In this document: piece by piece, positions 1 through 64,000 of the stretch
Numbering within the stretch: position 1 is the stretch's first letter
Layout of the letters: every line of letters starts with the position of its first letter
From: Brassica napus
Taxonomy: Eukaryota; Streptophyta; Magnoliopsida; Brassicales; Brassicaceae
Reading direction: 5' to 3'
DNA: 64,000 nt
Assembly: GCF_020379485.1 (NCBI RefSeq)
Contig: NC_063439.1
Location: forward strand, 23,188,098 to 23,252,097
Made by a program: the position numbers and the translations under genes
The notes under the pieces: model-generated
Database searches by the model: none
Told to the model about the DNA's origin: nothing
Seen by the model: only the letters and a program-made list of their open reading frames with translations

Positions 1-986
1 TCTCATCCTATCTCTGTCCCTGCGAAGGAGAGGAAGTCACGTGACGAGTCATGCTTATTATAGAGACGTGAGCTTTGAAGTTTGCATTTTTTTATTGCTT
101 TGAAGTTTCAACCTTAACTACAGTAAGCTTCTTTATTTTGAAGAACTTTTCCAGACAAGACCATTAACTGTATATATCATTCGATTTATTTCGCTTAGGT
201 TTTCTCCATTTTAGCCAAAATATCTTCAGTATTTCGACTAGAGAGCTAACTATATTTATTTCTTTTCCAAAAATAGCTAACTATATAATTCTAAGTATAT
301 GTGTGGATTCAAGTCACAATTTCTTAGCTAATCGTAAATTTCTAGTCATTGCTTTAAAGAATGCAAAGAAAAAATTACTACTTGTTATATTACTACATTT
401 AAAATCACACTAAAATGTCATCTGATTTTATATAGACCTATTTTCTAGAATTCGAAAACAAACAACCAAACCGAGTGCCCACGCCTCCTTGAACAAAACA
501 CTGCCGGTACGATCACTAGCCCATTGGTTTGAATGTTAGATATATTGATGATGTTTGACTAAAGGATCTCTAAAGTTTTTGAAATGGTTTGGTGATAGAA
601 TTTAGTATATAGTTTGGAGTTATTTGATGCCTATAAGAGTTCCTCGCATTATCTTTTGTTCGAATTCTTGAAGTACGTTTCGATGGTCGGTAAACTAAAT
701 TAAAAAGATTTAACAAGTTACCTTTGCGTGGTTATGTTATTTCCACGTTAGGCTCTCTAGTAGATGTGATTAAATATAAATTAACACCTTATTCGCTGGT
801 ACCAAAAATGGATCCGAGATATTCCTTCTGCATATATGAACCACGGAGGCTCTACTTTTAATGTATGTTTGTTTAAATATTAGAACCCAAAAACTATTGT
901 ATTATGACTGAAGATTAAATTAATCTGCAAGGATTATTGAATTGTTTTGTTTTCCCGATTAATTATGCCTGAGAACATTAATAACT

Positions 987-1130
987 AAAGCATATAAGAA
1001 GCTCATAGTTTTGATTTATAGAAAGAAAAAAAACAAGAACGATATTAAAACATCGTTAATTTTTCACATCACACCAAAGAAAAAAATGTTTGTCTTGCTA
1101 TAAATTAAAACTATGAGCTTATATGCTTTT
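987..1130. repeat. Imperfect inverted repeat (foldback hairpin)
   Basis: The arm at 987-1021 (begins AAAGCATATAAG) is repeated in reverse complement at 1098-1130 with one small gap and about one mismatch, around a loop of about 76 bases. A transcript would fold into a stem of about 33 bp. It may be a small foldback MITE or a source of small RNAs; neither is proven, and I see no clear target duplication. Confidence 0.6.
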
Positions 1131-1745
1131 GTAAATTAATCTGAGGTTGATGTACCTTCAATGAAACTTTGAGCTGAGATATTTTCGTGGTTAGATACCC
1201 GACGTCATATTGAGATTCGACTTATTAGTTTGCAATCTTCCCCACGCGCTTTTCATCTATATACTTTATCGTCTTTCACTCGTTTGATTATGATCCTTTT
1301 CCCTATGATACGCTAAGCCATATAGGCTTCGAATGTTACGAACCGTTCCGCTCCGCAGTAACAAAAATCTTTAAATATATTATATATTCATATGTTTTTA
1401 TAACTGTTAAAACCGTACTGCAGTTAAACCGCTTATTCCGCACCGCTCAAACCACAGTTGCCATTCGGAGCCATAATGAATTTGAATTTGATGTGTTGTT
1501 TTTTATCGAGAATATTTTGATGTGTTCTTTCTTTATTGTTTCTGAAAGAGAGCAAGAAATAACTGAAACTGATTTTCTTGTTTTCAACACTTTCAAAGCG
1601 TATAGTTAACGTGGTAATACCAAAAATGTGTCATGTCATACATTTTGCTAAACCAAAATAAATTTCTTTTGACATATAGTAAGAGGATGGATGATAATTG
1701 AACAAAACTTTTAGTCGAAAGCAAACAAAACCCTTAAAATATATT

Positions 1746-2010
1746 CCCTCAGTTTCAAAATAATACATGTTTTAGAAAATTTTCACATTTTTTAATAGAA
1801 TATATTAAAATTTAATTATAAATGCATAATTTTTTGTAATTTTATATTTTTATATTTTTAAATCAATAAAAAAAATTAAAATGTAATTAATGTTTTTGAA
1901 TTTCATAATTTTCATTATAATTTGACAAAAACTGTTTTGAAAATATAAAGTATGTATTTTTTTTAAACAATTTTTTTTAAAGTAAAATATTTTTGAAACG
2001 AATGGAGTAG
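1746..2010. mobile_element. Stowaway-like MITE (non-autonomous)
   Basis: The left end CCCTCAGTTTCA and the right end (reverse complement CTACTCCATTCGTTTCA) form imperfect terminal inverted repeats of the CTCCCTCCGTTTCA type known from Tc1/mariner-related plant MITEs. The interior is very AT-rich and non-coding. The right border is clearer than the left. No transposase frame is present. Confidence 0.5.
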
Positions 2011-4676
2011 GTTGAAGTGTGCACGCAAAATAAACGAGAATTTTTACACACAAAAAAAGAGAGACACATTTTACATGCAAACGACCATAACAACATAACG
2101 CCTATGTGTCAAACATGTGATGTCCACGTATATTTTATGTCTTTTCTCGCCTAAAATTTGGCAAGTTTTGTTAATTGTCGGTTTATAAATAACTAATGAG
2201 AAATGCTTAATGGCAAGTGACAGTACTATACTACTGGGATTCAGTTTCTGATAAAAACAAGAACAACTTCACTTTTTCTTCCATAAATCTAAGTTTTATA
2301 GTATTCAGATATGTCTTTACCAATTGTTAGATTCTACATCTGACATGAAATATATGCAAACGTGCTCTATATTGAATACGAGCATTTGTTCAAAAGAAAA
2401 AAAAAAGAATACTAGTATTTCAAATAATGTTACTGAACAAAAACTTTTGGTTTCCACCTACCAACAATTTATTTGTTTCTTTTTTACACAAGATAAAACG
2501 ATTTTTTATTCACAAAAAAAAAATTCAACCAAATTTATCATTCTCTGTATATGCTTAATTGTTGGCAATTTCTAGTCTTATACCAGTAATCTCAATTTGA
2601 TTAATATAAATGCAACTAACAATATACATTCGTCTTGCAGATCTGCAAACCCTACAAACTGAGACACACATATATATAGGTAAGTTATTCTCGAAGGAAA
2701 ATATATTATTATATGCTTTACAATTTTTTTTAAATGTTTAGAAAAGAAAGGAATAACAATAAAGAGAATTCAGAAAGTAGGACGACATAATAAAATTCGT
2801 GGGGAAAGAAAAACATAGGAAATAAATTGTATGTAATGAGATATGCGAATCTAACTTTAGATATGTATCTGATGCATGAAATGAAACACCATTAATCCAT
2901 ATACATTAGTGGCTTCTCGTTGGCCTGTCCGTACGGCCAGCTTTGGACGAATATGTAAACGATAGCTCATTGTAAAGTTATTTTCTTTTTGTTGAAACAG
3001 CTTTTATAAAGTAGCTGAACACTAAAGATGAAACCATATAGTCTAAGGATTTATAATTTAACGTTGATATATGTAAGAAGGTAATATAATATGTAAATGA
3101 AATATAACAAATGGAAACCTTTGTGGCTATTATTTGGTCTAGTCCTGCATTCTTTACTCATAATTGGATACAAAAGAAGCTTTTGAAGCTTCAGCTACTT
3201 GTTTTAGAGCTCCCGAAAGTTGTTGCCCATAGTGGTGAATACGGTACTTTCGAGTATGAAATTAGTCCATTTTTAGTTATTTGACCCATTCTACAAGATT
3301 TGGTTGGCCACAACATACGGGTTTGATCATTAGTTTCCAGTTAATGTGATGCAGCGGCAATAGCCAAGGATGGCGTTATACCGAATATAAATGGACTAAC
3401 TTGACCAACATATAATTCTAACTTTTATCTTTCTTGACACATCTAAAAGTATCTAATCTTAGTACACCAGTAAAGTATGTATTCTCAAAAAAAAAAGAAA
3501 AAATCAAGTTTTTAAACTGCTGTAAACATGGATCTAACGGATTGTAAAGTTATTTATTCATATAATCACAAATTTTAAACAAATATCTGCCTTAATCATT
3601 TTTACTTTTTGTTTTTCTTTTCAAGTTTTGATTTGCATTTGTTCACAACACTTTTGTTGTCACAAGATTTATTAATACGAAAGACTGTTCTCTTATAGTT
3701 TGACCATAACCGTTCGTAACAAGAAAAAAATCTGTTATGATATTGGAATTCTTATGACACAAAGGATTGTGGTGCTATTTGTCAATAATTTAATTACAAA
3801 AACATTTATATATGTGAGAAATGGAGAATCAATAATTAAGAAATTGGGTCCCAAAAGCTCACATGATCTCTGAAAGCCATGTCCAATCCAACCCTCAAAA
3901 TTTGCAATAAGGTGGTTGACAAGACTCTTCTTTTTCTTTGTTTTTAGCGACAAGACTCCTCTTTAAAAGTTAATGTTGTAGAATAAGATTCCTCAAAAAT
4001 ATAACAAAATACTACTACTACTACTACTACATATATAAACGAAAGTTATCCAATGGCACTAGTCCCAACATCGAAATCTTGTTTGCAATATCTTTTGATT
4101 TGGATTAATTAAAAGCGCAATGTGAAATACTAGTAACAGGTTGACAAAAAAGAAAAGAAATACTAGTAACATTGACCTCCAGCAGGTTACTCTGGACTTT
4201 CAACTTTTCAGTATTGTCACCGTCGACAAAATTTATGTTATTTTGGTCGTGCTTGTAGCTTTTACAAACTTATGTCGATAAATTGAAAGCAAACAAATAT
4301 ATGACTTGAACCAAACTGGCATAGACATGATGTAAAGGGTCAAGGACAAGCAATTGGTAATGGCAATCATAAAAAAGAGATCCAAAAAGAGAAGTGAACG
4401 ACTTAAGAAACAATGATTTGAGAATAGTGGTTAGCTTACCATTGATATTGCTTTGTGTTTGGGTTTTGTCCAACAAAATTGACTGGAATTACATGTAGAG
4501 GGAACATGTGGGTGGGTATGAAGGCATTAATGATTAGCAGAGTGGCATCCAAATAATTATGATCTCCACAAGGAAACAGACCCTACTTTTCAACCCAATC
4601 CTCTCCTCTTCACACCTCTATAGATTTTTCTCCCATCCCTTCATTGAGTTTCAATTTGTCTATATTTCTTCAAATA

Positions 4677-4733
4677 CTCAACCATTCGAAAAAAAAAACT
4701 CAACCATTCGAAAAATAAAACTCAACCATTCGA
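4677..4733. repeat. Short tandem repeat, 22-bp unit, about 2.6 copies
   Basis: The motif CTCAACCATTCGA starts at 4677, 4699 and 4721, giving a regular 22-bp period with A-rich linkers. Local slippage or duplication; no function can be assigned. Confidence 0.75.
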
Positions 4734-5303
4734 CGCTATCTTTTATTTCAGTAAATAAATAGAACATGTGCCTAATAGTAGTGATAAATATTTTAACTAT
4801 TAGGCTTTAAAAGTCAAAATTTCGTCAATCATTCAATCAGTTTTGTAACTTTTATCCTAAAAAGCTAAAAATCCATCTTATTTTTACAAATATAGTAACT
4901 AACTAAATAGCAAACCAAAAAGCTCTACAGATACAGTTTCTATCCTTTGAAACATAATCACAAATATAAGTAGAAAATAAACTAAAGATCTTTCATCGTT
5001 TTTTGATAACCATACCTACCTATTCACAAGAATAATTAGAAAACTCTTATGTTCTATAAGAAATTAGAGGTTATGATAGAGGGAGCATGTGACTAAGTTC
5101 GGTGAAAAAGAAAGATAAAAAAAAAAAAGAGAAAAGACATTAAACTCACATGCCATGTTTGGTTTAGGTGAAGCTTTTTCCCTCTTCCAATGAAACGTCA
5201 CATCTTCATTTCCATTTTTATGAAATTCAAGGACGTTAAATGACACATCGCTCTATCCATCTGTTTCGCCTCCAAACTTCGTGCCGTTTTTCCACCTCTT
5301 GGT

Positions 5304-5494
5304 CTTTTTTTCTTTGAATTATACAGAGGTATCCTGGCCCCACAGAAGTGCTCCAGACTAGTCACGTGTTGCCACGTGTCGGTCCTCTGTCATTGACGAT
5401 GCCGAAATGTTAATTCCCCAGTGGCCGGGATTCGAACTCAGGTGGCGGTACTCACAGCTGTAAGCCCTTTACCACTAGAGATAGAAGCTCCGGT
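5304..5494 (-). mobile_element. tRNA-derived SINE, minus strand
   Basis: Read on the minus strand it shows an A-box-like TAGTGGTAAAGGG (complement of 5465-5477), then about 27 bases later the B-box GTTCGAATCC (complement of 5428-5437), and ends in an A-rich tail (T-run on the plus strand near 5304-5315). This order is diagnostic of a tRNA-related plant SINE with an internal pol III promoter. I could not define a target-site duplication, so borders are approximate. Confidence 0.65.
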
Positions 5495-6069
5495 TAAAAA
5501 TGTCCTTGGAAGTCAAGGACAGTCAAAGACATCTTTCCAACATCGAGACTTGAATTCATAAATTTAAACGCACTCTATATATTTTAAGACGTGGACTCCT
5601 AAACGAAGAGCTAAATGATCATAAATTTGATTAATTGGTTTCATGGTTGTAATTAAGTCATAAGTGGTTTATAATTGTGTAACCATCCGTGTTAAAATCG
5701 TTAAATTTCATATACTTTGAAGAAAACTCATGCGTTTTGCACCTTGAGCGAAACCTTCTCCAACTTAGGAGCTACAACAATAACACCATCATGTTGATCG
5801 AAAAAGTATGCAAGTTTGCAACGGTGCATGAACTATATTTGAATATTTCACTGTATCGCAACCCAAGTCCTCAACAGTAATATTTATCTCAGAGGCCTAC
5901 TAAAATGGGCCCTTATATGAGAGATAGGCCTTCAAGGCCTACTTAGATATCTCGTGAAAATTTTCTTTTTGCAAACCTAGGTAGATATGATATAAACTCA
6001 AGAAAACATTGTTTTCTTTTTAAAGCATTGTTATATTGTTCAGCAAGGAGGAAGAGTAAAATAATCATC
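5495..6069. other. Intergenic stretch before the copia element
   Basis: No gene seen. It contains short repeats of a GGCCTAC motif near 5893-5942. The final bases GACAC (6070-6074) are the target-site duplication of the retrotransposon that follows. Confidence 0.5.
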
Positions 6070-6074
6070 GACAC

Positions 6075-6300
6075 TGTTGGATAAGCTTGAGTTACAAGTT
6101 TCCTATTCTCCTTTGGACTTATGTTTAGAAATAGGAAATATGATTTATGTTAATACTATTGAGAATAGGAAATATCGAAGCTATATATATGGAGATGCAT
6201 ATTGTGTTGCATAACATTGATTATTGAATTGTGATTTGTGATTTGAGCTTTTGTGATATTGAATAAGAGAAGGACTTCTTATTAAGTTTGTGATTCTATA
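6075..6300 (+). repeat. 5' LTR of the copia element
   Basis: It begins TGTTGGATAAGC and ends TGATTCTATA, matching 10451-10676 base for base by eye. A TATATATA stretch near 6182-6189 could be the core promoter that drives the element; this is inference. It is flanked on the left by GACAC. Confidence 0.95.
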
Positions 6301-6302
6301 TT

Positions 6303-6314
6303 TGGTATCAGAGC
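6303..6314 (+). other. Primer binding site (initiator tRNA-Met type)
   Basis: TGGTATCAGAGC lies two bases after the left LTR. This is the usual plant copia minus-strand priming site, complementary to the 3' end of initiator methionine tRNA. Confidence 0.9.
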
Positions 6315-6347
6315 CAAACAAAGAACCTTGACGATTACATACAAACC

Positions 6348-9300
6348 ATGAGCGACGACAAAGGAGAGATTGTGTTACACAAAGATGCCGGACGTGCCTC
6401 CGTAAAGTTTCCTATGCTGACTACCTCAAACTACACTGTCTGGGCCATGAGAATGAAGATAGCCCTTAAGGTTAGTGAAGTATGGGAATCAATAGACCCT
6501 GGAACCGAAGATATGAAGAAAAATAATATGGCAATTGCGTTTCTGTTCCAATCCATACCGGAAGCTTTGATCCTGCAAGTTGGTGATATTGATACAGCAA
6601 AAGGAGTGTGGGATGCAATCAAAGCAAGACACGTTGGAGCTGAACGAGTTAAAGAAGCTAGACTACAAACTCTAATGGCAGAGTTTGATAGAATTAAGAT
6701 GAAGGATAGTGATACGATTGATACCTTCGTCGGCAAGCTTTCAGAAATCTCTTCAAAATCTGCCTCCTTAGGAGAGACAATAGAAGAGTCAAAACTTGTT
6801 AAGAAGTTTTTAAAGAGTTTGCCGAGGAAAAAATACATTCACATGGTCGCATCACTCGAGCAGGTTCTTGATCTTAGAACAACAAGTTTTGTCGATATCG
6901 TTGGTAGGCTAAAAGCCTACGAAGAAAGAATTGCTGAGGAAGAGGAAGATACACATGATGATTCAGGCAAATTGATGTATGCAAGTTCTGAATCAAGTCA
7001 CGAAGGCTATGGAAACAGCTATGGAAACCGAGGACGAGGTCGCGGCGGAAGAACAAGTTTGAGAGGTAGAGGTCGCGGCCGCTATAGCTCTTTTCAACAG
7101 CAAAGAGAGGCTTACAAACAAGGACGAATTACAGGGGATGCCTCACACATTACATGCTTTAAATGTGATAAGCTTGGACATTACGCAAACGACTGTCCCG
7201 ATAAAGAGTTGAAACTTCAAGAGGCGGTTGAAAAGAAGGATGAAGATACTCAAGAAGCCGACGCTCTAATGATGAACGAGGTTGTGTATTTAAACGAGAA
7301 TAAGGTAAACCCTAGTGCTTTCGAGACTGATTCAGATACTAGAGATGTATGGTACTTAGACAACGGCGCTAGCAACCACATGAGTGGAAATCGTATGTTC
7401 TTCCATGAACTTGATGAAACCATCACCGGGAAAGTACGTTTTGGAGACAACTCTCGTATTGATATAATGGGAAAAGGGTCAGTACGCTTCCTGATCAATG
7501 GAGGATTGAAAAGAGTCTTAAACAATGTTTACTACATACCTGCACTACAAAGCAATATCCTTAGTTTAGGACAAGCTACTGAGGCGGGTTGTGAAGTAAA
7601 CATGAAAGATGATACACTAAAGCTACTTGATAAGCAGGGACAACTATTGATCAAATCTACAAGGGCAAAGAATCGTCTATACAAAGTCACGTTACTTGTA
7701 GATTACGTTCATTGCTTGCAAATAGCAGGTAGAGAGGACTCTTCACTCTGGCACGCGCGATTGGGCCACATCAGCAAGGAGACAATGAGAATGATGATTA
7801 ACAAGGAGCTTGTTTATGGCGTGAAGAGTGAGGTTCAAACCAATGAGACATGTGTTTCGTGTTTAAGAGGCAAACAAACCAGGAAGCCTTTTCCACAAGC
7901 AACTTCATATAGAGCTCCTGAGATACTCGAACTAATCCACGCAGACCTCTGTGGACCTATCACACCGCCAACACCAGCCCACAAGAGATATGTTTTTGTT
8001 CTCATTGACGACCACTCGCGATACATGTGGACAGTGCTGTTGAAAGAGAAGAACGAGGCTTTTGAAAAATTCCAACGGTTTAAAATACTTGTGGAGAAAG
8101 AAACAAGAGCTGTGATAAAGACCCTACGGACAGATAGAGGAGGCGAGTTCGTCTCTCTTGAGTTTCAATCTTATTGCGACAAACATGGCATCAATCGTCA
8201 CCTAACAGCACCCTATACCCCGCAACAAAACGGGGTAGTAGAACGTCGTAATCGGACGCTGTTAGAGATGACACGGAGTATTCTTAAACATATGAACATG
8301 CCAAATCATCTCTGGGGAGAAGCACTAAGACATGCCACCTACCTGATCAACAGGGTTGCGACGAGATCTTTGGACGGGATGACACCTTATGAGGCTTTGA
8401 GAAGTCGAAAACCAAATCTCTCTCACTTAAAAGTATTCGGATGCGTCTGTTACGCAAGAACAGAAGCTGCTGGGAGAAAGAAGTTGGATGACAGATCTAG
8501 AACTCTAGTCCACTTGGGGACAGAGCCAGGATCAAAGTCCTACCGTCTACTTGATCCCTTAACTAAACGCATTGTGGTGAGCCGAGACGTCGTGTTTGAT
8601 GAAGAAAAGGAATGGTGCTGGTCAAAACAAGGAAACGTGGCTGCAACTGACGGCTTTACGGTAGACCTAAGGAGCTCGAATCGGATACTACCAGAAAGTG
8701 AAGCCTCAAATGCCGTAGGAGATAATGAAGATGTCATTGAAGATGATGAGAACGATGATGATGATAGCGATGAAGAAGACTCACAGCCACAGCCTAGACG
8801 ATCAACGAGGGTAACTACTAAACCTTCTTACCTTGATGATTACGTTTTGCTCTCGGAAGTGGAAAGTGAGCACCTGTTAATGATTATAAACGATGAGCCG
8901 TGGAGCTTTAGTGAAGCTAAAGAATTGAAAGTTTGGATTGATGCTTGTAAGGATGAACTCTTTTCAATAGAGAAGAATGACACATGGGATCTTGTGGAGC
9001 TACCCACAGGTGTGAAACCAATTGGTTTGAAGTGGGTATTTAAGATTAAGCGCAATGCTGATGGAACCATCAATAAGTATAAGGCCCGGTTAGTAGCTAA
9101 AGGATACGTTCAGCGTCACGGTGTTGATTTTGACGAGGTGTTTGCTCCGGTGGCTCGGATTGAAACAATCAGACTGATCATCGCCTTGGCAGGATCGCAT
9201 GGATGGGAGATACACCATCTTGATGTTAAAACTGCGTTTCTTCATGGAGAGCTGAAGGAAGAAGTATTTGTCAATCAACCAGAAGGTTTTATTGTTACTG

Positions 9301-10460
9301 GAGAAGAACACAAAGTGTACAAGCTGAAAAGGGCTCTCTATGGTCTGCGACAAGCGCCCAGGGCCTGGAATATAAAGCTAAATCAAATACTACGAGGTTT
9401 AAACTTCAGGAGATGCTCAAAAGAACCGTCGTTATACCGCAAAGAAGACAAGAACGAGCTGCTTATTGTTGTGGTCTATGTAGATGACCTTCTAGTTACC
9501 GGATCTTCGTTAAAGGCTATACTAGAGTTTAAACAAGAGATGGCAAGTAAATTCGAGATGAGCGATCTTGGAAAATTAACTTATTACTTGGGGATAGAAG
9601 TGTTGCAACTCAAGGAAGGTATCATTCTTAAACAAGATAAGTATGCTCAACGAATACTTGAAGAAGCCAAGATGGGCTCCTGTAATCCGTGTCATGTTCC
9701 AATGGAGTTAAACGCAAACTTCTCCAAGTCACCTAATGAAGAGAACATCGATGAGAGGGAGTATCGTCGAGCCATTGGTTGTCTCCGCTATTTACTCCAC
9801 ACACGACCAGACCTGTCCTTTAGTGTTGGAGTTCTTAGCCGGTATATGCAGGCTCCTAAAAGTTCCCATGGTGCAGCTCTGAAACAAGTTCTTAGATATC
9901 TTCGCGGAACCTGCTCGTATGGACTCTGTTACTTGCGTAACAGAGGTGTTGAAATAATGGGTTATAGTGACAGCTCTCATAATGTTGATACAGATGATGG
10001 TAGAAGTACAATGGGTCACATATTTTATCTTGGTGATAGTCCTATCACATGGTGCTCTACCAAGCAGGAAATAGTGGCTCTCTCGTCTTGTGAAGCTGAG
10101 TTCATGGCGGCAACTGAAGCTGCAAAACAAGCAATCTGGTTGCAGGAACTTCTAAGTGAGGCAGTCGGCAAAGAGAGCAAGCGTGTGGTCATTAAAGTCG
10201 ATAACAAATCTGCGATTGCACTGTCCAAGAATCCTGTATTTCATGGCCGGAGTAAGCATATACACAGAAGATTTCATTTCATACGAGAATGTGTCGAGAA
10301 CGAGCAGATTGAAGTCGATCATATCCCTGGCAGCGAACAGAAAGCAGACATTCTCACCAAGTCACTTGGAAGAATAAAATTCAGAGAAATGCGTGATCTA
10401 ATTGGAGTTAAAGCTGTGAATGAAGATGATTTCAAGCTTAAGGGGGAGTATGTTGGATAA
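6348..10460 (+). CDS. Copia gag-pol polyprotein, intact (1370 aa)
   Basis: A single open frame encodes gag and pol. In order: an N-terminal gag region (about 1-230), an Arg/Gly-rich stretch, a CCHC zinc knuckle from Cys270 (CFKCDKLGHYANDC), an aspartic protease with DNGAS near residue 338, an integrase with an HHCC zinc region (HARLGH to CVSC) and a DDE core (TDRGGEF; QQNGVVERR), reverse transcriptase (DVKTAFLHG; YVDDLL near 1044) and RNase H (SSCEAEFMA; SKHI). The protease has Asn where many families have Ser or Thr after the catalytic Asp, a common plant copia variant. I see no stop or frameshift, so the protein could be functional. Open antisense frames inside are shadows. The ATG at 6348 follows the primer binding site by 33 bases and begins the gag-like sequence. 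Confidence 0.95.
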   Translation: MSDDKGEIVLHKDAGRASVKFPMLTTSNYTVWAMRMKIALKVSEVWESIDPGTEDMKKNNMAIAFLFQSIPEALILQVGDIDTAKGVWDAIKARHVGAERVKEARLQTLMAEFDRIKMKDSDTIDTFVGKLSEISSKSASLGETIEESKLVKKFLKSLPRKKYIHMVASLEQVLDLRTTSFVDIVGRLKAYEERIAEEEEDTHDDSGKLMYASSESSHEGYGNSYGNRGRGRGGRTSLRGRGRGRYSSFQQQREAYKQGRITGDASHITCFKCDKLGHYANDCPDKELKLQEAVEKKDEDTQEADALMMNEVVYLNENKVNPSAFETDSDTRDVWYLDNGASNHMSGNRMFFHELDETITGKVRFGDNSRIDIMGKGSVRFLINGGLKRVLNNVYYIPALQSNILSLGQATEAGCEVNMKDDTLKLLDKQGQLLIKSTRAKNRLYKVTLLVDYVHCLQIAGREDSSLWHARLGHISKETMRMMINKELVYGVKSEVQTNETCVSCLRGKQTRKPFPQATSYRAPEILELIHADLCGPITPPTPAHKRYVFVLIDDHSRYMWTVLLKEKNEAFEKFQRFKILVEKETRAVIKTLRTDRGGEFVSLEFQSYCDKHGINRHLTAPYTPQQNGVVERRNRTLLEMTRSILKHMNMPNHLWGEALRHATYLINRVATRSLDGMTPYEALRSRKPNLSHLKVFGCVCYARTEAAGRKKLDDRSRTLVHLGTEPGSKSYRLLDPLTKRIVVSRDVVFDEEKEWCWSKQGNVAATDGFTVDLRSSNRILPESEASNAVGDNEDVIEDDENDDDDSDEEDSQPQPRRSTRVTTKPSYLDDYVLLSEVESEHLLMIINDEPWSFSEAKELKVWIDACKDELFSIEKNDTWDLVELPTGVKPIGLKWVFKIKRNADGTINKYKARLVAKGYVQRHGVDFDEVFAPVARIETIRLIIALAGSHGWEIHHLDVKTAFLHGELKEEVFVNQPEGFIVTGEEHKVYKLKRALYGLRQAPRAWNIKLNQILRGLNFRRCSKEPSLYRKEDKNELLIVVVYVDDLLVTGSSLKAILEFKQEMASKFEMSDLGKLTYYLGIEVLQLKEGIILKQDKYAQRILEEAKMGSCNPCHVPMELNANFSKSPNEENIDEREYRRAIGCLRYLLHTRPDLSFSVGVLSRYMQAPKSSHGAALKQVLRYLRGTCSYGLCYLRNRGVEIMGYSDSSHNVDTDDGRSTMGHIFYLGDSPITWCSTKQEIVALSSCEAEFMAATEAAKQAIWLQELLSEAVGKESKRVVIKVDNKSAIALSKNPVFHGRSKHIHRRFHFIRECVENEQIEVDHIPGSEQKADILTKSLGRIKFREMRDLIGVKAVNEDDFKLKGEYVG
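10440..10448 (+). other. Polypurine tract
   Basis: AAGGGGGAG directly precedes the right LTR and is the expected plus-strand priming site for reverse transcription. Confidence 0.8.
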
Positions 10461-10676
10461 GCTTGAGTTACAAGTTTCCTATTCTCCTTTGGACTTATGT
10501 TTAGAAATAGGAAATATGATTTATGTTAATACTATTGAGAATAGGAAATATCGAAGCTATATATATGGAGATGCATATTGTGTTGCATAACATTGATTAT
10601 TGAATTGTGATTTGTGATTTGAGCTTTTGTGATATTGAATAAGAGAAGGACTTCTTATTAAGTTTGTGATTCTATA
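10451..10676 (+). repeat. 3' LTR of the copia element
   Basis: 226 bp, apparently identical to the left LTR, followed by the second GACAC target copy (10677-10681). Confidence 0.95.
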
Positions 10677-10818
10677 GACACAACATTTGATTATCTTTCC
10701 ACAAGACCACAACTTTTTTGATATGTTTTTTGAGTTGGTAATGAAGCAAAAAGAGTTTGCTCGTTATGCAGAGAAACTTATATTAATCCTCGAAACCTGT
10801 AGAAATTTGTTTACATGG

Positions 10819-11781
10819 TCACTCCTTCTTGCCTTCAGGTTTAACTTCAGTTTCTATTGGTTCCTCCTCTGTGTTCACCGCCTTCTCCTCCTTCACCGTA
10901 TCTTTGGTCACCGGAGTCATTAGAGAATCGAATTTGTCTGATTTCCCCAATACAATCTCAATCTGTACATCAGTTTAAGAAAAAAATCTCAATCTGTACA
11001 TGTCACAAATGCAATATAATAAAATCGAAAATACTTTAATAATAAGATTTTAGCTAAAGCTATTTTAAGAGAGAAATAAATGACTGGCCTTGGCCTTCTG
11101 AACTACTCTCCCTTTGTTCTCGTCCTTCATTCCCACTGTTGATGTCAGAACTTCTGTTTGTTTGTTTCACACAAATGAAATTTTCAGCAAAAAAATAAAA
11201 TAAAGTAAGGAAGAGATAAAGTTAATGAAGAAACAACGTTATACTTACTCTTCTCTGTTGCAAGTCCATTGTTCTTCAAAATTTCTGAGATAGTTACCAC
11301 TGTTGTGATCGCTGCATATACACAATTAATCATTATATATACGAAACGTAGTATTTAAAACACACACGGAGAAAAACAAAGTGAGATAAAAATAAAGAAA
11401 ATCGAAAATGGTTGTAACTTGTAAGCAACCTACCCATTCCAAGTGCAGAAAGCTCGACCTCGTTGTGCTGTTGAATGTACCTCTGCATTAGATACACACG
11501 AAAATAACGAAATCCTAATCAATTTACAGTCACTAGATTCATATATAAATCGGTTGCTTGACCACCAAGAAACCTTTGTTGTGATAAAATGTAAAGATTG
11601 TTCTTTTTTTGGCACTTACCTTGGCGAGATTAACGTAGAAGAACAATGGTTTCTTAGTGTTAGAAACTTGAATCCTGTTCTTCTTATGAGTTTCCACGGC
11701 GGTTGTTGTTGCTGAGACAATGAGGTTGGTCGCCGGAGATGGCGCCGGTGCATGAACCGGAGTTGCTACTTCCATCGCCAT
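10819..11781 (-). CDS. Alba-family DNA/RNA-binding protein (5 exons, 160 aa)
   Basis: Exons on the minus strand: 11620-11781, 11434-11482, 11249-11311, 11089-11153 and 10819-10962, which sum to 161 codons with the stop. The core begins KKNRIQVSNTKKPLFFYVNL and runs through YIQQHNEVELSALGMA, AITTVVTISEILKNNG and GRVVQKAK to IEIVLG, the Alba fold (about residues 33-125). An Ala/Pro/Thr-rich head and a Glu/Lys-rich tail flank it. Alba proteins bind nucleic acids and act in RNA metabolism and chromatin. Closest match from memory is Arabidopsis At3g04620, fitting the neighbours. Oddity: intron 4 begins GC, not GT (AAG|GCCAGT). The start could be Met1 or Met3. Confidence 0.88.
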
Positions 11782-12518
11782 TATAAGTCTTTCGCTCTTC
11801 TTTTTTTTGGGAAATTTAGAAAAGAGTTAAAGAGGCGTGTAAACCATTATAAACAGCGGTTCGAGGTGATTGTAAGTGACGCGTGTTCGTCGCCGGGTTG
11901 TACGTTGACCGAGCAAGAGAGAAAAACGGATCATCTGGCTTCCAAGTATATGCTTATTTGCATTTCTCACGATCTACTTTGTGGACTCCGTATTAATTTC
12001 CTTAAAAAAAAACGTATAAATAAATACTACTTACTTAAGAACATTAAAGATAAGTTCTTCTTTGAAACTGTAAAATGCTACGGAACTTAAATCGAAATTT
12101 TGGTCTAAAAGTGTTAAATGTCATTAGTAATTTCATAATAGGGCTATTAGGTTTGATTGGTTAGAGGAACAATCTAAGGCTTGGGAATTTGACAATTTGT
12201 TAATGAGCCCAGATTCAGAGTATTCTATATTGCTCTCTTCTTCTTCTTCACATAATTACTGGCCCATGCACGCACGTTGTCACATTTGATAGAAAATAAA
12301 TCGAATGAAACACTTTTTTTTTAATAAATTCTACGGCTATTCAATCAGCTCGTACTTAATGTTACATAATGGACAGTATACCAGTACCGGTCCAACATTC
12401 TCATTTTTTTCTTGATGCCTTAAGCTCATTTAAAATTTTATGCTTTTGTTATTTATGTAAAAAAAAAATTTATGCCCTATATACAACTAAATTTTTCGCT
12501 TAAAATATGATGTCCTAA

Positions 12519-12779
12519 GAGCATCTCCAACCCATTGCTATTTTCACCTCTATAATAGCATTTAGAGGTGAAATTGCTCCAACCCACCTCTATTTCTTCC
12601 TCTATAATAGAGATCTCTATATTTTCCTCTATTTATAGAGGAAGAAATAGCATTACTCTATTTTTTACTCTATATGTAGAGATCTCTATTTTAGAGAAAT
12701 ACATTGGAGTAAAACCCACCTCTATTATAGAGTTCCTCTATTTTAGAGGTAAAAATAGAAAAATACATTGGAGATGGTC
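12519..12779. mobile_element. PIF/Harbinger-type MITE (Tourist-like)
   Basis: 261 bp flanked by TAA on both sides (12516-12518; 12780-12782). Left end GAGCATCTCCAAC pairs with the right end (reverse complement GACCATCTCCAATG). The inside is full of self-complementary CTCTATTTTAGAGG-like segments, so it folds strongly. Three-base TWA duplications and these termini fit a Tourist-like, non-autonomous Harbinger element. It shares its ends with the elements at 20648 and 40594. Confidence 0.8.
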
Positions 12780-12782
12780 TAA

Positions 12783-13560
12783 GCGGTCGGTTCTCTCACT
12801 TATTGTAGAAATTTATGCTCATATGTTTCACAGTGTTGTATTAAGTAATGACGAGGTTATGCATGGAGAACTTTTTTTTTAGTCCATCAAATTAAAACTC
12901 AAAATATGAAGGTAAAACCTCTCATATCAGGTTAGAATAAAACCTCTCATATCAACAACAATTCAAGGTAAAACAAAATGTAAAAAATTTCATAACAAAT
13001 GGTTCCCAGAAAATGTTAGAAATATTTAAAAGGTTGAGACAAAGAGGACCCAGAGATAGATTTGAGATCAGAAAAGTTGGGTTCGGAGGGTGTTCTTCCC
13101 CGTGTCGGCGTTAACTAACCGTCGTCAGCATTGACTACGCGAATTTAAAAGTGCAACGATTCACGTGTTATCCGAGGATGTTTTATTTTACACGACAATA
13201 TTTCTATTCAAACTTGTCGACACATGCATATAATATCTAGTGTATAACAGAGAGTTTGTACTTTAGTTTTAGTCGTTGAAAATAAAGATGCAAAATTGAT
13301 TCTTGATATTTAATCTCGATTTAAAAAAGAAAACGTGAGTATTTTTTAATTTAATTAATAGACTTTTGTACTGTTATCAACGGACAACGAGTTTACTTTT
13401 TGGTTGGACAAAATTCTTTTCGAATATTTAATCGCCGAGATGAAGAATTAATTGCCAAAAAGAAATGACTAATAATAGAAAAAGCTGTTAAAAGAAAAAA
13501 ATGACAAATTAAACAAGTAAAAAACAGAGCCGATAAATATCCAACAGCTTAACAAATGAA
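12783..13560. other. Intergenic, no gene seen
   Basis: AT-rich spacer between the MITE and the WDL1 leader. A duplicated AAAACCTCTCATATCA unit lies near 12914-12952. No coding signal. Confidence 0.5.
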
Positions 13561-13617
13561 TCGCAGTTCCATAATAACAGTCACCGCCAGAAACATAAGC
13601 AATCTTTCTTTTTCATT

Positions 13618-13618
<1 letters not shown>

Positions 13619-13648
<30 letters not shown>

Positions 13649-13650
13649 CG
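13619..13650. repeat. GA microsatellite in the presumed WDL1 5' leader
   Basis: A run of about 14 GA dinucleotides. CT/GA runs are common in plant 5' leaders; here it lies about 550 bases before the WDL1 start codon, and a leader intron between them is possible. Confidence 0.8.
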
Positions 13651-14201
13651 CGAGGGAGAGTTCTTGTTCTTTATTGTCTGAAAAAAGCTCACGACAGACC
13701 GGAAAGATTAGTCACGAAGACTTGTTGTCAAGAATAATTGTTCATTTCAGACAAGATCTGTAAGGACATTATCTCATAGTTTTTTGTTTTTCAATTTTTT
13801 TTTTTTTTTCAAAAAAGAAAATATTTTTTTGTTTGGTTCTCCCCTGTCGCGTTGTATCGAGTTTGATGAAAAATATGTTCCTCGTATCAACCAATAATAT
13901 TTTCTAAATGTTATCGTCATCTGGATTCATGCTGTTCATTTCTTTTTAGATCCGAAATGTTCAGATTCCAGATTAATATCAAACCTTTGTTTCTTTATAA
14001 CCATGAACAAATTAGGTTGGTAGGATGCTGGAAATTCAATCAGAGAGCTGAAAAATTGAAATAACAAAAAAAAAAACAGTTTGAAACCTTAACATTAATT
14101 AAATTAGGTTCTAATAATATGTTTTGCAAGTTGTTTAATCTATGATCTCGTCTATTTTTTTTTTGGTGATTTATGATACAGTAATAGACTAGTTGTTGGA
14201 A

Positions 14202-15362
14202 ATGGGAAGAGAAGTTGTTGAGTCGGTGAACAAAGATGCATCCAATGGAAGGACTCACGTGGCTCCCAAGATAGCTGCAGAGGAGGATTACGAGGTTAAA
14301 GAATGCACTGAGGAGGCGTCTCTCTCCCAGAATCATCAATCTCCTCCTAGTGTAATCACTGAGGTATTGTATAGTAGTGTATAGAGGGACATTGGAATTG
14401 ACTGAGATATGAAAAAAGTTTTTAACCTATTTTTTTCTAATATATCAGAATGATGTGAAGAAGCCGTTGGAGCCTGATAACAAGAACAGTTTGGATGAAG
14501 AAGATGAATCTTCTCTTGCTTCTTCGTATCCTTTTTTAGTATACTTACTTCACAAAAACACCGATAAATCTGCTTATTTGTGATAAATAGTATTTTAGTT
14601 TGTTGGTGATTCTTGACGATATTTTACTCCAGCGCTGCAACATCCTTGAGGAATGCTAAGTCTAGAGCAGTAACTCATGGAACTGCTCCACGGTTTAGGA
14701 GTGCTCAGCGCGCTGAAAAACGCAAGGAGGTATGTACTCATAATCAACAAAGACAATTAACAATCACTTATGTTCTGTTCACCGATTTTAACTGTCATTT
14801 TTGTGGGTTTAGTACTACCAAAAGCTTGAAGAGAAACACCAAGCACTAGAAGCTGAAAGAAACGAGCTCGAACAAAGGCAAAAGGTAAATCCCATTAAGT
14901 AACTAAATCAAGAAAATGTAAATGATTCTTATCTTTAGAACATCTAAATGGGGAACACATTTAATGTGCAGGAAGAACAAGAAGCAGCCATTAAACAGCT
15001 AAGAAAAAACCTCAAGTTTAAGGCTAATCCGGTGCCTAACTTCTATTACCAAGGACCTCCCGTGAAACCAGAGCTTAAGAAGGTATCAATTGTATCTAGA
15101 TTATCTCACATATGTTACTTGTGTCACAAGAAAGCTTATCAAAATGTTCTTTGTTTCAACATAGTTTCCTTTGACGCGTCCAAAGTCCCCCAAACTCAAT
15201 CTCTCTAGGAGAAAGAGTTGCGGAGATGCCATTAACTCTTCTGGTGAAGAGAATCCGAAGTCAGTCTCTACTCAGAACCGACACAGCGTCGGCAAAACAG
15301 AGTTGAAGCCTGTGAGTGTGAATGAAGATTCTTCCATGGAGGAAGCGGTTACCATAACCTAA
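14202..15362 (+). CDS. WDL1: WAVE-DAMPENED2-like microtubule-binding protein (TPX2 domain, 238 aa)
   Basis: Six exons: 14202-14363, 14449-14525, 14633-14729, 14813-14884, 14972-15082 and 15165-15362, summing to 239 codons with GT...AG introns in phase. The protein starts MGREVVE, typical of the WVD2/WDL group. The conserved KLEEK block, the [11 protein letters not shown] motif and the PNFYYQGPP...LTRPKSPKL segment mark the TPX2-type microtubule-binding domain (about residues 115-190), with a coiled coil at its start. WVD2/WDL proteins bundle cortical microtubules and affect organ twisting and cell elongation. The next gene but one to the Alba protein in Arabidopsis is WDL1 (At3g04630), so order supports the symbol; paralogue assignment is inference. 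Confidence 0.85.
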
Positions 15363-15935
15363 TTTGATTATACCGGAAAAAACCGAACCAAACCAAACTC
15401 TGATTTCTGGTTATCTACGGTATTTGTTCAGTTTCTCAACCGTTCTCCTCGAACGGTTATTGATTGTTTTTTCTGTTTCACGTTTGTCTCTACTTGATTT
15501 CTGTTTTAATGTTACGTAACGTTTAAACCTGACACTGTATATTTTTAAGTGTTTGAGTAATCTTAGAGCTAAAGACTGAATCGATTATGCTAAAACTCGA
15601 AGCTGGTTAATAATTTCATTGCTGATGATTAGTTTCAAGATTAATCTCCTCTTATCCCTAACTTATAAAAAAAATATTGAAGAAGCGTGAAGCTAATTCT
15701 AGAAGAGTTTACTACTAATTACATTCTCTAATGGACTTGGAAAAACAGAGAGGAACCGAATCATATCAGATACATTAGTTCAACATCTGATACAAAAAAA
15801 AACATTCTAGATTATGACATTTATAACAATATCTATATGTAGATAAGGCTGAAACCAAACTTGTGATGCACGATAACCTACGTTCAAGGTAGAATTTACA
15901 CTTGCAGATCGCAGCTACTAGACCGGTTTAGCTAA

Positions 15936-17220
15936 TCAGGTGTGAGCTGACTGGGAGGAGAGCATTCTCGCATGGTTATGCTCACCTTCATAAGTCACAA
16001 TAAGCATCGAAGTTTCGTCTACACATCGTTCAACATGCTTCCTTGCTGGACAACCTCGCACGCTGCTGCATTTATAGTATCCCCTGTAACGAGAGAGCAA
16101 TATTAAAAACTAGTGTTCTAAAAATCGGTCTAGGCAGCAAATCAGTCATAAGCTAAACAATTTTTCATAAATATTTTTCTCGAAAATCTTATATAGGGCC
16201 TATCTCGCCTAGTGATTTCTTGAACATTGAACGAGGCCATTGGCTAAGCATGTAACTATTTACTAACCTAGGATGAGGAGAACCCTTTATTGGCTTTTGT
16301 CCATACTTCCTCCATGAGTATTCATCTGGAGGTATATCAGCAATCTTGTTACTGATTGCAGGTACTTTGATGGATCTTTTTACTCTCAGCTTCCTGTAAA
16401 ATAACCAAACATCTTATAACACAAACACTTTCTATCTCATAGAAGAAGACAAAACCAACACACACCTTTTCTTGGAACAATGACACTTGCTCTTATTTCC
16501 ACATTTCAAACTACCAGAGCAGCTTGTCCTCCTTGAATGCTGCGACATATGATCAGACCCCTGAGGTAATCCTATCAAATGAAACGAGTTTCTATCGTAG
16601 TCCGTCACACTCCCATCCATACTGAGAGATGAAACAAACGATCTTGATCCATTGGAAACACTTGGGGAATAGCAACTACCACCACCACCAGACCCATCAA
16701 ACTTTAGGTTTAAACCACTGTTACTCCTATAGTACACTCCTTGCTGGTGGTTACGGATAAACTGATATGGCTTTTGATCAACAGCTCGAAGAGACGGTGG
16801 CTTTAGCTCTAGAAACGACTTGTCAACACACATTTTCTGGTTAAGCATCATAGGTGGAGGGTGAACCGGTCTCTGTTCACCATAACTAGGAGCAGCAGGT
16901 GGTATAACCTGAAGAGGCTTTGGTGCTAGAACCGGAGTGCAACCAGTTATAGCATTATTACTGCATATAGGACTTTCCAAGAAGATGTATTGGGGCAACA
17001 AAGGAGATATAAACTTGTAGTAGTTGTTGTTGAGTTTCTTGATCTTTCTTTGACCTCCTAACCCTCTAGTCAAAAGAGAAGTGACTCTCTTGAACTTGAT
17101 AACTGCTTCTCTTGTTTCAACCAGTAGGGATTTAGGATCACTGGTTTGTTGTGACAAGAGATTCAAGACTCCATGACAGCTTTCCACTGCTTCTTTGTTT
17201 GCAGCTTCAACTTCCTCCAT
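15936..17220 (-). CDS. WRKY39: Group IId WRKY transcription factor (3 exons, 342 aa)
   Basis: Exons on the minus strand: 16466-17220, 16268-16393 and 15936-16083, 343 codons in phase. N-terminal helix [20 protein letters not shown], a basic/Lys-rich calmodulin-binding-type segment ([11 protein letters not shown]), a Ser-rich middle with [11 protein letters not shown], a plant zinc cluster ([12 protein letters not shown]), then WRKYGQK at 279-285 followed by a C-X5-C...H-X-H zinc finger. An intron splits the WRKY domain after PHPR, as in group II. WRKY proteins bind W-boxes (TTGAC) in defence and heat responses. The sequence and position match Arabidopsis WRKY39 (At3g04670). An in-frame upstream ATG at 17241 exists, but the family start is MEEVE. 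Confidence 0.92.
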
Positions 17221-20200
17221 TTTTTTCTTCCACACACACAAGCTTCAGAGCTATAAAATTCAATCAAATCAAATGTGTCAGAAGCTTCCAAAGATCTAGA
17301 ACTCAAACCCTAAAAACTATTGTAAAAGGAAAAGCAAATCATCATGACTCATGAGCACAGCCAAAACATTGAAACCCTGAAATGGATTAAAGGGAGAGAT
17401 CTTTCCCATACAGATTAAGAAGAAGGATGAGGAAGGAATCACCCAGAAGTTAAAGTGTTCTAAAAGCAAATATTTTTTTTTTCTTATCTAACTGTAAGAA
17501 GAAACAAATACAAGCTTAGGGACTTGCCTTCTACGTCTGAGAGGAAGAAGTTCTTTCACAAATATTCCCTTAGCCCCATTAAAATACAAATCTTTTCTTC
17601 TGCTTTGTCAATATGAATTAAAATATAAAAATGAAAAAAGAAAAGAATAGAGAAGAGACAGTGGAGTGGAGTTGGGTCTTTGAGAGTTGGTCGTCGCAGT
17701 CACAGGGGAAGGAAAGAAAAAAACAGAGTCCTCTCTAAAAGATTTTCTTGGTAGGTCCCAATACTGGACCTACTTTGCATCTACTCGTTTGTAGATACGT
17801 TTTTTCTTTTCCTAAATAAAGCTTAGATCAAAGTTCAAACATATATTTTTATAAACATTTTGTAGCATGATTTTTCATCTTTCATGTTTATATAAATGAT
17901 AAAAATATTTAAAAATAATTAATGTATAGTGATAATCAATGTATTTTAATTATTAGTTTCTGCATAATGTATAAGAGATTTATGCCATTTTTATAGTCCT
18001 GGGTGGAAAGTATTCTAAAATTTTAATAAAATACAAATAGGAAACTGTCGTTAATTGGCCCCACGTTCCAGCTATGTATTCTTTAGAATCTCGGGCATGC
18101 AACTTGGACAAATGACCGCTAGTATTGCGACACCTGTCCATATGTTCCTGTCTTCATCGTAACACGTGTAACTGGAATGTTGACTGAACATGAACTGTTG
18201 TCTGTTTCTTGTCTTATCTTGAAAATGGAAACTTTCTTGCATAAATCTTGTAATTTATTTGATTTTTAGAGTAGGTTATTCAATTTAAAACAGTGTAGAC
18301 TTAAAAGTGTTACATAAATAAAATATATAAATAAAAACAACACTAAAATAGCTAAAACTAAAACTGTAAATAAACCAAAAGAAAACTACAGGGACTAACA
18401 CCAAATGCGTTGCTGACCATAGGAAATGCGAGACTGGAAATTAATCCCTCTAAGACCATGTCCATTACTAGTCTCTAGTTACAGTATCTAAAGAACTTTC
18501 GGTAGCAAAACGAAGAGCCAGTACAAAATCAGCGCAGGAAGTTAACCCATATCTTAACTTATTTTAGATTAAAAAAAATAATTAAGTTAATATTATCCAG
18601 CCAATTACTAAAAATTGGAAAAAAAACGCATATACATAAAATTAATTCTAGAATAAGAGCGCTAGATGGTAATGATGTGCAGACCACCACCGGATGTTTT
18701 TCCGCATTTATCGAACGAGACATGTCTCGTTCGATATACACAAAACATACGGTGAACACATTGTTGAGGCTATTTTTTGGTTCCAACACAAATTACAGAT
18801 GATTGATTTGGTTCTTTATCGCCCATAAAAAAAGAGCAAAATTAAAATTAAAAAAAAAAACTGGACCCAAACCGAAACAAGAGTCACAGAGTTGACCTGG
18901 CAAAGATTCTCTTTGCTTCTCGTCAAGTAGCAATGAACTGATTGTTTCTTCACACGACATTATTGAAAATAAATTTTATTTTGTTCGTTAATACTCTGTA
19001 GTTTCGATTTTGTTCATCCGTTAGTAAATAAATATACTTACAACTACGATTTGAGATACTAGTTTTCGTAAACTATAAATATTTTAGAAATTCAACTTTT
19101 GTATTGTCCGAAGCAATATTTTATGTATTATAGTCGTTGTCTTTGTCGTCGTATGTTCGTCCTCTACTCGTTAGATCAAGTAGCCATGGCCGATTCGTTT
19201 TCGTCAATTTTCACACCTACAAAGCCACTATCATCATCACACTAGCTAGATTGGCCAACTCCACCTCCTTATTATTATTATTTTAGTACATAGAGCATCC
19301 AATAAGGATCTCGAAACCGTCGAAAACATTAGGAGCAAAAGCCAAAGAGCAAATCGATTATTTGGTTGACAATAATCTTTCTGACGCATGAAGCTTTTCC
19401 TTTACTCTTTTTAAATTTGGATATCGTATCAAGCCCACGATGCATATCTTATCGCCATTCCTTTCTTCGACTTTACTCCTATCCAATCATGCACATGTAA
19501 CATATGTATCCGTCATCCATGTGCCACTTTAACAATCACATGTCCCGTATTGTTAAATCAACTGGATTTAGTTAGAAAAGAAAACTATAATAACCAAGCT
19601 AGGTTATCCGATTAGGACGACGTTTATATATGTATATCTGGGAAGATTCGATATACACTTCATAAAATCATTTAGGTACGATGTTAGTACTTAGTGATAT
19701 ATCATATATGTTACAACTTACATGTATGGAACTTTGTTAGATATATAAATAAAACGTTCTGTTAAAGTCTCTTTTTCGTTTAAATCTGAGCGTACTAAAA
19801 GTCTAAAATGATATATAGGATGATTGCAAAGCTAATAAATAATTGTCGACATAAAATATGATTTTACTACCATCGTCCACTTTGGTAGTGACCTTTGGTT
19901 CCACATCCACTATGAAATGTGAATATGATCCCCAAGACAAAATCATTGAGCCATTTTATAATATATACACACTACCAGTCTACCATATAAATATTGCAAT
20001 CGTAGATAATGGTAAAATACCCAGTCTGCAAAAAAGTATGTCTAACTTTTCTGTTTTCTTGCAGAATTTTCAAAAGAATCAGTTATATAATCAATTTAAA
20101 CTAAACCACGCCTGTTATTGTGATTATGATTTGACTTCGGTGCCATATGACAAATGACAAATTCCTAAGCCACTACAAATTGCTTTTGAAATATTTTAAT

Positions 20201-20644
20201 TCTATAATGAACCAAAAGTTTGTTTATTATATTGCTTACAGCTTTAGAGGTTGATACATAAGTAAGTTTTGAGTATTTTGTTTGGGCTTCATAGCGCAAG
20301 CTGATGAAGTACAATCCAAAGGGGAAGTCGTCTTGATTCCACTTGAGTTTTCGCAGCATTGATTTAGTTGTTAACAAAGAGATATCATAGTAAGGCTCAT
20401 TCATCCAAAAACGACGTCTACAAATAAATTAGTAACCAAAACCTCAATGCCTATTTCCGACTCTTTAATGAGTGAACGATACTTTCCATAAATTTTGCTT
20501 TAGGCTACTTCGGTTTAGCTTCTAAACTTAATTGTGAAAGTTTAACATTATTATAAAGTAAAGTAACATATTTTTTTGAAAAATTAATAGATCTATTTTA
20601 CCAAAAAAAATTAATAGATCTAAGTCTGAAAATCCGCATATATC
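17221..20644. other. WRKY39 promoter side and long gene-free spacer
   Basis: The first few hundred bases are probably the WRKY39 5' leader and promoter, with a likely leader intron. Beyond that I see only AT-rich sequence. A phrase near 18451-18475 (AAGACCATGTCCATTAC) resembles a MITE end but no partner end was found. The 99-codon frame at 19858-20157 has no family character. Confidence 0.5.
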
Positions 20645-20647
20645 TTA

Positions 20648-21498
20648 GAGCATCTTTAACGCTGCCTTTTAATGAGGCTTTTTATTAAAAAAAAATAAAA
20701 AATGAAAAAAAAGCGAAGACGCGCCTCTTGTGGAAGGCCGGGAAGGGGCGCCTCTTGCTTGCCAGGTGTCACTGAATTAGAGGGTGAAGCATTGGTTACG
20801 CGTTAAACGCAAAAAATCTCTCTCTCTCTCTCTCAATTTGTCTCTCGGTGGGTCTTCTCCTCGAAGCTTTCCCTCAGTGCCTCACCTCAAATCCAAAGGT
20901 AAAACGGTTCTTCTATTCTTTGTTAGCTATGTATGTCATTGATTATTATATATGATGTTCTGATCGCAATTTCAATATGATGTGTTCGTAAGTTTGTTTA
21001 TGTTCGGTAAGTTCTGTCTCGTGAAACAGAAAGTAATGCACTGATATTTACATGTGTGTTTGTGGTAGAAGACGAAGAAAAGATCAGCAGAGGAGTACAT
21101 TTGGTGGAACAATACATGTAATAGTCTTCTTCTTTTGTATTGATTGAAAGGTTTATTGTTGAGTTGGGTAGTAGTTATGTCTGAATTAATTTTTTTTCCT
21201 GTCTTGGTGTTGTCAGATTGAAGGATCAAGCTTCAGCGAGCAAAGGGTGATTGAGCAAACGTTCAACGAGCAAAGGTTAGTGTTACTCTGTCTTTCTGGT
21301 TTGATTAAGGATTTGGTTTCAATTGAATCGTACTGTAATTTGAACTCTTTAAAAACATTAAGTTTAATAAAGTTTTTTTTAAGAACCCTAAATTAAGAAC
21401 TTCCCATTGGAGCTAAATATATTGGTCTCTCTTAAGTATCATTAATTACTAAAAAAACATTAAGAGCTCAAATTTGCCTCTTAGGGTTGATGATGCTC
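20648..21498. mobile_element. Harbinger-like non-autonomous element with exon-like cargo
   Basis: 851 bp bounded by TTA on both sides (20645-20647; 21499-21501). The left end GAGCATCTTTAACGC pairs with the right end (reverse complement GAGCATCATCAACCC). No transposase is visible. The interior is unlike a simple MITE: a GC-rich block with a CGCCTC repeat (20722-20756), a CT microsatellite (20817-20834), a leader-like CT-rich segment and splice-like sites (CCAAAGGTAAAACG near 20893; GCAAAGGTTAG near 21270). It may carry a captured gene fragment; I do not recognise the source. Confidence 0.65.
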
Positions 21499-21558
21499 TT
21501 AATAAGACGAAATTCAAACCACTATTAAATTAATTCATTTTAGAAGAATAAATCATTA

Positions 21559-21750
21559 TCAACCATGATTAATCAGGAGTTTTTAGAGTAGGGTTCTTAG
21601 CGGAAATTAAGAAACTATTTCTTAACTTTTAACTAAAAAAGCTAAGAACCTGTTCTTAAAGTCTTTATTTAAAAACCGGTTAAAAGTTAAGAGACAGTTT
21701 TTTAACTTTCACTAAGAACCCCATTCTAAGAACCCCGGTTAATCATGCTC
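21559..21750. mobile_element. MITE with long imperfect terminal inverted repeats
   Basis: TTA flanks both sides (21556-21558; 21751-21753). The left arm ATGATTAATCAGGAG...GGGTTCTTAG is inverted at the right end (reverse complement ATGATTAACCGGGG...GGGTTCTTAG); the match extends for about 45 bases. Non-coding, foldback. Same three-base target type as the neighbouring Harbinger-like element only 58 bp away. Confidence 0.75.
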
Positions 21751-22755
21751 TTAGAATTTTAATTACTAGACCACTTTTTCGTTGTTTTTAATAGTTAGAA
21801 AACTTTAACTCAGGTACCAATTAATAGCCATGTTCTTTTAATGGTCGCTGCAGCCAGCTGTAGCATCAACAAAAATCACTATGACAAAGGCAAACTGAAC
21901 GGATCTTGAAAACTAAATCTGACGCCAACAAGTTGACGGAGACACAATTAGCGGAAGTCGCTAATGCAGCTACCTTTTTCAGAGTCAGATTTATTATTTA
22001 TTTTTGCCGCAGCGACTGGGAAAACAAATCGGTTTTGTCCCGCCAGCACTGTATTTTTTTTTGTCATTGATGATTCAGAAATGTTGCATCCAAAGGGATG
22101 TGATAATAAGCAAAATAAAAAACCAAAAACAAAGTGGAAGCCAGTAGGCCCCAAAAAGTAAACCCAAACTGTTGGGAAAATAAGAAATCATAGAGCAGGT
22201 TTCCAAACTCAGAACCGAGCCTTATCCTGCTAATATTAATCAGCAACAGAGTAACCTTAAGTTGCCTCCTGCAACAGAACAGCAGACAGCCAATGAGGCC
22301 CACCAAAAGCAACATATGATTGCAGACGTTGGTCCTTTGTGACACTATCCGCTATTGTAGAGGCTGCAATGTTACATGTTTCAGGAACTAGAAACAAACC
22401 GCTCTTACCCAGTGAGTAAACGTTATTTATTAGCCAGCAGTGTATTTACCATGGAAATATGTGTAATTTTTGAACGCTAGTGCTGGTGCTGGTTGCAGCG
22501 TTTGCAAAAAGAACAGGGCTAATATCTTGCTAACATGTAACAACAGCAATAGATATAGTTTTACAAGTGTTTTGACTTGGGTTTAACTCATAAAGCACGG
22601 GTAAATTAAAAAGAAAGAAGATCTAGGTTATGTTCGCTTAACATATTACATAAAGAAAATAATAAAAAGAACCGATTGATCCACATTTTCCTCTTAATTT
22701 CCATAAACAAAACAAAAATAATGGATGTCTTTTTTAGTTCGGTTTTCAAATTACC
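21751..22755. other. Spacer and ANXUR1 3' flank
   Basis: No gene recognised. Short overlapping frames on both strands at 21948-22345 have no family features. The part nearest 22755 should contain the 3' untranslated region of the receptor-kinase gene. Confidence 0.45.
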
Positions 22756-23600
22756 TCATCGCCCTTTAGGGTTTACAATTTGAGAAAATATCCCACTGCT
22801 TTCCTCGGAAGACAAGTCACTCACGTCATGTTCTCCGGCGCCGCCGACGTTAACCGCCATACCACCACCTTCTCCAGCTAAATCCTCGGACTCACCTCCA
22901 CGGCTAGGCGTTGGTTGTCGCGACCCATCAGCAGTTTCTTGTAACTGAAGCGCAAACTCAAGATTCCACAAAACATCTCCCATCGTCGGCCGATCTAAAC
23001 CACTATCCGAAAGACACTTCTCCGCCGTGTCCGCAAACTTCTTCAAACATTCAGGATTAATCTTCCCTTTCAGATTAGGATCAATGATATCCTCTAACGT
23101 CCCTTTCTTTTTACAGTTCGTCGCCCAGTCACCAAGACTCACTTGCTCCTTAGGCAAGCTAGGGTTTAAAGCCGGTCTAGCACATAAGATCTCAAACAAA
23201 ACAACTCCAAAAGAGTACACGTCTGACTTCTCGGTTAACTGCTGTCTCCTAAAGTACTCTGGATCTAAGTAACCGAAGCTTCCTTTGACTACGGTCGTGA
23301 CATGACCTTGGTTCATGTTCGGTCCGGTTTTGGATAAACCAAAGTCGGAGACCTTCGCAACCCAATTCTCATCGAGTAAGATGTTCGTTGTCTTCACGTC
23401 ACGGTGTATGATCGTATACTTTGCACCTGTGTCAGGGCCAGCTCAACATGTTAGTGGACCCTGGGAAAAACAATTTTTGGCCCTTAAAAATTATATTATA
23501 TTACACTTTTCCTAAAATTTTACTTTATGAAATTTTATATATTATAATAAAAAAAAAAAAAACGGCTCTTTTGTTTCGTTAAACAATTTTTTTATATAAA

Positions 23601-23631
<31 letters not shown>

Positions 23632-25747
23632 TCAGAGTCTTAATTAATATAACATGGGGACAATGGGATTGGAACAGGTTGGTCGTACCTATTGTTCCCC
23701 TATTAGAGATTTAGAGGCAGCACTGACCTGTGTGAAGGTAATGCAACCCTCTTGCAGATCCAATAGCGAGCTCTAGACGTCGTTTCCAAGTTAACTGAGG
23801 TCTCTTCGTGTTGTAAAGATGCTCCCTAAGTGTTCCGAGTGACATGTAATCGTATATCAAACACATCTCTCCTCCATCGTCGCAGTAACCTATCAAGGAG
23901 ACCAAGTGTTTGTGTCTTAACCTCGAGAGAAGTTCTATCTCTGTCTCGAACTCGTTGAGACCTTGTTCTGAGTTAGGGTTTGATTTCTTGATGGCCACTT
24001 TTGTGGTTCCGTCTATAACTCCTTTGTAAACTTTACCAAACCCTCCAACTCCTATCACGTTAGACTCATCGAAGTTTTGAGTTCCGTGTTTGATCTCAGA
24101 CAACGTGAATCTTCGACATAGACCAGCTGCAAGGTTAGATAAGTGGCTTCCCGTGTTGCTCTTACCGGATATAGTAGATTTTGTTGCGGACGTGTGTGAG
24201 TTTCCGTATATAGGAAGCCAACTCGACGTGTAAGAGTCGCTTCCTTGGAACTTACGTTTCCTTTGATACATTGTGAAACACAACGCACATAGTAAAATCG
24301 CTGCTACTCCACCAGCTGAACCGATGATAAAAGCTGTGATTCTTTTGTCTCTTCGAAACTCTCTTTTACCATCTTGGTTAGCTTGCATAGGAGATGGTTT
24401 AGGGTTTGGACCCGCTAGGTTTTTCATCGTGTCCATCTTGAAAATCTCTAACCCGTTGAGCTGTGAGTCGAGATACTCTGGTTGAGCAAATTTAGAAGGA
24501 GTCATCTGAAGTGAAACATCTTCGCCTCCTGCTCCTCCGTTGCTAGCATCAACGTACATCGCGTAGTCCTTGTAGGTTGGGACACCTTTCCCTCCTGACC
24601 ACGCGATTATATCCGCAGCGTTGGTGTCCCCTTGTGCGGTTCTGTTGTTGATGTATATGTTGAAAGCTTTTTGATTAACTTTAGATTGCTGGAACTCACA
24701 GAAGTGGAGTCTCATGATGTAGGTGAAGTTAGTATCAACTTGAAACATCCATGTGAGATTAGAATTAACGTTGAGGTCTCCGTTTGGTCCTTGTGATCTA
24801 GCTGTTTTGTAGACATCAGGTGGTGCGGTCGAGACCGGCATTTTCTGGTAATCAATCCTGAAGTTGTTGCTTGCTTGAAGGGTAACACCAAGACCTGCGC
24901 TGGGACGAAACTAATATTACATATGTTGTGGTTTTAGGCCTAAGAGTATTACGGGCTTCGACCCCGAACCTCCTGGTATTCAAAAAAAGAAAAAAAACAC
25001 CAGACCTGCGCTGAATATGTAAGGCGCATCGTTGTACCAAGTTCTAGTTAACCCGCCAGAGTCTTGGCTTCCGGGAATGTCCTGACCGCCAACGTTAAGC
25101 CTAAACATGGTCTGAAGATTCGCGGACTTAGCATCTGCTGTTTGGTCTGTGAACCCAACGAGAACAGCTGTATCAAACAGCTCCGGCATCTCAACGACTT
25201 CAATACCGTTTATGAAAGCAAACGCTTTAGGATGTTTATCTGAAGGAGTAAACGTGATGGTCAAGGCATCTTTTAGGGTTGGTGCAAGAGAATATTCTCT
25301 AACGAGGTAAGCTTGTGTTAAGGCTTGACATGTGATAGCTGCACTAAAGTTGCTTAGAAGGGTGATATCATTAGCTGCTACAGAGAAGTAAGAGTCATCA
25401 ATGTTGAGTCCTGTGTATTCTGATGGGTAGAAATGCAACCGGAGCAAATGTCTTTTGTCTCCTTTAACCGGGATCTCATAAGTCGCGGGAGCTGTGAAGA
25501 TTCTTGCTGTCATATAAGGAATTGTTGAGAGAAGAGATGGATCTTGATACGTAGCTGTTGCATGATCCGTGTTTGGTGTTTTCAAGAACTTGGTGTCGGG
25601 TTCCCATTTCTTCTTGTCTGGATCAGAAGATGGTTCTGATGCCCCGCATGCCAACGCGAGATCTTGGCCGTTAGATTGAGAGATAGAAACTAGAATAACA
25701 GAGAAGAAACAGAGGAGGGAACACAGGGTCCTCGTTTTCTCGTTCAT
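22756..25747 (-). CDS. ANX1: ANXUR1-like CrRLK1L receptor kinase, coding sequence split by two transposon insertions
   Basis: It reads as Arabidopsis ANX1 (At3g04690, pollen-tube receptor kinase that keeps the tube wall intact): signal peptide, two malectin-like regions (25.7-24.5 kb), transmembrane helix ([20 protein letters not shown]), then a kinase with [19 protein letters not shown] and SDFGLSK, and the C-terminus [11 protein letters not shown]. Two elements interrupt it: a SINE (24903-25001) and a hAT-type MITE (23433-23725). Read straight through, translation stops inside the SINE after about 255 residues. If 24895-25005 (111 nt) and 23427-23727 (301 nt) were spliced as GT...AG introns, exons 25006-25747, 23728-24894 and 22756-23426 give 860 codons with no other lesion, close to the usual 850 aa. 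Either a pseudogene or a gene with two new introns; Arabidopsis ANX1 has no introns in its coding part as I recall. Confidence 0.85.
23433..23725. mobile_element. hAT-type MITE inside the ANX1 kinase region
   Basis: 293 bp flanked by an 8-bp target duplication ACCTGTGT (23425-23432; 23726-23733). The left end CAGGGCCAGC and the right end (reverse complement CAGTGCTGCC) are hAT-like termini. The interior is AT-rich with a TA run at about 23601-23625; no transposase. It sits in the kinase catalytic region just before HRDVK. On the gene strand the insertion adds a TAA stop five codons after the junction. Confidence 0.85.
24903..25001 (+). mobile_element. Short SINE insertion in the ANX1 ectodomain
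   Basis: About 99 bp flanked by a 12-bp duplication AGACCTGCGCTG (24891-24902; 25002-25013). It contains a B-box-like CTTCGACCCC (24956-24965) and ends in an A-rich tail (CAAAAAAAGAAAAAAAA), as expected for a target-primed SINE. It is shorter than usual, so probably 5'-truncated. Antisense to ANX1, its tail becomes a T-rich tract that includes an in-frame TGA. Confidence 0.8.
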
Positions 25748-26715
25748 GGCTGAAACATTAGATAAATTACGTGTTTTAAATCCTCAGGAACATAAAAGGT
25801 TAATTTTCTTAGTGGGATTGTTATTACCTCAAGAAACCAGGAGAGAAAACTTGGAGGCTTGTTTCTTCTCCTCTCTCCAAACCTAACAATGTATGATCAA
25901 AGCCATGGAAACAGGAGCAGAAACCTCAACAAGACAAAAACAAACAGTTCGTTTTCCTTGGTCATTGGATTTTTCTCATTTTTTTTGGTGTTGTGTCTGA
26001 AACAGAAACAGAAAGTAGTTAGAGAATCCATGGTGGAGAGGATTAATAGTAGAAAACTATTTTAAGCAAATTTGGTTAGAGCTTTGAAGAGAGAAAAATA
26101 TACTTTTGAGTTATTAATTCTTACACTAATGAAATAAAATTCATGACTTAAAACTATATTGACTTGATTCTTAAAATAGGAAAAAATAACAGGTTTGATC
26201 AATGTACATTCTTGTAGAGTAGGATAATTATGAAACACGTTTTCTTTTTTGGGAGTCAAGAATCTAAACAAAGAAAGATCCCTAAATAAATGAGGATGAG
26301 TCTTTTGTATATCAAATTTAAACAATGGAGGAAAATAGCTTTTGACTCCATTGCATAAATCAATGGTGAAAACTACTTTCTCAAATCCTCCATTAAAGGC
26401 TCTTTGAGTCTCTTTTTGTGAGAGTTTATGTGGTCGGGTTTGGCAAAATTTTCAGGTAGAAAAAGAGTATACAGAAGATTTTCTGATCAACCCGACCCGT
26501 AGAAGCTTCTTTGTTGGCCGTGTTAGTTGGTTTTCACATGCGGCCAGCAGATGAAGAACATACATCTAGACTCATAAGCAAAATCCAAAGCTATATTCTC
26601 CTAAAGAAAACAGGTAGTAAAATAAGCCCTAGCTTGTACCAGAAGGTATCTTTTCCAATTCTAAGAACAAATCACCTGCCTTGCATTACAAGTAATCTTT
26701 TTAAAAGATATAAAA
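25748..26715. other. Divergent intergenic region between ANX1 and the DUF1685 gene
   Basis: It should hold both promoters. The ANX1 side shows a plausible 5'-leader intron boundary near 25828 on the minus strand (CTTGAG|GTAATAAC). No other gene is seen. Confidence 0.45.
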
Positions 26716-27513
26716 ATGGTGAGGAGAAGAGAAGGCCTTACCTTACCAATCTCGTCTTCATCACCATCACTTCCTGAGACACAAGTGGCACCATTAGCCT
26801 CGCAGAAACCGAAACAGCGGTTATCAAAGCAACTATCAATGCGTGAGACACCGCGAGATGTTGCTTGGGAGAAAAGACGACGTCAGATGTTAAAGATTCA
26901 GGAAAAGAAGCAGAAAGGCCTCTCTGACAGCGATTGTGATCCTACTGATCTAACCGATGAAGACTTAAGGGAGCTCAAAGGGTCCATCGAGTTAGGGTTT
27001 GGATTCAAGGAAGAAGCAGGACTGAAGTTGTGCAACACATTACCAGCATTAGATCTTTACTTTGCTGTGCATAGGCAGCTTTCGCCTCTCCCTTCACCTA
27101 GTAGCAGCCGTAGCAGCAACGGAGGGGATGGCTCTTTACCTTCTACCTCTGCTTCCTCAAGCAGCATTCCTTGTAGCCCAAGAACCGACTCGGATTCATT
27201 AAAGATTTTATGTCCAGGTAAAAACAAATACTTCCTTTCATCTTCTAATAAATGCTGATTTTCTATGGTCAGTATTTACATGCATAGACTAATTGTTAAG
27301 TTTCCTAGACTTATAACTTAAAACCAATTGAGGATAAGTGGATTGAGCTAAGGTTTTTGTATATTAATCATGTCCCATCGAAACTCTTGGAGCTTATATT
27401 CTCACACTAATCATTGTGGATTGAGTTGTGCAGGGGACAGTCCTCAACAAGTAAAACAAAGATTAAGGCATTGGGCACAAGCTGTTGCATGTTCTGTGAT
27501 GCAGTCTCACTAA
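26716..27513 (+). CDS. DUF1685 family protein (2 exons, 193 aa)
   Basis: Exon 1 26716-27217, intron, exon 2 27434-27513: 194 codons in phase. The conserved DUF1685 core is clear: LTDEDLRELKGSIELGFGF (about residues 76-94), then LCNTLPALDLYFAV, and the C-terminal HWAQAVACSVMQSH. A basic stretch (WEKRRRQMLKIQEKKQK) and a Ser-rich linker surround it. The biochemical role of this plant-specific family is unknown. Position next to ANX1 matches At3g04700 in Arabidopsis. Confidence 0.88.
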
Positions 27514-29032
<1,519 letters not shown>

Positions 29033-30041
29033 TGCAAGACCGTGGACCATCTCGCCACCGTGTGGTGCGAGTGGGCTGAGATGGAGCTGAGGCACAAGAA
29101 TTTGAAAGGAGCGTTGGAGCTGATGAGGCGCGCCACGGCTGTGCCGACGGTTGAAGTGAGAAGGAGAGGCGCTGCTGCCGATGGGAACGAGCTAGTGCAG
29201 ATGAAGCTGCACAGATCCTTGAGGCTCTGGTCGTTTTACGTTGACTTGGAGGAAAGCATGGGGACGCTGGAGTCCACGAGAGCTGTGTATGCATGCCACG
29301 CCTCAGATCATACTCAACTACGCTTTCCTTCTCGAGGAGAATAAGTTCTTTGAAGATGCGTTCAAGGGAGATATACGAGCAAGCTATAGAGTCTGGTCTC
29401 CCTCACAAGGACGTGAAGCTCATGTGCATAAAGTTCGCAGAGCTGGAGAGAAGCTTGGGAGAGATCGACCGTTCTCGCGCGGTCTACAAGTACGCCTCTC
29501 AGTACGCTGATCCAAGATCCGACCCGGAGTTTTGGAACAAGTGGCAGGAGTTCGAGGTGCAGCATGGGAACGAGGACACGTACATAGAGATGCTGCGGGT
29601 GAAGCGAAGCGTTTCCGCGAGTTACAGCCAGACTCATTTCGTTCTGCCGGAGAACAAGATGGTGGACGTGGAGGAGGCGAAGGCGGGTTTGCTGGATGAT
29701 GAGATGGCGGCGCTGGAGAGGCGGCTGATGGCGTCTCCGGTGTCTACCACGGTTAGGTCGAGAGATGGTGGGAGGAGAGATGGGTTTGTGAGCGCGGGGG
29801 TCATCTCACAGTCTGGTGAGAATGAGGGGAAGCCAGTGACTGCTAAGAAGATATTGAGCTTCCGGAAAAGAGTGATGATGAGTCTGATGGGGAAGATAAA
29901 GTAGAGATTGCTCAGAAGGAAGTTCCTGCTGCTGTGTTTGGAGGACTTGCAAGAAAGAGAGAGGAGGAAGAAGCTGAGGAAGGTGGTGAGAAGACTCTGG
30001 GTGCGTTAGAGAGGATAAAGAGACAGAAACTTGCACAGTAA
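29033..30041 (+). pseudogene. SYF1/XAB2 splicing-factor pseudogene (truncated, internally deleted)
   Basis: Three reading frames carry pieces of the HAT-repeat protein SYF1/XAB2, a component of the spliceosome NineTeen complex. Pieces: WCEWAEMELRHKNLKGALEL to LESTRAVY, then after a frameshift ILNYAFLLEENKFFEDAF, then a large in-gene deletion, then EQAIESGLPHKDV... to GVISQSGENEGKPV, then another shift to KVEIAQKEVPAAVFGGLARK and a final ALERIKRQK. The N-terminal half is absent. Several HAT repeats are missing, so no complete protein can be made. Matches At5g28740 from memory; the neighbouring Tha4 gene is At5g28750-like, so this is the local copy in decay rather than a stray insertion. Confidence 0.85.
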
Positions 30042-30138
30042 TTAAAATCATGTAGACAAATTAACTCTTGTAATATCCAGAAGAGGATCTTGTGTCATGA
30101 GAAATTTTGTAATTTTGTTTTCGTCTCTCAGATCCACC

Positions 30139-31056
30139 TAAGGTTGTTCAATATGGTAAAACCGAACCGTACCGAACCGAACCGAACCGAAATAGACAAT
30201 ATGGTTTGGTTTTGGTATATACCTTATAAACCGAATGGATATAATTTTATAAAAACCGTAAGATTTGGATATGGTTTGATATATAACCGATTAAACCGAA
30301 TAAACCGAACAAAACCGATTAAAAGTAAAAACATGTAAATATGTATCTATTTTCTAACAATACATGAAAATCTATTTGTTACATAAGTTAAATTTGTGTT
30401 AATAACTATTACCATAACTTTATAGTAATAAAGAACTTGTAAAACACTTAAACTATAATTAAATAATAATACATCGCAATTTAGACATTTTATTTTCTAA
30501 GTTTTTTTTTGATCTTTTTATTTTATTTTAGTCTTCACTAAATTAATACGAAGGTTATAAATTTGATGGATAATAATTAATGGAAAATTTTCACAACTTT
30601 TTTCTTATCTATAAACAAACAAAGTTCTGTATTCAATTGAAAAAGCATGACTTTAATGAATACTAAATATGAAAAAGTGGAAATACTTTTCTTTTCATGT
30701 TTCTGTTTTGTTTCATATTTTTATTTTTAAAATTTAAAGCTTTGATTTTAGTTATAGATTTGATTATTTTATTTGTTGGTAGAAGCATTTTTACTTTTTG
30801 ATCATTTATTTGAACATGTAATACATTTTTAATAAATGACTGTGTTGACAATATTACTCTAAAATTCATATAATATGATCTCAAACTAAATAATTATATT
30901 TTTTGGTATAAAACCGAATAAACCGAAAACCGACGGTATATAAACCGAACCGAAGTAAATATGGATTTAGAATGGTAGTTATATTTTACTAACCGAAATA
31001 CCGAAAACCGAAAAAACCGAACCTAAACCGAACCGATATCCGGATTGAACACCCCT
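30139..31056. mobile_element. Mutator-like (MULE-type) non-autonomous element with CCGAA-rich ends
   Basis: 918 bp with a perfect 9-bp target duplication AGATCCACC (30130-30138; 31057-31065), the Mutator length. The left end AAGGTTGTTCAAT pairs with the right end (reverse complement AGGGGTGTTCAAT). Both ends are built from repeated AACCGAA/AAACCGAATAA units (30160-30330 and 30910-31040), while the centre is AT-rich. No transposase frame. Inserted about 90 bp after the SYF1 remnant. Confidence 0.75.
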
Positions 31057-31290
31057 AGATCCACCCATTGAGTAACAACATTTTATGCAGCCTGTCTTTA
31101 GGTTCATCTGATGTTAAAAACTGAAAGTTTTGCAAGGTTTGCTATATTCTTAAGAAGAAATAGCTAATATAGATTCAAACACCATGGAGCCATATTTCAT
31201 AGGAAGACAAGTCTGCTTCCATCAACAAAGAGTATTTGATCTAAACTCATTTAACTACAGGAAAAGCAAAAAAAAAAGTCTCATCATTCT

Positions 31291-32250
31291 TCATACATTA
31301 TTGTCCTTTGAGCTTGACGAAACCTCAGTTTTTTCCTCTTCCTTGTTGCTCATTGCTACTGGAGACGACGAGCCAGCAGCAGAATCTTCTGGTTCCGTCT
31401 TAAGCTCAGACTCAAACTCTTTTGCAGCCTGCATGCATCATTACAATACCCCCACAAGCCTTTCATCAGTGTAAATATTAAAGACGAGAAGATCTAAAAG
31501 GAACACAAAACATACAAGTAGTAGCCCTTTTGATCAGTTTTCTAGAAAGAGATTAACCTACATAACAAGATGATCTATACAGCAGAGTTATCAATGAGCT
31601 TATTGTTTCATGGTTAACTGTTTTACAAGCAAATGTAAAGTTATATTCTTGATATGTGACTCTATACATCAAAGTTATACACACACTCAATTTCAAATCT
31701 TTCTGAGTCTTCGTCTTATCAATCCTAACAAATTCAGACAGAAACCATACCAACTACTAAGCACTTGAACCATAAAATTCCCAAAACACATTTCTTCTTA
31801 AAGACCTTTTTAACATCAAATTCCAACTAAAATCAACAAGCTTTACACATCAATTGGCACATGTGATGATGTGGAAGACACAGACCAAAACTATAGCATC
31901 TATAGTTTGAAAGATATCAAAGTATATGAGTTTGTAATAATCGGACAGCAAACCTGTTGAAAGCTCTTGACGGTCTTGCCAATACTCTTGCCAATCTCAG
32001 GAAGCTTCTTAGGCCCGAAAAGCAAAGCGGCGACGCCAGCAATCACAGCAAGCTCAGGGACACCGAGACCAAACAGGGCATTACAAGTGAGCGACTTTCT
32101 CCTCTGCTCCGGTCGAATCGCCACCAAAGAACGAGTCTTTGGTCGTCGGGTGGTCGCTATGAAACAGTTGGAGAATAAGGAAGAGCGAGATGAAGAGAGA
32201 GGCAGAGTAACTGGTGGCGGAGAAGATAGAGTCGCAACCGATGTCGCCAT
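31291..32250 (-). CDS. Thylakoid TatA/Tha4 subunit of the twin-arginine translocase (2 exons, 144 aa)
   Basis: Exons 31954-32250 and 31291-31428 on the minus strand, 145 codons. A Ser/Arg-rich chloroplast transit peptide (about 1-55) precedes the TatA membrane helix VPELAVIAGVAALLFGPKKL (about 64-83), the FGPKKLPE hinge and an amphipathic helix (IGKSIGKTVKSFQQAAKEFE), then an acidic tail. Tha4 oligomerises in the thylakoid membrane to pass folded twin-arginine precursors, driven by the proton gradient, with Hcf106 (TatB) and cpTatC. The Glu in the membrane helix (VPELAV) is the conserved Tha4 residue. Matches At5g28750. The intron falls directly after SFQQ. Confidence 0.92.
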
Positions 32251-32897
32251 TACTTACTGCTCTTCTAATCTTTTCTTCTTCTTCTGGTCCTAACGTTATC
32301 TCTGTTTTTTTTTTATTCTTTTATCCAATTAAAATATAATAAAATTCTTAGCTAATATTTTCTTATTAGTGAATAACGAAAAGATAATATTTTATGCATA
32401 TAAAATATAATAAATATCTATAATCAAACTTATTATTTATTTAATATACATATTTCAATAACTATCGACCAATAATATTTAATCGATCTGATATTTTCGA
32501 TTAATTTATCATAAAATATATAAGTTAATAAAAGTGTTTTAAAATTTTACAAAATTTATCTTTGTAAAACAAAACAAATAAAAAAAATGTAATTCTAATT
32601 GCAGATAAAAACATTTTAACTCTACTAATTCACTACCAAGAAATGGTCTTTTCTATTGTCTCTACATTACCAATGAAGCTTTGAGTTTGATAACTTTGTA
32701 GTAGTAGTTACAAGATACAAACTGTAGATGTTGAAAAAGAGACATTGAAACACACATTTAAGAGAGACCTAATCAGAGATAAACAACTAGGTCAGACAAT
32801 TCTTTACACAACACATATAACACTTTTGTCTCAATGCCTCTCTCTATTCGTGATAATGTTATACAAACCGAGTCTCTTCATCATCTTCTTCACAAAC

Positions 32898-34654
32898 CTA
32901 CTTATCCCCAACGCTGCGAATACGTTTCTGCAGATGCTCCAAGCTAGCAACTCTCCTCATCGACTCTGTTCTGTTCATTTTGCAACCGATCAAGGCCTTG
33001 CTTTTGTTGCTGCTTGAGCTGATCTCCGGTGTAGTCACTTGGGAGCTTGTGTCTAGAGAGTTCGATGTCTCTGAAGGATTAGAGACGCTTGAAACCTGAG
33101 GCATAGTGTGGAACATTGGGTTGAACCCTGTGATTCTCTTCACTGTCTCCTCAGCCATTTTCACCTGATAAAAAAGGTTTCAACAGAGTCTTGTTAAATG
33201 AGTTTTGTTAACTTTTTAATCCGAGAGGAGAGGGAAATGAATTTTTTAACTTACTTTAGCTCGTAGTGTCTCTAGATTGGCTTTCAAAACTCTGTTTTCT
33301 ACAGATGCGTCATTGAAAGTCTGAGTTACGTCAGTGAGACCTTTCATGAGGTTTGAGTTCTCTACACGCAGCTGTGAAACCTACCAGAGAGATGGAGATT
33401 GTTAATAATAAGTGAGCTGAGAAAGAAAACAAATGTGGGGGGAGATTAAACATACTTGTGTCTCTAGCTCACTAAGGTGTGCTTGCTTTCTTCTTCTGGA
33501 TCGTCTAGCTGATTCCCTGTTAGAGAGCATCCTGTAATTACAACAGGTAAACAAAATAAATGTTCAAGAAAGATATTTTGTCTTGTGAGAGAGATTGTAA
33601 ATCCAAGAAAGGATGTTTTTACCTTTTGACACGCTTAACATTGGTAGGATGCATATTAGTTTCACCATCAGCTTCTTCGTCATCACCAGAGAACTCAGAT
33701 CCACTTGTTATGGTACTGCTCATCACTGGTGTAGCTGCAAATGAAAATCAATACAGATTGGTTCAGTTAGCTTGAGTTTTATTTATATGCAATAACTAAG
33801 GAACACAGCAATGAGCAACACACAATAAGTGTCAATATACTATCAAGAACATCTTAAAGGGCTCAGCGTAGATAAGAGCAGTGTTTGAGCAATTAAAGAA
33901 ACCTTTAGTAGAAGAAGCTAAGGAGCCTTGGTCTGATGCACTAGATGTATAAGCAGCCCCACCATTCTCAGATCTACCAGAGGTATCCTGACGTTTGATG
34001 AAAGCTCCCTATCAAATTTTCAAATATTAACACAACAACAAATCAATAATTATAATTAAGTCTTTGGGAAGCAAATAGCTTTCTTCTTCCAACTAAAAAC
34101 CAATTTCCAAAGAACATATAAAGTTCACAAACTCAAATCATATTATATAATATAGATCTATACATCCCAATACTCATCAAGAACATAACCAGCTCAGTTC
34201 TTGAATAAGTAAGTTTTTTTTTTCAAAACAATTTTAGAAACTTTCAACCTTTAAAGCCAAAGGCATGTAGGCTGTTCGACTCAGCTACTACACAACATTA
34301 ACCTCACATAAGAAAAGGTTTGGTTTTTCCTTTAAAAACTTTGAAAAACTGTTGTCGGTTAATGAAAGCATGAGCAGAGAGAGATTAGTGTTTTACCCTT
34401 TTCATGGCGACAGCAGCACAAGCTAGATTGAGTTTACTCTTCAGAATCTCTCTGTATTCGTGAGAATCTACCGGAGAAGACGGTCCAGAGACGGAAACGC
34501 CATCTTCTCCGGCGGAGGATTCTTGAATGAAGCGATGGAATGCCCACTCGGAGTCACTGCGGTTCATTCCAGACGTTCCATCAGATTCTTTGGCCGGCTC
34601 CGACCAAAGATGGTTATTACAGGAGGTTTCTTCGACAGAGAAAACTTTTTCCAT
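32898..34654 (-). CDS. bZIP63: Group C bZIP transcription factor, bZIP63-like (6 exons, 314 aa)
   Basis: Exons on the minus strand: 34397-34654, 33903-34008, 33623-33734, 33456-33531, 33255-33380 and 32898-33164; 315 codons in phase, the same length as Arabidopsis bZIP63 as I recall. Basic region [16 protein letters not shown] (residues 163-178, N-x7-R), then a leucine zipper in exon 5 (LRVENSNLM...[18 protein letters not shown]). N-terminal MEKVFSVEE and a Ser-rich site are typical. bZIP63 acts in energy-starvation signalling as an SnRK1 target and dimerises with S1-group bZIPs. Matches At5g28770 in order. The C-terminal exon is Ser/Thr-rich. Confidence 0.92.
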
Positions 34655-36627
34655 TTTTTTTTGTTAATTTTTGTTGTAAAATTTTCTTTGCTTCGACTTC
34701 TCCCTACAACGTTTTCTTCTTATCCGATTGGGCAGCCTTTGCGTTTTAATAATACTTTTTTTTTGTTAAGATATTAAATTATCAGATTTACACCTTAAGG
34801 CCCCCGACAAGATTAGCGTATTCTTATTCACACCAAAAACTTCTGATTTATACTATTTTATCCAAAACTTTGTGTATTTTACTTTGTTATTTTGCCCAAA
34901 ATTATACAGGATTTCCCTAAATAAGTTTATCGTAAATGTATGTTCTCCTTCAGTGCTTCACGTCCAATTATATTTTACAAATGTTTATAATAAAAAGACA
35001 TTATTGGGTTATGTTTCTATTATAAAATAATAATAAATATAATCTGTAAATATATAAGACTAAGAGGGCCTTTGATGTAATATTGTTCTTTCTATCACAA
35101 GCCTACACGTAATAATATTATTTTGCCTTATTGGAATTGATATTGTTTTCCAACGCTTTTGGGGTCAAATCCAAGTCAGACTGACGTGTTATTAAGGGTA
35201 TTTTAGTCAATCGGCGTCGTAAGAAGATTTAAAATTGTATTAAGTCGTCGTTGTTGGTTTTGAAACTTATACTTCAATACGTGGATCCATTTAATATTCC
35301 CAGTTGCATTCTATAAGGAGAGATCCGAGAGAGAGACACATGAGATATTGTTTTTTTAGTAACTGAAGTTAGATTTAGAGAAATGTACTGAACTTTAACG
35401 TTTTTTTGGATAAGAATCTATCAAAACTCAAGTTGCACTTTCGTGGGTCCATTTAATTTTTGCATATTATATGGTTCACTTGCACTAAATCTCTCGTCGA
35501 GAGAGAATAGATCTAGTGGGAGATAAGAAAATGACACTTTCAATATTTGGTTCTTCAATAACCCAATATATTTCAAGAACGTGAGCAAACACTTTCTATT
35601 AGAAACAAATAAATGCTGGAAAAGTGAAACTTCATCAAGATGCACCTCTTAAGCCAGGTGGTCTTTTTCTCTGTAAGAGACTACGTATTTAACTATTTCA
35701 CTAACAACTATAAAAGAATGTAGACTACGTCTAGCTCTAGTTTTTACTCGTTTATCGATCTTTCAGTTGCGGAAGGGTTGTATAGGCCTGACGTGAAAGG
35801 TGATGGCCCATCTTTGGGAGCAACAATGCTCAACGGCCCCCGCAGTGTTCACTCCTTTAGAACCACATTAAAAAAAAATTTGTTTGTTTTTCCACGAGCA
35901 ATAATATTTTTGAATGTCATTTGCTCCACGTTTTTCTTGGTCCACAATGTTTGGTCTATTCATATAAAATCGAGTATTGTTATTCATATTTTGTGTGGTT
36001 ATGGTTTATCTTAATTATAGTCACTTTCTCTACATTGATTTGCTAAGACGTGCATGCTAAATCTCGACCTAATATACATCTTCCGTTGAAAGTAAGCAGA
36101 GACAATTCTTAAAACTTCACAAACTCATGTAGAAGCCTCTGTGTTTGTTGCACTGGCTAAGAATGAAACTGCTACTAATTATAATAGTCGCATTAGTATA
36201 GACTTCATACATAGTTAGTTAATTATAAGAGATATGTTAAGAATATTGCGGATCATATCTACTGTAAATTATTCAAACTTGACTATAATATGAAGATCGT
36301 GTCGATTACAGTTGATCTCCTCAATCTTACAATACGAATATTGCTCCCAACATGTACTCTGATGCCATCTTATTAGAATCCAGCCTGGGAAAAAGAAGGT
36401 TCTTAAAGAGTTTTCACAAAGAGTTATTGGGCTTGTAAGGACTTTTGTAGCCCAATAACGCAGGCCCGTAACGCACGCCTTTACTATATCAAAGCAAAGA
36501 GTCCTCTGAACTATTTCATGCTAGTTTGGAACAAATTTTCCATCTAAGATGATATCAGTAGAAAGCACGATGCTGATGGTGATGAAGAACTTGGACAAGC
36601 ACATAACCATTTTCCATAACAGTTGAT
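34655..36627. other. Spacer upstream of bZIP63
   Basis: It holds the bZIP63 leader and promoter near 34655-34800; beyond that AT-rich sequence with no recognised gene. The 78-codon frame at 35778-36014 has no family character. Confidence 0.45.
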
Positions 36628-37098
36628 ATGTTCTCTGGATCAAGGCTTCGTCCACACTCTCTTTCACTTGTAGAGTATCCAAAGAAACACATACTCAGAA
36701 GCTTTCAACCGTATCTTTCTATCGATTTATGTTCTCAGGTTCTGCCAGACGAGAAGACACTCAAGTCATTCGTAGAGAAAATGGTTTTGGAGGAATCAAA
36801 CCGTAAAGACAACCAAGGACGTGCAGATCTTATAAATACTCTAATAATAAAGAAGGGAAAATAGTTGGGATTGCCTCTGGTATCTTCATCAGTGTCTATT
36901 CTCTATGAGGCCATATTTTCTCAGTTGAGTAGCAGAGAGAAAGAAACCTCAGAAGATGGACTTATGGATGTTCTAAAGGATATACTCAGGAAATTTGAGG
37001 AATTTCTCTTGAATCCGCACATGTATATTCTGCTACCAATCTCTAGGAGCTGGCTCTCAATCTCATTAACTAGAAAGAGAGAGGAAAGATTCATATAA
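36628..37098 (+). pseudogene. Unidentified gene fragment, frameshifted
   Basis: Two adjoining frames look like real protein: 36628-36864 (…KSFVEKMVLEESNRKDNQGR…LINTLIIKKGK) and, about one base out of phase from 36859 on, IVGIASGIF then SLYEAIFSQLSSREKETSE and DVLKDILRKFEEFLLNPH. A second shift near 36897 separates IFISV from SLYEAIF. Amphipathic, Leu/Lys/Glu-rich, no signal peptide. I do not recognise the family. It lies where Arabidopsis has small genes between bZIP63 and GME, so it may be a decayed member; alternatively unannotated introns fix the frame. Confidence 0.35.
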
Positions 37099-37825
37099 TG
37101 TTTTTGAGTTATATTATTGTTGTATATCCTAGTACCTTAGTAGCACTCTTGATTGATATTGACTATAAATGATAAATGAGGCAGTAATGTGTTGGTAACT
37201 TTTGATGTATATATGAAGTGATGTCATAAAGCAGACAGAGCATACAAGAAAAGCTAGTTTTTGAAAATGAGAGTACCATCATGTGACTTTTATTATTCTT
37301 GATCAGTGTGGATGGATATTTAAATGTCTAACAATCTGCATTTACCCTACTATTTTATTGATCCGATAGCTAGCGAACAAGATCCAAGAGGAGATATGAT
37401 TGTTTTGGCCGAGGAATGGATGGCAGAAAAAGCATGGGAAGTGATCTCTAAACCCCTAGAGATGTGTGAAAGACATAATATAAGATAATGATAAGATGAA
37501 AGATAAATATCACAAAGACTTGCCAACTTGACTGTTGGTACCACCACAGCATCACCAAGTTGACAATGATGGTGAACATGTTGTGAAAGGACCACAAGAA
37601 AATGACTTCTTCAACTAAAAAAATAATAATAAAAGAAGTTTGCTACAGAGAAAGAAAGATGAGCAGAAGAGGAAGAAGAGAAGGAGACTCAAAATCCAAA
37701 AACACTTATTATTGGCTTTTTTTCTTTTTAAAGGAAAGCTTTCCTAAGACCTTATATCTAAAACATAATTTCCTGACCTTAATTATTAAATAAGACCAAG
37801 CTTGATAGTAGTGAAACCCATCCAT

Positions 37826-39402
37826 TTACTCTTTTCCATCAGCAGCTCTGAGTGAGCCAAGCTGAACCGGTGCTTGAGTCCCAACCACCTTAGATGAACC
37901 ATAAAGCGTCACATCACTGCCTTTAGCCTTCTCTTTCTCAATCTGTTCCTTTATCCAGAAGTAGGTTATTCTAAGCCCCTCCTGTTTTAACCACACACAA
38001 TCATTCCTTAAACTCTCACTTCAAGATTCAAATTTCTCATCGCTGCTTAAGAATAATAGTGTTTTTAGTACCTTCAATCTCATAGTTGGAGCCCAACCAA
38101 GCTTCTCTTTGATCAGATTGTTGTCTGAGTTACGGCCACGAACACCTTCAGGGCCTGGAATGTGGTGAATTGGAAGCTTCTTTTCCTCAAAGCTGAGAAC
38201 CATCTCAGCCATCTCATTCATGCTCACCATCTCATCGCTTCCAATGTTCACCGGCTCACGGAAGTCTGACTTAGTCAACCTAAACAAAAACAATTTCAGA
38301 ACAAAAAAACTAACACATGTTTCTAAACATATCATTAATGATTTGGAGCTAATTAATGCCTTCACCTGAGTACACCTTCAACACACTCATCAATGAAGGT
38401 AAATGAACGGGTCTGAAGCCCGTCTCCCCACATCTCAAACCTATCTGTGGAGGTCAGAGCCTTCCTGCAGAAAGCAGCTGGAGCCTTCTCTCTTCCACCT
38501 ACAAAGTCACATCAAAATATTAAACAACAATGGTAAAAGCAAACAATACTTCAAAGTCAACTGTTTGTTTGTCTGCTACTTACCTTTCCATGTTCCAAAG
38601 GGACCATAGATGTTATGGAACCTTCCAATGCGGCACTCAATGCCAAAATCTTTGTTGTAATGCTTGCAGAGCTCCTCCGTTGCAAGTTTCTCCAGACCAT
38701 AAGCATCTTGAGGCTATAATAACATTATAACATGGCTTAAAAAAGAGACTTTGATCTTTAGGAGCAACATATGAATGATATAATCATCATCAAGGTGAGA
38801 CAAACCTCAGCAGGCCAAGCATCTGACTCCTTGAGGCTCACATTGGTAGTTTCCAGCTGCTTGAACTCCGGATAGATACATGCACTTGAAGCATAGAAGA
38901 ACCTGAAACACACACCCACAACAAAAAGTTTCAATCTTTTCAACTCTGTTTAATCTCCAAAACACACAAGAAAAAGCAACTCTGACCTCTTGATCCCATT
39001 GATCCTAGCAGCCTCAATCATGTTGAAGCTAATCATGGTGTTGTTATACATAATCACCGAGTGGTTGGACTGGATGAAACCCATCCCACCCATATCAGCA
39101 GCCAAGTTAAAAACATGATCAACTTTATCGGTGACCTTGAGGCAATTCTCCATGACCCTGAGGTCAACAAGGTGGAACTCGTCGCAGAACATGTCTTCAG
39201 TCATGTGCTCATTCTTCTTCCAGTCAGAAGCAATGACGTAGTGGCCCTCGTGCTTCAGACGGCGAGCAATGTGGGAAGCGATGAAACCTCCAGCGCCGGT
39301 GATGGAGATCCTCAGCTTCTCGGAAGGCCAGTAGAGCTCTCTCTCAAGCTCCTTGTACGTGTAGGCACCGTAGTCAGTACTTCCATTGGTAGCTGCAGCC
39401 AT
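37826..39402 (-). CDS. GME: GDP-mannose 3,5-epimerase (6 exons, 379 aa)
   Basis: Exons on the minus strand: 38987-39402, 38806-38902, 38584-38713, 38366-38498, 38072-38279 and 37826-37981, 380 codons. The enzyme epimerises GDP-D-mannose to GDP-L-galactose, the committed route to ascorbate and to L-galactose in the wall; it is cytosolic. An extended short-chain dehydrogenase: NAD-binding GAGGFIASH (about 36-44), acid/base Cys147 in SSACIYPE, the catalytic pair Tyr176/Lys180 in YGLEK, and a substrate segment GGREKAPAAFCRKA. All key residues are present. Start: Met of MAAATNG at 39402; an upstream in-frame ATG at 39417 adds five residues but lies in a CA-rich leader. Matches At5g28840. Confidence 0.96.
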
Positions 39403-42315
39403 TCTACAAACACACACACAAATCTAAATCAGAAACATAAAAAAGAGTGAGACTTTGTAGTCTCAGGTATTATCCAGCAACTTGGGAACAAGTCAGATCT
39501 CATGCAAATAGGTATAAAGATATGATTTTTATCTGATAAAATTCTATAAAAATCTGATTTTTACAAAACTCTGAAACAAAAGGATGTGACAAATCTCAGA
39601 TTCGTACTCTAAGTTTTGTAATGAACCCAGAACACACAATTGTTACAGAATCCTAAATCTGAACGTGAGTGGTATTAGGAACCGTAGATTTGAGGAAAGT
39701 TCAGATCTTTACCTGAGAGACCTTAGAGAATGTGAAGAGATAATGCAGAGAGAGAGGGGTGAAGGATTTGAGCGGAGGAGGGAGAGCAATCGTATATATA
39801 CAAGCTTTCACAAGAAGACGAGGAGGCTTGGACACAGCAACACCGCTCGTTTTATTAGTTTTTTTTGTGTTTTTTCTTCTTCGAAGACCAGTATACCCTT
39901 CAAAATCGATACTTATCAATTTCCTTGTGTTATATAAATTGATTTTTTTTTTGCTTACGTATATTAAAGATATTTCACATTTTGATAAAATGATTTTGGT
40001 GACTAACATTAGTATAGTCTTTAAGATGCTTGCTTTCGTTATTGTCATTGGTTCATTTTATTTTGTCCATAAAGAATAATCACTAAATCTTGGAATTGAA
40101 TGTTAAAACTATTTTTAATTAATTGTATTTTGGAAGAGTGATAGCTAACTTAAAGTATTTTAATCAATATATCTAAGTTTAATCTGCATTTTTTGTATTT
40201 TTGATTTTTTTTAAATATTTAGGTATATTTTAATGTTTATTATTTAAATAGTTATTTGAAAATACGAATTAAAAATTTTTCAGTAAGATTTGTTATAGTA
40301 AAATTCAAAATATTAAAAAAAGTTATAGTAATAAGACATTTACCATGAACGAATCTTCAGTGTGAATTGTTTTCTTTCTTTTTTACCATGTGTGTCGTGC
40401 CGTATATCGTACAAGTCCACCGAGAAAAAAGAAGGAACCAACCAACCAGTCAACTTTACTAGATCTCGTCAAAACCAACCTGTCGTGTTATGAAATATCT
40501 TTCCTATAAGGTAGAGATCATCTTAAATTTTTGCATAAAACTTCACGTTTTCAAATAAATGATCAAGTTGTCAGAAAAAAACCTCTCTAAAAAGGAGCAT
40601 CTCCAACTCCACTCTATTATTTAGAGTAAAAAATGCTCCAATGGTATTCTATTTCTCACTCTATAGTAAAGTAAAAAAATAGGTTTACTCCAAATATAGA
40701 ATAATTTGTTTTTTTTTCATCATTCTATTTTTTACTCTATTTTAGAGTACCATTGGAGCAAATTCAAACTATATTATAAAATTACTCTATTTTAGAATAA
40801 AAAATAGAATAAGCCATTGTAGATAGTCTTAAGTTGTAATTGACTGAATCTTTTTATCATCTTGAAACCTCTATATGATGTCTTCATACACTGCACAGTC
40901 TGCAGTTCATTTTGGTTTAATTAATTAACCATAAATGAAATAGAATAAAAGGAATTTGCATCGTTGACGTTCAAAAAAATTACAATTCACTCTATGATTA
41001 ATTTTTCTAGTATACTGATACATTATATGTGTTTTTATATAATATTGTCATATTACCATTTTATCCAACCGGCAAAATCTACAAACAAATTTAATAATAA
41101 TTAGTGATTGTGAAAAAAAAAGTGACCAGTTGTAATAAAAAAGGCAATGGCGAAGACGTAGACAATGAAAAGACACAAAACTTTTTCATTTCTTTTTGCC
41201 TTCTCTTAAATCATTGATTCTCACAATCATACTTCTACTTTCATATATTTTTTTTGTATTTAAATCTTGCAAATGAGATTGAGATTACCGCATCAGGATT
41301 GATCCACAGTGGTGAAGAATAACAAAGGCGGGTCAGTAAAAGTGTCGCTTTGTCGGAAAAAAAGAGAAATGAGATGAAGACAATCTCTATATGGTGATGA
41401 AGAATAATGACGCTGTGAATGATCCAAAGTTGATCGGAGAAGATGGACAGTTTTTGTTAAATTGTATTATATTCTATTATATGCATATAGAATATAAATG
41501 TAAAACTATTTGTATTATGTTTGTTCTATTCATGTTATATAATGCAATATATTCTGTCACTATATTATTTTAACATTGTTCCATTCCATTTGATGATTAA
41601 TAAAGAGTATTCTATTTTGTTTAGAAATATAATTTGTAATTTTCTAAAGTTATACATATCGTTATATGTTTCTAAACCTATAAAAATTGTACTATGATCT
41701 ATATTATACAGTTTAATATTACATAAGATAATTTAATATTACATAATATTATGTATCTTTTTAGATTTTGATATTTGAGTTTAGGAATAAGTGGTTAGGG
41801 TTTGAGGTTTAATATTAAAAAGGTAAGGATGTATGGTTGTGGTGAACATTAACTTCTTTCATACAATCATAAAACATTTCATAATTTCACCAAGATATAT
41901 TATGCTATGTATTTTGTTCCATTTTATTTGAGTTTGAAGTTTATATTTTGGTTCACGGTTTATATTTTTCGGTTTATGATTTACTGATTAGAGTTCAAAG
42001 TTTAGTATTTATGGGTTGAGGAAAGATTGAAATAAGGTTTAGTATCTAGATTTTAAGTTTGAAATAGAATTAGTGTTCTATACTATTTTGGTGATATGAA
42101 ATATAATATCTAAACCATCGATCAGTAAAAACATAAGTAATGTGAAATAGACTGACAATGTAAATAGATATAATACACTATTTAATGTGACAGTGTTGTA
42201 CTGTATCCATCCTTTTCAGTAAGAATGTATTCGGTTATTATGTATGTGACGTGGACGCCTTCACCTTTTTTAACTGTCAATAAGGTAAATGTTAGCCATG
42301 CTTGATTTTGTCAAC
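39403..42315. other. GME leader and long AT-rich spacer
   Basis: The GME 5' leader with a likely leader intron reaches about 39715. Beyond it there is a MITE (40594-40828, separate entry) and AT-rich sequence with scattered GGTTTAGGGTT-like phrases between 41770 and 42070. No gene seen. Confidence 0.5.
40594..40828. mobile_element. Harbinger/Tourist-like MITE, related to the one at 12519
   Basis: The left end GGAGCATCTCCAAC and the right end (reverse complement GACTATCTACAATGG) are degenerate versions of the termini at 12519-12779. The interior has the same CTCTATTTTAGAGTA-type self-complementary blocks and the phrases GCTCCAATGG and CCATTGGAGC. TTA/TAA lies at the right border (40829-40832); the left target copy is not clean. 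Confidence 0.7.
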
Positions 42316-42328
42316 GTCATCTCTGCAG

Positions 42329-42452
42329 TTTTTTTTTTTTTTTTTGATAACTCTGGTATCTGAGCAGCCACAATCCCAACTATCCCCCGAAAGGGGTCCA
42401 GCGCCCCAACGGAAGGGATGTTAAATCCGTTGTGGCCAAGACTCGAACCCGG
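42329..42452 (-). mobile_element. SINE, minus strand, 5'-truncated
   Basis: Flanked by a 13-bp direct repeat with one mismatch: GTCATCTCTGCAG (42316-42328) and GTCATTTCTGCAG (42453-42465). On the minus strand a B-box GGTTCGAGTC lies near the 5' end and a 15-base A-tail closes it (T-run on the plus strand at 42329-42343). The A-box part is missing. Pol III SINE family with a pseudo-tRNA head. Confidence 0.82.
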
Positions 42453-43027
42453 GTCATTTCTGCAGTTCTCATTTACCGGATATTTGTATATAAAATAGGT
42501 AAATCCGGTTCAACTTATGCATAATTGTTAGTTTCTTAGTTACGTTAAAATCAATGTCATGCAATTAATTTCCTTTCTAATTATAGTTATCTAGTAAATT
42601 CTTCTTAAAATAAAAGAAAATCATAAAATTAAAAAAAGAAAAGAAAGGCCGGATCACATATACATTTTTTCCCGACCACACACACCGTCTAATTTTTCAC
42701 GTATATATACTAATATAATAATACCATTATTTATTTCTCTTTTTTTTTCTACAAGGTCGTAAAAGAGAGAGAAAAATAATAATAAAAATAATATAACATT
42801 AATTTAATTTTTTCCTAACTTTCTCGAGACCCATTCACTTTTTAGTCTGGGAGAGAAGGGAAGCTCATTGGAATCAGATTCTTTTCTCCGTTCTTTAAGA
42901 TCTAGGGTTTCTTCGCCCCTTTCCGATTTGCCCCCCTTTCTCCCTCCTCCACGCCTCTCTCTCTCTCTTTCTACTTCACTGGCAGTTGTTGTTCCGATTC
43001 GATTGATTTGATCTTAGATTCCCGACT

Positions 43028-46079
<3,052 letters not shown>

Positions 46080-47898
46080 GTTCATCTAGGTAACTTCCCC
46101 TGGATTTCACTCTTCTCTTTATAAACCCTTCATGATGAGATCGAGCAATCTTCATTTAATGGGAGTAGAAGCAACATAAATTAAAATCAGTGGGATTAGG
46201 GAAAGGAAAAAAAGCTAAAAGTTAAAAAGAAAATCTCCGGTTTGTGGAATTGATTTCATGATATTGGTAAATCATGCAGGATGTTCAGTTTATCAGAAGA
46301 AATATCGAAATCATAAAGAAAAATCTTGGGAGCGTTGTGAAGTAACGAAAGAGAAAGACGAGAGTATATCCTCTATCTGCTTCAACATTTACTGTTTTCC
46401 TTTCAGTTTATAGCTATTGTTATGCGCACGAGTTTCATTTATTTAATTTAAATAATCAGCGAGCAATGCTGATTTGCAAGTTACACAATTGGCACTTGTT
46501 CATCCTGTGTTTTGTATTTTCTGTACTATTGTTCCTCTCTATATCTGTACTTTTGTAGCTAAGGATCTTCTTTTGTTTTCAGAATTGTTAATGCGACTTT
46601 AATCAATTGGTTGGGTTTTTTTTTTTCACTGGGAGGCATCTTAGAAAGTAGATAGTTTCGTTATACCATCAGGTTATAATCTGATGTTTTTGGTTTGGGA
46701 TTTAGGAATAATGCTCTACTTAAAATCATATTCATACTCTGCGGGTTTGTAGATGGAGAGATGATCAAATAGATTGCCTTTTAGAGTCAGTTCTAGACTT
46801 GTTTTCCCAACGTTCAAATAGATGATCCAATGTTAGCCAAAGTATAAGACAATCGTCTTAGCTCACGGGGCTTGTATGTATTCACACTGGTTTGTGTGTA
46901 TACTCTTTGTAGTTGTGTTTGCTTCATCATTTACACTTGTTGAGAATTGTGAAAACCATTGTCATAGTTCGTTTGATTCTTTTTTTTTTCTTTTAATATA
47001 AAAACTTGCTCTGTTATTTAGAGGAATCCAATGAATTTAGTTTTCAGGTAGTGGTTGTTTTTATATAAGGTCACATGGCTCCAATAACCCCACCAATAAC
47101 TATGATTTCTCATTCACCAAGACAAGAAACCACAGAATCTTTGTCCTAACTCTGCAGTTTGGCGGGTCCAAAACCGTACACCTCTTTCGATCGGACTCTG
47201 AGGGCATTGAAATTAAATCTTCGATGTCGATCTGATTTACAAAAAAGGAGTGATGGGCGCTTATAAGCTATTAAAAGAGATGAAAGCTGAACTAGCCACT
47301 CTGGAAAATGCAAAAAGCATCTGAGAGACATTATTTAAAAAAAAAAGAGAAATCAGATGGCAAAGTCGTAAATAAACACCAAATCCAAGGCTAATAATCA
47401 ATTACCCCTCCCTCCAGAGAAGCGTATAGCAACCCCCAAATGGTTGCAACCAAAAAAAAAATTGCAAATTACAAATTGCAGAGAGAGAAAGAGATCTGAG
47501 CAAAAAGCTTTAATGGCGAAGTAAGTACGCACCTAGCCGCTAGATCGAAACTTCCTCGGACGATTATTGTCAACCGTTGGCATTATTTCTCTTCCTCATA
47601 TTCCTTCCTCCGTGTTTTTGGATCGGGTGTGGGAGAGAGCATCAAAGCGCCTCCGTGTTTCGTCCTCTTCGAGCCTCCCTCCTCAGGTGACTTTTCCTTT
47701 TTTTTCACCTTACGGACACCAATGAATTAGAATATAGATTAAAAAATAAAAAATACAACTTTCGTTTTTGCTATTAGATTTGAGGAATTAATTTTTGTTC
47801 CGTAATCTATAGGTTGAAGAAGATAAAAGGGAGGGTTTTGTTTTTAGTCCTCCTCTCTTAAAGGTCATATCTTTATAGAGAGAGCAAAGTCTCTACTA
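46080..47898. other. Spacer: PP2A B'' 3' flank and ankyrin-gene leader
   Basis: 46080-46600 probably holds the PP2A B'' 3' untranslated region, possibly with an intron (a GT near 46090 and CAG near 46280). 47460-47898 is a CT-rich leader and likely 5' intron for the ankyrin gene. I see nothing else. Confidence 0.45.
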
Positions 47899-47919
47899 AT
47901 GGAAGGAACTAAAGCTTGA
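47899..47919 (+). CDS. Upstream open reading frame, 6 codons, in the ankyrin-gene leader
   Basis: ATG GAA GGA ACT AAA GCT TGA lies 47 bases before the main start at 47967 in the presumed leader. If it is in the mature mRNA it could lower translation of the main frame. Whether it is present depends on leader splicing and the transcription start. Confidence 0.35.
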   Translation: MEGTKA

Positions 47920-47966
47920 AGAAGAGACAGAACCTGACTTCTTTAGATAAGAGAACTGAGCCCCCT

Positions 47967-49990
47967 ATGGAGGATTACTCAAAGTACACACACAGTCCTG
48001 CTCATCTAGCCGTCGTGCTTCACGACCACGCGGCTCTTAGACGAATCGTCATGGACCTCCCCAGCTTAGCCAAGGCCGGCGAGGTTACCAACGAGGCTGA
48101 GTCTTTAGAAGCCGAGTCACGCGCCGATGCCGTCACTGCCGTCATCGACCGGCGCGATGTCCCCGGCCGCGAAACCCCTCTCCACCTCGCTGTACGTATG
48201 CGAGATCCCGTCTCCGCTGAGATTTTAATGTCTGCTGGTGCGGATTGGAGCCTGCAGAACGAGAACGGCTGGAGTGCTTTGCAGGAAGCTGTTTGCACTA
48301 GAGAGGAGGCCATTGCTATGATCATCGCGAGGCACTACCAGCCTCTCGCTTGGGCTAAATGGTGCCGTAGGCTTCCGAGGATAACGGCTTCGGCGTCTCG
48401 TATCCGTGACTTTTACATGGAGATAACGTTTCATTTCGAGAGCTCGGTGATTCCTTTTATTAGCCGTATTGCTCCCTCGGATACGTATAGGATATGGAAG
48501 CGCGGTTCGAACCTCCGTGCTGATATGACACTTGCTGGTTTTGATGGGTTCCGCATCCAACGGTCGGATCAGACGTTTCTTTTTCTTGGGGAGGGTTATG
48601 CGTCGGATGATGGGAAAGTGTTGTTGCCTCCTGGCTCCTTGATTGTTCTTTCTCATAAGGAGAAAGAGGTGACGAACGCTTTGGAGGGGGCGGGGACTCA
48701 GCCGACGGAAGCGGAGGTTGCTCATGAAGTGGCGCACATGTCTCAGACCAACATGTATAGGCCTGGCATTGATGTTACTCAGGCTGATTTGGTTCCTCAG
48801 TCGAACTGGAGACGGCAAGAGAGGACGGAGACGGTTGGGAGCTGGAAAGCTAAAGTGTATGACATGATGCATGTGATGGTGAGCGTGAAATCGAGAAGAG
48901 TTCCGGGAGCGATGACTGATGAGGAGCTCTTCGCTGTTGATGAGGACAGAACGGCGAATGGTGCTGAGAACGATGGGTTTGAGGATGTGTTGACCGCTGA
49001 GGAAAGAAAGCAGCTGGATTCCGCGTTGCGGATGGGGAACTCCGAAGCTGCTGAGGATGAAGAGAATGACGTGGACGATCATGGTTCGGGAGGAGAAGCC
49101 AACGGTGCTCCTCTCAAGGAGAAGAAAGGGTGGTTTGGTTGGAACAAGAAAGGCGCGAAGCCTGGTCATGATGGTGGTGGTGCTGAAGAAACAACAGCAA
49201 AGGTTAAGAAAGGCTCCAAGTTGGCACCAGAAGAGAAAGAGAAAGAGAAAGGGAAAAGCCAAAGATCGTCGACGCTATCTGATAATAATTCCAAGGAGGA
49301 TGCTGGAGATGGCAAGAAGGGAAAAGACAAAGGCGGTGCCAAGAAGAAGAAGAATGAAAGCGAGTACAAGAAAGGGTTAAGACCTGTACTGTGGTTAACA
49401 CCTGACTTCCCTCTTAAGACAGAAGAGCTTCTTCCGCTGCTCGATATATTAGCCAATAAGGTCAAAGCCGTGAGGAGGCTCAGAGAGCTCCTTACCACAA
49501 AACTTCCCACAGGAACATTCCCTGTCAAGGTAATAATATCTTTTGCCCTGTTGTGGATTCCGTTTCAGACACAATCTTATCGAATCTTGTCTTGCTTATT
49601 GTGCAGATTGCGATCCCCATTATACCAACCGTCCGTGTACTCATCACTTTTACTAAATTTGAAGAGCTCCAACCATCTGAGGAATTCTCAACGCCTCCTA
49701 CGAGCCCTGTTTTTCATGACGCAAAGTCATCAGATAGTTCATCTTCAGCGTCATGGGTGTCGTGGATGAAAGGTACTCGCGGTGGTGGCCAATCAAGTGA
49801 CGGAGACAGTAACCGGTACAAGGATAGTGAAGTTGACCCTTTCATGATACCATCAGATTACAAATGGGTCGACTCAGCTGAGAAGAAACGCAGAATGAAA
49901 GCCAAGAAAGCTAGAATCAGGAAGAACAGGAAACAGGGTGCTTCGAAACCTAGTTCCTCGAGTTCCCGTTCCAATCAAGAACCGGAATAA
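47967..49990 (+). CDS. Ankyrin-repeat, GPCR-chaperone-domain (ANKRD13-like) protein (2 exons, 648 aa)
   Basis: Exon 1 47967-49529 and exon 2 49607-49990, 649 codons. Start MEDYSKYTHSPAHLAVV. Ankyrin repeats at about 10-130 (RETPLHLAVRMRDPVSAEIL, GWSALQEAVCTREEAIAMII), then a GPCR-chaperone-like domain (CRRLPRITASASRIRDFYME, FHFESSVIPFISRIAPSDTY, LRADMTLAGFDGFRIQRSDQ). An acidic segment, a Lys-rich low-complexity part and a second conserved block (LWLTPDFPLKTEELLPLLDI, NKVKAVRRLRELL, PVKIAIPIIPTVRVLITFTK) follow, with a basic tail (KKRRMKAKKARIRKNRK). The family is plant-conserved with unclear function; relatives include At3g04470 and At1g04780. The 3' half has a second, damaged copy at 60375-62090. 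A long antisense frame in exon 1 is a codon-bias shadow. Confidence 0.9.
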
Positions 49991-50266
49991 AATAATTGCC
50001 ACCTTGAAGAACAGGGTATCACTTAGACGAGAGAAGGTTTGGTTGTGTTATTGTTTGTAGTAAGCCATGTTATTTGTGAGATTCTTAAGGAACACACGTT
50101 TGCTATATAAGAAACAGCCATTTTGCTCTGTTCAGTTAGTCAGTGAAGTTGGTTCGTGATTGCTCTGAATTGTTTATGAACCAAACCGGGAAAACACTTT
50201 GTACAACAGCTGAAGAAACAAGAAGTGGAAGAGTTCTGTACATAGCTACCAGAACCGGTCTTTATT
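49228..50266 (+). repeat. Proximal copy of an about 1.04-kb duplicated segment
   Basis: From the Lys/Glu-coding AGAGAAAGAGAAAG in exon 1 of the ankyrin gene through its 3' UTR to CCGGTCTTTATT. The same sequence, broken and diverged by a few percent, recurs at 60375-62090. The last bases of the proximal copy are the complement of the final codons of the fucosyltransferase gene (NKDRFW stop), so the segment spans the boundary of two convergent genes. Confidence 0.85.
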
Positions 50267-50396
50267 ATCCAAATAAAATAAAAACCATTTAAAATATAAC
50301 GCAAGCACGTCAACATATGTATATGTGAACATGTCTAAGTTACATTTTTTTGTGTAATCTAAGTTGCATATTCCTAGAATGTTCATGATGCATCAT

Positions 50397-50801
50397 CGGT
50401 GGCGGATCTAGAAAATATTTTGAGTGGAAACAAAATAAAAATATTTAACCAATTAAATAATATATATTTTTGTTTGGCTATGATATATTTAAAATAAACT
50501 AATAATATGGTAAAGGAAAGTTTTATACATAATTTAAGGAAAGAGAATGAAACCAACTACCTCTTTGTTTTAGAAAAAAAAATATTTAATACAAACTAAA
50601 ACGATACGTGAGGGAAAAGGAAAGGAAAATGGGCAAATTAGAGGGGGCTGGTGGGCGCTGAACTGAGGTTTGATGGGGGCAGTAAACGGACTGGAACCAA
50701 CCAAGCTGCAGAAAATTACATATTTCCTACGCACATAATCTTACATGTATGTTTTACTGGGGGCAGCTGCCCCCTTTTCATACCACGTAGATCCGCCCAT
50801 G
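50397..50801. mobile_element. hAT-like non-autonomous element
   Basis: 405 bp flanked by an 8-bp duplication TGCATCAT (50389-50396; 50802-50809). The left end CGGTGGCGGATCTAG and the right end (reverse complement CATGGGCGGATCTACG) are imperfect inverted repeats of the GGCGGATCTA type common in Brassicaceae hAT MITEs. A frame of 76 codons at 50651-50881 crosses the right border and is not a real gene. Confidence 0.7.
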
Positions 50802-50850
50802 TGCATCATTGGTTTTTCCTATTTCAGAATCATCGTAGACCATATAGGAA

Positions 50851-50910
50851 CAGTGCCGGTCCTGTGTTTCATGGCGCCTAAAACGAACCAACAAAATAAT
50901 ACTCTCTAAA

Positions 50911-50945
<35 letters not shown>

Positions 50946-51844
50946 CTTTTAGCTTTCTAAGCTAAAAAAAAATTAGAGTTTTTCATCATGTAGAAATTTC
51001 ATTAAAAACTAATAGTTGATCTAAAAAAAAATTTTTTTTACAACTTTCTCTGCATTAAGCATGTTACTAGATAATAACATTGGTTTTAGATAAGTTTCAA
51101 AAAAGAAAAAAACATTGGTTTTAGATTACTCTAGTTCGTCTTGTAGCCACTTAACTGAGGTTTTTTTTGTCAACCACTTAACTGACTTATTATTTTGTTC
51201 CCAATAACACTTTCTAAAATGCATGAAAATGATAATAATGTTATAATTACTTAAAATGAAAAAAATCTGGTAAGTACAACACAAGAGAACATCATTTAGA
51301 AATTGGTTTAGTTTGTAATCTTCAAATTTTCAAAGTTCTGAGAGAGAGTATTTGAATCCAAAAAGAAATTTCATGTTTGTTCTTAGTTTTTAAAGATACA
51401 AAAAGTAGGTGAAAAAGAAGATAATTAGTCGAAAGAAAAAAATGCATGAGTTTAGAAAAAGAAATTAGATTTTTTCTTTTAGTTGGTTTGTTTAATTATG
51501 CATGTCTACGACATAAGATTTTTTTAATATTGATAAAAAAAATGAGAATCTTTAATAAATTATATAAACATTGAAACTAAGATTGTCAATAAAGGAATGA
51601 AAACCTGTCAGATTCTTTAAGTTATTTTCAAAATGAATATAACAAAGAAGGTTTTCAAAAAAGAAAAAAAAAAGAAAGCAAACTCAAGAATGGAACATTA
51701 TGCAATGCCATAAGGAAAACAAGTGAAGCATTAACCACCGGACCAATGAAAAATATATGTTACTAGTTTGGCGCCCCTAGAATATATACATATTTTGGCG
51801 CCGAAAGCCCAAGCGTTACGGGCTTTAGCCCAGGGCCGGCTCTG
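50851..51844. mobile_element. hAT-like non-autonomous element, about 1 kb
   Basis: 994 bp flanked by an 8-bp duplication TATAGGAA (50843-50850; 51845-51852). Termini CAGTGCCGGTCCTG and, reverse complemented from the right, CAGAGCCGGCCCTG: near-perfect hAT-type inverted repeats. The interior is AT-rich with a TA microsatellite (about 50917-50942) and no transposase frame. It is inserted in a piece of another transposon (51853-52030). Confidence 0.85.
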
Positions 51845-51852
51845 TATAGGAA

Positions 51853-52030
51853 CATGTGTTCCATCCATTACACATATACACCCCTTGAAGTTTGATCCAT
51901 AATGTCTATCTGACTGCAACTTTCGATGGACTTGAGTGAGATTTGTGGATCCGGCTTAAACATATCTATTTTCCATAAGTTTCATGATATCAAGAACTTC
52001 ATGAAACTTTCTAAATATGCTCTTTTGGCG
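51853..52030 (-). pseudogene. Remnant of a PIF/Harbinger-type transposase gene
   Basis: On the minus strand the translation reads RKFHEVLDIMKLMENRYV, then after one stop SNFKGCICVMDGTHVP. The FKGCIG-x-DGTHVP phrase with its catalytic Asp is a hallmark of plant Harbinger DDE transposases. It is interrupted by stops and by the hAT element to its left. Only a small part of the gene survives here. Confidence 0.55.
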
Positions 52031-52283
52031 AGTGTCCAAACATTCTCATGACGTTTTTCTGAGTGTCCAAACTTTCTAAACATTCTCATGACGCTTAAAA
52101 TCCTCTTACTCTTAACGAGGTTTGAATAAAACAAATCTTTTACATTTTATAGTTGCATATCTATGAGTAATCTAGTTATATATTATTTCATTTCTAATGT
52201 TAAAAACCAGATTTTAGTTGCAATTGTTGCGTTTCTTTTTTTTTGTTATCGACTTGTTGTGACCATTGTAATTTAATATACTA

Positions 52284-52312
52284 CTAGGAGAGGATCCGTA
52301 CTTTGCGCGGAT
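52284..52312 (-). mobile_element. Helitron 3' terminus, minus strand
   Basis: Reading the minus strand: hairpin CCGCGCAAAGTACGG, then ATCCTCTC and the terminal CTAG, followed by T in the flank. CTRR after a short GC-rich hairpin and insertion next to T is the Helitron 3' signature. The matching 5' TC end, expected at higher coordinates, was not found, so only this terminus is annotated. Confidence 0.6.
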
Positions 52313-55310
52313 TGAGTTTATAAATCTATACATTGGGCCGAGACCATTTATAATTATAATTGTGGACCAAAATTTGTTTTGAATTTATCATGGACTTCAC
52401 AGATTTGGGATTAAGAAAAAAATAAACCTCCAACAATCAGTTTTTTCACTGAAGCATAAATTTTATCTGAGACATGAATTTTATCACTCTATTTATATAA
52501 AAAAAAATCTAAAAATATCGTCAGCAAGTTGAGTAATCAAAATAGCGGGTTCTACAAATTTTTAAAAAAAATCTATATCTCTATATTTTAACATCTTTGA
52601 GAACCATCTCAATGGTTTAACCATCGACAGCTGAAATATTGTTTCCACAGTCGAATAATTTTCACCCTAATTTTCCACATGGTTTTAGACGATCAAGTTG
52701 ATACATGCCTTAGTCGTATGCTTAAGAGATACTTTTGAAATTTCATGATATTTTTATGGAGCACTCGACAGTGTATACAAATGTGATAGTTAGGTTAACA
52801 GATTGTTAACCTACATTAAAAATATTATGTTTATCGTGAAACATTATGCAAAATTACTATATATATTTTCCTTAACTACCATAAAAACATTAGGCAACTT
52901 TTTTCTTGGTGACAAAGTATTTTATACACTTCAATTATCCTTACCAAATATTACTTCTGAAAAATTGTGTATCAAGCATACATATTACTTCTGATATATC
53001 AGTTTAAAGAACTTCCATGTTTTTAATTTCTTTCTGCTACCAACGAATCGATAAATATAACTTACCAAATGAGCCTGATTCTCAATTTTTTGTTAACACG
53101 TAATTTATGTTTTTTTATTGCCGTCTAACCATCACATGTAGGCTTTGGTACAATTGAATTAAATGACATTACACCAACATCAATTGTAGACAAACCGAAA
53201 GAGTAGTGGTTTGTAAACTGGATTTGTTCTGTGTGACAAGTTCCCTTTTTTCACTTCCTCCTTTTACTAACTTGTCCTCAAAACTTCTAATTTACTATAT
53301 TTTAGCCCAAACTTTTTCTCTACTAAATGAGACCTCGCTAAAACCCCTCAACGAGTTCATGCACAATACAAATCGACCCAGATTATTTAAAATCATATTA
53401 TTCTAATCTTCTAAACAAGAATTTTCGAAGATTTTGTACTACAACTTGCGTTCATATATGCACAAAGGCAGAGACATAAGAAGGTCAGACATAAAACTAA
53501 CAAAATATGGCGCCGTCAAAGAAAGCAGGCCAGAGTCTAACTTGGTGGCGGATTTTTGTATAGAGGAGTTCCCATCCTGCACAGCTATAGATGCCGTTGT
53601 CTGCGAACAGTTTGTTGTATTCATTCCCCTGTCCCTGGATATCTACATTTACATGTGTTGACCACAGTTAGAACAACGATGCTATATAACTTGGGACTCT
53701 ACCTCACTCCCTAAGAAGGTAAGATATTCATTGGTCCTTCAACCACAGAGAACTTTCTACTACTGCTTATTGTTGTTAATGTAAGAGAACCAAGAAGGAA
53801 TAATGCATAACAAATCAAGACACAAGAGTGATATGCATTGTCATGTCGCACAGAAAAAAAAAGAGAGTAAGGTTCATAGCAACTAAGACGATCAGAACAG
53901 AGTTATAATGTGAAAAGGAAAAAAAAGGTGACAGCTTTGAAAATTCTACTACAAGTTCTTCAGCTTATTACAGTTATAATGCTAGAGAACCGAGTATTCA
54001 TAACTACTTGCGTATAAAATGCCAATCACTCATTTTGACTAGAAATAATTATTCAAGTATCTTTTCATAATTTTACCCCAAAAAAAGTCTTATTATTCAT
54101 TAACTTGAAAATATCACATGTTTATCATTTACTTCAATACAAGCCGTGAATAGATCGCCAGAGTTCGAATCCTCGCGCCGGATCTCGCATCGATCCTTCC
54201 ACGATACGACGTGGAGTCTGCCGAACCATATCTTATCGGACTGAAGCCATTCGCCACACTTGTATCCCACAGATGTGGTTCGATCCTGGAGACCTCACGT
54301 AACACGAGAAGTGTATGCTTGAATGTCTCCTCCTCCTTTTCTTCTTCCTCGAACGACATCGAAGGAAGACGTATGTGAAGCTGTTACCATTTTTATTTCA
54401 ATTTTTAATATGAAAGTAATAACAAATTCCAATATCTTTTCTTTTTGTTAATTTATGCAATTGTACAAAAAAAAGAAAAGGGAAGACACAATATCAATAT
54501 TTATTATTTCATAGTATTGTACACCTTATTATGCCAAAACACCAGCAACAATTTATTAAATCTTTTTTATTTTTCTATGACAAAAGCATAATATTATTAG
54601 GGAAATTGGACTGTATGACCAACAAAAATTTTATAATTAGGTAACTAACTAAAAAAAAATTTGACCAAGATATTCAACGTATTTTCTAAAATATATACCA
54701 AACTACCCTTGAAGACAACCGGTTAACCCTTTTCTCCTGTCTTCTTCATTATTTTCCCAGATATCTGCAACTAACATCTACATCTGTTTATTATTTTTTT
54801 TTATGTTTTCATCATCAATTTATTTCTGTTAATTTTTTTTTCCGATCAGCGATTACTCTATGAAATCAAAAGATCAATTCCTTCCACCTTCTGTCTTCGC
54901 ACTCTGTTTTGCTCATTAATATCTCAAACATAACTGGAACATCCACAATCTAAAATGGACCTGGGATATTATGTAAATCTGGTGATGAAAAGTAATGGTG
55001 GTGGACAGATGAATGTATGTTGTGTCGGGGATATATGAGGATATGTAGAAGATGATTCGGCAGCTACTCAATGTAAAAAGGTATATAACATAGTAGTATT
55101 ATTTGCAGAAATGTAATTACTATACTATTTAATATATACACTCCCATTGTATTTCTATATTATTTCAATGAAATGGAACATGATGGCATATTAACATTTC
55201 TCTTTTTCGTATTAATCATTAATAAGTAGTATAATGTTTATCGTGTTTTATTTTGTTTAATGATTGAGCAATGTTATTCTTTTTCACCTTTCAAACTACA
55301 AAACTATATA
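52313..55310. other. AT-rich transposon-debris spacer
   Basis: No intact gene. Probably the body of the minus-strand Helitron and other decayed elements. A 54130-54360 stretch has relatively balanced composition and a pol III B-box-like GGATTCGAACTC on the minus strand, but no convincing SINE structure. Two copies of GAGTGTCCAAA...CATTCTCATGACG lie just left of it at 52032-52093. Confidence 0.4.
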
Positions 55311-55863
55311 ATCTACAACGCTATGGTATTTCTATACCATTTGCGCTAAATGGAATAGCTTATTTTTTCTATTCACATATTCTTTATACGTATTATAACT
55401 TTATATTGTATTTTATATTTGGGGTTTAGGGTTAATGATTAGAGTTTATGATTTAATATAGGTTTTGGGTTTAGTGATTGGGGTTTAGGGTTTAATATTT
55501 AGGGAGGGGGTGGGTTTAGTGTTTTGGGGATGTTAGGGAAGTGTTGGTGTGGAGTCTATAAATGAAATAGTATTTTATATTTGGGTATTTTTTAATCTAC
55601 AACGCTCTCGTATTTCTATGTCATTTGCGTTAAATGGAATAGCTTTTTTTTCTATTTACATATTCTTTATATGTATTATAACTTTATATTATATTTTATA
55701 TTTGGATTTACGGTTAATGATTAGAGTTTAGGGTTTAGAATAGGGTTTGGGTTTAGTGATTCGGGTTTAGGGTTTAATATTTAAAGGTTGGGGAGGGGGA
55801 GTTGGGTTTAGTGTTTTGGGGATGTTAGGGGAGTGTTGGTGGGATCTGTAAATGGAATAGTAG
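55311..55863. repeat. Tandem duplication, 284-bp period, with telomere-like motifs
   Basis: ATCTACAACGCT begins at 55311 and again at 55595. Both copies continue through AAATGGAATAGCTT, a run of GGGTTTAGGGTT-like phrases, GTGTTTTGGGGATGTTAG and TAAATGRAATAGTA. The second copy ends near 55863. The repeated TTTAGGG-like phrases resemble degenerate plant telomere repeats but are irregular. Non-coding. Confidence 0.75.
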
Positions 55864-57057
55864 CTAGAACCATACTTGATTTTATTTTGGAAAACTATTA
55901 TATTTTATACTGTAGTATTTATAAAAAAATTATAACATTATTTTGTACCCGTAACATAACGTCATCAATGGTGTGTTAATCGTTGTTTCTCTTCTTCAGT
56001 AAACCGTGATTATATCTCAACCTTCTTGCATGCGTCTTCCACAGTAAATACCACAGACCATATAACAAATAATCCAATATACATACTCATCATCAACGAT
56101 ATAATCATCCTCGTTCACATGTTCTTTATGTCGACGTTATCTATTTTTTTCTGTTACCGATTACCTGGAAAGAGGAAGGACATAACCGGCACAATTGTAC
56201 ACTAAATGTTATTGAGTTAATAACGTCAAAATCAGTGACATATTCTTCATTTCCTTTCCAAAATTGGTTAGATGGCAAATTAACCCATATTATTAGTAAA
56301 TATTATTTGAGTTTCAATGTAGATAAATAATCAGCAATGATAACATATGCATAGCATTCGTTTTTCGCCAGAAGGCCCATTTTCGCAAGCAGCACTTGGC
56401 GCTAGTTTATTCAGTTTGAGACAATAGGCTTTACACTTATTGGCATCGCATGGATTACTTTTGTTTCGTAAAATTTCACCACATTTTCTGTCACCTTTTG
56501 CTGTCGAAATCGTCGTTTCTCCTGTTATTATAATAACTAAAATATAACCTTAGTTTTCATATTTAAAATAAAAAATCAATTTTTGTAAAATATATGTTTA
56601 GAGTTTTTATGCATATTTATATTAAAAAAATTGAAAGTCTAAATATCTTCTATTTTAATCTTTCATTATTCTTGAAAAATCATTAAACTCAATAATATAG
56701 AATTAAACATATAATCTATGTAGTTACCCTTAGTGAGTTTATATTTATAATTTATTATGTAATTAAAAATAAAAAAAATATTTTAAAATAATGATAATTC
56801 TTATCTATATTGGGTTATTATCTGGAAAATGATATTTATATTATAAAATTTAATATATTAAGATACAAAAAAATCAAACAAAAATATTTGTATAAAGATA
56901 TTTTCTAAACTATTTCTAATATATGAGTGTTTTCCATTTGTATAAACATATATATTTTGATGAAAAACTAGTATATATAAATAATTTGATTTTTAAACTT
57001 TTCGAGAACATTTAAATTAATAAAAGATAAACTAATAAGTATTTGTACAAAGATTAT

Positions 57058-57084
57058 GCCCTTATGTGCGGGTAAAACACCTAG
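57058..57084 (+). mobile_element. Helitron 3' terminus, plus strand
   Basis: A weak hairpin (GCCCTTATGTGCGGGT) is followed by AAAACACCTAG and then T. The end matches the Helitron CTAG|T rule. The left end of this element was not identified; the AT-rich block to its left is likely its body. Confidence 0.55.
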
Positions 57085-57540
57085 TATAAAATAAATGATA
57101 GCAAATAAATTTATTTTTTAATGATTATTCAATATTATTAATAAAGCAATAAATGTAAATACAAACCGAGCAGAAGAATTGTGAGCATAAAGAAACCAAT
57201 AAACCAAGGTTTGAAAGTAACTTTCATCTTCGATAATGAAATAATGGTGTTTCAAAAAAAGACAAAGAAGTATATTTATAACTGAATCACAAATTGAAAC
57301 ATGTCTAATTTAAGCATACATCTTTTTAAATTCCGATATAAAAGGATATAGTTTGACCAAAAAATTACAATCACTGATTTTTTATTTATTTAATAAAAAA
57401 TTAACTTATTTATATTTAACTTTATTTAAAATATTTTTGATATGCATAAACAATCATATTCGTTTTACTCTTAGATTCAGAATTTATGTAATGTATATTT
57501 AGAAAAGAAACATAAAGATAATTGAGAAATTGCAATTTGA

Positions 57541-60290
57541 TCTAATCTTACAATACTAAAAGGAGGATATGAGCTTCATTGAACCTATCCACGTATGCAT
57601 GAAAAATCAACCAATGAGAAACATTCTTTTTGCCACGCTACTTGCTTTGTCAACTAAAAAATCAAATTAGGCTTTCGTAGTTCCAAAAATTTAACTCTGG
57701 CCCAAATTTGCTTTATCACTAGAAATCCACCATTCATCCAATCGCCTTCTTCGCCTCTCCACCTTCTTTTTCTTTTTAATCAAATTTAGCTTTTCCACCT
57801 TCTCTGAACCTCCTTTGGAACGTCACCTTTCCACATTGATAAATCTTAAAGCCCCCTTATTATCTGAAACAATAAATGTCTATTCAACTCTTGCCATTCC
57901 CTAAAACTTATAGCTACATATATTTATTTTCCAAATCTCTGCGCTTCGACTAATTCTCCACAACAAAATCATCAGGGAGTGGAGATCAGTCGCAACTGTT
58001 CCTGCCGATTTACAATCTCAGGTTGGATAGTTTTCATATAAAAGGGTCTATTCTTCCGGAGAAGAATCAAACGTTTCTTTTTCAGAGGTAGTACCACGAA
58101 ATTGGAGACTCAGTTTAATTTTACGGCTTCAAATTGCAGTCTGAGGTCCGGTGAACCTTATTCAGTAATGATCTTCTTGCTAAGACAATATCCATATTAT
58201 AATTTTGTTTGATTTTGGGTTATCTCTGTTCCTCAGGCCTGCTATTTTCTTTATGCTGAAATATTTGTTTTCCTGCGATATATTGTTGTCTGAAATAGAA
58301 AACTTCACGGATGCGGTTGGGAGTCCATTCTCCGTTTCGGCTGAAGTTTTGACCAAGGACTACGATCCAGAATCACTTATTTGGAGCGATGATTGAAATG
58401 CCACTCTGGCTCCAGCTTCGGTTTGGGATGTAAGATTGTTACTTTCACAAACTTTTATGTGCTTTATAATGGTTTTCTCATGTATGTTATCAATCTAAAT
58501 AGAAACGTAAGAAGAAATCTTTGTCTGAAAGGCTTAATATCTGATAAGAAAGATGCTCGAGAGAGACCCAAATGAAGTCTTAATGCTCAACAAGTCTTGC
58601 GTAAGTAGGATTATGAACTCCATAGCTTAAGAAGATATGTAACTTAATCTTGGTTTATTTAGTTTTTTGTCAGGCCTTCCATCGATAAGGGACACACCGT
58701 CATGAGTCGCTTGAAGAAGTTTTCAGCTAACCGTCTATGATAAACCAAAGTAACACAAACCAAATTATCATAATTGGAACTGTGTGAACGTTTTTTTTTT
58801 GGGATTAGTCTTTGATATTGGAGTTTTAATTAGTGTTTTTGTGAAAACAAGTGTTTGATTTAAAGTTTATTTATTTTTTATTCTGGATCGAATAGGTTTT
58901 TCACACAATATTTGTCCGGTCTCATATTTTCTTAACTATTGTTTTTAGCTATTATAATGTGCTATGGTATTTGTTTTATAGTTTGCAGGAGGTGACGACA
59001 CCGTTGGTTGGGTTCTTGGATGTCTTGGAGAGTTTAACAAAGAAAAAACATCACCAATTACTCATGTTGACATTATCACTCTCTGTCAAGGAGTTTTGGT
59101 TGGTTAAGTGAATCATTCTTCTCTCTTGTGTCATCATCACCAGTCTTTTAACAAATTGCCTTTAGAGATTGTTTTTTTTCCTCTTCAAAAAATAGTGATA
59201 TATTGGTTTAAAAGCTATCCTCAGTTGTGCAACCCACACTTTGGTAAAATGCATAACAACTGCATCTTTGTAAACTCTCTTTATTGAGCCAGTGATCGAA
59301 CAGTCCTTGCTAACAAAGGAACATAATGAGGTTTTAGAGTACCCACAAGTTATCAACGTCATGAATGTGCTATATATATATATTTTATTTACAAATATGA
59401 ACATAGGGCAATTTGATTTTTCCGGAATGCTATCTTTCAGCTGTTACTATAAGATGAAGCAAAAATTTGATCCCCAACATGTCAATGAGATGTTTAAGAA
59501 TCAGTTTATATAGTTATGAATTAAGCATTGGAGACTATATATTTTGAGATAGCCATAGTATCAAATAAAATACATTCACACTTTGATTAGTTACATCTTT
59601 AATTTTGTGTGATTTCGTAGCCAACTTTTGTTTTTCTCTGTAATTTATTGGCCAAATTTTATCTTAAATTTGATCTAAATTTTAAAGAAATCATATTTGA
59701 AAATAAAAATAATTTCACATAAAAATTAAATTAGAATCATAAAAATGTGTGGCTTGTGGTGTGTACCATTGAAGCAAATCAATCATATAGTATTAAATTA
59801 AAAATATTTTTATGGTTTTTGATTACGCTCAGAAAACGTTCATATTAAAACCTCCTACATATTTTACCCTTTTTAATTAAAAATCCTTAATTACAAAATA
59901 ATAAATACTAAAAAATAAATGTTGAAAATAAAATATAGTTTCAAAATTTTAAATATTTATTAAATCATTGTGTTATTGGTCATCAAAATTTACAGATTTA
60001 AGTATTCAAAATGATTACAAATGCAGTGTGTGTATATGTATATGAAATGAAAGTTAAACATGATTACAAAAAGATTAATAGAAACTTTAATTATGTTTAC
60101 ATCTAAAATATATATTAGTATATAAATTAATGATATTTTAAACATAAAATTATTATCTTTCAAAACATTTCATTTTAATTTGTCAAATAATATGTCAAAA
60201 AATTAATGATAATCAATCTTTATATTTAAGTTTAAAATATATATAAATTTTATAAACAACAAACCGCGCGTAGCGCGGTAAAACCTCTAG
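57541..60290 (+). mobile_element. Non-autonomous Helitron (about 2.75 kb) with gene-like cargo
   Basis: The left end starts TCTAATCTTACAATACTAAA after an A; the right end is a perfect 6-bp hairpin CCGCGC-GTA-GCGCGG (60264-60278) followed by TAAAACCTCTAG, then T. This is insertion between A and T with no target duplication, as for Helitrons. No Rep/helicase frame is visible. Inside are gene-like segments: 58290-58396 (GSPFSVSAEVLTKDYDPESL) and 58985-59107 (GDDTVGWVLGCLGEFN), the second right after TTTGCAG. They may be captured exons. I do not recognise the parent gene. Confidence 0.7.
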
Positions 60291-60422
60291 TAATGTTAAA
60301 AAGACAATTTCAGCTGATAAGTATAAATAAAATTTTCTAGAAAAGTAGAAATATAATTTTGAAATGAAATATAAAAAGAGAAAGAGAAAGGGAAAGGGAA
60401 AAGCCAAAGATCGTCAACGCTA

Positions 60423-61050
60423 TCCCCTAGACTATATTTGAGAAGTGATTTTGCCATATCTCTTCTTTACAATCAATTTCACAAAACAAATATGACATGG
60501 CTACTGAAATTGATGACATGGCTTCCAGAAAAATATGACATGGATAATTTCATTTAATGTTGATTTATATTTTTGGCAAACTTATCAGAATATGGTAATA
60601 ATTCATATATTACATTTAATATTGATATTTGTTTTTGGTAAACTTTTTTTTTAAAATATGGTAATAACTCATACATTATCTATAAAATAAATATATTCAT
60701 ATATGATATTTCAAATTTCAAAATATTATTATTTTTGTATAATTATATAATTTGTATTACTAAAGCTTTCAAAATTTTTTACTATTTTTAAAAAATTTAA
60801 ATATCTAACCGTAAGATCATTAGTTTTTTATATACCTAAAAGTTTTATAAATATTGTTTAGGCTAAATTTTTGATAATTATACAAGATTATATCATTTTA
60901 TTAATTTTATATAAATTGATTTAATATATATCAAATCTATATTAAATATTAGTAAGAAAGTAGTAAAATTTATAATATTTAATAAAATTTATTTTTAAAT
61001 ATAAATTTGATTTAAAAAATTCATTGCACATAGTGCTGGAAAACAGCTAG
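60423..61050 (+). mobile_element. Small Helitron with a paralogous empty site
   Basis: 628 bp starting TCCCCTAGACTATATTTG and ending with hairpin GCAC-ATA-GTGC, then TGGAAAACAGCTAG. It splits the sequence CGCTA|TCTGATAATAATTCC, known unbroken in the intact ankyrin copy at about 49271-49290, exactly between A and T. Left flank CGCTA, right flank TGTGATTATAATTCC. No coding capacity, so non-autonomous. Confidence 0.85.
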
Positions 61051-61530
61051 TGTGATTATAATTCCAAGGAGGATGCTGGAGATGGCAAGAAGGGAAAAGA
61101 CAAAGGCGGTGCCAAGAAGAAAAAGAACGAAAGCGAGTACAAGAAAGGGTTAAGACCTGTGTTGTGGTTAACCCCTGACTTCCCTCTTAAGACGGAAGAG
61201 GTTCTTCCGCTGCTCGATATATTAACTAATAAGGTCAAAGGCGTGAGGAGGCTCAGAGAGCTCCTTACCACAAAACTTCCCACAGGAACATTCCCTGTCA
61301 AGGTAAATTTCTTTTGCCCTGTTGTGGATTTCGTTTCAGACACAATCTTATCGAGTCTTGTCTTGCTTATTGTGCAGAAAGTTTGGTTGCGTTATTGTTT
61401 GTAGTATGCCATCTTATTTGTGAGATTCTTAGTGAAGACACGTTTGTTATATAAGAAACAGCCATTTTGCTCTGTTCAGTTAATCAGTGAAGTTGGTTCA
61501 TGGTTGATCTGAATTGTTTATAAACCAAAC

Positions 61531-61990
61531 TAGGGATGGGCAAAAAAACCGAACCCGAAAATTCAAACTGATATAATCGATTAAAGGGTAAATCTAAACC
61601 GAAGTGAACCTGACATAATATCTGAATGGATTTTATTCTCTTGTATTTTGGGTTTTATCAAATCCGAATTCAAATGGATATTAAAAAAAAAACACTTATA
61701 TTCATGTCCCAAGCTTTTGTTAATGCAAATTGTTTAAAATTTTCAAGTTTGTGAATTTAAATATGTATTTTCGAGTTAGAAATAAGTATTTGGAACACTA
61801 AACATGAATTATAACCGGACCCAAATCTAAAACTGGTTTAACTGAATTTTCGATGTGTTACCGAACCCGAGTGAACCCTAACTGACACCAAACCGAACTT
61901 TTATATATCCGAATGAGATCTAAATTTGTGCTCCAGAAAACTCAAACCTGAATTGATTCCAAACCGGAACAGATTAGACACCCGAACGCC
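61531..61990. mobile_element. Insertion of an AACCGAACC-rich element (unclassified)
   Basis: 460 bp flanked by a 10-bp direct repeat TAAACCAAAC (61521-61530; 61991-62000), present once (as TGAACCAAAC) in the intact ankyrin copy near 50177-50186. It begins TAGGGATGGGCAAAAAAACC and contains AACCGAACCC, CCGAACCCGAG and CCAAACCG phrases like those of the Mutator-like element at 30139. The 9-10-bp duplication suggests a Mutator relative; termini are not clearly inverted. Confidence 0.65.
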
Positions 61991-62077
61991 TAAACCAAAC
62001 CGAAAAAAAAACATTTTGTTACAACATCTGAAGAAACAAGAAGTGGAGAAGTTCTGTACATAGTGGAAGCGGTGAAG

Positions 62078-63910
62078 TTACCAGAACCGGTCTTTATTGA
62101 CACTGAGAAAACCGGACATGACTTTACCACCGGTATTCCTAATACCATCAATGAGGAAACACCAAGTGGAGCCTAAAGCTCCGACGAAGAAGTCAGCTTC
62201 TGACGCTATCAAGAAGTTAACAAGAGGATAGTTCGTGCTCATCTCTCTCCCAAGGCTAGCTTCATACTCAGCCATCGAGTTATTACCAACTTGTCTCGCC
62301 ACTTCCGTGTAATAGAATCTCCACTGACCATACTCTTTACTCCTGTCCACAACTTCCTTCATCTCCGTAGAGAGCCAGATCCTGTTGAGCTCCGGAAACC
62401 GTTCTCTGATCCTATCAGCCAAACGCATATACTCTTCTAAAGCTGCGACTCTCATCTCGCAAGCTTTGTCTCCCATACGCACATGCACGCTCAGCATTGG
62501 CCTCGGTATCCACGGCTTGTGACTCGACCACACGCTTTCCTCAATCTCCGACCTCTTCTTCTTCTTTCTCCAACCTCCTGCCGAGAGAACAATCTCAGCA
62601 GCTTCTTTCCCAAACGCAGCATGTCTAGCAACGTTCATCAAACCGCAAGTGTATTCCGTTTGAAACCTCATCAAGTATCTAACCGCCTGTGCTCTCCACC
62701 ATCTCCTGTCCATTTTCCTGTGACTGGTGAGTAAGGTTCCGTTGATCTCTGTAGTTGGCCTCATGTAACTCCAAGGCTTACCCCATCTCTTTGGTATATG
62801 TCCAGACCAAATCTCCTTGGTGCTGTAGTTTTGTTTCCCTGTAACAGTCCCTCTCTCCCACGCTTCTCTCTTCTTCATTACTTCAAACGCACGTTTCCTA
62901 CACTCTTTCGATGTTTCCGGTAGGAAGTAGCAAGACCAGCTTCCTCTAGCAGAACCTGCAACCAAACAGAAGATTGATCAAGAAGATGTTGTAGCCTAAG
63001 GTGTTGATATCTTTTAAGGACATACCTTTGCAACCATCATGATCTGCTCGGTTATAGTAATTTGAAACAAGAACTCGGTTTTCGTTTATAGCTATTGCGA
63101 GAAGACCAGTCATTCCAGCGATCTGAGCTCCTATACCAAAGCCAGGAAGCGTTTCCCAGTCAGCTACAAGGAACTTGAGACTCTTGTCTTCACAGTCCAA
63201 AGGATGCTGATGATACCATATCTCTCTTTGCACTCTTCTAGTTAATGGATAGTTATCTTCATCTCCTCCATTGATCTGGAACAAGTGTTTTTATGTGATC
63301 ATTAGCTTCTTGATGATGACAAAGAATAAGAGGAAAGCATACCCAAGAAGGAAACGTATGATTTGATAGTCTTGTATCCAAGCGCTCTCTAGCTCGTGTC
63401 CTCTCCTCACAGTTCTCCAAATGTGGAGCGTTTGGGACATCAGATTTGTTCATCCATAGTTTCTTGAAATAGTCTTCATTGTTTAGTAATAAGTTGTCCC
63501 AAGCAGAGACCAAAAGATTCACCTGATCATCATCATTTTCTTCTTCTGGCTCAGCTTTGTTCTTCCATTTCAGTTTCATGTCTATGTCTGCACCCATGTC
63601 TGCATATAACACAACAATCTATCATTATATAAAACATACACAACTAGTTACCAAAAATTTCTTGAAACATACTGATGATTTGAGAAGTGGAATTGCAAGG
63701 AGGAGAAAAAGAGGAGAAGGAGAAGGCGGCGAGCTCGAAGGTGCCAATGGAAGTGAGAGCAGCTACGAAAAGAGAAGTGAGACAAATTCCACAGAGAAAC
63801 CCAACCACACAGATTTGACATGGAAATGAGTTTCCAAGCTTTAATGCTTTATCTGAAACCACTCTCTCTAATGACTTCATGCTTATACCACTACTACCTC
63901 TTGCTTCCAT
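62078..63910 (-). CDS. Predicted Golgi fucosyltransferase-like protein (4 exons, 540 aa)
   Basis: Exons on the minus strand: 63673-63910, 63343-63599, 63026-63275 and 62078-62955, 541 codons. Type II layout: short cytosolic head, a membrane helix at about 31-52 (CQICVVGFLCGICLTSLFVA), a variable stem with acidic residues, then a catalytic region with LKFLVADWETLPGFGIGAQI, a nucleotide-site-like SVHVRMGDKACEM and a C-terminal LIASEADFFVGALGSTWCFL. The HVRMGDK and LGSTW motifs resemble alpha-1,6-fucosyltransferase-type (GT23/O-FucT clan) sites. It would act in Golgi glycan synthesis; the substrate is unknown. Matches At5g28910, which I recall as annotated alpha-(1,6)-fucosyltransferase. Its stop codon lies inside the duplicated segment shared with 50240-50266. 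Confidence 0.82.
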
Positions 63911-64000
63911 TAACTTCTTGTTGTTTCTGTCTCTTGTCTCTTACTTCTCTTTGTAACTGAAAAGCTTTTCCCAATACTTTCTTCTTACCTATAAGTTTTC

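Follow-up and report, generated by a model that had tools for sequence, protein, structure and literature searches.

The window, a 64,000-nt stretch of Brassica napus DNA, carries on its minus strand (25747 to 22756) a receptor kinase gene whose coding sequence is broken by two transposable elements, and this raises the question of whether the insertions have killed the gene or have become introns. The three open pieces of the gene match malectin-like and kinase domains, and both elements lie in segments that begin with GT and end with AG. We recomputed the two excisions proposed by the initial annotation, and removal of 24895-25005 (111 nt, GTCTGG...GCGCAG) and of 23427-23727 (301 nt, GTCAGT...ACACAG) does regenerate an uninterrupted frame, giving a joined coding sequence of 2580 nt (859 aa plus the stop) with zero further stops and zero shifts. 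The resulting layout comprises coding exon 1 of an ANX2-like receptor kinase (25006..25747, ATG at 25747), intron 1 (CAG|GTCTGG...GCGCAG|GT), coding exon 2 (23728..24894), intron 2 (CAG|GTCAGT...ACACAG|GT) and coding exon 3 including the stop (22756..23426), all on the minus strand and with both introns in phase 1. Each intron is composed of a transposable element and one copy of its target, the element being an antisense SINE in intron 1 and a hAT MITE in intron 2. As had been claimed, CAG|GT lies inside both target duplications, which are perfect on recheck over 12 nt (CAGCGCAGGTCT) and 8 nt (ACACAGGT), respectively. If retained, each insert contributes in-frame stops, both in the window gene and in a second copy of this gene on C439 (the C439 copy). 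A likely 5′ UTR intron, predicted by eye at 25750..25827 (minus strand, GAG|GTAATAAC...TTTCAG|CCATG), has splice sites that are conserved in the C439 copy.

The gene had been named ANX1, a name that we replace since the ectodomain bit scores and the phylogeny identify it as an ANX2 co-orthologue. The ectodomain scores 820 bits against ANXUR2 (6fih) and 772 against ANXUR1 (6fig), which are comparable chains, and 865 bits against a longer ANXUR2 chain (6a5c). In a tree of 20 proteins, where the window gene is represented by P0001 (a B. rapa protein, 99% identical), the Brassica pair falls within the ANX2 clade (100/99) and the ANX1 clade is apart (99/99); the ANX1 identity is thus rejected by both the structure matches and the clade placement. 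The 997-Mb assembly was searched with the B. rapa ANX2 and the Arabidopsis ANX1 proteins, scoring the best 53 of about 4700 candidates per query. Both queries returned the same four ANX-type genes, and among the candidates scored neither found an ANX1 orthologue, the next full-length matches having 57-60% identity. The four genes form two pairs, C159/C439 (the window type) and C38/C262; none of the four lacks a coding intron, and the corresponding B. rapa proteins fall with ANX2. Because two further related kinase pairs are common to C159 and C439, these were taken as homeologous chromosomes, and the C439 copy would be the homeolog of the window gene. The ANX2 paralogues (L030 and L031) have no interruption at either insertion position. 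This paralogous pair has a coding intron of its own at codon 282, absent from the window gene (L030:4298-4512, 215 nt, CAG|GTACTG...ATAG|GG; L031:4277-4661, 385 nt, CAG|GTATTG...ACAG|GG). Among the soybean CrRLK1L genes, 73.6% are reported to be without introns (PMC8012678).

The element in intron 1 is a 5′-truncated SINE fragment with an A-rich tail, antisense to the gene (24903..24995, plus strand in the SINE RNA orientation; the boundaries were set by eye and are uncertain by a few bases). It is flanked, on the plus strand and again by eye, by an exon-side target copy of 19 nt (AACACCAAGACCTGCGCTG, 24884..24902) and an intron-side copy of 18 nt with one A fewer (AACACCAGACCTGCGCTG, 24996..25013). 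To place it in a family, the best 40 of 176 candidates were scored, the window gene and C439 copies included, and 20 of the best matches were fetched and aligned. The relatives have A-rich tails, and some extend further 5′ into a tRNA-like head (by eye); the window SINE consists of the tail and the 3′ body, the head being missing. Since the tails of the relatives are A-rich, the AACACC beside the window tail reads as target DNA, and the original duplication, judged by eye, would have measured about 19 nt, the intron-side copy in the window having since become 1 nt shorter. In both gene copies the intron-side target copies appear by eye to have lost bases since insertion. The donor would have changed from an original GTCTTG to GTCTGG in the window (24995-25005) and to GTGTGT in the C439 copy (L009:5239-5244), so that a G at position +5 would have been gained in each, an observation that we regard as suggestive only.

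The element in intron 2 is a non-autonomous hAT element of 293 nt with the ends CAGGGCCAGCTC and CAGTGCTGCCTC (23433..23725, plus strand), lying between two 8-nt target copies ACCTGTGT (gene strand as given above) at 23425..23432 and 23726..23733, both on the plus strand. When its interior was searched for, very frequent words being ignored, the sole matches were the C439 copy and a fragment captured from the window gene. The latter, starting at C79:26525522, was considered as an independent copy of the intron-2 interior and rejected, as it is a piece of the window gene itself; it holds 28 nt of exon 2 and most of intron 2 (L052:1023-1131 and 3269-3446), split by an unrelated insertion of about 2.1 kb with a Helitron-like end (by eye). 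Given that independent interior copies were lacking, the hAT assignment was redone on the element ends. The end pattern gave 111 family matches and its reversed control 0, and 27 of 30 members, which were not a random draw, have an 8-nt duplication (at most one mismatch) together with a similar far end (at least 7 of 12 bases), with a median length of 319 nt. The 8-nt duplication and the CAG... terminal inverted repeats shared with this family lead us to class insert 2, from its sequence features, as a hAT MITE of about 0.3 kb. An autonomous element does not fit, given the length of 293 nt and the several stops in the gene-strand frame that runs through it.

The splice signals of the two inserts differ in quality. 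The hAT donor CAG|GTCAGT agrees with the nine-base donor consensus at 8 of 9 positions, with four of its intron bases supplied by the element end CAGT, and the AT content of this intron is 0.72, compared with 0.58 for the window SINE intron and 0.55 for the coding sequence, in line with the good donor and AT-rich interior described initially. A candidate branch site, CTAAC (23450..23454, minus strand), has its A 24 nt before the acceptor and is kept in the C439 copy, the motif lying at -24/-25 in the two copies. The SINE donors match the consensus at 6-7 of 9 positions, and at 6 of 9 in the window copy. The initial annotation was right in calling this donor the weaker one, but the T-rich tract that it credited to the SINE tail adjoins the donor and not the acceptor. 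A YURAY motif at -15 to -60 is absent from the window SINE intron, and just one of four SINE introns has one (the C439 copy, TTAAT at -22).

The B. rapa protein IGI04_024540 (P0001; 859 aa) reads through both junctions in spliced form. This entry is a gene model (sources ncbi, uniref and nr; from a 50-Mb contig) and one member of a cluster of 20. In a B. carinata model (P0012), the part where the second intron lies is missing. Truncated Brassica models that stop within the SINE were also sought; the search with the corresponding 255-aa frame gave 58 relatives, none of them named Brassica (the best was 88% identical; clustering at 90% could hide some). The searchable data yielded no RNA read or transcript contig for the window gene; its splicing and its branch sites are predicted from the sequence. 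All four ANX-type genes found contain coding introns, no ANX1 orthologue was found, and Arabidopsis plants mutant in both anxur1 and anxur2 are male sterile (PMC12034098), so that splicing of one or more of these introns is to be expected.

The same SINE family occurs in a comparable position in a second gene. Three of the 20 aligned copies lie antisense in an exon of the gene for filament-like plant protein 7, FPP7 (C116, its near-duplicate C2682, and C379; L063, L064 and L065, minus strand, around 3070-3197), and their target copies contain CAG|GT. Removing the SINE opens a frame of 533-534 aa in all three loci, and retaining it produces a frame shift (C116, 106 nt) or a stop (C379). The C116 and C379 genes differ at 66 of 1599 aligned nt and by one codon in length, with dN of 0.017 and dS of 0.153 (NG86), or 0.019 and 0.108 (YN00). 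Genome-wide, the exact pattern of AGGT beside the SINE tail has 6 matches (control 0), namely the two ANX2 copies, the three FPP7 loci and one SINE in an apparently old intron, so that an introner-type count gives two genes (five loci) among the six. The last match (C485, L070) was rejected as a new intron, as it sits in what appears by eye to be a pre-existing intron of a U-box-type gene and has no shared target copy. The L070 SINE belongs to the same family and has a longer 5′ end.

For FPP7, there is a protein (P0179) that is identical over the query and contains the exact SINE junction; it derives from a contig of 2327 nt with the source tag lgn, which we take to be Logan. The genomic span of residues 20-711, those located in the piece fetched, is 2526 nt, with at least three introns to remove. 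Since the contig is shorter than this span, it would most simply represent spliced RNA. This junction is also found in P0181, which is isoform X2 of B. napus FPP7. The residues around the SINE are skipped in P0186, P0187 and P0191 (B. napus) and in P0189 and P0182 (B. rapa/campestris). Splicing of the FPP7 SINE may thus be variable (alternative), or these proteins may be mis-modelled.

What has happened to the ANX2 gene after the insertions can be read from its comparison with the C439 copy, in which the same two positions are occupied by the SINE and the hAT element and which, once these are taken out, encodes 859 aa with 11 residues changed. The presence of both inserts at identical sites in both copies implies that the two copies diverged after the insertions. 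Their exons differ at 64 of 2577 nt, distributed as 9, 3 and 52 over the codon positions and as 24, 23 and 17 over exons 1-3, with 0 indels; dN/dS is 0.056 by NG86 (dN 0.0055, dS 0.098) and 0.081 by YN00, and the ML method gives dN 0.0087 and dS 0.093. The inserts have accumulated 26 substitutions in 399 nt and 7 indels in about 406 nt (13/102 plus two gaps in one, 13/297 plus five gaps in the other). The difference in indels between exons and inserts is significant (Fisher, 9e-7), and at the indel rate of the inserts about 44 would be expected in the exons. Likewise, the 11 amino-acid replacements, set against about 1932 sites (an assumed 75% of the coding sequence), fall far below the insert substitutions (8e-13). 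The dN/dS check suggested initially thus reveals purifying selection acting after insertion. For the second ANX2 pair, in which neither site is interrupted, dN/dS is 0.038 (YN00 0.048) and dS 0.12. The two ANX2 types differ by a dS of about 0.5 and the two copies of the window type by about 0.1, which places the insertions later than the Brassica ANX2 duplication but earlier than the parting of the two copies. With 1.5e-8 substitutions per site per year, a dS of 0.098 corresponds to about 3 million years; the region upstream of the gene differs by only 1.4% over 731 aligned nt, which speaks against a simple clock. The gene has carried both insertions under selection, over a span that probably runs to millions of years.

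These data bear directly on the proposal that the gene was recently killed by the two insertions and that its frame is open simply because it is young. The in-frame stops in both inserts would fit such a pseudogene, and the second ANX2 pair could cover its function. However, the inserts are older than the divergence from the C439 copy, and since then 52 of the 64 exon changes have fallen at third positions, dN has stayed far under the insert rate and the exons have taken up neither an indel nor any other disabling change, such changes having been sought as evidence against a working gene; relaxed constraint is not seen either. The comparison would lose its force if the two copies had recently been homogenised as a block, but a dS of 0.098 speaks against a very recent event. 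We therefore reject recent gene death, which we consider extremely improbable. A milder version, partly compatible with two functional introns, has one element removed efficiently and the other often retained, so that it would reduce the output of ANX2 in the manner of a regulated or poison intron. It draws on the weak SINE donor, on the lack of a clear branch site in the window copy and on the disagreement of the FPP7 models around their SINE, and is countered by the constraint on the exons flanking each insert and by the exactly spliced form annotated in B. rapa; we hold it to be rather unlikely, though clearly less so than gene death.

A different kind of doubt concerns why both elements sit at CAG|GT, rather than whether they are spliced. 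CAGGT occurs twice in the coding sequence, exactly at the two insertion sites, and AGGT 10 times. The fraction of positions whose 12-, 8- and 19-mers contain CAGGT is 0.006, 0.003 and 0.012, respectively, and for AGGT 0.035, 0.019 and 0.062. Multiplied for duplications of 12 and 8 nt, these frequencies give 7e-4 (AGGT) or 2e-5 (CAGGT), and for 19 and 8 nt 1e-3 or 4e-5. Coincidence would be compatible with the fact that these are just two events in one gene, spotted after the fact, but the low products argue against it. A target preference would fare no better, as AGGT, on either strand, is found in 1 of 27 hAT family duplications and, among the 17 of 20 SINE copies with a readable tail, adjoins it only in the FPP7 copies, three in number (0 of the 14 others); no targeting of AGGT by either family is visible in these sequences. 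Accordingly, coincidence or preference strikes us as very improbable, and the removable insertions are best read as survivorship, because a gene that is needed does not keep insertions at other places. The initial suggestion of transposons becoming introns is strongly supported by the shared inserts and the constrained exons; its companion, selection for removable insertions, is better understood as this survivorship.

Our preferred reading, to which we assign a probability of roughly 0.93, is that two transposable elements landed at CAG|GT in an ANX2 duplicate, are spliced out exactly and have been kept as phase-1 introns. The anatomy of the inserts, the shared sites, the purifying selection after insertion and the existing spliced gene model are direct observations. 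The sequence of events would be as follows. An antisense SINE and a hAT MITE each entered a coding exon of the ANX2 duplicate at CAG|GT, after the Brassica ANX2 duplication (dS around 0.5) and before the split of the copies (dS around 0.1). With the target duplicated, each element plus one target copy would start with GT and end with AG, and the spliceosome would excise both precisely, leaving the 859-aa pollen receptor kinase unchanged; both would have been retained since then as ordinary introns. Catching the origin of a new intron is difficult. Here a single genome shows the source elements, the target copies, an uninterrupted paralogue, the order of events and the selection after insertion, and the pattern occurs at two sites of one gene and recurs in another. 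The protosplice model is thereby opened to direct tests in a crop, and the question arises of whether an antisense SINE is inherently intron-like.

The mechanism and transposon-derived introns in Brassica are already known; what stands out is two element classes in one gene and one SINE family in two genes. Work by Iwamoto in 1998 reportedly described a case in plant catalase genes, in which the rice element is said to be a SINE, and work by Giroux in 1994 reportedly concerned maize Dissociation. Ds belongs to the hAT group. The gain of introns by transposon insertion at an AGGT protosplice site has been set out by Yenerall and Zhou (2012; PMC3443670), and the present case is alike in that the AGGT duplication supplies donor and acceptor and leaves the coding sequence unchanged; it differs in having two element classes in one gene and a measure of selection after the event. 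That review, which cites the Iwamoto and Giroux studies, tabulates plant cases from Oryza and Zea, which resemble ours as short plant elements acting as introns, whereas here the introns are common to both copies in an allopolyploid and use the target duplications exactly. In B. rapa, LTR/Copia insertions have been reported as new introns (PMC9241368). These involve the same genus and exonic transposons acting as introns, but are 4.7-4.8 kb long and polymorphic among accessions, while ours are 0.1-0.3 kb and older than the split of the copies. ONSEN insertions spliced as new introns in Arabidopsis (PMC12112155) are likewise intronized insertions in a Brassicaceae plant; however, ONSEN is an LTR retrotransposon whose insertions there were newly induced, and the use of target duplications is not described in the sections of that paper on which we draw. 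Introners, for which PMC9860276 reports no evidence in land plants, are similar as non-autonomous elements that produce introns, but give rise to introns in many genes. A SINE intron in Brassica is not reported in the titles and abstract openings of the open-licence papers searched.

More tentatively, the antisense Brassica SINE at CAG|GT could be close to a ready-made intron and act as a low-level plant introner, with the ANX2 duplicates, the sole ANX genes found after ANX1 loss, as a hotspot of intron gain; we consider this joint idea possible, though doubtful as a whole. The SINE features behind it are a U-rich tract provided by the tail, a GUAAU-like branch region (by eye), and an acceptor and a donor provided by the target copies. 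Within the same speculative proposal, the hotspot would count three coding introns in two ANX2 duplicates, if the codon-282 intron is also a gain. Elsewhere in the window, another hAT-type end (CAGGGCCGGCTC) lies at 51831-51842, a match so loose as to be near chance, and short degenerate telomere-like repeats (GGTTTAGGG) are found at 55423-55498.
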